Assembly (NCBI RefSeq): GCF_014595885.1
Contig: NZ_JABUKC010000001.1
Coordinates: 248,001-312,000, forward strand
Length of the DNA stretch: 64,000 nucleotides
Source of the DNA: Microcella alkalica
GTDB lineage: Bacteria > Actinomycetota > Actinomycetes > Actinomycetales > Microbacteriaceae
Reading direction: 5' to 3'
Under the pieces are notes generated by a model, which was given only the letters and a program-made list of their open reading frames with translations, had not been told where the DNA came from and searched no databases. Positions 1-64,000 of the stretch are shown in pieces. Both the position numbers and the translations under genes were made by a program. Within the stretch, counting starts at the first letter, position 1. Every line of letters begins with the position of its first letter.

Positions 1-249
1 AACCGCGTCGTCGTCGAGGGCATCAACCTCGTCACGAAGCACGTGCGCGTCGGCCAGACGCAGCGCGGCACGAAGACGGGCGGCATCGAGACGCACGAGG
101 CGCCGATCCACATCTCGAACGTGGCCGTCGTCGACCCCAAGACCAAGAAGCCCACGCGCGTCGGTCACCGTGAGGAGACCGTCGAGAAGAACGGCGTGAA
201 GAAGACCGTGCGTGTGCGGTACGCCAAGAAGTCAGGTGAGAAGCTCTGA
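1..249 (+). CDS. rplX: 50S ribosomal protein L24 (5' truncated by window edge)
   Basis: This is the C-terminal 82 residues of ribosomal protein L24, which nucleates early 50S assembly. The reading frame is open from base 1 and shows the KOW-linked L24 signature, including NLVTKH and the [15 protein letters not shown] segment typical of bacterial L24. The start codon lies outside the window. The stop codon TGA shares its last base with the ATG of rplE, so the two genes are translationally coupled. The position directly before L5 fits the universal spc operon order. I see no anomaly in the visible part. Confidence 0.95.
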
Positions 250-836
250 TGACAACCACCACTGCAGCGCAGGCTGGCAAAATCCAGCCGCGCCTGAAGC
301 AGAAGTACCGCGGCGAGATCAAGGCCGCGCTGACCGAGCAGTTCGGCTACACCAACCCGCACCAGGTTCCCGGTCTCGTGAAGATCGTCGTGAACACCGG
401 TGTCGGTGAGGCCGCCCGCGACAGCAAGGTGATCGACGGGGCCGTCAAGGATCTCACCGCGATCACCGGTCAGAAGCCGCAGGTCACCAAGGCCCGCAAG
501 TCGATCGCGCAGTTCAAGCTGCGCGAGGGCATGCCCATCGGTGCGCACGTCACCCTCCGCGGCGACCGCGCGTGGGAGTTCCTCGATCGCCTGCTGTCGC
601 TCGCGCTCCCGCGCATCCGCGACTTCCGCGGGCTGAGCGACCGCCAGTTCGACGGCAACGGCAACTACACCTTCGGTCTCCAGGAGCAGAGCGTGTTCCA
701 CGAGATCGACCAGGACAAGATCGACCGCGTCCGCGGCTTCGACATCACCATCGTGACGACCGCGAAGACGGACGACGAGGGCCGCGCCCTGCTGCGCGCG
801 CTCGGCTTCCCCTTCAAGTCGGCCGACGCCTCCTAA
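249..836 (+). CDS. rplE: 50S ribosomal protein L5
   Basis: L5 binds 5S rRNA in the central protuberance of the 50S subunit. The 195-residue product has the family signature [13 protein letters not shown] and the C-terminal block with [16 protein letters not shown], and its length is close to the usual 180-190. A short Thr/Ala-rich N-terminus precedes the conserved core. The ATG overlaps the rplX stop (TGATG), which fixes the start. The next gene is rpsH after about 90 bp. The rpsN gene found at this point in many bacteria is absent. Confidence 0.97.
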
Positions 837-929
837 GGCACTCCATCACCGGCCCTCCGGGGCCCCGATCGGACAGGTCCGCGTTCGTGGAACGGGCGCG
901 GAAACCGGACGAGAACAGGAACACTCATC

Positions 930-1328
930 ATGACGATGACAGATCCGGTCGCAGACCTGCTGACCAGACTGCGCAACGCCAACTCCGCCTTCCACGAGTC
1001 GGTGTCGCTGCCCAGCAGCAAGCTCAAGACCAACATCGCCGAGATCCTCAAGCGCGAGGGCTACATCTCCGACTGGAAGGTCGAGGACGCTCGCGTCGGC
1101 TCGACCCTCACCCTGTCGCTGAAGTACGGCCCGAACCGCGAGCGCTCGATCGCCGGCATCAAGCGCGTGTCGAAGCCGGGCCTCCGCGTCTACGCCAAGT
1201 CGACCGAGATCCCTCACGTGCTCGGCGGCCTCGGCGTGGCCATCCTGTCGACTTCCTCGGGTCTGCTGACCGACCGCGAGGCGATGCAGAAGGGCGTGGG
1301 TGGGGAAGTCCTCGCCTACGTGTGGTGA
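930..1328 (+). CDS. rpsH: 30S ribosomal protein S8
   Basis: S8 binds the central domain of 16S rRNA and is a primary assembly protein. The 132-residue product begins [17 protein letters not shown] and ends in the conserved GGEVLAYVW block, so it is full length. An ATG two codons downstream of the chosen one gives an equally good start. The gap before it holds a short hairpin (GGCCC-TCC-GGGGCC type, around 856-870) but no rpsN. The stop is followed 6 bp later by rplF, consistent with one operon. Confidence 0.97.
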
Positions 1329-1334
1329 TCTGAC

Positions 1335-1871
1335 ATGTCGCGTATCGGACGCATGCCCATCGACATCCCCGGTGGTGTCACGGTCACGGTCGACGGCCAG
1401 GCCGTCACCGTCAAGGGCCCCAAGGGCGAGCTGTCGCTCACCGTGGCCAGCCCCATCGAGGTCCAGGTGGAGGAGAACCAGGTTCTCGTCACCCGCCCGG
1501 ACGACGAGCGCGCCTCGCGCTCGCTGCACGGCCTGACCCGCACCCTCATCGCCAACAACATCGTGGGCGTGACGCAGGGCTACAGCAAGGGCCTCGAGGT
1601 CGTCGGCACCGGCTACCGCGTGCAGGCGAAGGGCGAGAGCGTCGAGTTCGCGCTCGGCTTCTCGCACCCCGTCACCGTCAACCCGCCCGCCGGGATCACC
1701 TTCACGGTGGAGGGCAACAACAAGCTCACCGTCAGCGGCATCGACAAGCAGGCCGTCGGCGAGGTCGCAGCGAACATCCGCAAGATCCGCAAGCCCGAGC
1801 CGTACAAGGGCAAGGGCGTCCGCTACGCGGGCGAGGTCGTTCGCCGCAAGGCCGGAAAGGCTGGTAAGTAA
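1335..1871 (+). CDS. rplF: 50S ribosomal protein L6
   Basis: L6 sits near the factor-binding site of the 50S subunit. The 178-residue product starts [15 protein letters not shown] and carries the two L6 repeats, with the C-terminal signature region [19 protein letters not shown]. Length and ends match the family. It follows rpsH by 6 bp and precedes rplR by 2 bp, so co-transcription is almost certain. Nothing is unusual. Confidence 0.97.
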
Positions 1872-1873
1872 TC

Positions 1874-2245
1874 ATGGGTCTCGGAACCAGGGGCAAGAGC
1901 AAGTCGGCCGCGAAGGACCGTCGCCACGCCCGTCTCCGCAAGCGCATCGCCGGCACCGCCGAGCGTCCGCGTCTCGTCGTCACCCGTTCGGCGCGCCACG
2001 TCTTCGTGCAGATCGTCGACGACACCAAGGGCCACACCGTGGCCAGCGCCTCCACCATGGAGGCCGACCTCCGCACGTTCGACGGCGACAAGACCGCCAA
2101 GGCCCGCAAGGTCGGCGAGCTCGTGGCCGAGCGCGCGAAGCAGGCCGGCGTCGAGTCGGTCGTCTTCGACCGCGGTGGCAACCGCTACGCCGGTCGCGTC
2201 GCCGCGATCGCCGATGGAGCGCGAGAGGCAGGGCTGAGCCTGTGA
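1874..2245 (+). CDS. rplR: 50S ribosomal protein L18
   Basis: L18 binds 5S rRNA together with L5. The 123-residue product has the Arg-rich N-terminal section, the [20 protein letters not shown] core and the C-terminal [24 protein letters not shown] block diagnostic of L18. Its TGA stop overlaps the GTG start of rpsE in a GTGA junction, indicating translational coupling. Confidence 0.97.
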
Positions 2246-2940
2246 GCGAGGCAGAGATCAACAACAAGGAGCAGACCGTGGCGGCAGAGGCCCCCGTGGA
2301 GACCGCCGCATCGTCGGAGCCGTCGACCGAGCCTCGCGAGGCCCGTCGCGGCAGCCGCGAGCGCAACCCCAACCGCGACCGCGGTGCGCGCGAGACCGAG
2401 AAGAGCCCCTTCCTCGAGCGCGTCGTGACGATCAACCGCGTCTCGAAGGTCGTCAAGGGCGGCCGTCGCTTCAGCTTCACGGCCCTCGTGGTCGTGGGTG
2501 ACGGCAACGGTCTCGTCGGCGTCGGCTACGGCAAGGCCCGCGAGGTGCCGACGGCGATCTCGAAGGGCGTGGAGGAGGCGAAGAAGAACTTCTTCCGCGT
2601 GCCCCGCGTCGCCGCGACGATCCCGCACCCCGTGCAGGGCGAGGCCGCTGCCGGCGTCGTGCTGCTGCGTCCGGCCGCGGCCGGTACCGGTGTCATCGCC
2701 GGTGGTCCGGTGCGCGCCGTGCTCGAGTGCGCCGGCATCCACGACGTGCTGAGCAAGTCGCTCGGCTCGTCGAACACGATCAACATCGTGCACGCGACCG
2801 TCGAGGCGCTCAAGCAGCTCGAGGAGCCGCGTGCCGTCGCCGCTCGCCGCGGTCGCGACTTCGAGGACGTGGCTCCGGCTCGCCTCGTGCGCGCCGAGGC
2901 GCTCGCGGCGCAGGCTGCAGCCGGAAAGGCAGGTGCGTGA
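2242..2940 (+). CDS. rpsE: 30S ribosomal protein S5 with acidic/basic N-terminal extension
   Basis: S5 lies at the mRNA entry site and contributes to decoding accuracy. The conserved S5 core ([23 protein letters not shown] onward) starts near residue 55. It is preceded by a low-complexity tail, Glu/Ala-rich and then Arg-rich, likely disordered and of a kind common in actinobacterial S5. Total length is 232 residues. The GTG start overlaps the rplR stop by 4 nt. A second in-frame GTG lies 12 codons downstream, so the exact N-terminus is not fully certain. The stop overlaps the ATG of rpmD (TGATG). Confidence 0.95.
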
Positions 2941-3125
2941 TGGCCTCGCGTCTGAAGGTGACCCAGATCAAGTCTGTTATCAGCGAGAAGCAGAACCAGC
3001 GCGACACCCTGCGCAGCCTGGGCCTCAAGCGGATCGGCGATGTCGTCGTCCGTGAGGACAGCCCGGCCAACCGCGGGTACGTCCGTGCGGTCGCTCACCT
3101 CGTCAAGGTCGAGGAGATTGACTAA
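2940..3125 (+). CDS. rpmD: 50S ribosomal protein L30
   Basis: L30 is a small 50S protein present in many but not all bacteria. The 61-residue product contains the signature [10 protein letters not shown] and the [14 protein letters not shown] segment, with normal family length. It is coupled at both ends: its ATG shares a base with the rpsE stop and its TAA shares a base with the rplO ATG. Confidence 0.96.
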
Positions 3126-3910
3126 TGACCGAAGAGAAGAAGGACGCGGCGGCGCCCAAGAAGGCGCCCGCCAAGGCCGCCGCTGAGAAGGCTCCCGCGA
3201 AGAAGGCTCCGGCGAAGGCCGCTGCCGACAAGGCTCCGGCTGCGGAGAAGGCTCCGGCCAAGAAGGCTCCGGCGAAGGCCGCTGCCGACAAGGCTCCGGC
3301 TGCGGAGAAGGCTCCGGCCAAGAAGGCTCCGGCTGTGGAGAAGGCTCCGGCCAAGAAGGCTCCGGCGAAGGCCGCTGCCGACAAGGCCCCGGCCGCCGAG
3401 AAGTCTCCCGCTGCCAAGGCTCCCGCCAAGAAGGCCGCGCCCAAGAAGGACGAGTCGACCGAGGTCGCGCGCCCGCAGGTGCTCAAGGTCCACCACCTCC
3501 GCCCGGCTCCCGGTGCGAAGAAGGACCGCACCCGCGTCGGCCGCGGTGAGGGCTCGAAGGGCAAGACCGCCGGTCGTGGCACCAAGGGCACGAAGGCCCG
3601 CTACCAGGTGCGCCCCGGCTTCGAGGGCGGCAACCTCAACTTCGTGATGCGCCAGCCCAAGCTGCGCGGCTTCACGAACCCGTTCCGCGTCGAGTACCAG
3701 GTCGTGAACCTGTCGACGCTGGCCGAGCTCTACCCCAAGGGCGGCGACGTCACCGTGGGTGACCTCGTGGCCAAGGGCGCGGTGCGCAAGAACGAGAAGG
3801 TCAAGGTTCTCGGCGACGGCGACATTGCGGTTAAGCTGAACGTGGCAGTCGACAAGGTCTCGCGCTCCGCGGAGCAGAAGATCGTCGCGGCCGGCGGTTC
3901 GATCAACTAG
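3125..3910 (+). CDS. rplO: 50S ribosomal protein L15 with a Lys/Ala/Pro-repeat N-terminal extension
   Basis: L15 is a late 50S assembly protein, usually about 145 residues. Here the product has 261. The L15 core begins near residue 119 ([26 protein letters not shown], given in part) and is complete to GGSIN at the C-terminus. Residues 1-115 are a KAPAKKA-type tail with a 20-residue repeat unit [20 protein letters not shown], resembling histone-H1-like and HupB tails of actinobacteria. The start shares a base with the rpmD stop, and no alternative ATG or GTG sits at the core boundary, so the tail is probably translated. What it binds is unknown; rRNA contact is a guess from charge. Confidence 0.94.
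3185..3400 (+). repeat. 60-bp tandem repeat encoding the L15 tail
   Basis: Within the 5' part of rplO a 60-bp unit recurs in exact phase. The sequence starting near 3185, 3245 and 3305 is almost identical, followed by a partial, shifted copy through about 3400. The period is a multiple of three, so gain or loss of units keeps the L15 frame. Copies differ at very few positions, which suggests recent duplication or homogenisation. Confidence 0.9.
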
Positions 3911-3915
3911 CCGCT

Positions 3916-3941
3916 CGGGCGGCCCCTTCGGGGGCCGCCCG
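3916..3941 (+). terminator. UUCG-capped hairpin between rplO and secY
   Basis: An 11-bp GC-only stem (3916-3926 with 3931-3941) closes on a TTCG tetraloop. No T-run follows, so it may be a partial terminator, a processing site or an attenuator that lowers secY-adk expression relative to the ribosomal genes. Confidence 0.6.
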
Positions 3942-4018
3942 GCTTCGGCCCATCCGGGCCACAGCATCTCGGGCTGCCGCGCGCGGGGTGCTCTTGCTGT
4001 TCCTCAACGGGAGGCCTC

Positions 4019-5344
4019 GTGTTCAGAGCTATCGGGCGGATCTTCCGCACGCCCGACCTCCGCCGGAAGATCGGTTTCACCCTCGGAATCGTCGCGCTCT
4101 TCCGTCTGGGTTCGTTCATCCCCGCGCCGTTCGTCGACTTCGAGAACGTCCAGATCTGCCTCCAGGGCAACGCCGACGCGACCGGGCTGTACCAGCTCGT
4201 CAACCTCTTCAGCGGCGGAGCGCTCCTCCAGCTCTCGATCTTCGCGCTCGGCATCATGCCGTACATCACCGCGTCGATCATCACGCAGCTGCTGCGCGTG
4301 GTCATCCCGCACTTCGACACCCTCTACAAGGAGGGTCAGGCCGGCCAGGCGAAGCTCACGCAGTACACGCGCTACCTGACGATCGCGCTGGCCATCCTGC
4401 AGTCGACGACGCTCATCACGGTCGCCCGTGCTGGCGCCCTGTTCCCGACGACCTCGGGCGTCGCGGAGTGCGGCCAGCTCATCACCGACACCAGCTGGTA
4501 CGCCATCCTGCTCATGGTCATCACGATGACCGCCGGCACCGGCCTCATCATGTGGCTCGGCGAGCTCATCACCGAGCGCGGCATCGGCAACGGCATGTCG
4601 CTGCTCATCTTCGTCTCGATCGCCGCGACCTTCCCCTCCGCGCTGTGGGCGATCGCGCAGGCGCAGGGCTTCGACATCTTCCTGCTCGTCCTCGGCCTCG
4701 GACTCCTCGTCATGGCGGCCGTCGTGTTCGTCGAGCAGTCGCAGCGTCGCATCCCCGTGCAGTACGCCAAGCGCATGGTCGGTCGCCGCACGCTCGGCGG
4801 AAACAACACCTACATCCCGATCAAGGTGAACATGGCGGGCGTCGTGCCGGTCATCTTCGCCTCGTCGCTGCTGTACCTGCCCGCCCTCGTGGCGCAGTTC
4901 AACCAGCCGGCCGCCGGTGAGACGGCGCCGGAGTGGGTGGTCTGGATCCAGAACAACCTGGTCTCCGGCGACAACCCGATCTACATGATCGTGTACTTCC
5001 TGCTCATCGTCGGGTTCACCTACTTCTACGTGGCGATCACCTTCAACCCGGAGGAGGTCGCGGACAACATGAAGAAGTACGGCGGCTTCATCCCGGGCAT
5101 CCGCGCCGGTCGCCCCACGGCCGAGTACCTCGACTACGTGCTGACGCGCGTGACGCTGCCCGGCTCGCTGTACCTGGGCCTTGTGGCACTCATCCCGCTC
5201 ATCGCCCTCGCGACGGTGAACGCGAACCAGAACTTCCCGTTCGGCGGCGCGAGCATCCTCATCATCGTCGGCGTGGGCCTGGAGACGGTGAAGCAGATCG
5301 ACGCGCAGCTGCAGCAGCGCCACTACGAGGGGCTCCTCAAGTGA
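4019..5344 (+). CDS. secY: Preprotein translocase subunit SecY
   Basis: SecY forms the protein-conducting channel in the cytoplasmic membrane. The 441-residue product has ten hydrophobic segments. It shows the SecY signatures at the second helix ([15 protein letters not shown]) and the cytoplasmic loop region with [15 protein letters not shown]. The plug and C-terminal tail are of normal size. The GTG start gives the canonical N-terminus [20 protein letters not shown]. The last four bases overlap the adk start (GTGA). It is separated from rplO by about 108 bp containing a strong hairpin. Confidence 0.97.
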
Positions 5345-5931
5345 GCGCGCGGCTGCTGCTCATCGGCCCGCCCGGCGCGGGCAAGGGCACGCAGGCGGTG
5401 CGGCTGCGCGAGATGCTCGGCGTGCCGGCCATCTCGACGGGTGACATCTTCCGCGCGAACGTCCGCGACGAGACCCCGCTCGGCGTGCAGGCGAAGGCCT
5501 ACATGGACGCGGGCGACAACGTGCCCGACTCGCTCACCAACGATCTCGTGCGCGACCGTCTCGAGCAGGCGGACTGCGCCGCGGGCTTCCTGCTCGACGG
5601 GTACCCGCGCACGCTCGACCAGGTCGCCTTCCTCGACGCCTTCCTGGCCGAGCACGGCACGGCGATGGATGTCGTGGTCGAGCTCGTCGCGGATCCTGAC
5701 GTCGTCGTCGAGCGGCTTCGTCAGCGCGCGCTCGAGCAGGGGCGCAGCGACGACGACGAGTCGGTCGTGCGGCACCGCCTCGAGGTCTACCGCGAGCAGA
5801 CCGCGCCCCTCATCGGCGTGTACGAGCAGCGCGGGCTGCTCGTGAAGGTCGACGGCATCGGCGAGATCGACGAGGTCACCCAGCGCATCTCCTCGGCGCT
5901 CGCCGAGCGCGGCGTGGTCGTCGCGGGCTGA
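5341..5931 (+). CDS. adk: Adenylate kinase (short form)
   Basis: It converts ATP and AMP to two ADP in the cytoplasm. The 196-residue product has the P-loop [10 protein letters not shown], the AMP-binding region [11 protein letters not shown] and the DGYPRT motif. The lid is short and has no zinc-binding Cys set, as in actinobacterial adenylate kinases. The start is the GTG overlapping the secY stop by 4 nt. The map gene that often follows adk is not here; an independent infA promoter follows instead. Confidence 0.96.
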
Positions 5932-5958
5932 GGTCCGCGCATCCACCGCTCGATCGAG

Positions 5959-6022
5959 TTGCCCCCGGGCCCCTCTACCACCTAAGCTTGACCCTTGGTG
6001 CTTACGGCACGCCTTCGGCGTG
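5959..6022 (+). promoter_or_regulatory. infA promoter, shared initial transcribed element and leader hairpin
   Basis: A -35 like TTGCCC (5959-5964) lies 18 bp from a -10 TAAGCT (5983-5988). It is followed by TTGACCCTTGGTGC and then a hairpin with arms CACGCC and GGCGTG (6008-6022). The stretch GCTTGACCCTTGGTGC recurs exactly upstream of rplM. The expected transcript start is near 5995, giving a leader of about 120 nt before infA. Confidence 0.7.
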
Positions 6023-6118
6023 TCGACGTGGCGTGTCGCTTGTGCAGTCGACGCGGACCTCCACGGTGCCGGTATGCGCACGACCAGCGAATCCCCAACT
6101 TTTAGCGACGAAGAGGCT

Positions 6119-6340
6119 ATGGCCAAAAAAGACGGTGTCATCGAAATCGAGGGCGCAGTGATCGAGGCTCTGCCCAACGCGATGTTCCGCGTTGAGCTGA
6201 CCAACGGTCACAAGGTGCTCGCCCACATCTCGGGCAAGATGCGCCAGCACTACATCCGCATCCTCCCGGAGGACCGCGTGATCGTGGAGCTGAGCCCCTA
6301 CGACCTGACCCGCGGCCGGATCGTCTACCGCTACAAGTAA
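6119..6340 (+). CDS. infA: Translation initiation factor IF-1
   Basis: IF-1 blocks the ribosomal A site during initiation. The 73-residue product [20 protein letters not shown]...RIVYRYK is a complete S1-like OB fold of canonical length. The ATG is preceded by an AAGAGG Shine-Dalgarno-like stretch, and it gives the standard N-terminus, so the longer upstream frame is rejected. It heads the infA-rpmJ-rpsM-rpsK-rpoA-rplQ group under its own promoter. Confidence 0.97.
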
Positions 6341-6414
6341 GGGATCGCTGCACAAGGAACGGCCCGGGGAACCACCCGGCGCACGAGGCCAGCGAACCGA
6401 ATGAAGGAAGAACC

Positions 6415-6528
6415 ATGAAGGTCAACCCCAGCGTCAAGCCCATCTGCGACAAGTGCAAGGTGATCCGCCGCCACGGCAACGTGATGGTCATCTGCGAGAA
6501 CCCCCGGCACAAGCAGCGCCAGGGCTGA
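6415..6528 (+). CDS. rpmJ: 50S ribosomal protein L36, zinc-binding form
   Basis: L36 is the smallest 50S protein. The 37-residue product begins [17 protein letters not shown]. It keeps the zinc ribbon ligands Cys11, Cys14, Cys27 and His32, so it is the zinc-containing (C+) paralogue. A GAAGGAAG ribosome-binding site precedes the ATG. It lies between infA and rpsM, the usual place. Confidence 0.97.
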
Positions 6529-6681
6529 TGCGGCGCCGCCCTGCGCGGCCCGCTCCACGAGCTCATAACTGAATATCTCCACTAGGCAGTTCCAGACGCC
6601 GCGCGAGCGGCTGACACCTCGGGCGGGAGGCCCGGGCACCGGAGCTGCTCCACACCTCCCCGTTCCTCAGAAGGAGCCGTC

Positions 6682-7062
6682 ATGGCCCGTCTTGCCGGAG
6701 TCGACATCCCGCGCGACAAGCGCGTCGAGGTCGCCCTCACCTACATCTACGGCGTCGGCCGCACGCGTGCGACCGAGACCCTCGCCGCCACGGGCATCGA
6801 CCCGAACATCCGCGTGAAGGATCTGACCGACGACCAGCTCGTCGCCCTCCGCGACCACATCGAAGGCACCTACAAGGTCGAGGGCGACCTCCGCCGCGAG
6901 GTCGCCGCCGACATCCGCCGCAAGGTCGAGATCGGCTCGTACGAGGGTCTGCGTCACCGCCGTGGCCTCCCCGTCCGCGGTCAGCGCACGAAGACCAACG
7001 CTCGCACCCGCAAGGGCCCGAAGCGCACCGTCGCCGGCAAGAAGAAGGCCGGCCGCAAGTAG
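6682..7062 (+). CDS. rpsM: 30S ribosomal protein S13
   Basis: S13 bridges the 30S head to the 50S subunit and contacts P-site tRNA. The 126-residue product starts [21 protein letters not shown]. It has the conserved [22 protein letters not shown] block and a basic tail. AAGGAG at 6671-6676 is a clear ribosome-binding site. The 153 bp before it carry an AT-richer patch around 6560-6590, but I cannot define a promoter there. Confidence 0.97.
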
Positions 7063-7116
7063 CCGACTGCCGGGCGCGCGATCGCCCGGCGCCACGAACT
7101 CAGGAGAGAGAAGAAC

Positions 7117-7515
7117 ATGGCAGCACCCAAGTCGGCCGCTCGCAAGCCGCGCCGCAAGGAGAAGAAGAACATCGCCGTGGGCCAGGCCCACATCAAGTCG
7201 ACGTTCAACAACACGATCGTGTCGATCACCGACCCCACCGGGGCCGTCATCAGCTGGGCCTCGTCCGGCGGCGTGGGCTTCAAGGGCTCGCGCAAGTCGA
7301 CCCCCTTCGCCGCGCAGCTGGCCGCCGAGTCGGCCGCCCGCCAGGCGCAGGAGCACGGCATGAAGAAGGTCGACGTCTTCGTCAAGGGCCCGGGCTCGGG
7401 CCGCGAGACCGCGATCCGCTCGTTGCAGGCCGCGGGTCTCGAGGTGGGTTCGATCAGCGATGTGACGCCGCAGGCGCACAACGGCTGCCGCCCGCCGAAG
7501 CGTCGCCGCGTCTGA
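7117..7515 (+). CDS. rpsK: 30S ribosomal protein S11
   Basis: S11 forms part of the 30S platform near the Shine-Dalgarno helix. The 132-residue product has the [12 protein letters not shown] motif and the C-terminal [18 protein letters not shown] block, both diagnostic. An AGGAGAG site precedes the ATG. The rpsD gene found next in many bacteria is missing; rpoA follows after a structured 186-bp gap. Confidence 0.97.
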
Positions 7516-7522
7516 CCTCGTG

Positions 7523-7585
7523 GTGATCCCCGCGGCCATCGTCGCGGGGGTCACGGCGGTGCGCGCCCGTCGCGGCGCGCACCGC
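7523..7585 (+). terminator. Two tandem hairpins between rpsK and rpoA
   Basis: The first stem pairs 7523-7534 with 7543-7554 (12 bp with one G-T pair). The second pairs 7556-7566 with 7575-7585 (11 bp, GCGGTGCGCGC with its complement). No T-run follows either. They could attenuate or process the transcript between ribosomal genes and rpoA. Confidence 0.55.
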
Positions 7586-7661
7586 GCTCACCGAGGTCAA
7601 GCGCGCAGCACAGGACTTCGATAACTCAACACACTCGACGGGCCAGCCACTCGTCGGAAAC

Positions 7662-7683
7662 AAGTGTCATATGGCGGACACTT
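7662..7683 (+). promoter_or_regulatory. Inverted repeat in the rpoA leader
   Basis: AAGTGTC-N8-GACACTT forms a perfect 7-bp inverted repeat ending about 18 nt before the rpoA GTG and just upstream of its GAAAGGA ribosome-binding site. It could be an operator or an RNA hairpin controlling rpoA translation; the sequence alone does not decide. Confidence 0.5.
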
Positions 7684-7701
7684 TGCCGAAAGGAATCCAT
7701 C

Positions 7702-8691
7702 GTGCTCATCGCACAGCGTCCCACCCTCACCGAGGAGAGCGTCTCCGACTACCGCTCGCGGTTCATCATCGAGCCGCTCGAGCCGGGCTTCGGCTACACC
7801 CTCGGCAACTCGCTTCGCCGCACGCTCCTGTCGTCGATCCCTGGCGCCGCGGTCACGAGCATCCGCATCGACGGCGTGCTCCACGAGTTCAGCACCATCC
7901 CGGGCGTGAAGGAGGATGTCACCGAGATCATCCTCAACATCAAAAACCTCGTCGTCTCGAGCGAGCACGACGAGCCGATCACCGCCTACCTGCGCAAGAC
8001 CGGCGCCGGCGAGGTGACGGCCGCGGACATCTCCGCCCCCGCGGGCGTCGAGATCCACAACCCGGAGCTCGTCATCGCGACGCTCAACGACTCGGCCAAG
8101 TTCGAGCTCGAGCTCACGATCGAGCGCGGTCGCGGCTACGTCAGCGCCACCCAGAACCGCAGCGAGTTCAGCGAGGCCGGCCAGATCCCGGTCGACTCTA
8201 TCTACTCGCCCGTGCTCAAGGTCACCTACCGCGTCGAGGCGACGCGTGCCGGTGAGCGCACCGACTTCGACCGCCTCGTCGTCGACGTCGAGTCGAAGCC
8301 CGCCATCACGCCGCGCGACGCGATCGCCTCGGCCGGCCGCACGCTCGTCGAGCTGTTCGGTCTCGCCCGCGAGCTCAACACGCAGGCCGAGGGCATCGAG
8401 ATCGGCCCCGCGCCGGTCGACGCCGTTCTCTCGACCGAGCTGTCGATGCCCATCGAGGACCTCGACCTCTCGGTGCGCAGCTACAACTGCCTCAAGCGCG
8501 AGGGCATCAACACCGTCAGCGAGCTCGTCGCCCTCTCGGAGACGCAGCTCATGAACATCCGCAACTTCGGGCAGAAGTCGGTCGACGAGGTCAAGGACAA
8601 GCTCGTCGAGATGGGCCTCTCGCTCAAGGACGCGGTTCCCGGATTCGACGGCGCCCACTACTACGGCGGCAACGAGGACGACTACATCTAA
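7702..8691 (+). CDS. rpoA: DNA-directed RNA polymerase subunit alpha
   Basis: Alpha dimerises to nucleate RNA polymerase assembly, and its C-terminal domain contacts UP elements and activators. The 329-residue product has the N-terminal assembly domain ([25 protein letters not shown] in part) and a C-terminal domain ending with [13 protein letters not shown] and [17 protein letters not shown]. An acidic tail EDDYI closes it. The GTG start sits 7-8 nt after GAAAGGA. Family length is normal. Confidence 0.98.
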
Positions 8692-8744
8692 GGGTCCGTC
8701 GTCCCCGACAGCCCCGCAGCACCTGACACGAAAGAACACTGATC

Positions 8745-9284
8745 ATGCCTAAGCCCACCAAGGGTCCGCGTCTCGGCGGTGGCCCCGCCCACGAGCGTCT
8801 GCTCCTCGCGAACCTTGCCACCGCGCTGTTCACGCACAAGAGCATCACGACGACCGAGACGAAGGCCAAGCGCCTGCGTCCGCTCGCCGAGCGCCTCATC
8901 ACGTTCGCCAAGCGCGGCGACCTGCACGCTCGCCGTCGCGTCATGACGGTGATCCGCGACAAGAGCGCCGTGCACGAGCTCTTCACGCAGATCGCTCCGC
9001 TCGTCGCCGAGCGCGAGGGCGGCTACACCCGCATCACCAAGGTCGGCTACCGCAAGGGCGACAACGCCCCCATGGCCGTCATCGAGCTCGTGCTCGAGCC
9101 GGTGAACCCGAAGCCGAAGTCGGCGAAGAAGGCCAAGGCCGCGGAGGCGCCCGCCGCTCCCGCCGCCGAGGAGCCCCAGGTCGACGAGACCGAGGTCGAG
9201 TCGACCGACGAGGCCGCCGTGGAGGAGGCCCCCGCGGCCGAGGCGACCGAGGAGTCGACCGAGGGCGACGCCGACTCGAAGTAG
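8745..9284 (+). CDS. rplQ: 50S ribosomal protein L17 with acidic C-terminal tail
   Basis: L17 lines the peptide exit region of the 50S subunit. The core, residues 1 to about 115, starts [29 protein letters not shown] and is typical. It is followed by about 64 residues rich in Glu, Ala, Asp and Thr, a low-complexity acidic tail not needed for the fold. Similar tails occur in actinobacterial L17. It is the last gene of the cluster; a strong hairpin follows. The acidic tail here and the basic L15 tail upstream are opposite in charge. Confidence 0.96.
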
Positions 9285-9307
9285 TCCCGCACCCCGCGTG
9301 CCACGGA

Positions 9308-9333
9308 GGGCCCCGTCCGAACGGACGGGGCCC
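9308..9333 (+). terminator. Terminator hairpin after rplQ
   Basis: GGGCCCCGTCC pairs perfectly with GGACGGGGCCC around a 4-nt loop. It closes the ribosomal cluster. Its last base abuts the -10 of the next gene. Confidence 0.75.
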
Positions 9334-9339
9334 TACGCT
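9334..9339 (+). promoter_or_regulatory. -10 element of a probable leaderless transcript (GNAT gene)
   Basis: TACGCT lies 7 nt before the ATG of the acetyltransferase, so transcription should begin at or next to the start codon. Confidence 0.55.
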
Positions 9340-9346
9340 GTTCCGC

Positions 9347-10408
9347 ATGACGGACGACTCCTCAGCTCCTCTGGCCGCCGCCGACGAGCGACGGCCGCCG
9401 CTGCGGCTGCGAGTCGCCGACCCCGGGGAGGTGCGGCTCCCCGAGCCCGAGCCGGGCATCCGCTGGCGCAGGGGCACCCGCGACGACGCCCCCGCGATCA
9501 CGAGGCTGTTCGAGGCGATGAGCCGCCGCGATCACCCCGACTGGAGCGAGAGCCTCGAGGAGGTGCTCGAGCAGTTCGGCCACTCCTGGATCGACCTCGA
9601 GCACGACAGCGCCCTCGCGGTCGACGACGACGGCGCGCCCGTCGCCTGGGGTCTCGTCGTGGAGACCCCCGAGCCCGAATCGATCGTCCGCGTCATCCTC
9701 AGTGGCGGCGTGCACCCCGAGCACCGCGGTCGCGGCCTGGGCCGCAGACTGCTGGCGTGGCAGCGGGCCCGCGCCGAGCAGCGTCTGTCGCGCAGCGACA
9801 GCATCCTGCCCGCCTGGGTGCTTGCGTACGCGCCCGAGCGCACCCCCGAGCACGGTCGGCTGCTCGAGCACGCCGGCTTCCGCGCCGCCCGCTACTTCAC
9901 GAGCCTCAACGCCGTGCTCGCGCGGGCCGAGCTCGACCGCCCGCTGCCCGACGGCGTGCGCATCGAGTCGTTCACCCCGCAGCGCGACGAGCAGCTGCGC
10001 CTCGCGAAGAACGCCGCCTTCGCCGATCACTGGGGCAGCCAGCCGGCGACCGTCGAGGGGTGGGCGTCGATGCTCGCCCTGCCGAGCGTGCGCCGCGACC
10101 TCAGCCGCGTCGCCGTCGTCGGCGACGAGGTGGTCGGCTTCGTGCTCGTCGAGATCAACGAGGACGACTGGGAGCGCCAAGGCTACACGGGCGCCTACAT
10201 CGGCCTCGTCGGCACGCGGCGCGAGTGGCGGGGCCGCGGGCTCGCCAGCGCGCTGCTCGCCGACAGCATGCGGGCCATGCGCGACCGCGGGCTCGAGCGC
10301 GCCGTGCTCGACGTCGACACCGAGAATCCGACGGGAGCCCTCGGCGTCTACGAGCGCCTCGGCTTCGTGGCCACGACGCGGGATGCCGCCTACCGCATCG
10401 AGTTCTGA
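9347..10408 (+). CDS. Tandem-GNAT N-acetyltransferase
   Basis: The 353-residue product holds two GNAT domains. The first (about residues 40-180) has the acetyl-CoA loop HPEHRGRGLGRRLL; the second (about 200-353) has WRGRGLASALLADSM and ends in a typical NPTGALGVYERLGF strand-helix. Two-domain GNATs in actinobacteria include mycothiol synthase MshD and antibiotic acetyltransferases. Similarity in layout does not establish which substrate is used, so I give no symbol. It is monocistronic, convergent with the acyltransferase gene, and separated from it by a short hairpin. Confidence 0.85.
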   Translation: MTDDSSAPLAAADERRPPLRLRVADPGEVRLPEPEPGIRWRRGTRDDAPAITRLFEAMSRRDHPDWSESLEEVLEQFGHSWIDLEHDSALAVDDDGAPVAWGLVVETPEPESIVRVILSGGVHPEHRGRGLGRRLLAWQRARAEQRLSRSDSILPAWVLAYAPERTPEHGRLLEHAGFRAARYFTSLNAVLARAELDRPLPDGVRIESFTPQRDEQLRLAKNAAFADHWGSQPATVEGWASMLALPSVRRDLSRVAVVGDEVVGFVLVEINEDDWERQGYTGAYIGLVGTRREWRGRGLASALLADSMRAMRDRGLERAVLDVDTENPTGALGVYERLGFVATTRDAAYRIEF

Positions 10409-10417
10409 CCCTCGCCT

Positions 10418-10434
10418 CCGCGGGCGACCCGCGG
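10418..10434. terminator. Short bidirectional hairpin between convergent genes
   Basis: CCGCGGG-CGA-CCCGCGG forms a 7-bp stem in the 32-bp gap between the convergent GNAT and acyltransferase genes. Confidence 0.45.
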
Positions 10435-10440
10435 CGCCGC

Positions 10441-12309
10441 TCAGCTGCGGTCGAGCGGATCCGCGAGGTAGTCCGCGATGCGTGGCAGGGTGGCGAGCCG
10501 GGTGAGCGGCGCCTCGAGCGCCTCGGCGTAGACCCGGCCGCCCGTCGGGCCCGGGTGGATCTGGTCGCCAGCGAGCAGGTCGAGCCTCGGCTGGATCGCG
10601 CTGCGCCAGTCGCTCAGCTCGACCGCGCGGTACCGATCGGCAAACGCCGTGAGGGCCGCGTTGACGCCGTCCGTCCAGCCGCGCGGCGCCTGCGTCGTCA
10701 CGAGCACGAGCTCGCGCTCTGGGCCCAGGATGTCGCGCACCTCGTCGAGCGTCGCGGAGTCGATCGGCCCGTTCGTGCCGAGGGCGACGACGACGATCGG
10801 GCGCAGCGCGCCGTTCGCGGCATGCTCCCGCAGGATCCGCGGGGCCTCCCGCATCTGTCGCGACACCGCCGCGTCGATCGCGATGCCGGGGAAGCGCTCC
10901 TGCAGCGCCGGCGCCGAGGCGAGCATGACGGAGTCGCCGATGGCGAGGATCTCCTCGCCGGACGGAGTCGACGGCGGGGGAGTGGGTGCGGTCGTCACGA
11001 TCGGCTGCGGCGGCACGGACGGCGCGGGCGTCGCGCTCGGCTCACGCAGCGCCGCCTCGCCCGCGGCGATCGCGGCCGCCGCGCTCGACGAGCCGGGCGA
11101 CTGCACGACCGCGGCCGCGCCGCCCGCCACGCAGGCGGTGACGAGCGCTCCCGCGACCGCGAGCCGGCGCGTGCGACCCTCCGGGCGCCGGAGGAGGGCG
11201 AGACCGTGGCGGCGCACGGGCTGCTCGAGCCAGCGGTACGAGGCCGCCGCGAGGGCGACGCTCGCGGCGAGGGCGACGGCGCCGAGCATCCACCCGCTCG
11301 CCCCGGAGCGCTCGACGCCGGGCAGCGCCGCGCCCAGCAGCACGATCGCGGGCCAGTGCCAGAGGTAGAGGCCGTAGGAGCGCTCGCCGATCCAGCGCGG
11401 CAGGGGCGCGTCGGCCACCGCCGCGGCGCGGCCGCGCGGGTGGTCGAGCGCCACGAGCAGCACGACGGTGAGGGCGGTGACGGTCGCGATGCCGCCGCGG
11501 TAGGCGGCCGCGTCGTCGATCGCCAGCAGGGCGGCGCCGCCGACGACGCCGAGGGCGCTGAGCGCCGCGACGGCGTCCGCCACGGGGGCGGGGATGCGCG
11601 CCAGCAGGTCGCGGGTGCTCGACAGCGGCGAGCGCGCGATCGCGAGCGCGGCGCCGGCGAGCAGCCCGAAGCCGTGCGTGAGCGTCGAGTAGTACGCGGT
11701 CGACGCCGCGCCGGGGTCGACCGCGGGGTCGCCGGCGAGGAGCGCCATCGCGAGCGCGGAGGTGACGGCGAGCGCGAGTACGACGGCCGTGCGCCAGCGG
11801 CGGCGCGGCACGAGCAGCAGGGCTAGGAGCGCGAGCGGCCAGAGCAGGTAGAACTGCTCCTCGACGGCGAGCGACCAGGCGTGGCGCAGCAGTTCGGGGT
11901 CGGACTGCTCGAGGTAGCTCGCGCCCTGCGCGATCGCGAACCAGTTGCTGGAGAACGAGGCGGCGCCGAGCAGCTGCCAGCCGATGCCGACGAGCACGTC
12001 GCCGCCGATGAGCGCGGCGAGCGCCGCGGAGACGCCGAGCATGACGGCCAGGGCCGGCAGCAGGCGGCGAGCGCGCCGTGCCCAGAACCGCCGCAGGTCG
12101 AGGCGACCGTGACGCTCGTGCTCGGCGAGCAGCAGGGCGGTGATGAGGTAGCCGCTGACGACGAGGAAGACGTCCACGCCGACGAACCCGCCCGGCGCGA
12201 GGCCCGGGAACAGGTGGTAGGCGAGGACGAGCACGATCGCGAGCGCCCGCACCCCGTCGAGGCCGGGGAGCCGATCGCGCGTGCTCGACACGGCGGATGC
12301 GCTGCTCAT
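10441..12309 (-). CDS. OafA-type membrane acyltransferase with SGNH domain
   Basis: This 622-residue protein likely transfers acyl groups to a cell-surface glycan. The N-terminal part is an acyltransferase-3 domain of about ten membrane helices, opening with RLPGLDGVRALAIVLVLAYH (His in the first helix). It includes VGVDVFLVVSGYLIT and the WSLAVEEQFYLLWP motif. The C-terminal part is an SGNH hydrolase-like domain with IGDSVML, ALGTNG and the catalytic DQIHPG. The ATG follows CTGGAGGGG, which fixes the start; the longer upstream frame is rejected. The exact acceptor (peptidoglycan, teichoic acid or polysaccharide) cannot be told. Confidence 0.9.
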   Translation of the reverse strand: MSSASAVSSTRDRLPGLDGVRALAIVLVLAYHLFPGLAPGGFVGVDVFLVVSGYLITALLLAEHERHGRLDLRRFWARRARRLLPALAVMLGVSAALAALIGGDVLVGIGWQLLGAASFSSNWFAIAQGASYLEQSDPELLRHAWSLAVEEQFYLLWPLALLALLLVPRRRWRTAVVLALAVTSALAMALLAGDPAVDPGAASTAYYSTLTHGFGLLAGAALAIARSPLSSTRDLLARIPAPVADAVAALSALGVVGGAALLAIDDAAAYRGGIATVTALTVVLLVALDHPRGRAAAVADAPLPRWIGERSYGLYLWHWPAIVLLGAALPGVERSGASGWMLGAVALAASVALAAASYRWLEQPVRRHGLALLRRPEGRTRRLAVAGALVTACVAGGAAAVVQSPGSSSAAAAIAAGEAALREPSATPAPSVPPQPIVTTAPTPPPSTPSGEEILAIGDSVMLASAPALQERFPGIAIDAAVSRQMREAPRILREHAANGALRPIVVVALGTNGPIDSATLDEVRDILGPERELVLVTTQAPRGWTDGVNAALTAFADRYRAVELSDWRSAIQPRLDLLAGDQIHPGPTGGRVYAEALEAPLTRLATLPRIADYLADPLDRS

Positions 12310-12360
12310 GTCCCCTCCAGGGTCGCCCGGTGCCGCCGCCGAGGCCAAATCGACCCGCCG

Positions 12361-12366
12361 TAGACT
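12361..12366 (+). promoter_or_regulatory. -10 element of leaderless truA transcript
   Basis: TAGACT ends 6 nt before the truA GTG. The 63-bp gap also serves the divergent acyltransferase gene. Confidence 0.55.
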
Positions 12367-12372
12367 CGCGAC

Positions 12373-13266
12373 GTGACCGCCGTTCGCCTGCGCCTCGACC
12401 TCGCCTACGACGGCACCGACTTCTCCGGCTGGAGTCGGCAGCCGGGCCTGCGCACGGTGCAGGGCGAGCTCGAGGCAGCGCTCGCCACGGTGCTGCGGCA
12501 CGCCGACGGCGATCCGCCGCAGCTCACCGTCGCGGGGCGCACGGACGCCGGCGTGCACGCCACCGGGCAGGTCGCCCACATCGACCTCTCGCCCGCCCAG
12601 TGGGAGTCGCTGCAGAGCCCGCACCGCTCCTCTCCCCGCCGCGCGGCCGCGGTGCACTCCCCGGAGGGCTCGCTCGTGCGGCGGATCAACGGCATCGCGG
12701 GGGTCGCGGGCGACCTGGTCGTGCGCTCGGCTCGCGTCGCGCCCGAGGGCTTCGACGCACGCTTCTCGCCAGTGTGGCGCCGGTACGAGTACCGACTGGC
12801 CGACGAGCGGGCCGAGCGCGACCCGCGTCGCCGCACGCACACCCTGTGGTACCCGGCCGCCCTCGACGGCGAGGCGATGGATGCTGCGGCGCGCTCGCTC
12901 GTCGGCCTCCACGACTTCGGCGCGTTCTGCAAGCCCCGCCCCGGCTCCACGACGATCCGCACCCTGCTCGACTACGCCTGGCGGCGCGACGACGCCGGTG
13001 TGCTCGTCGCCGAGGTGCGCGCCGACGCCTTCTGCCATTCGATGGTGCGGGCCCTCGTCGGCGCCGCCGTGGCTGTCGGGCTCGGCCGGCTCGACGCCGA
13101 GCGCCTCGTCGCGATCCGCGACGGGGCCGCCCGCACGAGCGACTTCCCGGTGGTCGCGGCCAAGGGGCTCACGCTCGAGGAGGTCGGCTACCCCGCCGAG
13201 GGCGAGCTGGCCGCGCGGGCCGAGCAGACGCGGGCCAAGCGCGAATTGACCCCCCGACCCGCGTGA
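12373..13266 (+). CDS. truA: tRNA pseudouridine(38-40) synthase
   Basis: TruA makes pseudouridine in the anticodon stem-loop of tRNA. The 297-residue product has the catalytic Asp in GRTDAGVHATGQV, the RYEYRL block and the second-half motif FCHSMVRALVG. It is somewhat longer than the E. coli enzyme because of an insertion after residue 75. It starts at a GTG only 6 nt after a -10 hexamer. Its 3' end contains the -35 of the rplM promoter. Confidence 0.95.
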   Translation: MTAVRLRLDLAYDGTDFSGWSRQPGLRTVQGELEAALATVLRHADGDPPQLTVAGRTDAGVHATGQVAHIDLSPAQWESLQSPHRSSPRRAAAVHSPEGSLVRRINGIAGVAGDLVVRSARVAPEGFDARFSPVWRRYEYRLADERAERDPRRRTHTLWYPAALDGEAMDAAARSLVGLHDFGAFCKPRPGSTTIRTLLDYAWRRDDAGVLVAEVRADAFCHSMVRALVGAAVAVGLGRLDAERLVAIRDGAARTSDFPVVAAKGLTLEEVGYPAEGELAARAEQTRAKRELTPRPA

Positions 13267-13302
13267 CCTAGGCTTGACCCTTGGTGCCCGTCGCCGACGG
13301 GC
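13246..13302 (+). promoter_or_regulatory. rplM promoter, shared initial transcribed element and leader hairpin
   Basis: A -35 TTGACC (13246-13251) inside the end of truA and a -10 TAGGCT (13269-13274) are spaced 17 bp. They are followed by TTGACCCTTGGTGC, identical to the sequence after the infA -10. A 7-bp hairpin GCCCGTC-GCC-GACGGGC occupies 13286-13302. The leader to rplM is about 120 nt. Confidence 0.75.
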
Positions 13303-13400
13303 ATCCGGTTGAGCCCTCCACCGGGGCGTTCCCCGCGACTCTCGCGCGGAACCACCCACCGGAGCGGGATTCACGAACACCTCGACAGAAAGCACGTACT

Positions 13401-13847
13401 GTGACGCGCACGTTCAGCCCCAAGCACGCTGACGTCCAGCGCGACTGGGTCCTCATCGATGCAACCGATGTCGTCCTGGGTCGTCTGGCCAGCCACGCCG
13501 CCGCCCTCCTCCGCGGCAAGCACAAGCCCACCTTCGCCCAGCACATGGACATGGGCGACTTCGTCATCATCGTCAACGCCGACAAGGTCGCGCTGACCGG
13601 CTCGAAGCTCGCGCAGAAGAAGGCCTACCGCCACTCGGGCTACCCGGGCGGCCTCACCGCCACCTCGTACTCCGAGCTCCTGGAGAAGAACCCGGAGCGC
13701 GCCGTCGAGAAGGCGATCCGCGGCATGCTGCCGAAGAACAGCCTCGGCCGTGCCCAGCTCAAGAAGCTGAAGGTCTACGCCGGTGCCGAGCACCCGCACG
13801 CTGCCCAGCAGCCCAAGACCTACACCCTCGACCAGGTCGCCCAGTAG
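13401..13847 (+). CDS. rplM: 50S ribosomal protein L13
   Basis: L13 is an early 50S assembly protein. The 148-residue product [20 protein letters not shown]... has the signature [20 protein letters not shown] and normal length. The GTG is chosen because it gives the conserved N-terminus; the upstream frame is leader. It forms a two-gene operon with rpsI and is preceded by a long structured leader, a common site of r-protein autoregulation, though autoregulation is not shown here. Confidence 0.97.
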
Positions 13848-13878
13848 CGACCGCCTGACGACTTCAAGGATCGATACC

Positions 13879-14361
13879 GTGGCGAACGACATCACCAACG
13901 ACGCAGCTCCTGAGAGCTACACGACCGAGTCCCCGGCGGCCGCGGCGCAGACCGCGCCCCGCGCCGTGCTCAACGTCTCGGGCCAGGCCGTGGGCCGCCG
14001 CAAGCAGGCCATCGCCCGCGTGCGTCTGGTTCCCGGCTCGGGCACCTACTCGGTCAACGGGCGCACGCTCGAGGACTACTTCCCGAACAAGCTGCACCAG
14101 CAGCTCATCAACGACCCGCTGACGGTGCTGCAGCTCGGCGGCGCCTACGACGTGACCGCCCGTATCACCGGCGGCGGCCCCTCGGGCCAGGCGGGCGCCC
14201 TGCGCCTCGCCATCGCGCGCGCGCTCAACGAGATCGACCGCGAGAACAACCGCCCCACCCTCAAGAAGGCCGGCTTCCTCACGCGTGACGCCCGCGTCAT
14301 CGAGCGCAAGAAGGCCGGTCTCAAGAAGGCCCGCAAGGCGCCTCAGTACTCGAAGCGCTAA
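13879..14361 (+). CDS. rpsI: 30S ribosomal protein S9
   Basis: S9 has a C-terminal tail that reaches the P-site tRNA. The 160-residue product ends in the invariant SKR and has the [22 protein letters not shown] block. About 30 residues of Ala/Thr/Glu-rich extension precede the core, as in other actinobacteria. The GTG follows CAAGGA by 8 nt. It is 31 bp from rplM and 27 bp from glmM. Confidence 0.97.
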
Positions 14362-14388
14362 GCCGCTCCGACGCTCACGCCGATCGAC

Positions 14389-15750
14389 ATGGGTCGACTG
14401 TTCGGCACGGACGGGGTCCGGGGGCTGGCCAACGGTGATCTCACCGCTGACCTGGCCCTCGGCCTCGCCCAGGCCGCTGCCCTCGTGCTCACGCAGGGCC
14501 GTCATGCCGACGAGCTGCGTGCGCAGGGCAAGCGCCCGCGCGCCATCGTCGCGCGCGACCCCCGCGTCTCGGGCGAGTTCCTGACCGCGGCCGTCGCCGC
14601 GGGTCTCGCCTCCTCGGGCATCGACGTGCTCGACGCCGGCGTCATCCCGACGCCCGCCGCCGCCTTCCTCGTGGGCGACATCCACGCCGACTTCGGCGTC
14701 ATGATCTCCGCCTCGCACAACCCCGCGCCCGACAACGGCATCAAGTTCTTCTCCTTCGGCGGCGTGAAGCTGCCCGATGAGGTGGAGGACCGCATCGAGG
14801 CCGCCATGGCGGGCGAGAAGCTCGCACCGACGGGTGGCGGCGTGGGCCGCATCCGACGCTTCGCCGACGCGGAGGACCGTTACGTCCTGCACCTGCTCGG
14901 CACGCTCGACGTGCGCCTCGACGGCCTGCACGTCGTCATCGATTGCGCGCACGGCGCCGCGGCCGGCATCTCGCCGCAGGTGTTCGCCGACGCGGGCGCG
15001 ACGGTCACCGTCATCGGCTCCGACCCTGACGGCCTCAACATCAACGACGGCGTCGGCTCGACGCATCTGGAGCTGCTGCAGCAGACGGTCGTCGAGCTCG
15101 GCGCCGATCTCGGCATCGCGCACGACGGCGATGCCGACCGCTGCCTCGCGGTGGATGCCCGGGGCCAGGTCGTCGACGGCGACCGCATCATGGCGATCCT
15201 CGCGGTCGCCGAACAGCAGCGCGGGCTGCTCGTCGACGACACCCTGGTCGTGACGGTCATGAGCAACCTCGGCCTGAAGCGCGCGATGGCCGAGCGGGGC
15301 ATCCGCATCATCGAGACCGGCGTCGGCGACCGCTACGTGCTCGAGGCGCTCGCCGAGCACGGGCTCAGCCTGGGCGGCGAGCAGTCGGGCCACATCATCT
15401 TCAGCCGGCACGCCACGACGGGCGACGGCATCCTCACCGGCATCCAGCTCGCGGCCGAGATGGCCCGCACGGGCAAGACCCTCGAGGAGCTCGGGCAGGT
15501 CATGACCGTGTTCCCGCAGGTGCTCATCAACGTGCGCGGTGTCGACCGCACGGCGCTCGCCGGGCACGAGGGCGTCGCCGCGGCGGTGGCCGAGGTCGAG
15601 GCCGAGCTCGGCGACTCCGGGCGCGTGCTGCTGCGCGCGAGCGGCACCGAGCCGATGGTGCGCGTCATGGTCGAGGCGGCGACCGAGAAGGTCGCGCAGG
15701 CCATGGCCGAGCGCCTCGCCGACGTGGTGCGCGAGCACCTCGCCGTCTAG
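14389..15750 (+). CDS. glmM: Phosphoglucosamine mutase
   Basis: GlmM interconverts glucosamine-6-P and glucosamine-1-P for UDP-GlcNAc synthesis. The 453-residue product starts [15 protein letters not shown]. It has the phosphoserine loop ISASHNP with Ser109, the metal loop DGDADRC and the sugar-binding loop GGEQSGHII, and ends with the phosphate-binding [12 protein letters not shown]. It follows rpsI closely, an arrangement typical of actinobacteria, and glmS lies 2 kb downstream. Confidence 0.97.
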
Positions 15751-15768
15751 GAGGGCGCGCCTCGCCCC

Positions 15769-16566
15769 TCAGCGCACGCGCGCGACGATCTCGCCGTGCG
15801 GCATGAGCATCCAGGCGTCGGGGTGCGCCGCCCAGGCGAGCCACGCCTGCGAGATCGCCTCGAGCTCGTCGCGCGTCGCGAGCCCGTGGCGCACGGCGTC
15901 GTCGGCGAACGACGACGACACGACCCGCTCCGCCCACAGCCCGCCCCACCAGGGGCCGTCGCCGTCGGCGGTGAAGAGCCACGTCGACGCCGTCGCGGTG
16001 ACCTCCTCGAAGCCCGCGGCGTGCGCCCACTGCAGCAACCGGCGGCCCGCCCTCGCCTCGCCCCCGTTCGCGAGGGGGATGCTCACCGACAGCTCGAGCC
16101 AGCGCGCGAGCTCCGGCGACAGCGGGTGCAGCAGCACCCCGCCGGCATCCTGGTCGCGCGCCGCGACGACGCCGCCGGGGCGCACGACGCGCGCCATCTC
16201 GCGCAGCGCGCCCACCGGGTCGCCCAGGTGCTGCAGCACCTGGTGCGCGTGCGCGATGTCGACTGAGCCGTCGTCGAACGGCAGCGCGTAGAGGTCGCCC
16301 TGCTCGAACCGCACGGCCAGCCCGGCCTCCTCGGCGAGCTCGCGGGCGAAGGCCACGGCCGTCTCGGCGCCGTCGAGCCCGACCACGCGGTCGGCGCCGA
16401 GGCGGCGCGCGAACTCGAGCGTGATGCTGCCGGGGCCGCTGCCCACGTCGACGAGCGAGGCGCCGGGGGTGAGGTGCGGCTCGAGGTAGGCGGCGGAGTT
16501 CGCGATCGTGCGCCAGGCGTGCGCGGCGAGCACGCTCGGGTGGTGACCGTGGGTGTACTTGACCAT
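15769..16566 (-). CDS. SAM-dependent methyltransferase, class I
   Basis: The 265-residue product shows the class I Rossmann motifs: VDVGSGPGSITLEFARRL (motif I), VVGLDGA, FEQGDLYALPFDDGSVDIAHAHQVLQHL and the VVRPGGVV strand. This is the UbiE/methyltransferase-11 pattern. No substrate-specific features are recognisable. The gene is convergent with glmM with only 18 bp between them and follows coaA on the minus strand with a 27-bp gap, so it may be co-transcribed with coaA. Confidence 0.88.
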   Translation of the reverse strand: MVKYTHGHHPSVLAAHAWRTIANSAAYLEPHLTPGASLVDVGSGPGSITLEFARRLGADRVVGLDGAETAVAFARELAEEAGLAVRFEQGDLYALPFDDGSVDIAHAHQVLQHLGDPVGALREMARVVRPGGVVAARDQDAGGVLLHPLSPELARWLELSVSIPLANGGEARAGRRLLQWAHAAGFEEVTATASTWLFTADGDGPWWGGLWAERVVSSSFADDAVRHGLATRDELEAISQAWLAWAAHPDAWMLMPHGEIVARVR

Positions 16567-16593
16567 GCGGGGTTCCTCGGGCCGGGTGTCGGG

Positions 16594-17538
16594 TCAGATC
16601 TTGCGCAGCAGCACCGTCGAGACGGCGTGGTCGCTCTCCTTGCGCAGCACGAGCGAGGCGCGGGCGCGCGTCGGCAGGATGTTCTGCACCAGGTTCGGCT
16701 CGTTGATCTCGCGCCAGATCTCGCGCGCCTTCGCGACCGCCTGCTCGTGCGTGAGCGCGGCGTAGCGGTGGAAGTAGCTGCGCGGATCGGCGAAGGCTCC
16801 GCGCTGCAGGGCGAGGAAGCGGTCGACGTACCAGGCCTCGATGTCGCTCGTGCGGGCATCCACGTAGATCGTGAAGTCGAACAGGTCGCTCACCGCGAGG
16901 GAGGCGCCCGGCCCGGGCGGCTGCAGCACGTTCAGGCCCTCGACGATGAGGATGTCGGGCCGACGCACGACGATCTCGGCGTCGGGCACGATGTCGTAGC
17001 TCAGATGCGAGTACACCGGCGCGCGCACCTCGTCGGCGCCCGACTTGATCCGTGAGACGAACCGCAGCAGCGCGCGACGGTCGTACGACTCGGGGAACCC
17101 CTTGCGGTGCAGGATGCCGCGGCGGCCTAGCTCCGCGGTGGGCAGGAGGAAGCCGTCGGTCGTGACGAGCTCGACGCGGGGCGTGTCAGGCCAGCGGGAG
17201 AGCAGCTCGCGCAGCAGGCGCGCGATCGTCGACTTGCCGACCGCGACCGAGCCGGCGACGCCGATGACGAACGGCGTGCTCGACCCGGGCTCGCCGAGGA
17301 ACTCGCGCGTCGCGTCGTGCAGTCGCCGCGCGCCGACCGCGTAGAGCGAGATGAGCCGACTGAGCGGCACGTACACCTCGGCGACCTCGCGCAGGTCGAG
17401 CTGGTCGCCGAGCCCGCGCAGCTGCACGAGCTCGGTCTCGGTGAGCGGCTGCGGTGTCGAGGGCGCGAGCGCGGCCCAGCGCCGCCGATCGAGCTCGACG
17501 AAGGGGGAGTTGTCGCGCGCTGCGCTCGCCTCGGACAT
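16594..17538 (-). CDS. coaA: Type I pantothenate kinase
   Basis: CoaA phosphorylates pantothenate, the first step of coenzyme A synthesis. The 314-residue product has the P-loop [17 protein letters not shown], the [10 protein letters not shown] motif and the IVEGLNVLQ segment of type I kinases. The ATG at 17538 is preferred over a GTG three codons upstream because TACTGT on the minus strand ends 7 nt before it, fitting a leaderless start. It is divergent from glmS. Confidence 0.94.
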
Positions 17539-17545
17539 CGGCTCC

Positions 17546-17551
17546 ACAGTA
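17546..17551 (-). promoter_or_regulatory. -10 element of leaderless coaA transcript
   Basis: Read on the minus strand, TACTGT ends 7 nt before the coaA ATG. Confidence 0.45.
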
Positions 17552-17604
17552 CTGCCCGGTCAGGGGCCGTTCGGGCCGCGGCGCCGGGGTGCGGGTCGCG
17601 TCAC

Positions 17605-17610
17605 TAGACT
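17605..17610 (+). promoter_or_regulatory. -10 element of leaderless glmS transcript
   Basis: TAGACT ends 7 nt before the glmS ATG. There is therefore no room for a glmS ribozyme leader. Confidence 0.6.
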
Positions 17611-17617
17611 CGAGCCC

Positions 17618-19471
17618 ATGTGCGGAATCGTGGGATACGTCGGCAGCCGGGGCAGCATCGAGGTGCTCATGGGGGGCCTGAAGCGGCTCGAGTACCGGGG
17701 CTACGACTCGGCGGGCGTCGCCGTGCTCGACGGCCACGGCGGCATCGATACCCGCAAGCACGCCGGCAAGCTGGGCATCCTGAGCGACGACCTCGCGGCC
17801 ACGCCGCTGCACGAGGGCACGACGGGCATCGGCCACACCCGCTGGGCGACCCACGGCGGCCCGACCGACGAGAACGCGCACCCGCACCTCGGCGACGAGG
17901 GCCGGCTCGCCCTCATCCACAACGGCATCATCGAGAACTTCGGCGAGCTCAAGGCCGAGCTGCTCGAGCGCGGCCACTCCTTCTCCTCCGAGACCGACTC
18001 CGAGGTCGCCGCGCTGCTCGTCGGCGAGGCCTACCGTGAGACCGGCGAGCTCACCGCCGCGATGCTCCAGGTCGTCAACCGGCTCGAGGGCGCGTTCACG
18101 CTGCTCGCGGTGCACGCCGACCAGCCCGACGTCGTCGTCGGCGCTCGCCGCAACTCGCCGCTCGTCATCGGGCTCGGCGAGGGCGAGAACTTCCTCGGCT
18201 CCGACGTCGCGGCGTTCGTCGCCTACACGCGCTCGGCCATGGAGATCGGACAGGACCAGCTGGTCACGATCCGTCCCGACAGCGTGGAGGTCATCGGCTT
18301 CGACGGCCAGCCGGTCGAGGCGAAGACCTTCGAGGTGAACTGGGACGCCTCCGCCGCGGAGAAGGGCGGCTGGCCGAGCTTCATGGCGAAGGAGATCAGC
18401 GAGGAGCCGGAGGCGGTCGCGAAGACCATCCTCGGCCGCGTCGACGACAGCGGCCTCGTCCGCATCCCCGAGCTCGACGGGCTCGACGAGGCCACCCTGC
18501 GCGACATCGACCGCGTCGTCGTCATCGCCTGCGGCACGGCCGCCTACGCCGGCATGGTCGGCAAGTACGCGATCGAGCAGTGGGCGCGCGTGCCCGTCGA
18601 CGTCGAGCTCGCTCACGAGTTCCGCTACCGCGAGCCGGTGCTGAGCGAGCGCACTCTCGTCGTCTCGATCAGCCAGTCGGGCGAGACGATGGACACCCTC
18701 ATGGCGGTCAAGTACGCCCGCGAGCAGGGCGCCCGCACGCTGTCGATCTGCAACACGCAGGGCGCGACGATCCCGCGCGAGTCCGACGCGGTCGTCTACA
18801 CGCACGCCGGCCCCGAGGTCGCGGTCGCCTCGACGAAGGCCTTCGTCGCGCAGATCACCGCGATGTACCTCTTCGGTCTGCAGCTCGGCCAGGTGCGCGG
18901 CACGCTCGACGAGGGTCGAGCGCGCGGCCTCGTGCGCGAGCTGCAGGCCGTGCCCGAGCAGCTCGCCTCGGTGCTGAGCTCGGGCGAGCGCATCCGCGAA
19001 CTGGCCAAGTGGATGGCCGACACGCAGTCCGTCCTCTTCCTCGGCCGACACGTGGGGTACCCGGTCGCGCTCGAGGGCGCGCTCAAGCTCAAGGAGCTCG
19101 CCTACATCCACGCCGAGGGCTTCGCTGCGGGCGAGCTCAAGCACGGCCCGATCGCCCTCATCGAGCCCGGCCAGATCGTGTTCGTCATCGTGCCGAGCCC
19201 GCGCGACCCGAACTCGCTGCACGCGAAGGTCGTCTCGAACATCCAGGAGATCCGCGCGCGCGGCGCCCGAGTCATCGCGATCGCCGAGGCGGGTGACGCC
19301 GCGGTGCTGCCGTACGCCGACGAGGTCATCCGCATCCCGCTCGCCTCGCCGTTCTTCGAGCCGCTGCTCGCCGTCGTGCCGCTGCACATCTTCGGCATGG
19401 AGCTCGCCGCCGCGAAGGGCCTCGACGTCGACCAGCCGCGCAACCTGGCCAAGTCGGTCACGGTCGAGTAG
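17618..19471 (+). CDS. glmS: Glutamine-fructose-6-phosphate aminotransferase (isomerizing)
   Basis: GlmS makes glucosamine-6-P from fructose-6-P and glutamine, feeding GlmM. The 617-residue product starts MCGIVGYVG with the nucleophilic Cys2. The glutaminase domain runs to about residue 240, followed by two SIS domains with SQSGETMDTL and a C-terminal LAKSVTVE. The upstream in-frame extension is rejected because Cys must be N-terminal. The mRNA looks leaderless. acpS follows 21 bp later. Confidence 0.97.
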   Translation: MCGIVGYVGSRGSIEVLMGGLKRLEYRGYDSAGVAVLDGHGGIDTRKHAGKLGILSDDLAATPLHEGTTGIGHTRWATHGGPTDENAHPHLGDEGRLALIHNGIIENFGELKAELLERGHSFSSETDSEVAALLVGEAYRETGELTAAMLQVVNRLEGAFTLLAVHADQPDVVVGARRNSPLVIGLGEGENFLGSDVAAFVAYTRSAMEIGQDQLVTIRPDSVEVIGFDGQPVEAKTFEVNWDASAAEKGGWPSFMAKEISEEPEAVAKTILGRVDDSGLVRIPELDGLDEATLRDIDRVVVIACGTAAYAGMVGKYAIEQWARVPVDVELAHEFRYREPVLSERTLVVSISQSGETMDTLMAVKYAREQGARTLSICNTQGATIPRESDAVVYTHAGPEVAVASTKAFVAQITAMYLFGLQLGQVRGTLDEGRARGLVRELQAVPEQLASVLSSGERIRELAKWMADTQSVLFLGRHVGYPVALEGALKLKELAYIHAEGFAAGELKHGPIALIEPGQIVFVIVPSPRDPNSLHAKVVSNIQEIRARGARVIAIAEAGDAAVLPYADEVIRIPLASPFFEPLLAVVPLHIFGMELAAAKGLDVDQPRNLAKSVTVE

Positions 19472-19492
19472 CGCGGACTGCGCGGTGCGGTC

Positions 19493-19876
19493 GTGATCGT
19501 GGGCATCGGGGTCGACGTCGTCGACCTCGCGCGCTTCGAGCGGGCCCTGTCGCGCACGCCTGGCCTGCGCGAGCGCCTCTTCGCCGAAGGCGAGCGCGAG
19601 CTGCCGCTGCGCTCGCTCGCGGGCCGCTTCGCCGCCAAGGAGGCCCTCATGAAGGCGCTCGGCGAGACCGACGGCATCCGCTGGGTCGACATGGTCGTGA
19701 CGACGGATGCCCACGGCGATCCCGATCTCGCCCTCAGTGGGCGGGCGGCCGAGATCGCGTCGCGGCGCGGAATCGACCGCGTGCACGTGTCGATGTCGCA
19801 CGACGCCGGCATTGCGACCGCCTTCGTCGTCGCCGAGTCGTCGGGGCGTCGACCCGACCTCGGGGAGCGGTCGTGA
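19493..19876 (+). CDS. acpS: Holo-[acyl-carrier-protein] synthase
   Basis: AcpS transfers 4'-phosphopantetheine from CoA to acyl carrier protein. The 127-residue product has the magnesium-binding GIGVDVVDLARFERAL with Asp8 and the RFAAKEALMKALG motif, of normal length for the family. Its TGA overlaps the alr GTG (GTGA). The link with coaA and glmS nearby is only proximity of cofactor and cell-wall genes. Confidence 0.95.
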   Translation: MIVGIGVDVVDLARFERALSRTPGLRERLFAEGERELPLRSLAGRFAAKEALMKALGETDGIRWVDMVVTTDAHGDPDLALSGRAAEIASRRGIDRVHVSMSHDAGIATAFVVAESSGRRPDLGERS

Positions 19877-20979
19877 ACAGCCGCCCCTTCCGCGAGGCGC
19901 GCATCTCGGTCGACGCGATCGCCCGCAACGTCGTCGAGCTGCGCAGGCTCGCGCCGACGAAGCACCTCATGGCGGTCGTGAAGGCCGACGGCTACGGTCA
20001 CGGCGCCGTGACCGCCGCTCGTGCCGCGCTCGAGGCGGGCGCCGACCACCTGGGCGTCGCCGACATCCACGAGGCGCTCGAGCTGCGCCGCGCCGGCATC
20101 GACGCACCCGTGCTCGCCTGGCTGCACGACCCCGCCGTCGACCTGGCGGTCGCGACCGAGGCGGGCATCGCGCTCGGCGTGAGCTCGCGCGCCGAGCTCG
20201 AGCGCGCCGCGGCCGCCGGTCACCGTCCCGTCGTGCACGTCAAGGTCGACACGGGCCTCTCGCGCAACGGCGTCGTCGAGGCCGACTGGGGGCCGCTCGT
20301 CGACCGCCTCGCGGAGCTCGTCGCCGCCGGCGCGCTGCGCCTCGAGGGCGTCTTCAGCCACCTGTCGAACACGAGCGCCGACGACGACGCGGCGCAGCTC
20401 ACCGCCTTCGCGCGGTTCCTCGAGGTGCTCGACGCGGCCGGGCTCGAGCCGGGCATCCGCCACCTGGCGGCGTCGGCCGCCGCGTTCGATCACCCGGCGG
20501 CGCGCTTCGACATGGTGCGGGCGGGCATCGCGCTCTACGGGGTCTCGCCCGCGCTGCACCTGCGCGACCTGCCGCTACGCCCCGCGATGGAGCTCAGCGC
20601 CGCGATCGTCAGCGTCAAGCGCGTGCCCGCCGGCAGCGGCGTCTCGTACGGCTACCTGCACCGCACCGAGGGCCCGACGACGCTCGCGCTCGTGCCGCTC
20701 GGCTACGCCGACGGGGTGCCGCGGCACGCCCTCGGGGCTCCCGTGCTCATCGGCGACACCGTGCACCGCGTCGCGGGGCGCATCGCCATGGACCAGTTCG
20801 TCGTCGACGTCGGCGACCAGTCGGTCGCGGTCGGCGAGCGGGCGGTGCTCTTCGGCGACCCGCGCACCGGTGCCCCGACCGCCGACGCGTGGGCCGACGC
20901 CGCCGGCACGATCGGGTACGAGATCGTCACGCGCCTGGGCCGTCGCGTCGAGCGCACGTCGGTTCGGCGGTTCTCGTGA
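19873..20979 (+). CDS. alr: Alanine racemase
   Basis: Alr provides D-alanine for peptidoglycan. The 368-residue product has the PLP lysine Lys37 in VVKADGYGHGA and the second catalytic Tyr in GVSYGYLHRTEG. It also has the conserved MDQFVVDVGD segment. The GTG overlaps the acpS stop by 4 nt. The gene is followed by tsaE after 13 bp, an order common in actinobacteria. Confidence 0.96.
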   Translation: MNSRPFREARISVDAIARNVVELRRLAPTKHLMAVVKADGYGHGAVTAARAALEAGADHLGVADIHEALELRRAGIDAPVLAWLHDPAVDLAVATEAGIALGVSSRAELERAAAAGHRPVVHVKVDTGLSRNGVVEADWGPLVDRLAELVAAGALRLEGVFSHLSNTSADDDAAQLTAFARFLEVLDAAGLEPGIRHLAASAAAFDHPAARFDMVRAGIALYGVSPALHLRDLPLRPAMELSAAIVSVKRVPAGSGVSYGYLHRTEGPTTLALVPLGYADGVPRHALGAPVLIGDTVHRVAGRIAMDQFVVDVGDQSVAVGERAVLFGDPRTGAPTADAWADAAGTIGYEIVTRLGRRVERTSVRRFS

Positions 20980-20992
20980 GCGAGCGCCTCTC

Positions 20993-21514
20993 GTGACCGA
21001 GCGTCTCACCGTCGCCGATCCCGAGGCGATGGCCGAGCTCGGCGCGCGGGTCGCCGCGCAGCTGCGCGCCGGCGACGTCATCGTGCTGACGGGCGAGCTC
21101 GGCGCGGGCAAGACCACCTTCACCCGGGGTCTCGGCGCAGCGCTCGGCGTGCGCGGCACCGTCACGAGCCCGACCTTCGTGCTCGCGCGCACCCACCCGC
21201 GCGACGACGGGCCGCCGCTCGTGCACGTCGACGCGTACCGGCTCTCCGACTCGGCCGAGCTCGGCGACCTCGACCTCGACTTCGAGGGCTCGATCGTCGT
21301 CGTCGAGTGGGGCGCGGGCCTCATCGAGCAGCTCGTCGACGCGTGGCTGTCGATCGTGATCGAGCGGCCCACGGGCGCGGGGGCATCCGTGACCGACTCG
21401 GCCCTCGCCGCCCCCGACCCGGACGATGCGCCCGTCGAACCCCGCCTGGTCACGCTCACGGGCGTCGGCGAGCGCTGGGCCGACCTAGGCTGGCTGCATG
21501 CTGCTCGCGATTGA
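20993..21514 (+). CDS. tsaE: tRNA threonylcarbamoyladenosine biosynthesis ATPase TsaE
   Basis: TsaE is the ATPase that supports TsaB-TsaD in making t6A37 of ANN-decoding tRNAs. The 173-residue product has the P-loop GELGAGKTTFTRGL, the switch region SPTFVLARTH and HVDAYRL, then EWGAGL. It has a C-terminal extension of about 40 residues. The GTG start gives the standard length. Its last 17 bases overlap the start of tsaB and carry the tsaB -10 element. Confidence 0.94.
   Translation: MTERLTVADPEAMAELGARVAAQLRAGDVIVLTGELGAGKTTFTRGLGAALGVRGTVTSPTFVLARTHPRDDGPPLVHVDAYRLSDSAELGDLDLDFEGSIVVVEWGAGLIEQLVDAWLSIVIERPTGAGASVTDSALAAPDPDDAPVEPRLVTLTGVGERWADLGWLHAARD
21486..21491 (+). promoter_or_regulatory. 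Internal -10 element for tsaB inside tsaE
   Basis: TAGGCT within the last codons of tsaE ends 6 nt before the tsaB ATG, so tsaB could have its own leaderless transcript as well as operon read-through. Confidence 0.5.
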
Positions 21515-22112
21515 CACCTCCGCGGGCACGGCGGTCGCGGCGGTCGCCGACGACGGGCGGGTGGTCGCCGAGCGCTCGAGCGACGACACGCGCCGGCACG
21601 CCGAACTCATCGGGCCGTTCCTCGCCGAGGTGATCGCGGCCGCCGAGGTCGACGGCGCACGCCTGAGCCACGTCGTCGCGGGCATCGGCCCCGGGCCGTT
21701 CACGGGCCTGCGCGTCGGCATCGCGGCGGCGCGCGCGGTCGCGCTCGCGCGGGGCATCCCGCTGCTGGCCGTGCCCAGCCACGAGGCGGTCGCGCTGCGC
21801 CTCGTCGAAGGCGGCGTGGCCGCCGGCCGCTTCGCGGTGATCACGGATGCCCGCCGCCGCGAGGTCGCCGTGACCGTCTTCGCCGCGGGGCTCCCGCTCC
21901 CGGCAGTGGTGGAGCCCGCGCACCTGGTCGCGCGCGCCGCGTTCGCGCCTGCCGATGGCGTCACGCCGTACGAGGCGCACGAGATCCCCGCCGCGTCGCT
22001 CGCGCACGCAGCGCTCGCCCGCCTCGCGTCGGGCGCCGCGTTCCCCGAGCCGCGGCCGCTGTACCTGCGGGCGCCCGATGTGACGCTCTCGACCCCGAAG
22101 CGGGTGAGCTGA
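21498..22112 (+). CDS. tsaB: tRNA threonylcarbamoyladenosine biosynthesis protein TsaB
   Basis: TsaB is the inactive ASKHA partner that scaffolds TsaD. The 204-residue product starts [13 protein letters not shown] and has the [19 protein letters not shown] motif characteristic of TsaB. Its end overlaps the rimI ATG. It lies in the tsaE-tsaB-rimI-tsaD cluster, which supports the assignment. Confidence 0.95.
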
Positions 22113-22605
22113 TGAGCGACGTGGGCGCGACGGCCGGCGGCGGGGGCGGCGCCCCCGCCATCCGCGTGCGCGATGCCGAGCTGGCCGACCTCGACGCGAT
22201 CATGCGGCTCGAGTCGGCGACGTTCCCGGGCGACGCCTGGAGCCGCGACATGATGGCCGCCGAGCTCGCGAGCCCGCACACGACCTACGTCGTCGTCGAG
22301 TCGGGCGACGAGCTCGTCGGCTACGCGGGCCTCAGTGCGCCGGCCGGCGCGGGGCAGGGCGACATCCAGACGATCGCGGTCGACGCGACGCACCGTCGGC
22401 TCGGCATCGGCACCGTGCTCATGCAGCAACTGCTCGGCGCGGCGCGCACTCGCGGGGCGCGCGAAGTGTTCCTCGAGGTGCGCGCCGACAATCCCGGCGC
22501 CGAGGAGCTCTACCGGCGGCACGGCTTCGAGCGCGTCGGGGTTCGGCCGCGGTACTACCAGCCCGACGACGTCGACGCGATCGTCATGCGGCGGGAGGAG
22601 CGAGC

Positions 22606-22609
<4 letters not shown>
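22112..22609 (+). CDS. rimI: Ribosomal-protein-alanine N-acetyltransferase RimI
   Basis: RimI acetylates N-terminal alanine, classically of S18. The 165-residue GNAT product has a Gly/Ala-rich N-terminal extension of about 17 residues, then [18 protein letters not shown]. It also has the acetyl-CoA loop [15 protein letters not shown] and [22 protein letters not shown]. Position between tsaB and tsaD is the conserved place of rimI. Substrate is inferred from family and context. Confidence 0.92.
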
Positions 22610-23670
<1,061 letters not shown>

Positions 23671-23689
23671 CCGCGCGCGGCGCGCGTCG

Positions 23690-23718
23690 TTGACACCTCC
23701 TCACCCCGCTGGCACAGT
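23690..23718 (+). promoter_or_regulatory. Promoter of the first DUF4190 gene
   Basis: A perfect TTGACA (23690-23695) and a CACAGT -10 (23713-23718) are 17 bp apart, giving a leader of about 55 nt. Confidence 0.6.
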
Positions 23719-23779
23719 GGCGGATGCCCCGCTCGCGCCTCCGCGGCGGCGCCACCCCCACGACCAGGAGCCCACAGCC

Positions 23780-24148
23780 ATGACCGACGCCCCGCCGCCT
23801 CCCGCGCCCGACTACCCCCACCAGCCGGCGCAGGCCGCGCCCAACCCCTACGCCGCGCCCACCGCGACGCCGTACGGCTCGGCCAACCCCTACGCGCCCG
23901 CTCCGCAGCAGAAGACGAACACGCTCGCGATCGTCTCGCTCGTGCTCGCGTTCGTCGTCTCGCTCGGCGCCGTCATCTGCGGCCACATCGCCCTCAGCCA
24001 GATCAAGAAGACCGGCGAGCAGGGCCGCGGGCTCGCGATCGCCGGCCTCGTGCTCGGCTACATCGGTCTCGTCGCCGGGCTCATCTGGATCATCGCCGTC
24101 ATCGCGCTCTTCGCGACCGCCGGGGTGACGAGCTACTCGACCTACTGA
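23780..24148 (+). CDS. DUF4190-type small membrane protein
   Basis: The 122-residue product has a Pro/Ala/Tyr-rich N-terminus of about 50 residues, likely cytoplasmic and disordered. Two membrane helices follow (LAIVSLVLAFVVSLGAVICG and the VLGYIGLVAGLIWIIAVIAL stretch) around the IALSQIKKTGEQGRGLAIAGL motif typical of DUF4190. Function is unknown. CAGGAG 11 nt upstream supports the ATG. A second DUF4190 gene follows on its own promoter. Confidence 0.85.
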   Translation: MTDAPPPPAPDYPHQPAQAAPNPYAAPTATPYGSANPYAPAPQQKTNTLAIVSLVLAFVVSLGAVICGHIALSQIKKTGEQGRGLAIAGLVLGYIGLVAGLIWIIAVIALFATAGVTSYSTY

Positions 24149-24206
24149 GCCGCTCGCGCTCCTCGACGGCCCGCCCGCGCCTCGTGCGTCGGCGGGCCGT
24201 CGTGCG

Positions 24207-24212
24207 TACGCT
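24207..24212 (+). promoter_or_regulatory. -10 element of leaderless second DUF4190 gene
   Basis: TACGCT ends 6 nt before the ATG at 24219. Confidence 0.5.
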
Positions 24213-24218
24213 GGCGGC

Positions 24219-24599
24219 ATGCAGCCCGACGAGACCGCGCCCGCCGAGACCGAGCCCGAGGCGACGCGCGAGTTCCCGTCCGTCGCCCCGGCGCCCGCCC
24301 CCGTCGACGCCGGGGCATCGCGGCAGACGCTCGGCATCCTCTCCCTGATCTTCGGCGTCGTCGGGCTGCTCGCCTCGGCGGTCGCGGCGGGCCTCGTCTT
24401 CGGCGTCGCCGCGGCGATCCTCGGCCACCAGTCGCTGCGGCGCGAGCCGGCGGCGCGCGCCATGGCGATCGCGGGCCTCATCACCGGCTACGCGGGCATC
24501 GCGATCTCCGTCGTGTGGGGCATCATCCTGCTCGCGACGGTGCTGATCCCGCTCTTCGCGGTCGGGCTGTTTGTCGGCACGGGCTCGTTCGGTCCCTGA
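24219..24599 (+). CDS. DUF4190-like small membrane protein
   Basis: The 126-residue product has an acidic Pro-rich N-terminus of about 45 residues and two membrane helices around the GHQSLRREPAARAMAIAGLITGY motif. It is a diverged relative of the gene just upstream, so the pair probably arose by duplication. Its function is unknown. The start codon sits 6 nt after a TACGCT hexamer. Confidence 0.8.
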   Translation: MQPDETAPAETEPEATREFPSVAPAPAPVDAGASRQTLGILSLIFGVVGLLASAVAAGLVFGVAAAILGHQSLRREPAARAMAIAGLITGYAGIAISVVWGIILLATVLIPLFAVGLFVGTGSFGP

Positions 24600-24632
24600 T
24601 CGCGCCTCGCGCCCAGCCCGCCGCCCGCGGCG

Positions 24633-25811
24633 TCAGTCGGCCCGCTCGGCGAGCAGCGCCACGCGCTCGCCGCCGACGCGGGTGAGCACGAGCGTCGCCG
24701 CGTTCGGCCGCTGCGGCTTGAGCTGCTTCCGCAGCGCGGCCGGGTCGACGTCGACGCCGCGCTTCTTGATCTCGATCGTGCCGATGCCGCGCTGGCGCAG
24801 CTCGCGCGCGATGCGCTTCACGTCGAGCGGCCACCGCTCGAGCACCCGGAAGGCCCGCGCGAACGGCGTCGGCTCGAGCCGGTCGGCGGTGACCCACGCG
24901 ATCGTCGCGTCGAGCATCCGGCCCTCGAGGCGTCGGGCGAGGTCACCGATGAGGCGCGCCCGGATGACCGCGCCGTCGGGCTCGTACAGGTACGCCCCGA
25001 GGGGCCCGGCTTCGACGTCGGGCGCATCGTCGGGCGCGACGAGCTCCGCGGCCCCCTGCGGGCCGATGACGAGCGCGGCGCGGCGCACCCCGGGCCGCGC
25101 GAGGGCGCCGCTCCACAGCACGACTTCGACGACCTCGCCCCCGTCGCTCACCCACTGGGCCTCGACGTCGTCGGGGATGAGCGCGCGGTCCATCCCGGGG
25201 GCGAGCTTGATGCCGGCGGGCCGCCGTCGCGCGATCGCGAGCGCGGCGTCAAGCGGGGGCGACCAGTCGTCGGGGGAGGAGAGTCGGCGGGCGCCCGCGC
25301 GCCGGGCCGGGTCCATCCAGACGGCGTCGACCCGGTCGAGGTCGAACCGCTCGGCGTCGCCCAGCTCGACGCTCGCGCCGGCCCACGGGGCGAGGTTGTA
25401 GGCGGCGAGGGCCGCGGTGGGCTCGTCGCGCTCGACGGCGACGACCTCGAGGTCGAGCGCCGCGAGCGCGAGGGCGTCGCCGCCGATGCCGCAGCCGAGG
25501 TCGGCGACGCGCGTGAGCCCGGCGGCGGCGAAGCGCCCGGCGTGCTGCGCGGCGACGCCGAGCCGAGAGGCCTGCTCGAGCCCCGCCTCGGTGAAGAGCA
25601 TCCGCTCGGCGAACGGGCCGAACTTGGCGACCGCCCTGCGTCGCAATCGGTACTGCGTGAGCACGGCGGCGACGCGAGCGGGCGGATGCCCGGCCGACCG
25701 CAGCCGGCTGACGAGACGCACGGCGTCGGTCGCGGTGTCGCTCGGCGGCAGGCTCGCGAGCAGGTCGAGCGCCTCGGGCGTCAGCAGCTCGCGCACTTCG
25801 TCGACGTCCAC
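24633..25811 (-). CDS. THUMP-like domain methyltransferase
   Basis: The 392-residue product has a class I methyltransferase core with VADLGCGIGGDALALAAL (motif I) and the WMDPARRAGARR motif. A C-terminal THUMP-like section ends with GIGTIEIKKRGVDVDPAALRK. Such proteins are annotated as SAM-dependent methyltransferases of unknown, probably RNA, substrate. The GTG is preceded by GGGAGGA at 7 nt, which decides the start against a longer frame into the groES promoter. It is divergent from groES. Confidence 0.87.
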   Translation of the reverse strand: MDVDEVRELLTPEALDLLASLPPSDTATDAVRLVSRLRSAGHPPARVAAVLTQYRLRRRAVAKFGPFAERMLFTEAGLEQASRLGVAAQHAGRFAAAGLTRVADLGCGIGGDALALAALDLEVVAVERDEPTAALAAYNLAPWAGASVELGDAERFDLDRVDAVWMDPARRAGARRLSSPDDWSPPLDAALAIARRRPAGIKLAPGMDRALIPDDVEAQWVSDGGEVVEVVLWSGALARPGVRRAALVIGPQGAAELVAPDDAPDVEAGPLGAYLYEPDGAVIRARLIGDLARRLEGRMLDATIAWVTADRLEPTPFARAFRVLERWPLDVKRIARELRQRGIGTIEIKKRGVDVDPAALRKQLKPQRPNAATLVLTRVGGERVALLAERAD

Positions 25812-25853
25812 CGCTCGATCCTCCCACGGGTGCCGCGCACCCGCTCGGCGCTG

Positions 25854-25880
25854 CTGGCACTCGGATTGCATGAGTGCTAA
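25854..25880 (+). promoter_or_regulatory. CIRCE operator 1 (HrcA site) upstream of groES
   Basis: CTGGCACTC-N9-GAGTGCTAA matches the CIRCE consensus (TTAGCACTC-N9-GAGTGCTAA) at 16 of 18 arm positions. The -35 of the groES promoter lies within its spacer. Confidence 0.88.
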
Positions 25881-25895
25881 ACGCTTCGGTACAGT
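25866..25895 (+). promoter_or_regulatory. groES promoter
   Basis: TTGCAT (25866-25871) and TACAGT (25890-25895) with an 18-bp spacer lie between and within the two CIRCE sites, so HrcA binding would block polymerase. Confidence 0.7.
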
Positions 25896-25900
25896 GGTCA

Positions 25901-25927
25901 CTGGCACTCGCAGGGCGAGTGTGCCAA
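25901..25927 (+). promoter_or_regulatory. CIRCE operator 2 upstream of groES
   Basis: CTGGCACTC-N9-GTGTGCCAA is a second, more degenerate CIRCE (14 of 18 arm positions by my count), 47 bp downstream of the first and just past the expected transcript start. Confidence 0.75.
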
Positions 25928-25961
25928 TCCCCTCAACGTCTTAGGAAAGAAGAGGTCAACC

Positions 25962-26258
25962 GTGTCGGTCTCCATCAAGCCGCTCGAAGATCGCATCGTC
26001 ATCAAGCAGGTCGAGGCGGAGCAGACCACCGCTTCGGGTCTCGTGATCCCCGACACCGCCAAGGAGAAGCCCCAGGAGGGCGAGGTCGTGGCGGTCGGCC
26101 CCGGCCGCATCGACGACAACGGCAACCGCGTTCCGCTCGACGTCGCCGTCGGCGACCGCGTCATCTACTCGAAGTACGGCGGCACCGAGGTCAAGTACGA
26201 CGGCCACGAGTACCTCGTGCTCTCGGCCCGCGACGTGCTCGCGGTCATCGTCCGCTAG
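25962..26258 (+). CDS. groES: Co-chaperonin GroES
   Basis: GroES caps the GroEL folding chamber. The 98-residue product begins [23 protein letters not shown]. It has the mobile loop [17 protein letters not shown] and the [14 protein letters not shown] segment; length is normal. AGGAAAG lies upstream. No groEL follows: a terminator and rarD come next, so groEL must be elsewhere in the genome. Two CIRCE sites indicate HrcA repression and heat induction. Confidence 0.97.
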
Positions 26259-26298
26259 GCCGCACTGCGTTCGCCGCGGCGCCAGCCCGCGGCACCCC

Positions 26299-26329
26299 GG
26301 CCCCCGTTCCGCCCCGGCGGACGGGGGCC
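26299..26329 (+). terminator. Terminator hairpin after groES
   Basis: A 14-bp stem with one bulged T pairs GGCCCCCG(T)TCCGCC with GGCGGACGGGGGCC, about 40 bp after the groES stop. Confidence 0.7.
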
Positions 26330-26360
26330 GTTCGCGTCCGAACAAGGGGATGCTCGGGCG

Positions 26361-26366
26361 TACACT
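26361..26366 (+). promoter_or_regulatory. -10 element of leaderless rarD transcript
   Basis: TACACT ends 6 nt before the GTG start of rarD. Confidence 0.55.
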
Positions 26367-26372
26367 GACGCG

Positions 26373-27299
26373 GTGCCCGACTCCCGCGCCTCCCGCTCCG
26401 GGCTCCTGCTCGCGTTCGGGGCCTACGGGCTCTGGGGCTTCCTGCCGGCCTACTTCCTCCTGCTGACCCCGAGCGGTCCGATCGAGATCGTGGCCTGGCG
26501 CGTCACGCTGTCGCTGCTGTTCTGCGTGCTCCTGCTCGTGCTGACGCGAGCGGTCGGCGCGTTCATGCCGCTGCTGCGCGACCGGCGCATCATGCTCCTG
26601 AGTGCCGGGGCGGGCATCCTCATCGCCGTCAACTGGGTCGTGTACGTCTACGGCTCGACGAACGGCTTCGTCGTCGAGGCCTCGCTCGGCTACTTCATCA
26701 ACCCGATCGTCACGGTCGCCCTCGGCGTGCTCGTGCTGCGCGAGCGACTGCGTCCCGCGCAGTGGGTCGCCGTGGGCATCAGCCTGCTCGCCGTGCTCGT
26801 GCTCGCGATCGGCTACGGGCAGCCGCCGTTCATCGCCCTGACCCTCGCGCTGTCGTTCGGCTTCTACGGCCTGCTGAAGAACCGCATGGGGCCCCGGGTG
26901 TCGGCCGTCGCGAGCCTCACCCTCGAGACCGCGTGGCTCACGCCGATCGCGATCGTCGTGCTGGTCGTGCTCGGCGTGACCACGGGCATCACGATGGGCG
27001 CCGAGGGCACCGCGCACGCCGTGCTGCTGAGCCTCGCGGGCATCGTGACGGCGGTGCCGCTGCTGCTGTTCGGTGCGGCCGCGCGTCGCCTGCCGCTCAG
27101 CGTGCTGGGTCTCGTGCAGTACGTCGCGCCGATCCTGCAGTTCGCCTTCGGCGTCGTGGTCATGCGCGAGCCCATGCCGCCCGAGCGGTGGCTCGGCTTC
27201 GCCCTCGTCTGGGTCGCGCTCATCGTGCTGACGACCGACGCGCTGCGGCATCGGCGGCGCACCGCCGCGCTCGCCGTCGAGGGCTCGACCGGGGGATAG
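26373..27299 (+). CDS. rarD: EamA/RarD family transporter
   Basis: The 308-residue protein has about ten membrane helices in the EamA fold. It matches the RarD subgroup in GAYGLWGFLPAYF near the N-terminus and NWVVYVYGSTNGFVVEASLGYFINP in the third to fourth helices (given in part). RarD was linked to chloramphenicol resistance, but the physiological substrate is not settled. The GTG is decided by the leaderless -10. It is followed by the first binding-protein gene. Confidence 0.9.
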   Translation: MPDSRASRSGLLLAFGAYGLWGFLPAYFLLLTPSGPIEIVAWRVTLSLLFCVLLLVLTRAVGAFMPLLRDRRIMLLSAGAGILIAVNWVVYVYGSTNGFVVEASLGYFINPIVTVALGVLVLRERLRPAQWVAVGISLLAVLVLAIGYGQPPFIALTLALSFGFYGLLKNRMGPRVSAVASLTLETAWLTPIAIVVLVVLGVTTGITMGAEGTAHAVLLSLAGIVTAVPLLLFGAAARRLPLSVLGLVQYVAPILQFAFGVVVMREPMPPERWLGFALVWVALIVLTTDALRHRRRTAALAVEGSTGG

Positions 27300-27333
27300 G
27301 GTTCGGCCGAGCCCCGCACTCGGAAGGACCCTC

Positions 27334-28629
27334 ATGCCCCGCGCACTCGCCGCCCTGGCTCTGCCGCTCGCCGTCGCCGCGCTCGTCGGCTGCACCGCGC
27401 TGGAGCAGACCGCGACGCCGTCGCCGGTGCCCTCGAGCGCCCCGGCCTCGCCGCCGCCGCCCTCGGGCGACGGCGTGCTGCGCATCGGCACGCTCGCGCC
27501 GCTGACCGGCGCGCAGGCCTCGCTCGGTCCCGTGCAGGTCGCCGCGGTCGAGGTCGCGGTGCGGCAGATCGACGCGGCCGGCGGCGTGCTGGGCGCCCCG
27601 GTCGAGGTCGTGCACCGCAACGCCGCCGACGCGTCGAGCCAGCAGGCCGAGGCCGCCTTCGCCGACCTCGTCGAGCGCGGTGTCGACGTCGTGATCGGCC
27701 CCTCCGAGCCGGCGCTGCTCGAGCGGCTCGTGCCCCTCGCCGCCGAGGCGGGCGTCGCGCTGCTCGTGCCCGGTGCGGGCACGGCGGCGGTCGGAGCGCT
27801 CGATGAGACCGGCGTGCTCGTGCGCGTCTCCCCGCCCGCAACCGCGCAGGCCGCTGCCGTGGCGCGCTCCCTCGTGGCCGACGGCGTCGACTCGCTCGCG
27901 GTGCTGACCGGCGCCGACGACGAGGGCGCCGCGATCGTCGCCGCCGTCGAGGCCGCGCTCGAGGGCACCGAGGTCGACGTCGTCGTCCCCGAGCCGCTCG
28001 CCGCCGCGACCGACGTCGACCAGCTCGCGACCGCGCTGCTCGAGCCGGAGCCCGGCGACGGCGAGGAGGCCGCGCCCGACCCGGTCGACGCGGTGCTGCT
28101 CGCTCCCGGCCCCGACGCGCTCGTCGTCGCTCGCGAGGCCGCGGTCGCCCTCGTCGACCCCGGACTCGACGCCGAGGGCGTCTGGGCTCTCGCTCCCGAC
28201 GTGAGCTCGCTCACCGCGATACTCGCCGCCGCTGAACTCGAGGGCGCGAGCGGCGTGCGCCCCGGCGTGCCGGTCGACGACGCCTTCCGCGCGCTCCTGC
28301 GTCAGTCGGATCCGGGCATCGCGACGACGATCTTCGCCGCCGAGGTCGCGGACGCCGTCGCGCTCGTCGCGGTCGCCGCGGAGCTCGCCAGCGACGACGG
28401 CGCCGCCTCCCTGCTGCACTTCCTGCCCGCCGCAGCCGCCGACGGGGTGCCGTGCACGAGCTTCGGCGCGTGCCTCGACGTCATCCAGCAGGATCGCGAC
28501 CCCGATCTCGACGGACGCAGCGGTCTGCTGACGCTGAACGCCGACGGCGATGTGGTGGATGCCCGGCTGCAGCACCTCATCGTGACGAGCACCGGCGAGC
28601 TCGCGCCGGAGGGCTCGCTCGGCGACTGA
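27334..28629 (+). CDS. Periplasmic-binding-protein-like lipoprotein (ABC type, amino-acid-type fold)
   Basis: The 431-residue product has a lipoprotein signal with lipobox LVGC (Cys at about residue 20). A Pro/Ser/Ala-rich linker follows, then a type 1 binding-protein fold starting LRIGTLAPLTGAQASLGPVQVAAVEVAVRQI (given in part). It resembles LivK-like substrate receptors but is more diverged than its neighbour. GGAAGGA precedes the ATG. It may serve the LivHMGF transporter downstream or sense an unrelated ligand. Confidence 0.85.
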   Translation: MPRALAALALPLAVAALVGCTALEQTATPSPVPSSAPASPPPPSGDGVLRIGTLAPLTGAQASLGPVQVAAVEVAVRQIDAAGGVLGAPVEVVHRNAADASSQQAEAAFADLVERGVDVVIGPSEPALLERLVPLAAEAGVALLVPGAGTAAVGALDETGVLVRVSPPATAQAAAVARSLVADGVDSLAVLTGADDEGAAIVAAVEAALEGTEVDVVVPEPLAAATDVDQLATALLEPEPGDGEEAAPDPVDAVLLAPGPDALVVAREAAVALVDPGLDAEGVWALAPDVSSLTAILAAAELEGASGVRPGVPVDDAFRALLRQSDPGIATTIFAAEVADAVALVAVAAELASDDGAASLLHFLPAAAADGVPCTSFGACLDVIQQDRDPDLDGRSGLLTLNADGDVVDARLQHLIVTSTGELAPEGSLGD

Positions 28630-28733
28630 GGCCGCAACGCCCCGTTCCGACGGCACTTCGGATTCGTGCGCCCACGCCGGTCGTGCTCGCCGATTTCCGT
28701 GCCGCGCGGCGATCGTGACGACGTTTCGCGACG

Positions 28734-28761
28734 TTACAGGGCTGTAATCCCAACGTATTGT
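28734..28761 (+). promoter_or_regulatory. Inverted repeat and putative promoter of the second binding-protein gene
   Basis: TTACAG-GG-CTGTAA (28734-28747) is a perfect inverted repeat that overlaps the likely -35. TATTGT (28756-28761) is a good -10. The leader is then about 87 nt and ends in AAGGAG before the ATG. The 225-bp gap from 28630 otherwise shows nothing I can name. Confidence 0.5.
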
Positions 28762-28854
28762 GCGCGCTCCCGCTCTCACCTACCGTGGCAGGACGGCGAT
28801 GGTGCATGCGCACTGTCGTCTTCCTGAACACATTCGAACTACGCAAGGAGCAAC

Positions 28855-30117
28855 ATGGGCGTATTCACCACGGCTTCGGCCGGCCGCTCGCGGTCCCTCA
28901 CGGCGACGCTGAGCGGTCTCTCGCTGCTCGGCGCCAGCGCGCTCATCCTGAGCGGCTGCGCGGCGCCTGCCGCGGAGGAGCCGGAGGAGACCCAGGGTCC
29001 TCGTGAAGACCTGACTCTCACGATCGGCACGATCCTTCCGCAGTCCGGCGCTCTCGCCTTCCTCGGCCCGCCCGAGATCGCGGGCGTCGACCTCGCCGCA
29101 CAGGAGATCAACGACGCCGACCTCGGCATCGAGGTCGAGGTCATCCACCGTGACTCCGGCGACACCACGACCGACACCGCGACCGTCTCGGTCACCGACC
29201 TCCTCTCGCAGGATGTCTCGGCGATCGTCGGCGCCGCCTCCTCGGGCGTGTCGTTCACGGTCATCGACCAGATCACCGGCGCTGGCGTCGTGCACTTCTC
29301 GCCCGCGAACACCTCGCCCGACTTCACCAACTACGAGGACGACGGCCTGTACTGGCGCACCGCCCCGAGCGACCTGCTCCAGGGCGAGGTGCTCGGCAAC
29401 GTCATCGCCGGTGACGGCAAGGAGACCCTCGGCCTCCTCGTCCTCAACGACGCGTACGGCACCGGCCTCGCGGCCGCGCTGACGGAGTCGTTCGAGGCCG
29501 CCGGTGGCGAGGTCGTCGAGGAGCAGCTGTTCAACGAGGGCGACACGAGCTTCGACGCTCAGATCTCCGCGCTGACGGCCGCCAACCCCGACGCGATCGC
29601 GGTCATCACCTTCGACCAGGCCAAGGTCGTCGTCCCGGCGCTCGTCGGTGCCGGCTACCCCGGTGAGAACCTCTACTTCGTCGACGGCAACCTGGCTGAC
29701 TACAGCGCCGACTTCGAGGCTGGCCTCATCGAGGGCGCCAAGGGCACGCTGCCCGGCCCGGCCATCGAGGACGACTTCCGCGAGCGCCTGCTCGAGGTCG
29801 ACCCCGAGCTGACCGACTTCTCGTACGCCGCTGAGTCGTACGACGCCGTCATCCTCATCGCGCTCGCCGCGCTCGCGGCGAACTCGACCGAGGGTGCCGA
29901 CATCGCGTCGTTCCTCCAGGAGGTCTCGGGCGGTTCGGGCGATGGTGAGAAGGCGACCGACTTCGCGTCGGCCGCGCAGATCATCCTCGACGGCGGCACG
30001 GTCGACTTCGACGGTGCGTCGGGCCCGGTCACGTTCGACGAGAACGGCGACCCGACCGAGGCGACGATCGGCATCTACCAGTACGGTGCCGACAACACCT
30101 ACAGCCGCATCAACTAG
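28855..30117 (+). CDS. Branched-chain amino acid-type ABC transporter substrate-binding lipoprotein
   Basis: The 420-residue product has a lipobox LSGC near residue 36. The LivK-type binding domain starts LTIGTILPQSGALAFLGPPE and contains GAASSGVSFTVIDQITGAGVVHFSPANTS (given in part). It likely captures a branched-chain or related amino acid outside the membrane and delivers it to LivHMGF, whose genes converge on it from the minus strand. The ligand cannot be told from sequence. AAGGAG 6 nt upstream fixes the ATG, and a strong terminator follows. Confidence 0.92.
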   Translation: MGVFTTASAGRSRSLTATLSGLSLLGASALILSGCAAPAAEEPEETQGPREDLTLTIGTILPQSGALAFLGPPEIAGVDLAAQEINDADLGIEVEVIHRDSGDTTTDTATVSVTDLLSQDVSAIVGAASSGVSFTVIDQITGAGVVHFSPANTSPDFTNYEDDGLYWRTAPSDLLQGEVLGNVIAGDGKETLGLLVLNDAYGTGLAAALTESFEAAGGEVVEEQLFNEGDTSFDAQISALTAANPDAIAVITFDQAKVVVPALVGAGYPGENLYFVDGNLADYSADFEAGLIEGAKGTLPGPAIEDDFRERLLEVDPELTDFSYAAESYDAVILIALAALAANSTEGADIASFLQEVSGGSGDGEKATDFASAAQIILDGGTVDFDGASGPVTFDENGDPTEATIGIYQYGADNTYSRIN

Positions 30118-30135
30118 CTCCGGCTGATGCGGTGC

Positions 30136-30170
30136 GGAAGGGCCCCGGCGGGAACGCCGGGGCCCTTTCC
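30136..30170 (+). terminator. Terminator of the binding-protein gene
   Basis: A long GC stem GGGCCCCGGCG / CGCCGGGGCCC with flanking GGAA/TTTCC arms and a GGAA loop, 18 bp after the stop codon. Confidence 0.8.
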
Positions 30171-30247
30171 CGTTCGCGGATGCCCGTGGCCCGGTCACCG
30201 GCGCGGCTGCGGCCCGGCGGGCCCGCGCCCCGGAGCCCCGCACGCGG

Positions 30248-30281
30248 AACGGCCCCCGGGACGAGCATCCCGGGGGCCGTT
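30248..30281 (-). terminator. Terminator of the livHMGF operon
   Basis: A perfect 14-bp stem AACGGCCCCCGGGA / TCCCGGGGGCCGTT with a 6-nt loop, 20 bp beyond the livF stop on the minus strand. Confidence 0.8.
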
Positions 30282-30300
30282 CGCGGCGGTCGCGCGGCTG

Positions 30301-31083
30301 CTACTCCTGGCCGAGCGTGCCCAGGTACAGCCCGATGACCTTCGGGTCGTTGAGCAGCTCGCGGCCGGTGCCCTCGTAGGCGTCCTTGCCCTGGTCGAGC
30401 ACGTAGCCGCGGTCGCAGATCTGCAGGCAGCGTCGCGCGTTCTGCTCGACCATGATGGTCGTGACGCCCGCCTTGTTGATCTCGCGCACGCGGATGAACG
30501 CCTCGTCCTGGCGCACGGGCGACAGGCCGGCGCTCGGCTCGTCGAGCAGGATCACCTCGGGGCTCATCATGAGCGCGCGGCTCATCGCCACCATCTGGCG
30601 CTCACCGCCCGAGAGCGAGCCCGCGCGCTGCGGCAGGCGCTTGCCGAGCTCGGGGAAGATGCCGGTGACGAAGTCGAGCCGGTGCTGGAACTCCTTGGGC
30701 TTCAGGAAGATGCCCATCTCGAGGTTCTCGCGGATCGTCAGCGTCGGGAAGACGTTGTTCGTCTGCGGCACGAAGCCGACGCCCTTCGCCACGAGCTTGT
30801 TCGCCTTGAGGTTCGTGATGTCGTCGCCGTAGAGGGTGATCCTGCCCTCGCGCACCTTCACGAGGCCGAAGATCGCCTTCAGAAGCGTCGACTTGCCGGC
30901 GCCGTTCGGGCCGATGATGCCGATGAGCTCACCGGCGTGCGCCTTCAGCGAGCACTGGTTGAGGATGTTGATGCCCGGCAGGTAGCCCGCGGTGACGGTG
31001 TCGACGTGCACGACGACCTCGCGGGTCTCCTTCGCCGAGGCGGCCGCGCCGGCCTCAGTGCTTGGACTCGTCGGCATCGTCAT
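30301..31083 (-). CDS. livF: Branched-chain amino acid ABC transporter ATP-binding protein LivF
   Basis: One of two ATPases of the transporter. The product of about 260 residues has Walker A GPNGAGKSTLLKAI, the LivF-type signature LSGGERQMVAMSRALM, Walker B VILLDEPSAGLSP and the H-loop region with MVEQNARR (Gln-Asn in place of His, usual for LivF). An extended N-terminus of about 25 residues overlaps livG by 29 nt; a second ATG two codons later is equally possible. Confidence 0.93.
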   Translation of the reverse strand: MTMPTSPSTEAGAAASAKETREVVVHVDTVTAGYLPGINILNQCSLKAHAGELIGIIGPNGAGKSTLLKAIFGLVKVREGRITLYGDDITNLKANKLVAKGVGFVPQTNNVFPTLTIRENLEMGIFLKPKEFQHRLDFVTGIFPELGKRLPQRAGSLSGGERQMVAMSRALMMSPEVILLDEPSAGLSPVRQDEAFIRVREINKAGVTTIMVEQNARRCLQICDRGYVLDQGKDAYEGTGRELLNDPKVIGLYLGTLGQE

Positions 31084-31984
31084 CAGCCAGCTCCTTGATC
31101 GCGGTCACCACGCCGGTGTCGGGGTCGCCCAGGTCCTGGTCGTGGTGCGATCCCAGGTAGGCGTCGATCACGGCGGGGTTCGCCATGACCTCGTGCGGGT
31201 CTCCTTCGGCCACGACGCGGCCCTCGGCCATCACGACGACCCAGTCGGCGATGTGCCGCACCATGTGCATGTCGTGCTCGACGAAGAGCACGGTCATGCC
31301 CTCCTTCTTGAGGTCGAGGATGTGGTCGAGCAGCGACTGCGTGAGCGCCGGGTTCACGCCGGCCATCGGCTCGTCGAGCATGACGAGCGTCGGCTGGCTC
31401 ATGAGCGCGCGGGCCATCTCGAGCAGCTTGCGCTGCCCGCCGGAGAGGCTCGCGGCGTAGTCGTCCTTCTTCGCGTCGAGCTTGAAGCGCGTGAGCAGGT
31501 CGATGGCGCGCGCCTCGATCTCCTGCTCCTCCTTGCGCCAGAACCACGGGAACAGCGCGCGCGCGAGGCTCTCGCCGCTCTGGCCCTTGGCGCCGAGCTT
31601 CATGTTGTCGAGCACCGTCAGCAGGCCGAGCGCCTTCGTGAGCTGGAAGGTGCGCACCTGGCCCTTGCGGGCGACGCGGAAGGCCGGCACGCCGGAGATC
31701 GACTGGCCGTCGAAGGTCCAGGTGCCCTCGTTCGGCTTGTCGAACCCGGTGAGCAGGTTGAACAGCGTCGTCTTGCCGGCGCCGTTGGGCCCGATGAGCG
31801 CCGTGATGGCGCCGCGCGGGATCTCCAGGTGCTCGACGTCGACGGCGGTGAGGCCGCCGAACTGCCGCTTGATGCCGTCGGCGACGATGATCGGATCGAC
31901 CTTCTTGACGCCGGGAGCGGGCTCGCCGACGTGCAGGCCGGTGGACTTGACGGGGGCGCCGTTGGCGCCGGCGCTACTTGACAA
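31055..31984 (-). CDS. livG: Branched-chain amino acid ABC transporter ATP-binding protein LivG
   Basis: The second ATPase of the transporter. The 309-residue product has Walker A GPNGAGKTTLFNLLTGF, signature LSGGQRKLLEMARALM, Walker B LVMLDEPMAGVNP and EHDMHMV. The start is a TTG overlapping the end of livM by 11 nt. AAGGAG 7 nt upstream of that TTG decides it, but a GTG about 10 codons in is an alternative. An acidic C-terminal tail, ADDDADESKH, follows the domain. Confidence 0.92.
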   Translation of the reverse strand: MSSSAGANGAPVKSTGLHVGEPAPGVKKVDPIIVADGIKRQFGGLTAVDVEHLEIPRGAITALIGPNGAGKTTLFNLLTGFDKPNEGTWTFDGQSISGVPAFRVARKGQVRTFQLTKALGLLTVLDNMKLGAKGQSGESLARALFPWFWRKEEQEIEARAIDLLTRFKLDAKKDDYAASLSGGQRKLLEMARALMSQPTLVMLDEPMAGVNPALTQSLLDHILDLKKEGMTVLFVEHDMHMVRHIADWVVVMAEGRVVAEGDPHEVMANPAVIDAYLGSHHDQDLGDPDTGVVTAIKELADDDADESKH

Positions 31985-32957
31985 AGGCCAGCTCCTTCTT
32001 GTTGCCGAGGATGCCCTGTGGTCGATAGATCACGATCAGCATGATCGCCACGCCCACGAGGATGAAGCGAAGCTGACCGGCCTGGACGCTCGACATGAAC
32101 GGCAGCCAGCCCGCCTCGACGGCCCGGGCGACGAAGCCCGAGAAGAACGACAGCAGCACCCAGAAGACGACCGAGCCGAGGATGGGCCCGAGCACCGTCG
32201 CGGCGCCGCCGAGCAGCAGGATCGCGTAGATGAAGAAGGTCAGCGACGTCTGGTAGTTCGACGGCACGACCGCGCGCGGCAGGATGAAGATCATGCCGGC
32301 GAGCGAGCCGAAGACGCCGCCGATGATGAGCGACTGCATCTTGTAGAAGTAGACGTTCTTGCCGAGCGCGCGCACAGCATCCTCATCTTCACGGATGCCC
32401 TTGATGACGCGCCCCCACGGGCTCTTCATCAGGCGCCAGGTGATGAGGGCGGCGAGGGCGACGAGGCCCCAGCCGAAGATGCGCACCCACCAGTCGTACT
32501 CGTTGTAGACCCACGGGCCGAAGCCGTAGGTGCCCGCCGGGATGGGGTTGAGGTCCTCGAAGCCGCCCTTGTAGCCCTGCAGGCCGTTCGCCGAGCCCGT
32601 GACGGGCTCGAAGGTGTTCGTGGTGAACAGCAGGCGCAGGATCTCGGCGGCCGCGATCGTCACGATCGCGAGGTAGTCGGCGCGCAGTCGCAGCGTCGGA
32701 ACACCGAGGATGAGCGCGAACACGATCGAGGCGACGATGCCGAACAGCACCGCCCCCCACACCGGCCAGCCGAAGGTGAGCGTGGCGATGGCGTAGCCGT
32801 AGGCGCCGAGCGCCATGAAGCCTGCCTGGCCGAAGTTCAGCAGACCGGTGAATCCGAAGTGCACCGCGAGGCCGAGCGCGGCGAGCGCGTAGGCGGCCGT
32901 CGTCGGGGAGATGATCTCCTGCGCGGCGTTGGAGAAGAGAAGAAGCCAGTCAATCAT
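31974..32957 (-). CDS. livM: Branched-chain amino acid ABC transporter permease LivM
   Basis: The 327-residue membrane protein has about eight to ten helices. It carries the LivM hallmarks HFGFTGLLNFGQAGFMALGAYG and the cytoplasmic EAA-like SPWGRVIKGIREDEDAVRALGKN (both given in part). It pairs with LivH to form the channel. The ATG at 32957 gives the standard MIDWLLLFSNA start. It begins 8 bp after livH ends on the same strand. Confidence 0.93.
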   Translation of the reverse strand: MIDWLLLFSNAAQEIISPTTAAYALAALGLAVHFGFTGLLNFGQAGFMALGAYGYAIATLTFGWPVWGAVLFGIVASIVFALILGVPTLRLRADYLAIVTIAAAEILRLLFTTNTFEPVTGSANGLQGYKGGFEDLNPIPAGTYGFGPWVYNEYDWWVRIFGWGLVALAALITWRLMKSPWGRVIKGIREDEDAVRALGKNVYFYKMQSLIIGGVFGSLAGMIFILPRAVVPSNYQTSLTFFIYAILLLGGAATVLGPILGSVVFWVLLSFFSGFVARAVEAGWLPFMSSVQAGQLRFILVGVAIMLIVIYRPQGILGNKKELAFVK

Positions 32958-32965
32958 GAGCGCTC

Positions 32966-34285
32966 CTAGCCGATCCGCTCGCGACGGCCCAGGATGCCCT
33001 GGGGCCGGATGAGCAGGACGATGATGAGGATGACGAGGGCGCCGACGTACTTCATGTCGGACGGGATCCACAGCGTCGAGATCTCGACGAACATGCCGAC
33101 GACGAGCGAGCCGACCAGGGCGCCGAAGGCGGTGCCGAGACCGCCGAGGGTGACGGCGGCGAACGTGAGCAGCAGGATCTGGAAGCCCATGTCCCAGCTC
33201 ACCCCGGGGCGGAAGTAGGCCCAGAGGATGCCCGACAGGCCGGCGAGCGCGCCCGACATGATCCACACGATGCGGATCACGCGGTCGACGTCGATGCCAC
33301 TCGCGGCGGCGAGGGCCGGGTTGTCGGAGACCGCGCGGGTCGCCTTGCCGATGCGGGTGCCCAGCAGGAAGTAGGCGACGCCCAGCAGAACGACCACGGA
33401 GACCGCCATGCTCGCGACGTCGACCCAGGTCAGCCCGAACAGGCCGACCGAGTTGGTCGTGTCGGTCGCGCCCGGCAGCTGCGAGGTGCCGCCGCCGATG
33501 AAGTACTGGTAGACGTACCGCACGGCGAGCGAGAGGCCGATGCTGACGATCATGAGCGGGATGAGCCCGACGCCGCGTCGCCGCAGCGGCTTCCAGATCG
33601 CCGCGTCGTTCGCCCAGCCGAAGAGCCCGCTGAGCACGAGCGCGATCGGGATCGCGAGCCAGATCGGCACGTCGAGGAAGACGCCGAACAGCAGCGTCAT
33701 GAGGCCGCCGAAGGTGATCATCTCGGCGTGGGCGAAGTTCGACAGGCCCGTCGTTCCGAAGATCAGCGAGAGGCCGATGGCCGCGAGGGCCAGCAGCAGG
33801 CCGAAGTTGAGGCCGTTGAAGACGCGGTCGAGCACCTGGTCGACGTAGCTGACGGTGTTCCGCTCGCCCTCGCCGATGAAGAAGTTGGCGACGGTGCTGC
33901 CGCTCTGACCGACCGTGACCTCGCGCACGTTCGGCGTCTCGTCCTCCTCGTCGATCACGGCGATGCCCTCGGGCAGCGACTCCTCGTCGAGGGTGACGTT
34001 GTAGTCGGCCTTGTCGGGCACGCCGACCGCCCAGCGGCCTTCGGCGTCGGTCTCGACCTCGACCTCGAAGCCGCTGCCGGTGATGACCAGGCGCACGTCC
34101 TCCAGGGGCGCGTCGTCGAGCTCGACGATGCCGAAGATGCGGAAGTCGTACTCGTCGAGCCCGACTTCGTCAGCCGCCGCCGGTGATGCCAGCGAGAGTG
34201 AGAGTGCAGCGAAGACCGTCGCGAACAGGCTCACGACGAGTCGCCGGGCCTTCCGCGCGGGTGGGCTGCTAGCAGCGTGTGCCAC
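32966..34285 (-). CDS. livH: LivH-type permease with exported N-terminal beta domain
   Basis: The C-terminal 290 residues are a normal LivH permease, with LALAAIGLSLIFGTTGLSNFAHAEM (in part) and a final RPQGILGRRERIG. The N-terminal 150 residues are extra. They comprise a signal peptide ending near ASPAAADE (about residue 38) and a roughly 95-residue acidic domain containing FGIVELDDAPLEDVRLVITG and DAEGRWAVGVP, resembling carboxypeptidase-regulatory-like or CnaB beta-sandwich domains. LivH is usually about 290-310 residues. The GTG start follows GGAGG. The domain would lie outside the membrane, where the binding lipoproteins act. Confidence 0.9.
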   Translation of the reverse strand: MAHAASSPPARKARRLVVSLFATVFAALSLSLASPAAADEVGLDEYDFRIFGIVELDDAPLEDVRLVITGSGFEVEVETDAEGRWAVGVPDKADYNVTLDEESLPEGIAVIDEEDETPNVREVTVGQSGSTVANFFIGEGERNTVSYVDQVLDRVFNGLNFGLLLALAAIGLSLIFGTTGLSNFAHAEMITFGGLMTLLFGVFLDVPIWLAIPIALVLSGLFGWANDAAIWKPLRRRGVGLIPLMIVSIGLSLAVRYVYQYFIGGGTSQLPGATDTTNSVGLFGLTWVDVASMAVSVVVLLGVAYFLLGTRIGKATRAVSDNPALAAASGIDVDRVIRIVWIMSGALAGLSGILWAYFRPGVSWDMGFQILLLTFAAVTLGGLGTAFGALVGSLVVGMFVEISTLWIPSDMKYVGALVILIIVLLIRPQGILGRRERIG

Positions 34286-36027
<1,742 letters not shown>

Positions 36028-36058
36028 CCCGCTCGGCGGGGGCCGAGGCCCACGCCGG

Positions 36059-36064
36059 TAGGCT
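36059..36064 (+). promoter_or_regulatory. -10 element of leaderless guaB3 transcript
   Basis: TAGGCT ends 6 nt before the GTG of the GuaB3-family gene. Confidence 0.55.
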
Positions 36065-36070
36065 GAACCC

Positions 36071-37192
36071 GTGACGGACATCGAGATCGGGCGGGCCAAG
36101 CGCGCCCGGAGGGCGTACTCCTTCGACGACATCGCGGTGGTGCCCAGCCGCCGCACGCGCGACCCCGAGGTGGTCTCGCTCGCCTGGGGCATCGACGCGC
36201 TCAAGTTCGAGATCCCCGTCATCGCGGCGCCGATGGACTCGGTCGTGAGCCCCGAGACGGCGATCGCGATCGGGCGGCTCGGTGGTCTCGGCGTGCTCGA
36301 CCTCGAGGGCCTGTGGACCCGCTACGAGGATGCCGCGGCGCAGCTCGCCCGCATCCGCGAGCTCGACGCGGCCGACGCGACCGCCGAGATGCAGCGCATC
36401 TACGCCGAGCCGATCAAGCCCGAGCTCATCAGCGCGCGCCTGGCCGAGATCCGCGCGGCGGGCGTGCCGGTGGCCGCGGCACTGAGCCCCCAGCGCACGC
36501 AGGAGCACCACCAGGCGGTCATCGACGCGGGCGTCGACCTCTTTGTGATCCGCGGCACCACGGTGAGCGCCGAGCACGTGTCGAAGACGAGCGAGCCGCT
36601 CAACCTCAAGAAGTTCATCTACGAGCTCGATGTGCCCGTCATCGTGGGCGGCGCCGCGACCTACACCGCTGCGCTGCACCTCATGCGCACGGGTGCGGCC
36701 GGCGTGCTCGTCGGCTTCGGCGGCGGGGCTGCAAGCACGACGCGCCTGAGCCTGGGCATCCAGGCCCCGATGGCGACCGCGGTGAGCGACGTCGCCGCCG
36801 CGCGACGCGACTACCTCGACGAGTCGGGCGGCCGCTACGTGCACGTGATCGCCGACGGCGGCCTCGGCACGAGTGGCGACATCGTGAAGGCCGTCGCGAT
36901 GGGCGCCGACGCCGTCATGCTCGGCTCGACCCTGGCGCGTGCGCAGGAGGCTCCGGGCGGCGGCTGGCACTGGGGCGCCGAGGCGCACCACCCCGAGCTG
37001 CCGCGCGGCAACCGCGTGCACGTCGGCCAGCTCGCGCCGCTCGAGCAGCTGCTGTTCGGCCCGAGCTCGCACGCCGACGGCCAGGTGAACCTGATGGGTG
37101 CGCTGCGCCGCTCGATGGCGACGACCGGCTACTCCGACCTCAAGGAGTTCCAGCGGGTCGACGTCGTCGTCGCGCCGTACCGGGCCCAGTAG
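36071..37192 (+). CDS. GuaB3 family IMP dehydrogenase-related protein
   Basis: The 373-residue product is an IMPDH/GMP-reductase-family barrel without CBS domains. It shows DDIAVVPSRRTRDPEVVS at the start and HVIADGGLGTSGDIVKAVAMGADAVMLGS (in part). The loop that holds the catalytic Cys in IMPDH reads GFGGGAASTTR, with no Cys. The same loss is typical of actinobacterial GuaB3, whose role is not settled as far as I know. The guaB-guaB3-(SURF1, DUF3817)-guaA order argues for a function in guanine nucleotide metabolism. Confidence 0.92.
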   Translation: MTDIEIGRAKRARRAYSFDDIAVVPSRRTRDPEVVSLAWGIDALKFEIPVIAAPMDSVVSPETAIAIGRLGGLGVLDLEGLWTRYEDAAAQLARIRELDAADATAEMQRIYAEPIKPELISARLAEIRAAGVPVAAALSPQRTQEHHQAVIDAGVDLFVIRGTTVSAEHVSKTSEPLNLKKFIYELDVPVIVGGAATYTAALHLMRTGAAGVLVGFGGGAASTTRLSLGIQAPMATAVSDVAAARRDYLDESGGRYVHVIADGGLGTSGDIVKAVAMGADAVMLGSTLARAQEAPGGGWHWGAEAHHPELPRGNRVHVGQLAPLEQLLFGPSSHADGQVNLMGALRRSMATTGYSDLKEFQRVDVVVAPYRAQ

Positions 37193-37196
37193 CGCC

Positions 37197-37958
37197 GTGT
37201 GGAGGATCGCCCGCCGCCCGAAGTGGATCGCGGCCCTCCTGCTCGCCCTCGCGGTCGCGGCCACGTTCGCCGCGCTCGGGCAGTGGCAGCTCGAGCGCTC
37301 GCTCGAGCAGGCGACGGTGCTCGAGCGCGACACCGAGACGGCCGTGCCGCTCGAGGAGGTCGCCGAGCCACAGGAGGTCATGACCTCCGACGCGAGCGGC
37401 CGCACCGTCACCGTCGAGGGCACCTGGGTCGAGGGCGATGAGGTGATCGTGACGGGCCGCGAGAGCGCGGGGGAGCCGGGCGACTGGGTCGTGCGCCACC
37501 TCGTGACCGACGACGGGGCCAGCCTCGCGGTCGTCGTGGGGTACGTCGCGCCGGGGGCGAGCATCCCCGACCTGCCGCTCGGCGAGGCGAGCCTCACCGG
37601 CCGCTACGTGCCGAGCGAGTCGCCGCAGCAGCAGGATTTCGAGGCCGGCGAGCGCACCGTCATCGCCGTCGCCGAGCTCGTCAACCTGTGGAGCGAGGTC
37701 GGCACCGTCTACTCCGGGTACCTGGCGGCGGCGGATGCTCCCGCCGGGCTCGAGGCGATCGCAGCCCCGCCGCCCGAGGCCGACGTCGAGCTCAACCTGC
37801 TGAACCTCTTCTACGCCCTCGAGTGGGTCATCTTCGGCGGATTCGCCGTGTACCTGTGGTGGCGACTGGTCAAGGACGAGCACGAGAAGGAGCAGGCGGC
37901 GCTCGCCGAGACCGAGGGCCACCCCTCGGCGGCGGAGGGCTCAGGCGCGCCCGCCTAG
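37197..37958 (+). CDS. SURF1 family cytochrome oxidase biogenesis protein
   Basis: SURF1 proteins help assemble haem-copper oxidases. The 253-residue product has one N-terminal helix (WIAALLLALAVAATFAALGQWQLERS, in part), an external beta-rich section, and a C-terminal helix ALEWVIFGGFAVYLWWRLV. A charged tail follows. The GTG lies 4 bp after the guaB3 stop. No oxidase genes are in the window, so the role is from family alone. The stop TAG doubles as the start of the next gene's -10. Confidence 0.88.
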   Translation: MWRIARRPKWIAALLLALAVAATFAALGQWQLERSLEQATVLERDTETAVPLEEVAEPQEVMTSDASGRTVTVEGTWVEGDEVIVTGRESAGEPGDWVVRHLVTDDGASLAVVVGYVAPGASIPDLPLGEASLTGRYVPSESPQQQDFEAGERTVIAVAELVNLWSEVGTVYSGYLAAADAPAGLEAIAAPPPEADVELNLLNLFYALEWVIFGGFAVYLWWRLVKDEHEKEQAALAETEGHPSAAEGSGAPA

Positions 37959-37961
37959 AAT
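37956..37961 (+). promoter_or_regulatory. -10 element of leaderless DUF3817 gene
   Basis: TAGAAT, whose first three bases are the SURF1 stop codon, ends 6 nt before the ATG at 37968. Confidence 0.55.
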
Positions 37962-37967
37962 CGAGGC

Positions 37968-38416
37968 ATGGCGCTCGGCCCCCAGCCCTCTGACATCCCG
38001 CTCATCCGTCGCACGCTCGCCGTCTTCAAGGTCTCGTCGATCGTCACCGGCACCTTCCTGCTCGGCCTCGTCGTCATGATGGTCACGCGCTACGGCTTCG
38101 GGCGCGACATCGAGCTGCTCGGCCCCGACGGGTTCCTCGCCCTTACGCCGAAGGAGGAGCTGGTCGGCGTGAACCTGTCGATCGTGCTCCTGACCGTGCA
38201 CGGCTGGCTCTACGTCGTGTACCTCGCGTGCGACTTCGTGCTGTGGCGCGTCGCGTATCAGGGCTCGGTGCCGATGGCGTTCCTGCGCTTCCTCTGGATC
38301 GCCATGGGCGGCATCGTGCCCTTCCTCTCCTTCTACTTCGAGCGGCAGGTGCCGCGCGAGGTCGGCGCGATCGTCGCGCGACTCGAGCAGCAGACCACGA
38401 CCCAGGAGGCCGCCGC

Positions 38417-38420
<4 letters not shown>
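37968..38420 (+). CDS. DUF3817 family membrane protein
   Basis: The 150-residue product has three to four hydrophobic segments and the DUF3817 pattern [33 protein letters not shown] and a C-terminal [14 protein letters not shown]. Function is unknown; it is widely conserved beside guaA in actinobacteria. Its TGA overlaps the guaA GTG by 4 nt, indicating coupled translation. Confidence 0.88.
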
Positions 38421-39990
<1,570 letters not shown>

Positions 39991-39991
<1 letters not shown>

Positions 39992-40030
39992 TCAGGAGTT
40001 CTGGGAGGCTGGCAAGCCTCCCATCCTGAC
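39991..40030 (+). terminator. Composite hairpin after guaA
   Basis: An inner 8-bp stem GGGAGGCT-GGCA-AGCCTCCC (40003-40022) is enclosed by an outer 7-bp arm pair GTCAGGA / TCCTGAC (39991-39997, 40024-40030). It begins at the guaA stop codon. Confidence 0.7.
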
Positions 40031-40153
40031 TGCTCCTGCGGCGCCCCCGCCCGCAGAGCCTTGAGCGCGCGCGGCATGAACGCTGAGGGTGGATCGGCAG
40101 GGCGAGGTCGAGCCCGCGTGCACCCCCAGCCGAGCATCCGCCCCGCACGAAGA

Positions 40154-40177
40154 AGGGCCGCCCCGAAGGGCGGCCCT
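40154..40177 (-). terminator. Terminator hairpin of the Bax1-I gene
   Basis: AGGGCCGCCC-CGAA-GGGCGGCCCT is a perfect 10-bp stem 20 bp beyond the minus-strand stop, in the 205-bp gap between two convergent genes. Confidence 0.7.
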
Positions 40178-40196
40178 CTCGCGTCGCTGATGCGTG

Positions 40197-41003
40197 TTAC
40201 TCGCTACCGCGAAGGATCGCGAGCAGACGCAGGATCTCGATGTAGAGCCACACGACCGTGACCATGATGCCGAAGGCGGCGGTCCAGCCGAAGGCGGCAG
40301 GGGCCCCGCGCTCGACGCCCGTCTTGATCGAGTCGAAGTCGAGCACGAGCGAGTACGCCGCGAGCAGCACGACCAGGATGCCGAGCCAGAAGCCGAGCGG
40401 CAGGCCGAGGAACTCGACATCGCGAAGCCCGAACATGCTGTCGGTGACGCCGAACAGCATCAGGCCGAGGTTGACGAGCGAGAAGACTGCGTAGCCGATC
40501 ATGGCGACCAGGAAGATCTTCGTCGCGCGCTTCGAGGCGCGGATCTTCCCGCTCGTGAACAGCCAGAGCGTCACGCCGACGACCGCGAGCGTGCCGAAGA
40601 CGGCCTGCGGCACGATGCCGTCCCACTGCGACGCGAAGAACGCCGAGATGCCACCGACGAAGAGACCTTCGAGCGCCGCGTACGCGAGGGTGAGCGGCGC
40701 GCTCGGCTTCTTCTTGAAGATCAGCACGAGGGAGACAATGAAGCCGGCGATGGCGGCAGGCAGTGCGAGAAGCGGGATGAACCAACCGATCGCCGCAGCG
40801 AGGACTAGAACAGCGAACGATCCGAGGATCTTGCGGATCGTGTTTTCGTACGTCATCCGGTCGGTCTGCTCGGCGGTCGCGGCGGGGCGGCCGTACAGCT
40901 CATCGAGCTGCTCGGCGCTCGGCGTCTGCGAGAACTGGATGGCCTTCGTCGCGCTCTGCGTGAAGGCGGGGGAGTTCGAGAAAGCGGGGTTGGACGTCGC
41001 CAT
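40197..41003 (-). CDS. Bax inhibitor-1/YccA family membrane protein
   Basis: The 268-residue product has a soluble N-terminus of about 75 residues, rich in Ser and Phe near its start. Seven membrane helices follow in the TMBIM/Bax1-I pattern, including LGFWLGILVVLLAAYSLVLDFDSI with the conserved acidic pair in the last helices. Bacterial members have been described as pH-dependent calcium leak channels; function here is not shown. GAGGAAA precedes the ATG, so the longer frame is rejected. Confidence 0.9.
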   Translation of the reverse strand: MATSNPAFSNSPAFTQSATKAIQFSQTPSAEQLDELYGRPAATAEQTDRMTYENTIRKILGSFAVLVLAAAIGWFIPLLALPAAIAGFIVSLVLIFKKKPSAPLTLAYAALEGLFVGGISAFFASQWDGIVPQAVFGTLAVVGVTLWLFTSGKIRASKRATKIFLVAMIGYAVFSLVNLGLMLFGVTDSMFGLRDVEFLGLPLGFWLGILVVLLAAYSLVLDFDSIKTGVERGAPAAFGWTAAFGIMVTVVWLYIEILRLLAILRGSE

Positions 41004-41096
41004 GGTTTCCTCTTCGGTGTGTCGGCCGCGGGGGAGCTCCCCGGTCGGCACTGCGATCAGTCTAGGGAGCGTTTCTCAGCGACGGAATGCGGAAGC

Positions 41097-41639
41097 CTAT
41101 GCGCTCGCTGTGGGCGCAACGGGGCGACGGATGCTCGCCACGGGCCGAGCGAGGGCCCGAGCGCCCCAGGCCGACCCGACGAGCACGGCGGCGGTGAGGG
41201 CGAGGGCGACGGGCGTCCACCGGTACTCGGCGAACAGGGTGGCGCACAGCACGCCGTTGGCGAGCACCGGGCCGACGGCGAGCGCGCTGCGCCACGGTCG
41301 GTGCCGCACGAGCAGCCAGCAGAGGAACGGCACGGCGAGCGTCCACATCGAGGCGGGGCCGGAGAGCAGCAGCCACACGACGAGCGTCGAGGGGGCGAGC
41401 GGCACGATGCGGCGCCAGCCGGCGGCCGGCATGACGAGCCACCCGGCGACGTGGGCGGCCGAGCCGGTGATGAGCGGCAGGAGGTCGCCGGTGTCGGCAG
41501 ACTGCAGGTGCAGCAGTCCGCCCGCGATGAGCAGCAGGCCGAGCATCCACCGATCGCGGTAGCGGCCCCACCGCAGCGGCAGCAGCGAGGTGGGCTCCAC
41601 CCAGCGGGAGGTGGCGGGGGGCGGCGGCGCGGCGCTCAC
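41097..41639 (-). CDS. Hypothetical membrane protein
   Basis: The 180-residue product has about four to five hydrophobic segments (for example WMLGLLLIAGGLLHLQ and STLVVWLLLSGPASMWTLAV) and a Pro-rich N-terminus. I recognise no family. The GTG overlaps the stop of the DUF4190-like gene upstream by 4 nt, so the two are translationally coupled and probably work together. Confidence 0.75.
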   Translation of the reverse strand: MSAAPPPPATSRWVEPTSLLPLRWGRYRDRWMLGLLLIAGGLLHLQSADTGDLLPLITGSAAHVAGWLVMPAAGWRRIVPLAPSTLVVWLLLSGPASMWTLAVPFLCWLLVRHRPWRSALAVGPVLANGVLCATLFAEYRWTPVALALTAAVLVGSAWGARALARPVASIRRPVAPTASA

Positions 41640-41932
41640 GACTGCAGGGCCACCCAGACCCCGCCGACGGCGATGACGAGGGCGAGGGTCCAGACCCAGC
41701 CGAGGCCGGCGGCGACGAGAGCCATGGCGAGTCCGCGCTCGGTGCCGTACGAGCGGGTGATCTGACCCGCGGCGAGGTGGCCGAAGAGGGCGGCGAGGGG
41801 GCTCAGCAGCAGGGCGAGCACGAGGGCGAGCACGGCGAGCGGGTTGCGGCGCGGGCGCGGTGCGGCGTCGGGGCCGGTATCGGGGCCGGCGGGCGTCGGC
41901 GAGGGGCTCGGGGCGGGCATCCCGTCGATCAT
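41636..41932 (-). CDS. DUF4190-like small membrane protein
   Basis: The 98-residue product has a Pro-rich N-terminus and two membrane helices around the GHLAAGQITRSYGTERGLAMALV motif. It is the third protein of this type in the window. The ATG at 41932 is chosen because TAGCCT on the minus strand ends 7 nt before it; an ATG four codons downstream is possible. It is divergent from the glycerophosphodiesterase gene. Confidence 0.78.
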   Translation of the reverse strand: MIDGMPAPSPSPTPAGPDTGPDAAPRPRRNPLAVLALVLALLLSPLAALFGHLAAGQITRSYGTERGLAMALVAAGLGWVWTLALVIAVGGVWVALQS

Positions 41933-41939
41933 GCTCGGC

Positions 41940-41956
41940 AGGCTACCGCGTAGGGT
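41940..41956. promoter_or_regulatory. Two opposed -10 elements of divergent leaderless genes
   Basis: Minus strand TAGCCT (41945-41940) serves the DUF4190-like gene and plus strand TAGGGT (41951-41956) serves the glycerophosphodiesterase gene. They are 5 bp apart and each would have its -35 inside the other gene's start. Confidence 0.5.
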
Positions 41957-41963
41957 GGGCGCC

Positions 41964-42962
41964 GTGATCGAGCCCACGCGACCGCCGCTCGTCGTCGCGC
42001 ACCGCGGCGCGAGCGGGTACCGGCCCGAGCACACCCGCGCCGCCTACGAGCTCGCGATCGCCCTCGGCGCCGACGCGATCGAGCCCGACATCGTCGCCAC
42101 GCGCGACGGCGTGCTGGTGCTGCGGCACGAGAACGAGATCAGCGGCACGACCGACGTCGCCGACCGGCCCGAGTTCGCCGGTCGCCGCACGACGAAGACC
42201 GTCGACGGCGAGCGGCTCACCGGCTGGTTCACCGAGGACTTCACGTGGGCCGAGCTGTCGACGCTGCGCGCGCGCGAGCGCCTGCCCGCGGTGCGGCAGG
42301 CGTCGACGCGCTTCGACGACCGGTACCCGATCCTGCGCCTGCGCGACCTCATGGCGATCCTGGATGCGGCGCCCCGCCCGGTGGGCATGGTCGCCGAGAT
42401 CAAGCACGCGACGCACTTCGCGGCGCAGGGGCTGCCGCTCGACGAGCTGTTCGCCGCGGAGGTCGCGGGCTGGAGCCCGGCGGCCCCCCTCGTCGTGGAG
42501 GCGTTCGAGCAGTCGGTGCTCGGCGGCATCCGCGAGCGCGGGGTGCGGGCGCGGTACGTCTTCCTGCTCGAGAAGAGCGGATCACCCGCCGACCTCGTCG
42601 CGCGCTTCGGAGCCGCCGCGCTGTCGTACGCCGGGCACCTGACGAACGCCGGCCTCGCGCGGCTCGCGCGCGCGGTCGACGGCATCAGCGTCGACACGGC
42701 GCTCATCGCTCGACCTGCGACGCGGGGCGGGCCGGTGGTCGTGAGCGACCTGGTCGAGCGGGCGCACGCCGCCGGGCTCTCGGTCTTCACCTGGACGCTG
42801 CGGCCGGAGAATCGCTTCCTGCCCGGCGCGCTGCGCGTCGGCTCGCGCGCGGCCGACCACGGCGACTGGATGACGTGGTTCCGCACGCTCATGGGCACGG
42901 GGCTCGACGGCGTCTTCGCCGATCATCCCGACCTCGCCCTGGAGGCGCGGGCGGCACTGTAG
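41964..42962 (+). CDS. Glycerophosphodiester phosphodiesterase
   Basis: It hydrolyses glycerophosphodiesters to glycerol-3-phosphate and an alcohol. The 332-residue product has the GDPD catalytic start VAHRGASGYRPEHT, the acidic metal ligands in IEPDIVATRDGVLVLRHE and AEIKHAT, and a C-terminal GVFADHPDLAL. No signal peptide is visible, so it is probably cytoplasmic. The GTG follows a -10 hexamer by 7 nt. Confidence 0.92.
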   Translation: MIEPTRPPLVVAHRGASGYRPEHTRAAYELAIALGADAIEPDIVATRDGVLVLRHENEISGTTDVADRPEFAGRRTTKTVDGERLTGWFTEDFTWAELSTLRARERLPAVRQASTRFDDRYPILRLRDLMAILDAAPRPVGMVAEIKHATHFAAQGLPLDELFAAEVAGWSPAAPLVVEAFEQSVLGGIRERGVRARYVFLLEKSGSPADLVARFGAAALSYAGHLTNAGLARLARAVDGISVDTALIARPATRGGPVVVSDLVERAHAAGLSVFTWTLRPENRFLPGALRVGSRAADHGDWMTWFRTLMGTGLDGVFADHPDLALEARAAL

Positions 42963-42990
42963 GCGGGGCTCCGCCGTCGGGGGTGCGACC

Positions 42991-42996
42991 TAGACT
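42991..42996 (+). promoter_or_regulatory. -10 element of pcrA
   Basis: TAGACT ends 9 nt before the ATG, allowing at most a leader of two or three bases. Confidence 0.5.
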
Positions 42997-43005
42997 TGGG
43001 CGGTC

Positions 43006-45405
43006 ATGACGTTCCTGCCCGACGAGACCCTCGACATCCCCGGCATGGGTGCCGCGCCCCGCGCGGGCGCGCCCGCCGCGAGCGCGCCGACGGGCGACGA
43101 CCCCCTGCTCGCGGGCCTGAATCCGCAGCAGCGCAAGGCCGTGCTCTCGCGGGCCGAGGCGCTGCTGATCGTCGCCGGCGCGGGCTCCGGCAAGACGAGC
43201 GTGCTGACGCGCCGCATCGCGCGCCTGCTGCGCGATCGCGAGCTGTGGCCGAGCCAGATCCTCGCCATCACCTTCACCAACAAGGCCGCGGGCGAGATGC
43301 GCGAGCGCGTCGGGCAGCTCATCGGGCACGACGCCGCGCAGGGCATGTGGATCTCGACGTTCCACTCGGCGTGCGTGCGCATCCTCCGCCGCGAGGCGCA
43401 GCAGTTCGGGTTCACGCAGGCGTTCACGATCTACGACTCGGCCGATTCGCGTGCCCTCATCAAGCGCATCGTGAAAGACCTGCAGGCCGACACCCTCGGC
43501 CTCACGGTGAGCGCCGCCGCTGGCAAGATCTCGCGACTGAAGAACGAGCTCGTCGACGCGGAGGGCTACAGCAGGCAGCTCAACCCGAACGACCCGACCG
43601 AGGTGATGTTCCTCGAGGTGTTCCGGCGCTACACGGCCGAGCTCGCGCGCGCGAACGCCTTCGACTTCGACGACCTCATCGCGCAGACGGTGTACCTGTT
43701 CCGCGCCTTCCCGCAGGTGGCGGCGCTCTACCAGCGGCGCTTCCGGCACATCCTGGTCGACGAGTACCAGGACACGAACCACGCCCAGTACGCGCTCATC
43801 CGCGAGCTGACGCGGCCGGTCGAGCCGCAGCACGTGCCCGCCGACACTCGCATCGAGACCGACGTGAGCGGGGGCATCCCGGCCGCAGCTCTCACCGTCG
43901 TCGGCGACTCCGACCAGTCGATCTACGCCTTCCGCGGCGCCGACATCCGCAACATCGTCGAGTTCGAGCGCGACTTCCCCGGCGCCGAGGTGGTGCTGCT
44001 CGAGCAGAACTACCGCTCGACGCAGACGATCCTCGACGCGGCCAACGCCGTCATCGGCAACAACTTCGACCGCATCGCCAAGAACCTCTTCACCGAGGTC
44101 GGCGCGGGCGAGAAGATCGTCGGCTTCACCGGGTACAGCCAGCACGACGAGGCGCAGTTCGTCGCCGACGAGATCCAGAAGCTGCACGAGGCCGGCGTGC
44201 CGTACAACCAGATCGCCGTCTTCTACCGCACCAATGCGCAGACCCGCGCGCTGGAGGAGATCTTCATCCGCTCGGCCCTGCCGTACCGGGTGCTCGGCGG
44301 CACGAAGTTCTACGAGCGCGCCGAGATCAAAGACGTCATGGCGTACCTCATCGCGGTCGCCAACCCCGCCGACGCCCTCGCGGTGCGGCGCATCCTCAAC
44401 ACCCCCAAGCGCGGCATCGGACCGGCGACCGAGACGGCGCTCGCGCTGCACGCCGACGAGCTCGGCGGCACGATGCGCGACGCGCTGCGCGACGCCGCGG
44501 CGCTCGGCCTCGGCCCGAAGGTGACCGGCGCGATGCTCGAGCTCGCGCGTATCCTCGACGAGGCGAGCGAGAAGCTCGACACCGCGCTCGTGCCCGACAT
44601 CCTCACCGCCATCCTCGAGAAGACGAAGTACGTCGAGCTGCTGCGCGCCAGCCGCGACCCGCAGGACGAGGCGCGCGCCGAGAACGTCGAAGAGCTCGTC
44701 GCGGTCACGCGCGAGTTCCAGCGCAACAACCCCGAGGGGCGACTCGTCGACTTCCTCACCGAGGTGGCCCTCGTCGCGGCCGCCGACGACCTCGACGACT
44801 CCAGCGGCACCGTCTCGCTCATGACCCTCCACACCGCGAAGGGCCTCGAGTACGACGCCGTCTTCATCACCGGCGTGGAGGAGAACCTGCTGCCGCACCA
44901 GATGAGCGCGAGCGAACCCGGCGGCCCCGCCGAGGAGCGCCGCCTCTTCTACGTCGGCATCACGCGCGCCCGCAAGAAGCTGCACCTGAGCCTGGCGATG
45001 ACGCGATCGACCTTCGGTGACACGCAGGTCGCCGCGCCCAGTCGCTACCTGCAGGAGATCCCGGCCGAGCTCATCGACTGGCGCGACGCCCCCGGCATGG
45101 GCTACCGCTCGACCACGCAGCGCTCGCTCGGCACCACGCGCGGCGGCCGCGAGCAGTTCAGCTACGGCACCTCGCTGCCGCCAGGCAAGCCGAAGACTGA
45201 GTGGGCGAACCGCGTCACCGCGACCGTGCGCGACAACGGCGATCTCACGCTCGCCGTGGGCGACCGCATCCGCCACGTCGACTTCGGCGAGGGGCGCGTC
45301 ACCGGCGTCACCGGCGTCGGACCGAAGAGCATCGCCGAGGTGCAGTTCGAGACGGCCGGCCGCAAACGCCTGCTCATCAAGATCGCTCCGATCGAGAAGC
45401 TGTAG
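43006..45405 (+). CDS. pcrA: ATP-dependent DNA helicase UvrD/PcrA
   Basis: A superfamily 1A 3'-5' helicase for repair and replication-fork restart. The 799-residue product has the Q-motif GLNPQQRKAV, Walker A GAGSGKTSVLTRRIA, VDEYQDTN (motif II), GDSDQSIYAFRGAD (III), YRSTQTIL (IV), TLHTAKGLEYDAVF (V) and the VGITRARKKL motif VI. A C-terminal Tudor-like domain (GDRIRHVDFGEGRVTGV) is the PcrA hallmark. About 25 extra residues sit between motifs II and III. Confidence 0.96.
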   Translation: MTFLPDETLDIPGMGAAPRAGAPAASAPTGDDPLLAGLNPQQRKAVLSRAEALLIVAGAGSGKTSVLTRRIARLLRDRELWPSQILAITFTNKAAGEMRERVGQLIGHDAAQGMWISTFHSACVRILRREAQQFGFTQAFTIYDSADSRALIKRIVKDLQADTLGLTVSAAAGKISRLKNELVDAEGYSRQLNPNDPTEVMFLEVFRRYTAELARANAFDFDDLIAQTVYLFRAFPQVAALYQRRFRHILVDEYQDTNHAQYALIRELTRPVEPQHVPADTRIETDVSGGIPAAALTVVGDSDQSIYAFRGADIRNIVEFERDFPGAEVVLLEQNYRSTQTILDAANAVIGNNFDRIAKNLFTEVGAGEKIVGFTGYSQHDEAQFVADEIQKLHEAGVPYNQIAVFYRTNAQTRALEEIFIRSALPYRVLGGTKFYERAEIKDVMAYLIAVANPADALAVRRILNTPKRGIGPATETALALHADELGGTMRDALRDAAALGLGPKVTGAMLELARILDEASEKLDTALVPDILTAILEKTKYVELLRASRDPQDEARAENVEELVAVTREFQRNNPEGRLVDFLTEVALVAAADDLDDSSGTVSLMTLHTAKGLEYDAVFITGVEENLLPHQMSASEPGGPAEERRLFYVGITRARKKLHLSLAMTRSTFGDTQVAAPSRYLQEIPAELIDWRDAPGMGYRSTTQRSLGTTRGGREQFSYGTSLPPGKPKTEWANRVTATVRDNGDLTLAVGDRIRHVDFGEGRVTGVTGVGPKSIAEVQFETAGRKRLLIKIAPIEKL

Positions 45406-45527
45406 CGCTCGCCCGTGCGTCTCGTCGTTCCGCGGGATGGACCGAGCCGACCTGCGCGCCGTTCCGAACCCAGCTCGAGCCGGGGCCAGAATGAGAGGAC
45501 CCCTTCGGCACGCGTTAGGAGTCGCTC

Positions 45528-45863
45528 ATGGACCTCGTCTCGATCCAGCACCCCGGTGGCATCACCGAGGTGAGCCTCGACGGGCGCCTCAACATGGTGA
45601 CGGCCGCGCGTGTGCGCGAGGCCATCCACGAGGCGATCGTCGCGAACAGCCCGAACGTGGCCGTCGACCTCTCGCGCACGTCCTTCCTCGACTCGTCGGG
45701 GCTCGGCGCGCTCGTGTGGGGCTTCAAGGCAGCCCGCGAGGCGGGCGGCGACCTGCGGCTCGTCAGCCCGACCGAGCAGGTCAAGCTCGTGCTCGACCTC
45801 ACGAACATGAACAGCACGCTGCGCTCGTTCGACAGCCTGGACGAGGCGTACCCACGTGGCTGA
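45528..45863 (+). CDS. STAS-domain anti-anti-sigma-like protein (first of two)
   Basis: The 111-residue product is a single STAS domain of the SpoIIAA/RsbV type. The phosphorylatable serine is Ser56 in FLDSSGLGALVWG. Such proteins are phosphorylated by RsbW-like kinases and dephosphorylated by PP2C phosphatases to switch partners. TAGGAG 6 nt upstream supports the ATG. CAGAAT at 45487-45492 is a weak -10 candidate. The end overlaps the kinase/phosphatase gene by 8 nt. Confidence 0.93.
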   Translation: MDLVSIQHPGGITEVSLDGRLNMVTAARVREAIHEAIVANSPNVAVDLSRTSFLDSSGLGALVWGFKAAREAGGDLRLVSPTEQVKLVLDLTNMNSTLRSFDSLDEAYPRG

Positions 45864-47469
45864 CATGGTGGCGCGCACGCTGCGCATCACCGCTCCACCC
45901 GACGACGTCGATTCCGTGCATCAGGCGCTCGAGTCGGTCTGGGCGGTCGTTCCGGATCTGGAACCTCGCGACCGGATGTCAATCGAGACGGCGGTCATCG
46001 AACTCACGGCGAACGTCATCCAGTACGCCAATCGCGGGAGGGCCGTCTCGTTCGCCCTCACGATCGTGGTCTACGACGACCGGGTCGAGGCGACGTTGAG
46101 CGATAGCGGTGAGGTCGACGACGTCGGACTCCATTCGCGCGGGATGCCCGACGCGATGGCGGAGTCGGGCCGGGGCATCCCGATGATCCAGGCGCTCGTC
46201 GACTCCGTGGAGCACCGCCGCGTGGAGGGCTTCAACCATTGGACGCTCGTGCGCGCGCGCGAGGCGGCGCGCGATTCCGTGACACCGGCGCGGGGCATGC
46301 CGTCGGTTTCGATCAGCGGCGTCATCGATGAGATGTCTCGACAGCGAGCACTCGAAGAACTGGGGATCCTCGACACGCCGCCGGAAGAGCGCTTCGACCG
46401 CGTCACGCGGCTGGCCACCCAGCTCTTCGGGGTGTCCGGTTCGGCGATCAATCTCATTGATCGCGACCGTCAGTGGTCGAAGTCGATGGTCGGGTCGTTC
46501 CCATCCGAGGTTCCGCGCTCGCAGTCGGCGTGCGCGATCACGATCGAGACGGACCAGACTCTCATCGTGCCTGACCTCTCCCAATGGGAGGGCCACGAGC
46601 ACATCGGCATCCCCGGCGAGTTCGAGTTCTACGCCGGTCATCCGCTCTATGCCCCCGGAGGGGAGCGCATCGGCTCGTTCTGCGTCTTCGACGCAAGCCC
46701 ACGCCATTTCTCGGAACGGGAGGTCGCGATGCTCCGCGACCTCGCCAGCTGGGTGCAGCAGGAGCTCTCCGTGAGTCAGGAGCTCAGTCGCGCCGCGGAG
46801 GTGCAACAGGGCCTGCTGCCGCAGCAGCTCCTCAGCATGCCCGGATGGGATATCGCGGGTATGTGCCTTCCGGCCCGGGCCGTCGGGGGCGACTTCTACG
46901 ACTGGTACCCGGTCGGGGAGGGCGCCGCGTTCACGCTCGCGGACACGATGGGCAAGGGCATCGGCTCGGCGATCATCGCGGCGACCGTGCGCGCCGTGCT
47001 GCGATCCGCCGCGCGCTTCGGCGACGTTACCGGCGCCGTCGACGCGGCGGCGGCGGCCCTCACCGGCGATCTCGACTCGACGGGCGTGTTCGTGACGCTG
47101 TTCCACGCGCGACTCGACATGGATACGGGCGAGGTGACGTACGTCGACGCCGGCCACGGGTTGACGTTCATCGCGAAGCAGAGCGGCGAGGTGCGGCGGC
47201 TGCGCTCGACCGCTCCGCCGCTGGGCATCGACATCGAGACCGAGTGGGTGGCGCAGACCGAGTCGCTCGAGGCCGGGGATGCGCTCGTGAGCGTGAGCGA
47301 CGGCGTGCTCGACCTCTACGCCGGTGTGGAGGAGGCGCTCGAGAGCGTCACCTCGATCGTCATGCTGGCCGAGTCCGCGGAGGAGATCGTCGACGCGATG
47401 CGTGCTCGCGCCCGCGGCGTCGCCCCCGATGACGTCACCGTCCTCGTGGTCAGGAGAGACGCGGCATGA
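45856..47469 (+). CDS. Fused RsbW-like kinase, GAF and RsbU-like PP2C phosphatase
   Basis: The 537-residue protein joins three parts. Residues 1-135 are a GHKL anti-sigma-type kinase: N-box ELTANVIQYA with Asn53, G1 LSDSGEVDD, G2 SGRGIPMI. Residues 165-305 are a GAF sensor (LGILDTPPEERFDRVTRLA). Residues 310-535 are a SpoIIE/RsbU PP2C domain: QQGLLPQ, GGDFYDW with Asp346 and Asp349, ADTMGKGIG, DAGH, SDGV and DDVTVLV. It could both phosphorylate and dephosphorylate the flanking STAS proteins. The GTG overlaps the STAS gene; an ATG three codons later is possible. Confidence 0.93.
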   Translation: MADMVARTLRITAPPDDVDSVHQALESVWAVVPDLEPRDRMSIETAVIELTANVIQYANRGRAVSFALTIVVYDDRVEATLSDSGEVDDVGLHSRGMPDAMAESGRGIPMIQALVDSVEHRRVEGFNHWTLVRAREAARDSVTPARGMPSVSISGVIDEMSRQRALEELGILDTPPEERFDRVTRLATQLFGVSGSAINLIDRDRQWSKSMVGSFPSEVPRSQSACAITIETDQTLIVPDLSQWEGHEHIGIPGEFEFYAGHPLYAPGGERIGSFCVFDASPRHFSEREVAMLRDLASWVQQELSVSQELSRAAEVQQGLLPQQLLSMPGWDIAGMCLPARAVGGDFYDWYPVGEGAAFTLADTMGKGIGSAIIAATVRAVLRSAARFGDVTGAVDAAAAALTGDLDSTGVFVTLFHARLDMDTGEVTYVDAGHGLTFIAKQSGEVRRLRSTAPPLGIDIETEWVAQTESLEAGDALVSVSDGVLDLYAGVEEALESVTSIVMLAESAEEIVDAMRARARGVAPDDVTVLVVRRDAA

Positions 47470-49496
47470 CGCCACGATCCGACGGTGAACCGGTCGACGC
47501 CGTCCCCGAGTCGCCTGCGCGGGTCCTGCTGCTGAAGCTGCTCGTGCTGCTGACCCTCACGACAGGCTTCATCTACATCTCGTGGCGGTGGACGGCCTCA
47601 CTCAACTTCGATGCGTGGTGGATCGCGATCCCCCTCGTCGCCGCCGAGACCTACAGCCTCATCGACGTAGCGCTCTTCGGCATGACGATGTGGCGCGCCC
47701 GACAGCGTCCCTCACCCGCCGAGCCGTCGCCGAGCGCGACGGTCGACGTCTTCATCACGACCTACAACGAGGACGTCGACCTGGTCATGGCGACGGCCCG
47801 AGCGGCGAAGGCAATCCGATTTCCCCACCGCACGTACATCCTCGACGACGGCGCGCGGGCGGAGATGGCCCGCGCCGCCGAGCAGCTCGGGGTCGGTTAC
47901 ATCACGCGGTCGCCCGACTGGCGAAACAAGCCCCTGCACGCGAAGGCCGGCAACATCAACAACGCCCTGATGCAGACCGACGGCGAGTTCCTTCTGATCC
48001 TCGACGCCGACCAGATTCCGCGTCCAGAGATCCTGGATCGCACCCTCGGCTACTTCGACGACCCGAAGGTCGCGCTCGTGCAGACGCCGCAGCGCTTCAC
48101 GAACGTCGTCGCGGGCGACCCGCTCGGCAGCCAGGCACCGCTGTTCTATGGCCCCATCCAGCAGGGCAAGGATGGCTGGAACGCGGCGTTCTTCTGCGGC
48201 TCGAACGCCATCCTGCGGCGCGACGCACTCATGCAGCTCGGCATCACGCGCTACGTCATCGAGCTCGAGGAGGCGCTCGAGCGCGCGCTGCGCGGCGCTC
48301 GTCGGGTCATCGCGCGCGCGCGCCGCCATCCGGCCGCGTCGCGCGCGGACGTGCGGGCAGCGCTCGACGACGTCCAGTCGGCGATTGTGGATGCGCGTCG
48401 CTCACTCCATGGGGGCCGACCGATCGGGCGGGTCACCTTCGAGCTTCAGCGCCGCATCGGGGCGATCTCGAGCGCGCTCGTCGAAGCTGATCTGACGCTC
48501 ATCCGCGCCGACCTGGATGCGCTCCGCGAGCTGCCCGTCGTCTCCGACGAGCACGTTGACACCGTGAGCGACGTCGGCACGACGGTCGACAGGCTGACGG
48601 CGCGCGAGCTCAGCCCGCTCGGCGCGATCGAGTCGGTGCAGCGGCTCATCCGCTCGCTCGACGTCGATCGGCACGAGGAGGCGCAGCCGCTCATGCCGCT
48701 CGCCACCATCTCGGTGACGGAGGACATGGCCACGTCGATGCGCCTCCACGCTCTCGGCTGGTCGAGCGTCTATCACCACGAGACGCTCGCCGACGGTCTC
48801 GCGCCCGACGACCTGGGCACGATGCTCAAGCAGCGTCTGCGCTGGGCGCAGGGCACGGTGCAGGTGATGCTGCGCGAGAATCCTCTCGCGAAGCGTGGCC
48901 TCAGCCTGGCGCAGCGCCTCATGTACTTCTCGACGATGTGGAGCTACTTCAGTGGCTTCGCAGCGATCGTGTACTTCACGGCGCCTGTCGTCTTCCTGCT
49001 CTTCGGCATCCTGCCCGTCGATACGACCGCCGCCGAGTTCTTCCTGCGGTTCCTGCCGTTCATGATCATCAACCAGTTGATGTTCCTGGTCGCGAGTCGC
49101 GGCATCTCCACATGGCGCGGACAGCAGTACAGCCTCGCGCTCTTCCCGGTCTGGAACCGCGCCGTCGTCAGCGCGGCCGGCAACGTCTTCGCGGGCCGAC
49201 CGCTCGACTTCGTCGTGACGGCGAAGAGCCGGCAGGTTTCGAGCGGCAGTTGGCGCCTCGTGCGATGGCAGGCCCTCGTCGCGGTCGTGCTCGTGATCGC
49301 CTCGGTGGTCGGCATCGTGCGCCTCGCGCTCGGTGTCGGCGAGCCTATCGGCACTGCGGTCAACCTGTTCTGGGTCGTGTTCGACCTGCTGATCCTCGCC
49401 GTCCTCGTGCCTGCGCTGCGGTATCGCGGCTACCCCGAGGAGGGCGAAACCCACTCACACGACGATACGGAAGGAGCGGCTCGTGGAGCTGCGTGA
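47466..49496 (+). CDS. BcsA-like GT2 glycosyltransferase with inserted helical domain
   Basis: The 676-residue membrane protein is a processive GT2 synthase of the cellulose/hyaluronan type: ILDDGAR (Asp127-128), HAKAGNINNAL, ILDADQ (Asp180 and Asp182), TPQRF, FFCGSN, SVTED (Asp420) and QRLRW (456-460). It has two N-terminal and about five C-terminal helices. Residues about 262-412, between FFCGSN and TED, are an Ala/Arg/Glu-rich helical insertion of roughly 145 residues absent from BcsA. No PilZ RxxxR motif follows the helices. The ATG overlaps the phosphatase gene by 4 nt. The polymer made is unknown. Confidence 0.92.
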   Translation: MTPRSDGEPVDAVPESPARVLLLKLLVLLTLTTGFIYISWRWTASLNFDAWWIAIPLVAAETYSLIDVALFGMTMWRARQRPSPAEPSPSATVDVFITTYNEDVDLVMATARAAKAIRFPHRTYILDDGARAEMARAAEQLGVGYITRSPDWRNKPLHAKAGNINNALMQTDGEFLLILDADQIPRPEILDRTLGYFDDPKVALVQTPQRFTNVVAGDPLGSQAPLFYGPIQQGKDGWNAAFFCGSNAILRRDALMQLGITRYVIELEEALERALRGARRVIARARRHPAASRADVRAALDDVQSAIVDARRSLHGGRPIGRVTFELQRRIGAISSALVEADLTLIRADLDALRELPVVSDEHVDTVSDVGTTVDRLTARELSPLGAIESVQRLIRSLDVDRHEEAQPLMPLATISVTEDMATSMRLHALGWSSVYHHETLADGLAPDDLGTMLKQRLRWAQGTVQVMLRENPLAKRGLSLAQRLMYFSTMWSYFSGFAAIVYFTAPVVFLLFGILPVDTTAAEFFLRFLPFMIINQLMFLVASRGISTWRGQQYSLALFPVWNRAVVSAAGNVFAGRPLDFVVTAKSRQVSSGSWRLVRWQALVAVVLVIASVVGIVRLALGVGEPIGTAVNLFWVVFDLLILAVLVPALRYRGYPEEGETHSHDDTEGAARGAA

Positions 49497-49842
49497 ACGA
49501 ACCCTGCCCGACGGCGTCGCCGTCGTCGCGCCCGTCGGGCGCCTCACGATGGTCGGCGCTCCCGACCTTCGTGGAAAGCTCGCCGAGCTCGTCGCCGACG
49601 GCCATACGCGGATCGTCGTCGACCTCTCCGAGGTGGTGTTCCTCGATTCCTCCGGCCTGGGGGCGCTCGTGGCAGGCCTCAAGTCCGCGCGTCAGGCCGG
49701 TGGCGACCTCCGCATCGCGAGCGCGACCGAGCAGGTGCTGCTGGTCCTGAAACTCACGAGCCTGGACCGCGTGCTCGAGCCGCATGCGACGGCCGAGTCG
49801 GCTTTCGCCGAGCTGCGACCGCGCGACCGCGGTGGCCGGTGA
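49483..49842 (+). CDS. STAS-domain anti-anti-sigma-like protein (second)
   Basis: The 119-residue product is a single STAS domain with Ser56 in FLDSSGLGALVAG, the same position as in the first STAS protein. The GTG overlaps the glycosyltransferase gene by 14 nt, so all four genes are translationally linked. It differs from the first copy outside the phosphorylation loop, so the two may have different partners, for example kinase versus glycosyltransferase insertion domain. Confidence 0.92.
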   Translation: MELRERTLPDGVAVVAPVGRLTMVGAPDLRGKLAELVADGHTRIVVDLSEVVFLDSSGLGALVAGLKSARQAGGDLRIASATEQVLLVLKLTSLDRVLEPHATAESAFAELRPRDRGGR

Positions 49843-49975
49843 TCGGGGTCATGAGGCCGCTGCGCCGCGACGCCTGACGGCGCCGACGCGAACGGGGGAT
49901 GACCGCCCGGCGCACACGGGCATCCGCCCGTCGATCGCGCTGGGGCCTCGTGTCATGGGCGCACGCCGACGGGAG

Positions 49976-50020
49976 TACCCTGGTCGAGGCCGTTTCTCTC
50001 GATATCGAGAGATCTCTCGA
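49976..50020 (+). promoter_or_regulatory. sucCD promoter candidate with overlapping palindromes
   Basis: TACCCT (49976-49981) is a candidate -10. TCTCTCGATATCGAGAGA (49995-50012) and TCGAGAGATCTCTCGA (50005-50020) are perfect palindromes sharing 8 bases and lying just after the expected transcript start. The rest of the 251-bp gap (49843-50093) shows no gene I can support. Confidence 0.55.
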
Positions 50021-50093
50021 CGTCGAACCACCTCGAGACCGAGTGCCGCCGGCCGGTTCCTAGTACATCGCACGCGGATGGGAAGAGCAGAGC

Positions 50094-51257
50094 GTGGATC
50101 TTTTCGAGTACCAAGCCCGGGACATGTTCGAGAAGCACGGTGTTCCCGTGCTGGCCGGCATCGTCGCCGACACCCCTGAGGAGGCGCGCGCGGCTGCCGA
50201 GCAGCTCGGCGGCGTCACCGTCGTCAAGGCGCAGGTGAAGACCGGCGGCCGCGGCAAGGCCGGCGGCGTCAAGGTCGCCAAGACCCCTGAGGATGCTCAG
50301 GCCGCAGCCGAGGCCATCCTCGGCCTTGACATCAAGGGCCACGTCGTCAAGCGCGTCATGGTCGCGGCCGGCGCCGACATCAAGGAGGAGTACTACTTCT
50401 CGGTGCTGCTCGACCGCGCCAACCGCAGCTACCTCGCGCTGTGCAGCTACGAGGGCGGCATGGAGATCGAGCAGCTCGCCGAGGAGCGCCCCGAGGCGCT
50501 CGCGCGGGTTGAGGTCGACCCGGGTCGCGGCATCGACCTCGACAAGGCGCGCGAGATCGCGGTGGAGGCGAAGTTCCCGACCGAGCTGGTCGAGAAGGTC
50601 GCGCCCGTCTTCGTGAAGCTCTACGAGGTCTACGTGCAGGAGGACGCCACGCTCGTTGAGGTCAACCCGCTCGTGCTCACCGGCGCCGGCGACATCGTCG
50701 CCCTCGACGGCAAGGTCTCGCTCGACGAGAACGCCGCGTTCCGCCAGCCTGACCACGAGGCGCTCGAGGACAAGGCCTCGGCCGACCCGCTCGAGGCGAA
50801 GGCCAAGCAGCATGACCTCAACTACGTCAAGCTCGACGGCGAGGTCGGCATCATCGGCAACGGCGCGGGCCTCGTCATGTCGACGCTCGACGTCGTCGCC
50901 TACGCGGGCGAGCGCCACGGCGGTGTGAAGCCCGCGAACTTCCTCGACATCGGCGGCGGCGCCTCGGCCGAGGTCATGGCCGCGGGCCTCGACGTCATCC
51001 TCGGCGACGAGCAGGTCAAGAGCGTGTTCGTCAACGTCTTCGGCGGCATCACCGCGTGCGACGCGGTCGCCAACGGCATCGTGAAGGCCCTCGAGATCCT
51101 CGGCGACGCGGCGACCAAGCCGCTCGTCGTGCGTCTCGACGGCAACAACGTCGAGGAGGGCCGCCGCATCCTCGCGGAGGCGAACCACCCGCTCGTGACG
51201 ATCGCGAGCTCCATGGACGAGGGCGCCGACAAGGCCGCCGAGCTGGCTGCGAAGTAG
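50094..51257 (+). CDS. sucC: Succinate-CoA ligase (ADP-forming) subunit beta
   Basis: SucC binds nucleotide and joins SucD to interconvert succinyl-CoA and succinate in the TCA cycle. The 387-residue product has the ATP-grasp fold, starting [19 protein letters not shown]. It has [27 protein letters not shown] and the C-terminal [12 protein letters not shown] loop. The GTG gives the standard N-terminus. sucD follows 14 bp later. Confidence 0.96.
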
Positions 51258-51271
51258 AGGACGGTAGCGAC

Positions 51272-52174
51272 ATGTCGATCTTCCTGAACAAGGATTCCAA
51301 GGTCATCGTCCAGGGCATCACCGGCGGCGAGGGCACCAAGCACACCGCACTCATGCTCAAGGCGGGTACGCAGGTCGTCGGCGGCGTCAACGCACGCAAG
51401 GCCGGCACGACCGTGACGCACGCCGCGGCCGACGGCTCGAGCGTCGAGCTGCCGGTCTTCGGCACGGTGGCCGAGGCGATGGCCGCCACGGGCGCCGACG
51501 TCTCGATCGCCTTCGTGCCGCCGGCGTTCGCGAAGGACGCCGCGATCGAGGCCATCGACGCGGGCATCCCGCTGCTCGTCATCATCACCGAGGGCATCCC
51601 GGTGCTCGACTCGGCCGAGCTGTGGGCGCACGCCAAGGCGAAGGGCGGCGCGACGCGCATCATCGGCCCGAACTGCCCCGGCATCATCACGCCCGGTGAG
51701 GCGCTCGTCGGCATCACGCCCGCGACGATCACCGGCAAGGGCCCGATCGGCCTCGTGTCGAAGTCGGGCACCCTGACCTACCAGATGATGTACGAGCTGC
51801 GTGACCTGGGCTTCTCGACCGCCATCGGCATCGGCGGCGACCCCATCATCGGCACGACCCACATCGACGCCCTCGCGGCGTTCGAGGCCGACCCCGAGAC
51901 GAAGGCGATCGTCATGATCGGCGAGATCGGCGGCGACGCCGAGGAGCGGGCGGCCGACTTCATCAAGGCCAACGTCACGAAGCCGGTCGTCGGCTACGTC
52001 GCCGGGTTCACCGCCCCCGAGGGCAAGACGATGGGCCACGCCGGCGCGATCGTTTCCGGCTCGGCCGGCACGGCGCAGGCCAAGAAGGAGGCCCTCGAGG
52101 CTGCCGGCGTCAAGGTCGGCAAGACGCCGAGCGAGGCCGCCGCCCTCATGCGCGAGATCATCGCCGGGCTCTAG
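51272..52174 (+). CDS. sucD: Succinate-CoA ligase subunit alpha
   Basis: SucD binds CoA and carries the phosphohistidine. The 300-residue product starts [21 protein letters not shown]. It has [24 protein letters not shown] and the active-site His in [13 protein letters not shown]. Length is normal. The ATG gives the conserved N-terminus, so the longer open frame upstream is rejected. A hairpin terminator follows. Confidence 0.97.
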
Positions 52175-52195
52175 CGAGCATCCGCACCATCGACG

Positions 52196-52225
52196 GGCCC
52201 GTCGCTCTTCGTGAGCGGCGGGGCC
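52196..52225 (+). terminator. Terminator hairpin after sucD
   Basis: GGCCCGTCGCTC pairs with GAGCGGCGGGGCC (one wobble, one bulge) about 20 bp after the stop; it also lies near the end of the convergent DUF4166 gene. Confidence 0.6.
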
Positions 52226-52238
52226 GTTCGCGTGGACG

Positions 52239-52961
52239 CTACTCCCGACGCTCGTGTTGCACGGGCAGAACGTGCGCGGGAGGGCCGTCGCCCGCCGGCG
52301 GGAACTCGCATCGGAACCGGCCCTCGTAGCCGAACAGGAACCCGAAGAGTCGGTTCCGCACCTCGAGCCGGATGACGTACTCGCCCGCGTCGTCGTCAAA
52401 CGACTCGCGCAGGTCGGCGCGGCCCGAGAACAGCATCGGGAAGCGGAACGAAAGCGGCCCGGCGTGGAAGCGCTGGGCATCCGAGGTGAGGTGCAGCGAG
52501 CCGTCGGGCTCGGCGGCCAGGTGCAGGTCGACCGCGAGGTGCTGGTGCGTGCCGAGGTAGTCGACGATCCGCCCGTCGCGGCCCCGGATCATCGTCGCGT
52601 CAAAGCGCCCCGGGCGCGCGCGATCGGGGTAGGCGAAGGTGCGCACGAACGTTACGGTCTCGCGGCCGAAGGGGTCGCGGTACGGGTGGTTCTCCACCGT
52701 GAAGGGCACGGACTCGCCCGGGAACGGCGCGAGGATGTTCCGGATGCGGCCCAGGTGCAGGAACGGCACGGTCCACCATGGCCCGCGGCAGATGCGCGTC
52801 ATGACGCCGCGACCGACGCACGCGTAGCCGGCCGCGAGGCTCACCCCGAAGCGTCGTTGCAGCATCGGGTGGAGTCGCTCGAAGTCAGCACCCATCGCTG
52901 CGGCGAACATGCTGCGGGCCGCGAGTGGGGAGGGGACGGCAGTGGCATCGACCTCGGTCAC
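52239..52961 (-). CDS. DUF4166 domain-containing protein
   Basis: The 240-residue product matches the DUF4166 pattern: LHPMLQRRFGVS near the N-terminus, TVENHPYRDPFGRETVTFVRTF in the middle and IRLEVRNRLFGFLFGYEGRF near the end (partly shown). No signal peptide or membrane helix is evident. Function is unknown. The GTG overlaps the stop of the SRPBCC gene by 4 nt, so the two are coupled and may act on the same hydrophobic ligand or lipid. Confidence 0.85.
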   Translation of the reverse strand: MTEVDATAVPSPLAARSMFAAAMGADFERLHPMLQRRFGVSLAAGYACVGRGVMTRICRGPWWTVPFLHLGRIRNILAPFPGESVPFTVENHPYRDPFGRETVTFVRTFAYPDRARPGRFDATMIRGRDGRIVDYLGTHQHLAVDLHLAAEPDGSLHLTSDAQRFHAGPLSFRFPMLFSGRADLRESFDDDAGEYVIRLEVRNRLFGFLFGYEGRFRCEFPPAGDGPPAHVLPVQHERRE

Positions 52962-53569
52962 GGTGCCGCCAGGGCGGCGAGCGTGCGCGGAGCATCCGTC
53001 ATCGCATGCGGTCTGCCGATGCTCCAGACGCAATCGGATGCCCGCGGGCGGTCTCGCCGTGGGTCGAGCAGTGCCCGCCAGACCGGCCAGCGCTCGGGCG
53101 GCTCGTCCCGCTCGGCCCATCGCCGCAGCCGCGCGAAGCTCGCGGCGGTGAGCCACGCGACGACGGGTCGCACGGCGCGATCGAGCAGGGCGCCCCAGCC
53201 GGGCGCGTAGTCGAAGCCCGTGATGAAGCGCGTGCCGCCCTCGACGGGCTCGTAGCGCCAGTAGCCGCGGCCGTCGCGCAGCGGCGACCGGCGGTCGTCG
53301 GTCGTGAAGCGCAGGGCAGAGGTGCGTGCGCCGCCGGCGCCCTCGCGCGTGCCGAGGGCGATGCCGGTGCCGCGGATGGTGAGCCCGAGCATCCCTCGCT
53401 CGTACCGGAACCTGCACGGCGCGTCGTCGCCCGGCGCGCTCTCGATCGGCGTGATGCGGCTGAAGCGGGCGTCCCAGCGGGTGTGGAGCGAGGGCTCCTG
53501 CGTGAGGCGCCAGACCGTCTCGAGGTCAGCGGCGATCACGATCTCGACACGGATCGGACGATCGCTCAC
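52958..53569 (-). CDS. SRPBCC family protein
   Basis: The 203-residue product shows a START/Bet v 1-like beginning, VEIVIAADLETVWRLTQEPSLHTRWD, with a C-terminal helix APGWGALLDRAVRPVVAWLTA, typical of SRPBCC ligand-binding proteins. A tail of about 45 residues extends past the domain. The GTG is preceded on the minus strand by CACACT at 6 nt, a TANNNT-like hexamer, so a leaderless start is likely. The ligand is unknown. Confidence 0.82.
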   Translation of the reverse strand: MSDRPIRVEIVIAADLETVWRLTQEPSLHTRWDARFSRITPIESAPGDDAPCRFRYERGMLGLTIRGTGIALGTREGAGGARTSALRFTTDDRRSPLRDGRGYWRYEPVEGGTRFITGFDYAPGWGALLDRAVRPVVAWLTAASFARLRRWAERDEPPERWPVWRALLDPRRDRPRASDCVWSIGRPHAMTDAPRTLAALAAP

Positions 53570-53595
53570 GTGCACAGTGTGGCACGCCGCGCGCG

Positions 53596-54366
53596 TCAGT
53601 CGTCGTCGCGCGGGCTGACCGCGGGGGGCCAGCTCGTGAAGCCGAGCTCGCGCGAGATGTTGCGCGCGGTCTCGCGCAGGTCGTTCAGCACGCCGGCCTC
53701 GGGCGGCCACTCGCTCGAGGGCATGACCACCGAGACGGCGGCGATGACGGTGCCGCTGCGGTCGGCGACGGGCACGGCGACCGACGACTCGCCGAGCACG
53801 GCCTCGTCCTCCTCGAAGGCGAGGGCCCGCTCGACGATCTGCGCGAACTGCACGCGCAGCGCGGCCGGGTCGGTGATGGTGTCGCCGGTGAGGCTGCGCA
53901 GCGGAGTCGCGAGCAGCGCGTCGGCCGCCGAGGGGTGGTAGGCGAGCAGCACCTTGCCGAGGGCGGAGGCGTGCGAGGGGATCGTGAGGCCCGTCTCGAG
54001 CATCTGCTGGCTGCCGTCGGGTCGACGGTTGTGGTGGATGATGATGACCTCGTCGAACAGTTCGGCGCCGAGGCGGGCGGAGAGGCCGGTGCGGCGGGCG
54101 AGCTCCTGGGTCCAGCGCATCGCGCGGGCGCGCACGTCGAGGGTGTCGAGGTAGACGTTCGACAGCTTCAGCAGGGCAGGGCCGAGCATGTAGCGCTGAC
54201 CACCCGGCTCCTTCGCGACGAGCCCGTGCGCCTGCAGCGACTTCACGATGCCGTGCACCGTCGATGGCGGCAGCTCGAGGATGCCCGCGAGCTCGGTGAT
54301 GCCGAGGTGCCGGGCGCCCTGCAGCGAGGTGAGCACGCGGGCCGCGCGGTCGATCGCCTGGATCAC
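53596..54366 (-). CDS. IclR family transcriptional regulator of the glycerol/DHA operon
   Basis: The 256-residue product has an N-terminal winged helix (IDRAARVLTSLQGARHLGITELAGILELPPSTVHGIVKSL, partly) and a C-terminal IclR effector domain with SHASALGKVLLA and SVAVPVADRSGTVIAAVSVV. The GTG follows a perfect AGGAGG by 5 nt, which fixes the start. It is divergent from glpF-dhaKLM, as GylR-type regulators are from glycerol genes, so it most likely binds the palindrome over the glpF promoter. The effector may be glycerol-3-phosphate or dihydroxyacetone; this is inference. Confidence 0.92.
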   Translation of the reverse strand: MIQAIDRAARVLTSLQGARHLGITELAGILELPPSTVHGIVKSLQAHGLVAKEPGGQRYMLGPALLKLSNVYLDTLDVRARAMRWTQELARRTGLSARLGAELFDEVIIIHHNRRPDGSQQMLETGLTIPSHASALGKVLLAYHPSAADALLATPLRSLTGDTITDPAALRVQFAQIVERALAFEEDEAVLGESSVAVPVADRSGTVIAAVSVVMPSSEWPPEAGVLNDLRETARNISRELGFTSWPPAVSPRDDD

Positions 54367-54448
54367 GGGAACCTCCTCGGTCGTCGCCCCATTATGCGGG
54401 GCGCGGGGCCCGGCATGCGCGATGGTCGCAGATGGTGCGCCTTCACTC

Positions 54449-54491
54449 TTGACAGGAGCCCAGCATCCGTTGCATATTCGACATTGTCGAA
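54449..54491 (+). promoter_or_regulatory. glpF-dhaKLM promoter with IclR-type operator
   Basis: A consensus -35 TTGACA (54449-54454) lies 18 bp from CATATT (54473-54478). The perfect palindrome TTCGACA-T-TGTCGAA (54477-54491) covers the end of the -10 and the transcript start, a classic repressor position. A further TTCGAA half-site-like stretch occurs near 54548. Confidence 0.75.
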
Positions 54492-54562
54492 AAGCGTTCC
54501 AGAATCTGACGCGCTGGGCGACCCCCCGCCCGCTCGATATCCGCATGTTCGAAGGAGCACAT

Positions 54563-55326
54563 ATGGATGTCAATCGCCCGTGGCAGAAGCTCGCCGCGGA
54601 GTTCCTCGGCACCGCCTTCCTCGTCTTCGTCGGGGTCGGATCGGTGCCCGCCACGCTCATCGTGAACGGTGACGCGCCGTTCACGATGGCCGACCTGGGC
54701 ATGATCTCGCTCGCGTTCGGCACGATCGTCGTCGTCACCGTCTACGTGTTCGGCTACATCTCGGGCAACCACATCAACCCGGCCGTCACGATCGCGCTCG
54801 CGGTGAGCGGCAGATTCCCGTGGCGCGAGGTGCCCGCCTACCTCGCGGCGCAGCTGCTCGGGGCGATCGCCGGATCGCTGGCCATCGTTGGCGTGCTCGG
54901 CATGCGCGCGAGCGAGGTCGGCCTCGGCGTCGCCGCCTACGACGCGGCGACCGTGCCGTGGTACCAGGCGTTCTTCGCCGAGCTCGTCGGCACCTTCCTG
55001 CTGGTGTTCGCGGTCTTCGGCGTCATCTACCGTCGCGCCGCACCCGGCTGGGCGGGGCTCGCGATCGGGTTCGTGGTGTTCGCCGCGATCATTCCGGTCG
55101 CGCCCACGACCGGCGCCTCGATCAATCCCGCACGCACGACCGGCCCGATGCTCGTGCAGCAGCTGCTCGGCGGCGAGGTCGCCTGGGAGCAGTGGCCGGT
55201 CTACGTCGGCGCCGAGCTGCTCGGCGGTGTGCTCGCGGCTGTGGTGTTCGCTGTGATGGCTCACACCCAGTCGGATAAGACTGGCCTCCAGGACACCCTT
55301 GCGAAGAAGGAAGGAACCCTCTCGTC

Positions 55327-55330
<4 letters not shown>
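54563..55330 (+). CDS. glpF: Glycerol uptake facilitator (aquaglyceroporin)
   Basis: The 255-residue channel has six membrane helices and two NPA-type half-helices, GNHINPAVT and SINPARTTG. The Arg after the second NPA is the selectivity filter residue. It lets glycerol or dihydroxyacetone enter by diffusion. AAGGAG at 54552-54557 supports the ATG. Its stop overlaps the dhaK ATG (ATGA), so uptake and kinase are co-expressed. Confidence 0.94.
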
Positions 55331-56325
<995 letters not shown>

Positions 56326-56402
56326 ACCGAGAGCGCCGCCGCGACCACCCGTATTCCGCACCGCCCGCCACCCCGGCGACGACGCCGAGACTGAGGAGCA
56401 CC

Positions 56403-57047
56403 ATGAGCACCACCGACACCCTGACGATGCCGGCCTTCACCGCCTGGCTGGCCGCCTTCCGCGACCGGGTCACTGAGCAGCGGTCGTACCTGACCGAGCT
56501 CGACTCGGCGATCGGCGACGCCGATCACGGCGCCAACATGGCGCGAGGCATGGCCGCCGTCATGGAGAAGGTGGAGGCCGCCGCGCCCCCGACCGCCGAC
56601 GAGCTGTTCAAGACGGTGGGCATGACCCTCGTCACGTCGGTGGGCGGGGCGAGCGGCCCGCTCTACGGCACGTTCTTCCTGCGGTTCGGCATGGCCGCCG
56701 GAGCGGTGACGGAATGCGATGCGGCGGCGCTCTCCACCGCCCTGCGCGCGGGCCTCGACGGCGTCGTGGCGCGCGGCAAGGCCGAGGCCGGCGACAAGAC
56801 GATGTTCGACGCGCTCGCCCCGGCCCTCGAGGCGATGGATGCGGCGGTCGCCTCGGGCGCGTCGCTCGCCGAGGCGACGGCGGCGGCCCGCGATGCCGCC
56901 GCAGCGGGTCGCGATGCGACCGAGCCGCTCGTGGCCCGCAAGGGTCGCGCGAGCTACCTCGGCGAGCGCAGCGCCGGCCACCTCGACCCCGGGGCGACGT
57001 CGGCCGCCCTGCTCATGGAGGCCCTCGCGGAGGTCGCGGCATCGTGA
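56403..57047 (+). CDS. dhaL: PTS-dependent dihydroxyacetone kinase, ADP-binding subunit DhaL
   Basis: DhaL carries a tightly bound ADP that is rephosphorylated by DhaM. The 214-residue product has the magnesium-binding DSAIGDADHGANMARGM, the SVGGASGPLYGTFFL loop and the C-terminal RASYLGERSAGHLDPGATS, all diagnostic. The ATG is preceded by GAGGAG. Its stop overlaps the dhaM GTG by 4 nt. Confidence 0.95.
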   Translation: MSTTDTLTMPAFTAWLAAFRDRVTEQRSYLTELDSAIGDADHGANMARGMAAVMEKVEAAAPPTADELFKTVGMTLVTSVGGASGPLYGTFFLRFGMAAGAVTECDAAALSTALRAGLDGVVARGKAEAGDKTMFDALAPALEAMDAAVASGASLAEATAAARDAAAAGRDATEPLVARKGRASYLGERSAGHLDPGATSAALLMEALAEVAAS

Positions 57048-59599
57048 GCGCACCCACGCGCGTCGGCATCGTCGCGGTCTCGCACAGCCGCCCGCTCGCC
57101 GAGGCGGCGACGGCGCTCGCGCTCGAGATGGTCGCCGGCGATCCGCCGCCGATCGCGATCGCGGCCGGCACCGACGACGGTCGTACGGGCACCGACGCGG
57201 TGCGCGTCGCCGAGGCGATCGGCGAGGCGGCCGCGGGCGGGGGCGGGGTGCTCGTGCTCATGGATCTCGGCTCGGCCGTGCTGAGCGCCGAGATGGCGCT
57301 CGAGTTCGTCGCCGACCCGCCGCCGGTGCGGCTGGTCGCGGCGCCGTTCGTCGAGGGGCTGCTCGCGGCGGTCGTGCGAGCCGCGGGCGGCGCCGACCTG
57401 GACACGGTCGCCATTGAGGCGCTCGGCGCGCTGCGTCCGAAGCGCGAGCAGCTCGACGACGCGGCCCCCGACGATGCGGCGCCGCCTGCTTCCGGGGCGG
57501 CGGATGCTCCGCCCACCCCGTCCGCGCCGGTCGCCGACGGCATGCCCGCCCCCGCGATCGCGGAGGCCACCGTGCGCAACGTGGCAGGCCTGCACGCCCG
57601 CCCCGCCGCCGATCTCGCCCAGCTCGTCATGGCCTCCGGTGCCGCGATCACGTTCGCGACCCCGAGCCGAGGTCCGGTCGACGCGTCGAGCCCGATCGGC
57701 ATCGCGACCCTCGGCGCGGGCCCGGGCACGGTCGTGCGCATCGCGGGCAGCGGGCCGCAGGCGGCCGCGACGGTGGAGGCGCTGCGAGCGCTCATCGACT
57801 CGGGCTTCGGCGAGGAGCTCGCGCCGGGGCTCGAGGGCGAGGGCGCCGGCGCCGCGACGGGCGCGGGGGAGGCGAGCGGGGCATCCGCCGCCGCTGTCGC
57901 CGCGCCGGCGACGCCCGCCGCGGCCGCGACGCCCGCCCCTGCCCGCCCGACGAGCACCGCGAAGCCCATCGGGGTGAGCGGCGGCCGCGTGGTCGGCCCC
58001 ATCGCCGTGCTCGTGCACGCCGCCGACGAGCCCGACGCCGCCGCGCGCGTGCCCGAGGCCGAGCGCGCCGACGCCCGCGCCCGGCTGCGGGAGGCGATGC
58101 TTGCGATCGCGGGCGAGCTGCAGCAGCGCGCCGACCGGGTGAGCGGCCAGCGCCGCGACGTGCTGCGCGCGACCGCCGCGATCGCCGCCGACCCGGCCCT
58201 GCACCGCGCCGCTGAGGCGCTCGTGCGCGACGACGGGCTCACGCCCGAGCGCGCCGTGTGGGTCGAGCTCGAGCGCACGGTCGCCCAGTACCGCGAGCTC
58301 GGCGGCCGCATGGCCGAGCGCGCCACCGACCTGCGCGACGTGCGCGACCGCATCATCGCGCGGCTGCGCGGCGTCGAGCCTCCGGGGGTGCCGGAGCGCG
58401 AGCATCCGTTCGTGCTCGTCGCCGACGACCTCGCGCCGGTCGACACGGTCGGGCTCGACCCGGACCGCTGCCTCGCGATCGTCACCGAGCAGGGCGGGCC
58501 CACCTCGCACACGGCGATCCTCGCGCGCGAGCTGGGCATCCCGGCGATCGTCGGCGCGACGGGCGCCACGGCGCTGGCCGATGGCACGGTCGTGCTCGTC
58601 GACGGCGACACGGGCGAGCTCGTCGAGCGCCCCGACGAGCGCGCGCAGGCGACGGCGACGGGCGTCATCACGCTGCCGCCCTTCGTCGGCCCCGGGCAGA
58701 CGGCCGACGGCCACCGCGTCGTGCTCGGGGCGAACGTCGGGGCGCCGCGCGACATCCGCCGCGCCGTCGAGCGCGGGGCGGAGGGCGTTGGCCTGTTCCG
58801 CACCGAGTTCTGCTTCCTCGACCGGGTGACGGCGCCGAGCGTCGACGACCAGGTCGCCGCCTACCGCGAGGTGTTCGCCGCGTTCCCCGGCCAGACGGTC
58901 GTCGTGCGCACGCTCGACGCGGGCAGCGACAAGCCCCTGCCCTTCCTCACCGCCCTCGACGAGCCGAACCCGGCCCTCGGTGTGCGCGGGTACCGCACGG
59001 CCCGTCGCGACCCCGCGGTGCTCGACGACCAGCTGCGCGCGATCGCGATCGCGGCGGCCGCCGAGCGGGCGGATGTCGAGGTCATGGCCCCGATGATCGC
59101 CACGGTCGGCGAGGCGGTCGAGTTCGCCGCGCGCGCCCGGGCCGCGGGGCTGGAGCGGGTCGGGCTGACGATCGAGACGCCCTCGGCGGCGCTCGTCGCC
59201 GACGAGCTGTGCGCCGCGGTCGACTTCGTCAGCATCGGCACGAACGACCTGTCGCAGTACACGATGGCCGCCGACCGCATGTCGGGCGAGCTCGCCTCGC
59301 TCGCCGACGCGTGGCAGCCGGCGGTGCTGCGCTCGATCCGGCTCATCGGCGAGGCCGGTGCGCGCACGGGCACGCCCGTCGGCGTCTGCGGCGAGGCCGC
59401 GGCCGATCCGGCGCTCGCGCCGGTGCTCGTCGGGCTGGGCGCGTCGAGCCTGTCGATGGCGGCGCGCGGCATCACCGCGGTCGGTGCGGTGCTGTCGTCG
59501 GTGACGCTCGCGCAGTGCCGGGCTGCGGCCGAGGCGGCGTGCGCGGCGGTCGACCCGGCGGCGGCGCGCGCGGCGGCTCGGGAGGCGCTGGCCCGCTGA
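57044..59599 (+). CDS. dhaM: DhaM-HPr-enzyme I fusion phosphotransferase
   Basis: The 851-residue protein chains three PTS modules. Residues 1-135 are DhaM EIIA with phospho-His14 in VAVSHSRPLAEA and the VLVLMDLGSAVLSAEMAL block. Residues about 174-260 are HPr with His184 in VAGLHARPAADL. Residues about 310-851 are enzyme I with His489 in GGPTSHTAILAREL and a complete C-terminal PEP domain: GLFRTEFCFLDR, GTNDLSQYTMAADR, VCGEAA. E. coli DhaM has only a truncated enzyme I part. This protein could therefore drive the whole PEP to dihydroxyacetone relay alone. Pro/Ala linkers separate the domains. Confidence 0.94.
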   Translation: MSAPTRVGIVAVSHSRPLAEAATALALEMVAGDPPPIAIAAGTDDGRTGTDAVRVAEAIGEAAAGGGGVLVLMDLGSAVLSAEMALEFVADPPPVRLVAAPFVEGLLAAVVRAAGGADLDTVAIEALGALRPKREQLDDAAPDDAAPPASGAADAPPTPSAPVADGMPAPAIAEATVRNVAGLHARPAADLAQLVMASGAAITFATPSRGPVDASSPIGIATLGAGPGTVVRIAGSGPQAAATVEALRALIDSGFGEELAPGLEGEGAGAATGAGEASGASAAAVAAPATPAAAATPAPARPTSTAKPIGVSGGRVVGPIAVLVHAADEPDAAARVPEAERADARARLREAMLAIAGELQQRADRVSGQRRDVLRATAAIAADPALHRAAEALVRDDGLTPERAVWVELERTVAQYRELGGRMAERATDLRDVRDRIIARLRGVEPPGVPEREHPFVLVADDLAPVDTVGLDPDRCLAIVTEQGGPTSHTAILARELGIPAIVGATGATALADGTVVLVDGDTGELVERPDERAQATATGVITLPPFVGPGQTADGHRVVLGANVGAPRDIRRAVERGAEGVGLFRTEFCFLDRVTAPSVDDQVAAYREVFAAFPGQTVVVRTLDAGSDKPLPFLTALDEPNPALGVRGYRTARRDPAVLDDQLRAIAIAAAAERADVEVMAPMIATVGEAVEFAARARAAGLERVGLTIETPSAALVADELCAAVDFVSIGTNDLSQYTMAADRMSGELASLADAWQPAVLRSIRLIGEAGARTGTPVGVCGEAAADPALAPVLVGLGASSLSMAARGITAVGAVLSSVTLAQCRAAAEAACAAVDPAAARAAAREALAR

Positions 59600-59641
59600 G
59601 CGTCGCCCGCGCGCCCGGGCTGCCGGGTCGCGGCCCGCCGG

Positions 59642-59647
59642 TAGGCT
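59642..59647 (+). promoter_or_regulatory. -10 element of the DUF6350 gene
   Basis: TAGGCT ends 8 nt before the ATG at 59656; leaderless or nearly so. Confidence 0.5.
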
Positions 59648-59655
59648 CGCCCCCG

Positions 59656-60903
59656 ATGAATCGCCGGTCGACCGTCCTCTTCTCCGCGCTCGAGGCGCTG
59701 CTGGTCGTCGGCATCGGCATCGGCATCCCGCTCGCGGTGCTCACCGTGATGTGGGCGGTGCAGTTCGGGTTCCAGCTCGACTGGCTCGTCTTCTGGCGGG
59801 CATCCGTCGACATCTGGGCGATCGGGCACGGCGCCGACGTGACCTTCACGCTCGACCCGGTGACGGCGACCGCGCTCGGAGCGCTCGGGCCTGACGGCAC
59901 CCCGGAGCCGTTCCTGTTCTCGCTCGCCCTGCTCGGCTTCGCTGCGCTCACGCTGCTCGCCGGCTGGCAGATGGGCCGGCGCTCGCTCGGTGAGCCGCAC
60001 CGCGCCCTCGGCGGCGCGGTGGCCGTCGCGGGCATCGTCGTCATCGGCGGGCTCGCGGCGCTGAGCGCGAGCCACCCGGCGGCGCTGCTCTCGCGCTGGC
60101 AGACGGCCCTCTTCCCGGCCCTCGTCTTCGCACTCGGCTTCGGCATCGCGTCGCTGCGCGCCCGCGGGCCGTGGCGGGCGCGACTCGACGACGCGATCGA
60201 CGGGCTGCCGCCGCTCGTGACGGGCGTCGCCGGTGCCGCGGTGCGCGCTGGTCTTGGCAGCGTCGCGACGATCGTCGGCGCCGCGGGCGTCGTCACCGCC
60301 GGTGCGCTGCTCGTCGGCTACGGGCAGGTGATCGCCCTGTACGAGAGCGTGCAGGCCGACGTGCTCGGCGGCATCGCGCTGACGCTCGGGCAGCTCGCGC
60401 TCGTGCCGACCGCCGTGCTCTGGAGCGCCTCGTGGCTCATCGGCCCCGGCTTCGCCCTCGGCACCGGCTCGGCGATCTCGCCGCTCGGCACGATCGTGGG
60501 CCCGCTGCCGGCCATCCCGCTGCTCGGCGCCCTGCCGACGAGCGAGCACAGCCCTGGCCTCGTCGTGGTGCTCGTGCCCGTGCTCGCGGCGTTCGTCGCC
60601 GGCATCGCGGTGCGGCCGAGGCTCGTGGCGGCGCTCGGGCCTGAGCGGCGACGGGAGCCCTGGGCGCTCGTGACGGCGCTCGTCGCGGGGGCGCTCGCGG
60701 GCATCCTCGCCGCCTTCCTGGCGTGGATCGCGGCGGGCGCGGCCGGCCCGGGACGCCTGGCGACCGTCGGCCCCGACCCGATCGCCGTCGGCCTGTGGAT
60801 GCTCGCCGAGACGCTCGTCGGCTGCGCCCTCGGGCTGCTCGCCGGCGGGGTGCGGGTGCCGTGGGCCGAGCGGGCGTCCGCTGCTCATCCGCGCACGCCG
60901 TAG
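59656..60903 (+). CDS. DUF6350 family polytopic membrane protein
   Basis: The 415-residue product has about nine to ten hydrophobic segments and conserved loops such as GFQLDWLVFWRASVDIWAIGHGADVTF (in part) and WLIGPGFALGTGSAISPLGTIVGPLPAIPLLGALP (in part). These fit the actinobacterial DUF6350 family, whose gene commonly precedes purN. Function is unknown. Its stop TAG forms the first three bases of the purN -10. Confidence 0.85.
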   Translation: MNRRSTVLFSALEALLVVGIGIGIPLAVLTVMWAVQFGFQLDWLVFWRASVDIWAIGHGADVTFTLDPVTATALGALGPDGTPEPFLFSLALLGFAALTLLAGWQMGRRSLGEPHRALGGAVAVAGIVVIGGLAALSASHPAALLSRWQTALFPALVFALGFGIASLRARGPWRARLDDAIDGLPPLVTGVAGAAVRAGLGSVATIVGAAGVVTAGALLVGYGQVIALYESVQADVLGGIALTLGQLALVPTAVLWSASWLIGPGFALGTGSAISPLGTIVGPLPAIPLLGALPTSEHSPGLVVVLVPVLAAFVAGIAVRPRLVAALGPERRREPWALVTALVAGALAGILAAFLAWIAAGAAGPGRLATVGPDPIAVGLWMLAETLVGCALGLLAGGVRVPWAERASAAHPRTP

Positions 60904-60906
60904 GCT
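60901..60906 (+). promoter_or_regulatory. -10 element of leaderless purN transcript
   Basis: TAGGCT, overlapping the upstream stop codon, ends 6 nt before the purN GTG. Confidence 0.55.
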
Positions 60907-60912
60907 GGAGGC

Positions 60913-61497
60913 GTGCTGCGGGTCGTCGTGCTGATCTCGGGCGGCGGGTCGAACCTGCGCGCCCTGCTCGAGGCCTCGGCGCACGCCGACTACCCCGCGC
61001 ACGTCGTCGCCGTCGGCGCCGACCGCGAGGCCGATGGTCTCGCGCACGCCGAGGCCTTCGGCATCCCGAGCTTCACAGTGCCCTACTCGTCGTTCCCCTC
61101 GCGCGAGGCGTGGGGCGAGGAGCTGCTGGCCACCGTGCAGGAGTGGGAGCCGGACCTCGTCGTGCTGAGCGGCCTCATGCGCCTGCTGCCGGCGAGCGTC
61201 GTCGACGCCCTCGCGCCGCGCATCATCAACACGCACCCCGCCTACCTGCCAGAGTTCCCGGGCGCGCACGGCGTGCGCGACGCGCTCGCCGCCGGCGTCG
61301 AGCAGACCGGGGCGAGCGTCATCGTCGTCGACGCGGGCGTCGACTCGGGGCCGATCCTCGCGCAGGAGCGCGTGCCCGTGCTGCCCGGCGACACCGAGCA
61401 CAGCCTGCACGAGCGCATCAAGCCCGTCGAGCGGCGCATGCTCATCGACGTCGTGCGCGACATCGCCACGGGCGCGATCGACCTCGACGCGCTCTAG
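60913..61497 (+). CDS. purN: Phosphoribosylglycinamide formyltransferase
   Basis: PurN transfers a formyl group from 10-formyl-THF to GAR in purine synthesis. The 194-residue product has the [11 protein letters not shown] loop, the catalytic Asn-His in [16 protein letters not shown] and the catalytic Asp in [10 protein letters not shown]. Length is normal. purH follows after 40 bp, an order common in actinobacteria. Confidence 0.96.
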
Positions 61498-61537
61498 CCC
61501 CGAGCATCCACCACCCCACACCACGAGGAGCACCCCC

Positions 61538-63133
61538 ATGGCCGGCCCCGCCCACGACCCCGCCTCGTACCGCCACCGCGACGCCGTTCCCGTGCGCCGC
61601 GCGCTCGTCAGCGTGAGCGACAAGACCGGGCTGCTCGAGCTCGCCGCGGCCCTCGCCGGTGCGGGCGTCGAGATCGTGTCGACCGGCTCGACGGCGGCGA
61701 CGATCGCGGCGGCCGGGCATCCGGTGACCGAGGTCTCGAGCGTCACGGGCTTCCCGGAGGCGCTCGACGGGCGCGTGAAGACTTTGCACCCGAGCGTGCA
61801 CGCGGGCGTGCTCGCCGACCTGCGCCTGGAGAGCCACGAGCAGCAGCTCGCCGAGCTCGGCATCGCGCCGTTCGACCTCGTGGTCGTGAACCTGTACCCC
61901 TTCGTCGAGACCGTCGCGAGCGGCGCGCAGGGCGACGCCGTCGTCGAGCAGATCGACATCGGCGGACCCGCCATGGTGCGCGCCGCGGCGAAGAACCACG
62001 CCAACGTCGCGATCATCGTCGACCCGGCCGACTACGTCATGATCGGCAAGGCGCTCACCCTCGGCGGCACGACGCTCGCGCAGCGCCAGCGCTTCGCGGC
62101 GAAGGCCTTCGCGCACACCGCCGCCTACGACACGGCCGTCGCCGCGTGGTTCGCCGACACCCTCGGGGTGCGCGCCGAGCACCCCGCGCACGACGGCAGC
62201 CCCTCGACCGTCGACGTGCACGCGACGCTGCAGCAGGTGCTGCGCTACGGCGAGAACAGCCACCAGACCGCCGCGCTGTACCGCGTCGACGGCCACCAGG
62301 GCATCGCGCACGCGCGCCAGCTGCACGGCAAGGAGATGTCGTACAACAACTTCGTGGATGCCGATGCTGCTGTGCGCGCCGCGTACGACCACGAGGCTGC
62401 CGCCGTCGCGATCATCAAGCACGCAAACCCCTGCGGCATCGCCGTCGGCACCACGATCGCCGAGGCCCACGCGGCCGCTCACGCGTGCGACCCCGTGTCG
62501 GCCTTCGGCGGCGTCATCGCCGCCAACCGCGTCATCACGGCCGAGGCCGCCGCATCGATCGCACCGATCTTCACCGAGGTCGTCGTCGCGCCCGGCTTCG
62601 AGCCCGAGGCGCTCGAGCTGCTGATGGAGAAGAAGAACATCCGCCTGCTCGAGCTGCCCGCCGGCTTCGCCGTGCCCGAGGTCGAGCTGCGCCAGGTGAG
62701 CGGCGGGCTGCTGCGGCAGCAGGCCGACCGCCACTTCGCGGCCGCCGCCGACTGGACGCTCGTGAGCGGCGAGCCCGCCGATGAGGCGACCCTCGCCGAC
62801 CTCGCGTTCGCGTGGCGGGCGTGCCGCGCGGTGAAGTCGAACGCCATCCTGCTCGCCTCGGGCGGGGCGTCCGTCGGCGTCGGCATGGGCCAGGTCAACC
62901 GCGTCGACTCGTGCCACCTCGCCGTGACGCGCGCGGGGGAGCGGGCGCGCAGCTCGGTCGCCGCGAGCGACGCGTTCTTCCCCTTCGCCGACGGTCTGCA
63001 GGTGCTGATCGACGCGGGCGTGCGCGCCGTCGTGCAGCCCGGAGGCTCGGTGCGCGACGAGGAGGTCATCGCGGCGGCGCAGGCGGCCGGCGTGACGATG
63101 TACCTCACGGGCGAGCGGCACTTCTTCCACTAG
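61538..63133 (+). CDS. purH: Bifunctional AICAR formyltransferase/IMP cyclohydrolase
   Basis: PurH does the last two steps of IMP synthesis. The 531-residue product has the N-terminal cyclohydrolase with [14 protein letters not shown] and [16 protein letters not shown], and the C-terminal transformylase with KHANPCGIA and [10 protein letters not shown]. It ends in [14 protein letters not shown] precedes the ATG. Its product feeds guaB and guaA upstream in the window. Confidence 0.97.
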
Positions 63134-63155
63134 AGGCCGGCACCGCGAACGACCG

Positions 63156-63175
63156 CGGGTGCGGTCGCGCACCCG
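63156..63175 (+). terminator. Terminator hairpin after purH
   Basis: CGGGTGCG-GTCG-CGCACCCG is a perfect 8-bp stem 22 bp past the stop. Confidence 0.6.
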
Positions 63176-63178
63176 GTG

Positions 63179-63208
63179 TCGACAACTCCTCGCGGGCGGG
63201 TCTAGGCT
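63179..63208 (+). promoter_or_regulatory. Promoter of the ABC exporter gene
   Basis: TCGACA (63179-63184) and TAGGCT (63203-63208) with an 18-bp spacer. The leader to the ATG is about 140 nt and otherwise featureless to me. Confidence 0.55.
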
Positions 63209-63355
63209 GAAAGGCTCTGCTGCGACGCGGCCACCTCGGCCGCGATCGCGGCGCAGCGCTCACCAGCAGCCACCAGCATCCGCCACCGCACGCGGCATCC
63301 GCCGCGTCGATGCGCGCCCCGTCACGAGCGGAGCGCGCCGCCTCGAGGACCCACC

Positions 63356-64000
63356 ATGTCGACGACGCAGCACGACCGACCCCGCCTGAGCACGGCCGCG
63401 GCCATCGCGCGCCTGTACCCGTACGCGAAGCCGGCGATGCCGCGCATCTACCTCGGCATGGTCGCGGCGCTGCTCGCCGGCGTCGTCGCGCTCGCGATCC
63501 CGCTCGTGCTGCAGCAGCTCGTCGACGGGCCGCTGTCGTCGGGCGACGCCACGCTCGTCGGGCCCGCCGTGGTGATCGTGCTTGTGCTCGGCGTGCTCGA
63601 GGCCGTCATGATCGCGCTGCGGCGCTGGTTCGTGCTCACGCCCGGCACCCACGTCGAGGCGCGCATGCGCAACGCGCTCTACGCCAAGCTGCAGGATCTG
63701 CCCGTCGCCTTCCACGACCGCTGGCAGTCGGGGCAGTTGCTGTCGCGCGCCGTGAGCGACCTCAACCTCATCCGCCGCTGGCTGTCGTTCGGCCTCGTGC
63801 TGCTCGTCGTCAACGCGGTGACGATCGTCATCGGCTTCGGCGTGCTCGTGTACTGGAACCTCTGGCTGGGCCTGCTGTTCCTCGTCTGCTCGATCCCGCT
63901 GTGGGTCTACGGCTACCTGTTCGAGCAGAAGTACTCGGTCATCGCCCGCCGCGCGCAGGATCAGCAGGGCGACCTCGCCACCGCGGTGGAGGAGAGCGTG
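63356..64000 (+). CDS. ABC transporter, exporter-type transmembrane domain (3' truncated by window edge)
   Basis: The first 215 residues of what is probably a fused permease-ATPase exporter. They show an N-terminal helix pair (IYLGMVAALLAGVVALAIPLVLQQLVDGPL, in part) and the exporter coupling-region pattern LYAKLQDLPVAFHDRWQSGQLLSRAVSDLNLIRRW (in part). The helix pair that follows reaches VEESV at the window edge. The nucleotide-binding domain is not in view, so substrate and subfamily cannot be given. Confidence 0.88.
   Translation, partial: MSTTQHDRPRLSTAAAIARLYPYAKPAMPRIYLGMVAALLAGVVALAIPLVLQQLVDGPLSSGDATLVGPAVVIVLVLGVLEAVMIALRRWFVLTPGTHVEARMRNALYAKLQDLPVAFHDRWQSGQLLSRAVSDLNLIRRWLSFGLVLLVVNAVTIVIGFGVLVYWNLWLGLLFLVCSIPLWVYGYLFEQKYSVIARRAQDQQGDLATAVEESV

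Follow-up and report, generated by a model that had tools for sequence, protein, structure and literature searches.

The window, by which we mean the whole stretch of 64,000 nt of Microcella alkalica DNA analysed here, carries four overlapping open reading frames encoding, in order, a STAS protein (STAS1), a fusion of HATPase_c_2, GAF and PP2C domains, a GT2 synthase, and a second STAS protein (STAS2), with overlaps of 8, 4 and 14 nt (Table 1). The frames and overlaps are as an earlier note on this DNA had described them, and their domains and motifs are intact. Both STAS proteins match the Pfam STAS family (E-values of 9.3e-18 for STAS1 and 2.7e-16 for STAS2) and both carry the motif D55-S56-S57-G58 (DSSG), in which we take Ser56 to be the phosphosite, as in SpoIIAA; STAS2 also matched solved SpoIIAA/RsbV chains. 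The fusion is composed of HATPase_c_2 (4.5e-13, aa 12-128), GAF (1.7e-12, aa 176-303) and SpoIIE/PP2C (1.5e-30, aa 356-534) domains, by which it is predicted to combine the activities of an RsbW-type kinase and a SpoIIE-type phosphatase. Its kinase motifs E..N, D-x-G and GRG are intact, solved RsbW is matched only weakly (E 0.014, ranked after two ZapA matches), and its PP2C domain gives a weak, sub-cut-off match to the SiaA model.

Table 1. Features of the cassette and of the kinase-bearing GT2 homologues
Feature	Position	Strand	Length and basis
STAS1 (anti-anti-sigma-like), genus-core switch	45528..45863	+	111 aa; Pfam/NCBIfam; genus clade
Fusion HATPase_c_2/GAF/PP2C	45856..47469	+	537 aa; Pfam; in 24/26 genus genomes
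BcsA-like GT2 polymer synthase, FxVTxK loop, without PilZ	47466..49496	+	676 aa; Pfam, motifs, Foldseek
GT2 insert (about aa 260-409)	48243..48692	+	predicted helical bundle, middling confidence
STAS2, at the site of the GT2-linked STAS in other genera	49483..49842	+	119 aa
GT2 with embedded RsbW-type kinase	L181:2947-5343; L185:5917-8337; L186:580-2988		between DDG and HAKAGN

The GT2 is recognised by Pfam Cellulose_synt (7.3e-27) as well as by several GT2 models, and reading of its motifs finds DDG, DAD, TED, QRLRW and the FxVTxK loop intact. The best Foldseek matches of its structure model (mean pLDDT 69) are BcsA structures, and no PilZ was among the Pfam families reported for it. An insert of ~150 residues is placed between FFCGSNA and TED, for which no relatives were found among solved structures or in Pfam.

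Switch proteins and sigma factors of the source genome

The source genome (G000, 2.49 Mb) has just two STAS matches by either Pfam model, both of them in the cassette, and 14 HATPase_c_2 matches, among which the fusion ranks first. Seven other HATPase_c_2 proteins (L004-L010; six over the cut-off and one under it) are histidine-kinase-like by eye, the remaining six sub-cut-off matches lying outside this reading, and the fusion is the sole RsbW-type kinase found. The three SpoIIE matches are the fusion, which is strong, and two proteins that are PstP-like by eye, one barely over and one under the cut-off. Seven sigma region-2 matches comprise one SigA-type factor, carrying regions 1.2, 2, 3 and 4, and six ECF-like factors, three of which are without region 3 by Pfam and three ECF-like by eye. 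It had been claimed that no sigma or anti-sigma target is encoded, which is true of the cassette by a domain scan of its four genes. As regards a sigma factor encoded elsewhere that the switch might release, none of the 26 genomes of the genus set, G000 included, has a match to the SigB/F/G-type sigma model over a strict cut-off reached in only one of 14 control genomes; sub-cut-off matches occur in 25 of the 26. The top match to this model in G000 is the SigA-type gene itself, and G019 has a second sigma-like match at 98.9 bits, under the cut-off. No GGDEF domain was matched in G000, the control being positive in 8 of 14 genomes. Since the genome is without GGDEF and the GT2 without PilZ, control by c-di-GMP is unlikely here, in agreement with the earlier proposal that such control is absent.

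Two modules in the genus

The fusion occurs in 24 of the 26 genus genomes, the two misses being assemblies that are 82% and 71% complete, and a full-length GT2 in five; in 19 genomes, some of them incomplete assemblies, STAS1 and the fusion are kept and no full-length GT2 was found. Among the fusion loci compared (23 of 24, G016 being left out), the switch has a UvrD/PcrA-like gene on one side and sucC on the other in 20, with names read from the sequence, and the other three stop at a contig edge. STAS, kinase and GAF-PP2C are found as separate genes in the same neighbourhood, without a GT2, in L090, L109 and L110 from three other genera. In the STAS tree, 22 STAS1 rows of the genus group as a single clade (99, starred), and the window STAS2 shares a starred set only with its sister from G002, in a tree from a short alignment that is poorly resolved.

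The order STAS1-fusion-GT2-STAS2-kinase is present in L073, L076 and L082. The final kinase is missing from this order in the window and in L072 (G002), whose GT2 is ~83% identical to that of the window, and in these two STAS2 is kept beside the GT2 and its dedicated kinase is not; in the window, a tblastn search 3' of STAS2 found no kinase remnant (best E 4.7). In L092, L095 and L096, the order is STAS1-fusion-STAS2-kinase, with the GT2 absent and the STAS2-kinase motifs intact, and no GT2 remnant was found in L088-L110 at E up to 1. The cassette is a composite of a genus-core STAS1-fusion switch and a GT2-STAS2 module that is missing its own kinase. The view of the four genes as one primordial cassette has to be given up, as STAS1-fusion is present in 24 and GT2 in five of 26 genomes. 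Because 19 genus genomes keep STAS1-fusion with no GT2 found, the GT2 cannot be the only output of that switch, and STAS2-kinase has some use without the GT2, because it is kept in L092, L095 and L096. The earlier note had regarded the GT2 as the natural output of the cassette; it is likely the output of STAS2, but it is not the sole output of STAS1-fusion. A division of labour, in which one STAS would serve the kinase and the other the synthase, is plausible because STAS2 holds the place of the GT2-linked STAS elsewhere.

Other observations concern the neighbourhood of the switch. In G025, a second tandem kinase/GAF/PP2C fusion (L104:5725-7416) has lost its kinase motifs. In the window, a perfect 18-nt palindrome, TCTCTCGATATCGAGAGA (49995-50012), lies ~100 nt 5' of sucC; 23 of 24 sucC upstream regions scored match the palindrome pattern, which has two free middle bases, at 16-18 of 18, and that of L110 matches at 11 of 18.

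GT2-STAS linkage across phyla

A full-length insert-bearing GT2 is present in 17 of 149 relatives, and a scan of genome contigs contributed 80 more, these being the best 80 among the 587 relatives listed; neighbour HMMs were built from the first locus set. With the contig scan represented by these best 80 of 587, STAS is found in 62 of 71 insert-bearing loci (61 directly downstream of the GT2, one upstream), a kinase in 64 of 71, with that of the fusion counted, and a PP2C in 55 of 71. The 27 ordinary GT2 control loci, 20 from relatives and seven from the contig scan (best 80 of 587), with L200 and L201 near contig ends, have no STAS, no kinase and no PP2C (0/27 for each). The 71 loci remain from 73 after L141 and L146, whose contigs end after the GT2, were dropped; L176, a fragment, is in no count. 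Fisher's test on the linkage gives ~1e-17, a value that serves as description only because the loci are related, with several per genus that are not independent.

An even draw of 394 genomes of the class yielded 24 GT2 matches, 22 of them of full length; L239 (contig end) and L246 and L247 (partial) were dropped from the 24. STAS is present in all 21 assessable loci, at -10 to +108 nt from the GT2, a kinase follows STAS in 20 (the exception is the window), and a PP2C lies within ~1.5 kb in 20. Two of these 21, the window and G112, were counted earlier as well, and the species of the draw may overlap the contig-scan set; MAG records, such as L158, may be misbinned. The GT2-STAS arrangement is more than chance, since it recurs widely and is absent from 27 ordinary-GT2 loci, and the synteny is conserved across several phyla rather than confined to one strain, which would have refuted the earlier proposal.

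The usual module order is PP2C-GT2-STAS-kinase, and the order varies with constant content: the PP2C can stand before or after, a PP2C-kinase fusion precedes the GT2 in L167, L168 and L172, and PP2C-STAS-kinase is placed before the GT2 in L175. GT2-STAS without a kinase after STAS occurs in the window, G002, L075, L144, L163 and L173. STAS is missing beside the GT2 in nine of the 71 loci (L086, L127, L135, L142, L153, L154, L155, L157 and L161), and in L127, L135 and L142 the kinase and PP2C are missing as well, so that a switch next to it is not indispensable to the synthase. DSSG is present in 99 of 108 STAS matches scored, by a pattern that missed at least one more, and the kinase motifs are complete in 72 of 104 matches by a strict pattern, many others keeping E..N, D-x-G and GRG by eye and a few lacking them. 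In the Curtobacterium clade, an intact RsbW-type kinase gene stands directly after the GT2 in L086, L153, L154, L155, L157 and L161, and no STAS or PP2C was found within these six loci.

In the GT2 tree (112 rows and 517 columns; L141, L163, L173, L176 and L200 were left out of 117), which was rooted on the ordinary GT2s by choice and draws its contig-scan members from the best 80 of 587, the insert-bearing GT2s form one group of 70 rows (98, starred) and the cyanobacterial GT2s a separate group of 16 rows (100, starred), and the two together are split off from the 26 ordinary GT2s (94, not starred). STAS presence changes seven times on this tree, the truncated L146 being scored absent. The two groups are enlarged at different sites. 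The FFCGS-TED spacing is 167-190 in the measured intact insert-bearing rows, six others with differing motifs being left out, and 221 in L175, against 47 in cyanobacteria and 25 in the controls that gave a measurement (12 of 27); the frame-broken L163 and L173 have 127 and 130. The DDG-HAKAGN spacing is 132-149 in 13 cyanobacterial rows without an embedded kinase and 26-32 elsewhere, the pattern having matched inside the embedded kinase in L185 and L186.

At the related cyanobacterial GT2 loci, taken with the contig scan at its best 80 of 587, STAS is found in 14 of 16, a kinase in 10 and a PP2C in 8. Three of these GT2s contain an HATPase_c_2 domain (L181, 5.6e-19; L185, 2.3e-18; L186, 1.2e-18), which interrupts a segment that is also present, but free of a kinase, in other cyanobacterial homologues. 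The embedded kinase of L181 keeps the motifs E..N, D-C-G and GRG, and matches solved RsbW at 1.7e-6 and SpoIIAB at about 0.01. A STAS with NSSG instead of DSSG follows each kinase-bearing GT2 after 47-101 nt. A separate kinase gene is present in seven other cyanobacterial loci, and none was seen near L181, L185 or L186, the downstream flank of L181 being only 291 nt. The embedded domain ties kinase and synthase physically in three homologues that amount to at most two observations, because L185 and L186 are close relatives. The structure model of a kinase-bearing cyanobacterial GT2 has pLDDT <50 over most of the embedded kinase, so it allows no statement on orientation.

The insert was also considered as a dock for STAS, with a null result. 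In a first count, conserved insert residues are kept at 0.83 in nine STAS-less loci versus 0.92 in 55 others; once each clade is held out in turn, 15 STAS-bearing clades lie at 0.77-1.00 and three STAS-less clades at 0.80-0.89, with no extra relaxation of the insert in the latter. Among 52 trios, co-divergence as a partial correlation given the GT2 core has r 0.34 for insert and STAS and r 0.34 for insert and kinase, with 0 of 999 permutations as high for each pair; it was rejected as a pointer to the GT2 partner, r being equal for STAS and kinase and linked genes sharing their history.

The proposed switch, its rivals and its relatives

We regard the cassette as a partner-switching phospho-relay that, at least via STAS2, sets GT2 activity and does not release a sigma factor, and give this reading a probability of about 0.6. 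An RsbW-type kinase would phosphorylate Ser56 of STAS2, the phosphate would be stripped again by the GAF-gated PP2C domain when its signal arrives, and the state of STAS2 would decide, on the cytosolic side, whether the GT2 is held or free. Most relatives have a kinase gene of its own after STAS2. As this one is missing here, both STAS proteins would have to rely on the kinase/phosphatase fusion that belongs to the older STAS1 switch. In this scheme, the phosphorylation of STAS2, the direction of control, the partner touching the GT2 and the polymer are what we infer from sequence; the domains and their intact motifs, the nearly closed gene inventory of the genome, the wide linkage of the GT2 with STAS, kinase and PP2C, and the kinase domain inside three cyanobacterial GT2s are observed. 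With odds slightly better than even, such loci represent an old, multi-phylum class of BcsA-like synthases gated by a phospho-partner-switch instead of c-di-GMP, with the synthase in the place of the sigma factor and, in some cyanobacteria, with the kinase built in.

In a variant that we hold possible yet clearly less probable, the kinase rather than STAS directly holds the GT2 inactive, and unphosphorylated STAS pulls the kinase off. The kinase domain inside the GT2 of L181, L185 and L186 points to the kinase as the partner, as does the kinase directly 3' of the GT2, with no STAS, in six Curtobacterium-clade loci; STAS, however, is the steadier neighbour (directly downstream in 61 of 71 loci, the contig scan being its best 80 of 587), and GT2-STAS stands with no kinase after it in the window, G002, L075, L144, L163 and L173. 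Neither the insert nor co-divergence is decisive on which of the two touches the GT2.

It is unlikely that the switch acts on transcription via an unrecognised partner, with the GT2 merely sharing its transcript or being one of its regulated genes that has stayed close by. One-clade linkage of the GT2 across phyla, together with the embedded kinase, would then be hard to explain, no SigB/F/G-type factor is over the cut-off in the 26 genomes (a cut-off passed in one of 14 controls), and the genome itself encodes sigma factors of the SigA type and ECF-like ones, although STAS1-fusion and STAS2-kinase do occur without a GT2 and the well-studied systems of STAS, RsbW and PP2C domains are, with few exceptions, known to act on a sigma factor. 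Still more doubtful is that STAS2 here is a relic, the kinase having been lost, the GT2 no longer being switched and STAS1-fusion serving something else. While the absence of the dedicated kinase, without a remnant in the window and shared by G002, and the loss of the GT2 from most genus members would agree with a relic, the window STAS2 keeps DSSG and its 14-nt overlap with the GT2, and L072 of G002, with a GT2 ~83% identical, has the same arrangement.

The phospho-relay onto the GT2, our preferred reading, shares with RsbV/RsbW/RsbU and SpoIIAA/SpoIIAB/SpoIIE the DSSG-bearing STAS, the RsbW-type kinase and the SpoIIE/RsbU-type PP2C; unlike in those systems, no cognate SigB/F/G-type sigma factor was found here, and the steady neighbour is a membrane GT2. 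In Pseudomonas SiaABCD, also a partner switch, a STAS-like protein acts on an enzyme and the output is a diguanylate cyclase; the fusion PP2C resembles SiaA weakly, whereas G000 is without a GGDEF domain. The GT2 shares its fold, catalytic motifs and FxVTxK loop with BcsA cellulose synthase, and differs from it in being without PilZ and in the ~150-residue insert before TED. The Syp layout of Vibrio fischeri has a response-regulator module in the middle, whereas here GAF is in the middle of the fusion and the GT2 is directly overlapped by STAS. In V. fischeri, SypE is reported to be one protein, both serine kinase and phosphatase, which sets SypA Ser56 and thereby polysaccharide (PMC8256260, PMC4517449), and the direct target of SypA is described as likewise unknown (PMC8256260). 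The domain content here would fit such a dual kinase/phosphatase with STAS and polysaccharide, and the comparison with SypA/SypE in the earlier note is fair in logic, namely a STAS on Ser56 controlling polysaccharide (PMC8256260). Anabaena all4160, described as STAS and glycosyltransferase in one protein (PMC8256260), likewise joins STAS to a sugar-transferring enzyme. No description of a STAS-linked GT2 synthase was found in the open-access literature by title or abstract start; the parts are known from RsbVWU/SpoIIA and the logic from SypA/SypE, and it is their combination with a BcsA-like GT2 for which these searches gave no published account.

For the direct target that STAS-controlled biofilm systems still lack, the GT2 would be a candidate, and the module would be a candidate route for c-di-GMP-free gating of cellulose-synthase-like enzymes in actinobacteria and cyanobacteria. 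Its recurrence in many bacteria suggests a little-known on/off control of surface-polymer production, with STAS Ser56, the GT2 insert and the embedded kinase as testable handles.

As regards the product, cellulose is not established, because the GT2 scores 365.9 against a cut-off of 699.1 with the NCBIfam CelA equivalog. In 26 of 97 mapped loci (the contig scan being its best 80 of 587), a gene near the GT2 joins an OpgC-type acyltransferase to a weakly GH26-like part (L154:8366-10870, L127:8037-10610 and 24 further loci); two members scanned give 4.5e-52 and 9.2e-52 for OpgC, and 0.06 and 0.00021 for the GH26-like part. The GH26-like/OpgC companion gene had no match in the source genome, in a search without a positive control. 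A separate secreted protein is present in 11 of the 97 loci, again with the best 80 of 587 from the contig scan, and its sole scanned member is GH26-like (1e-13). These neighbours hint at a modified beta-glycan as the polymer of such loci.
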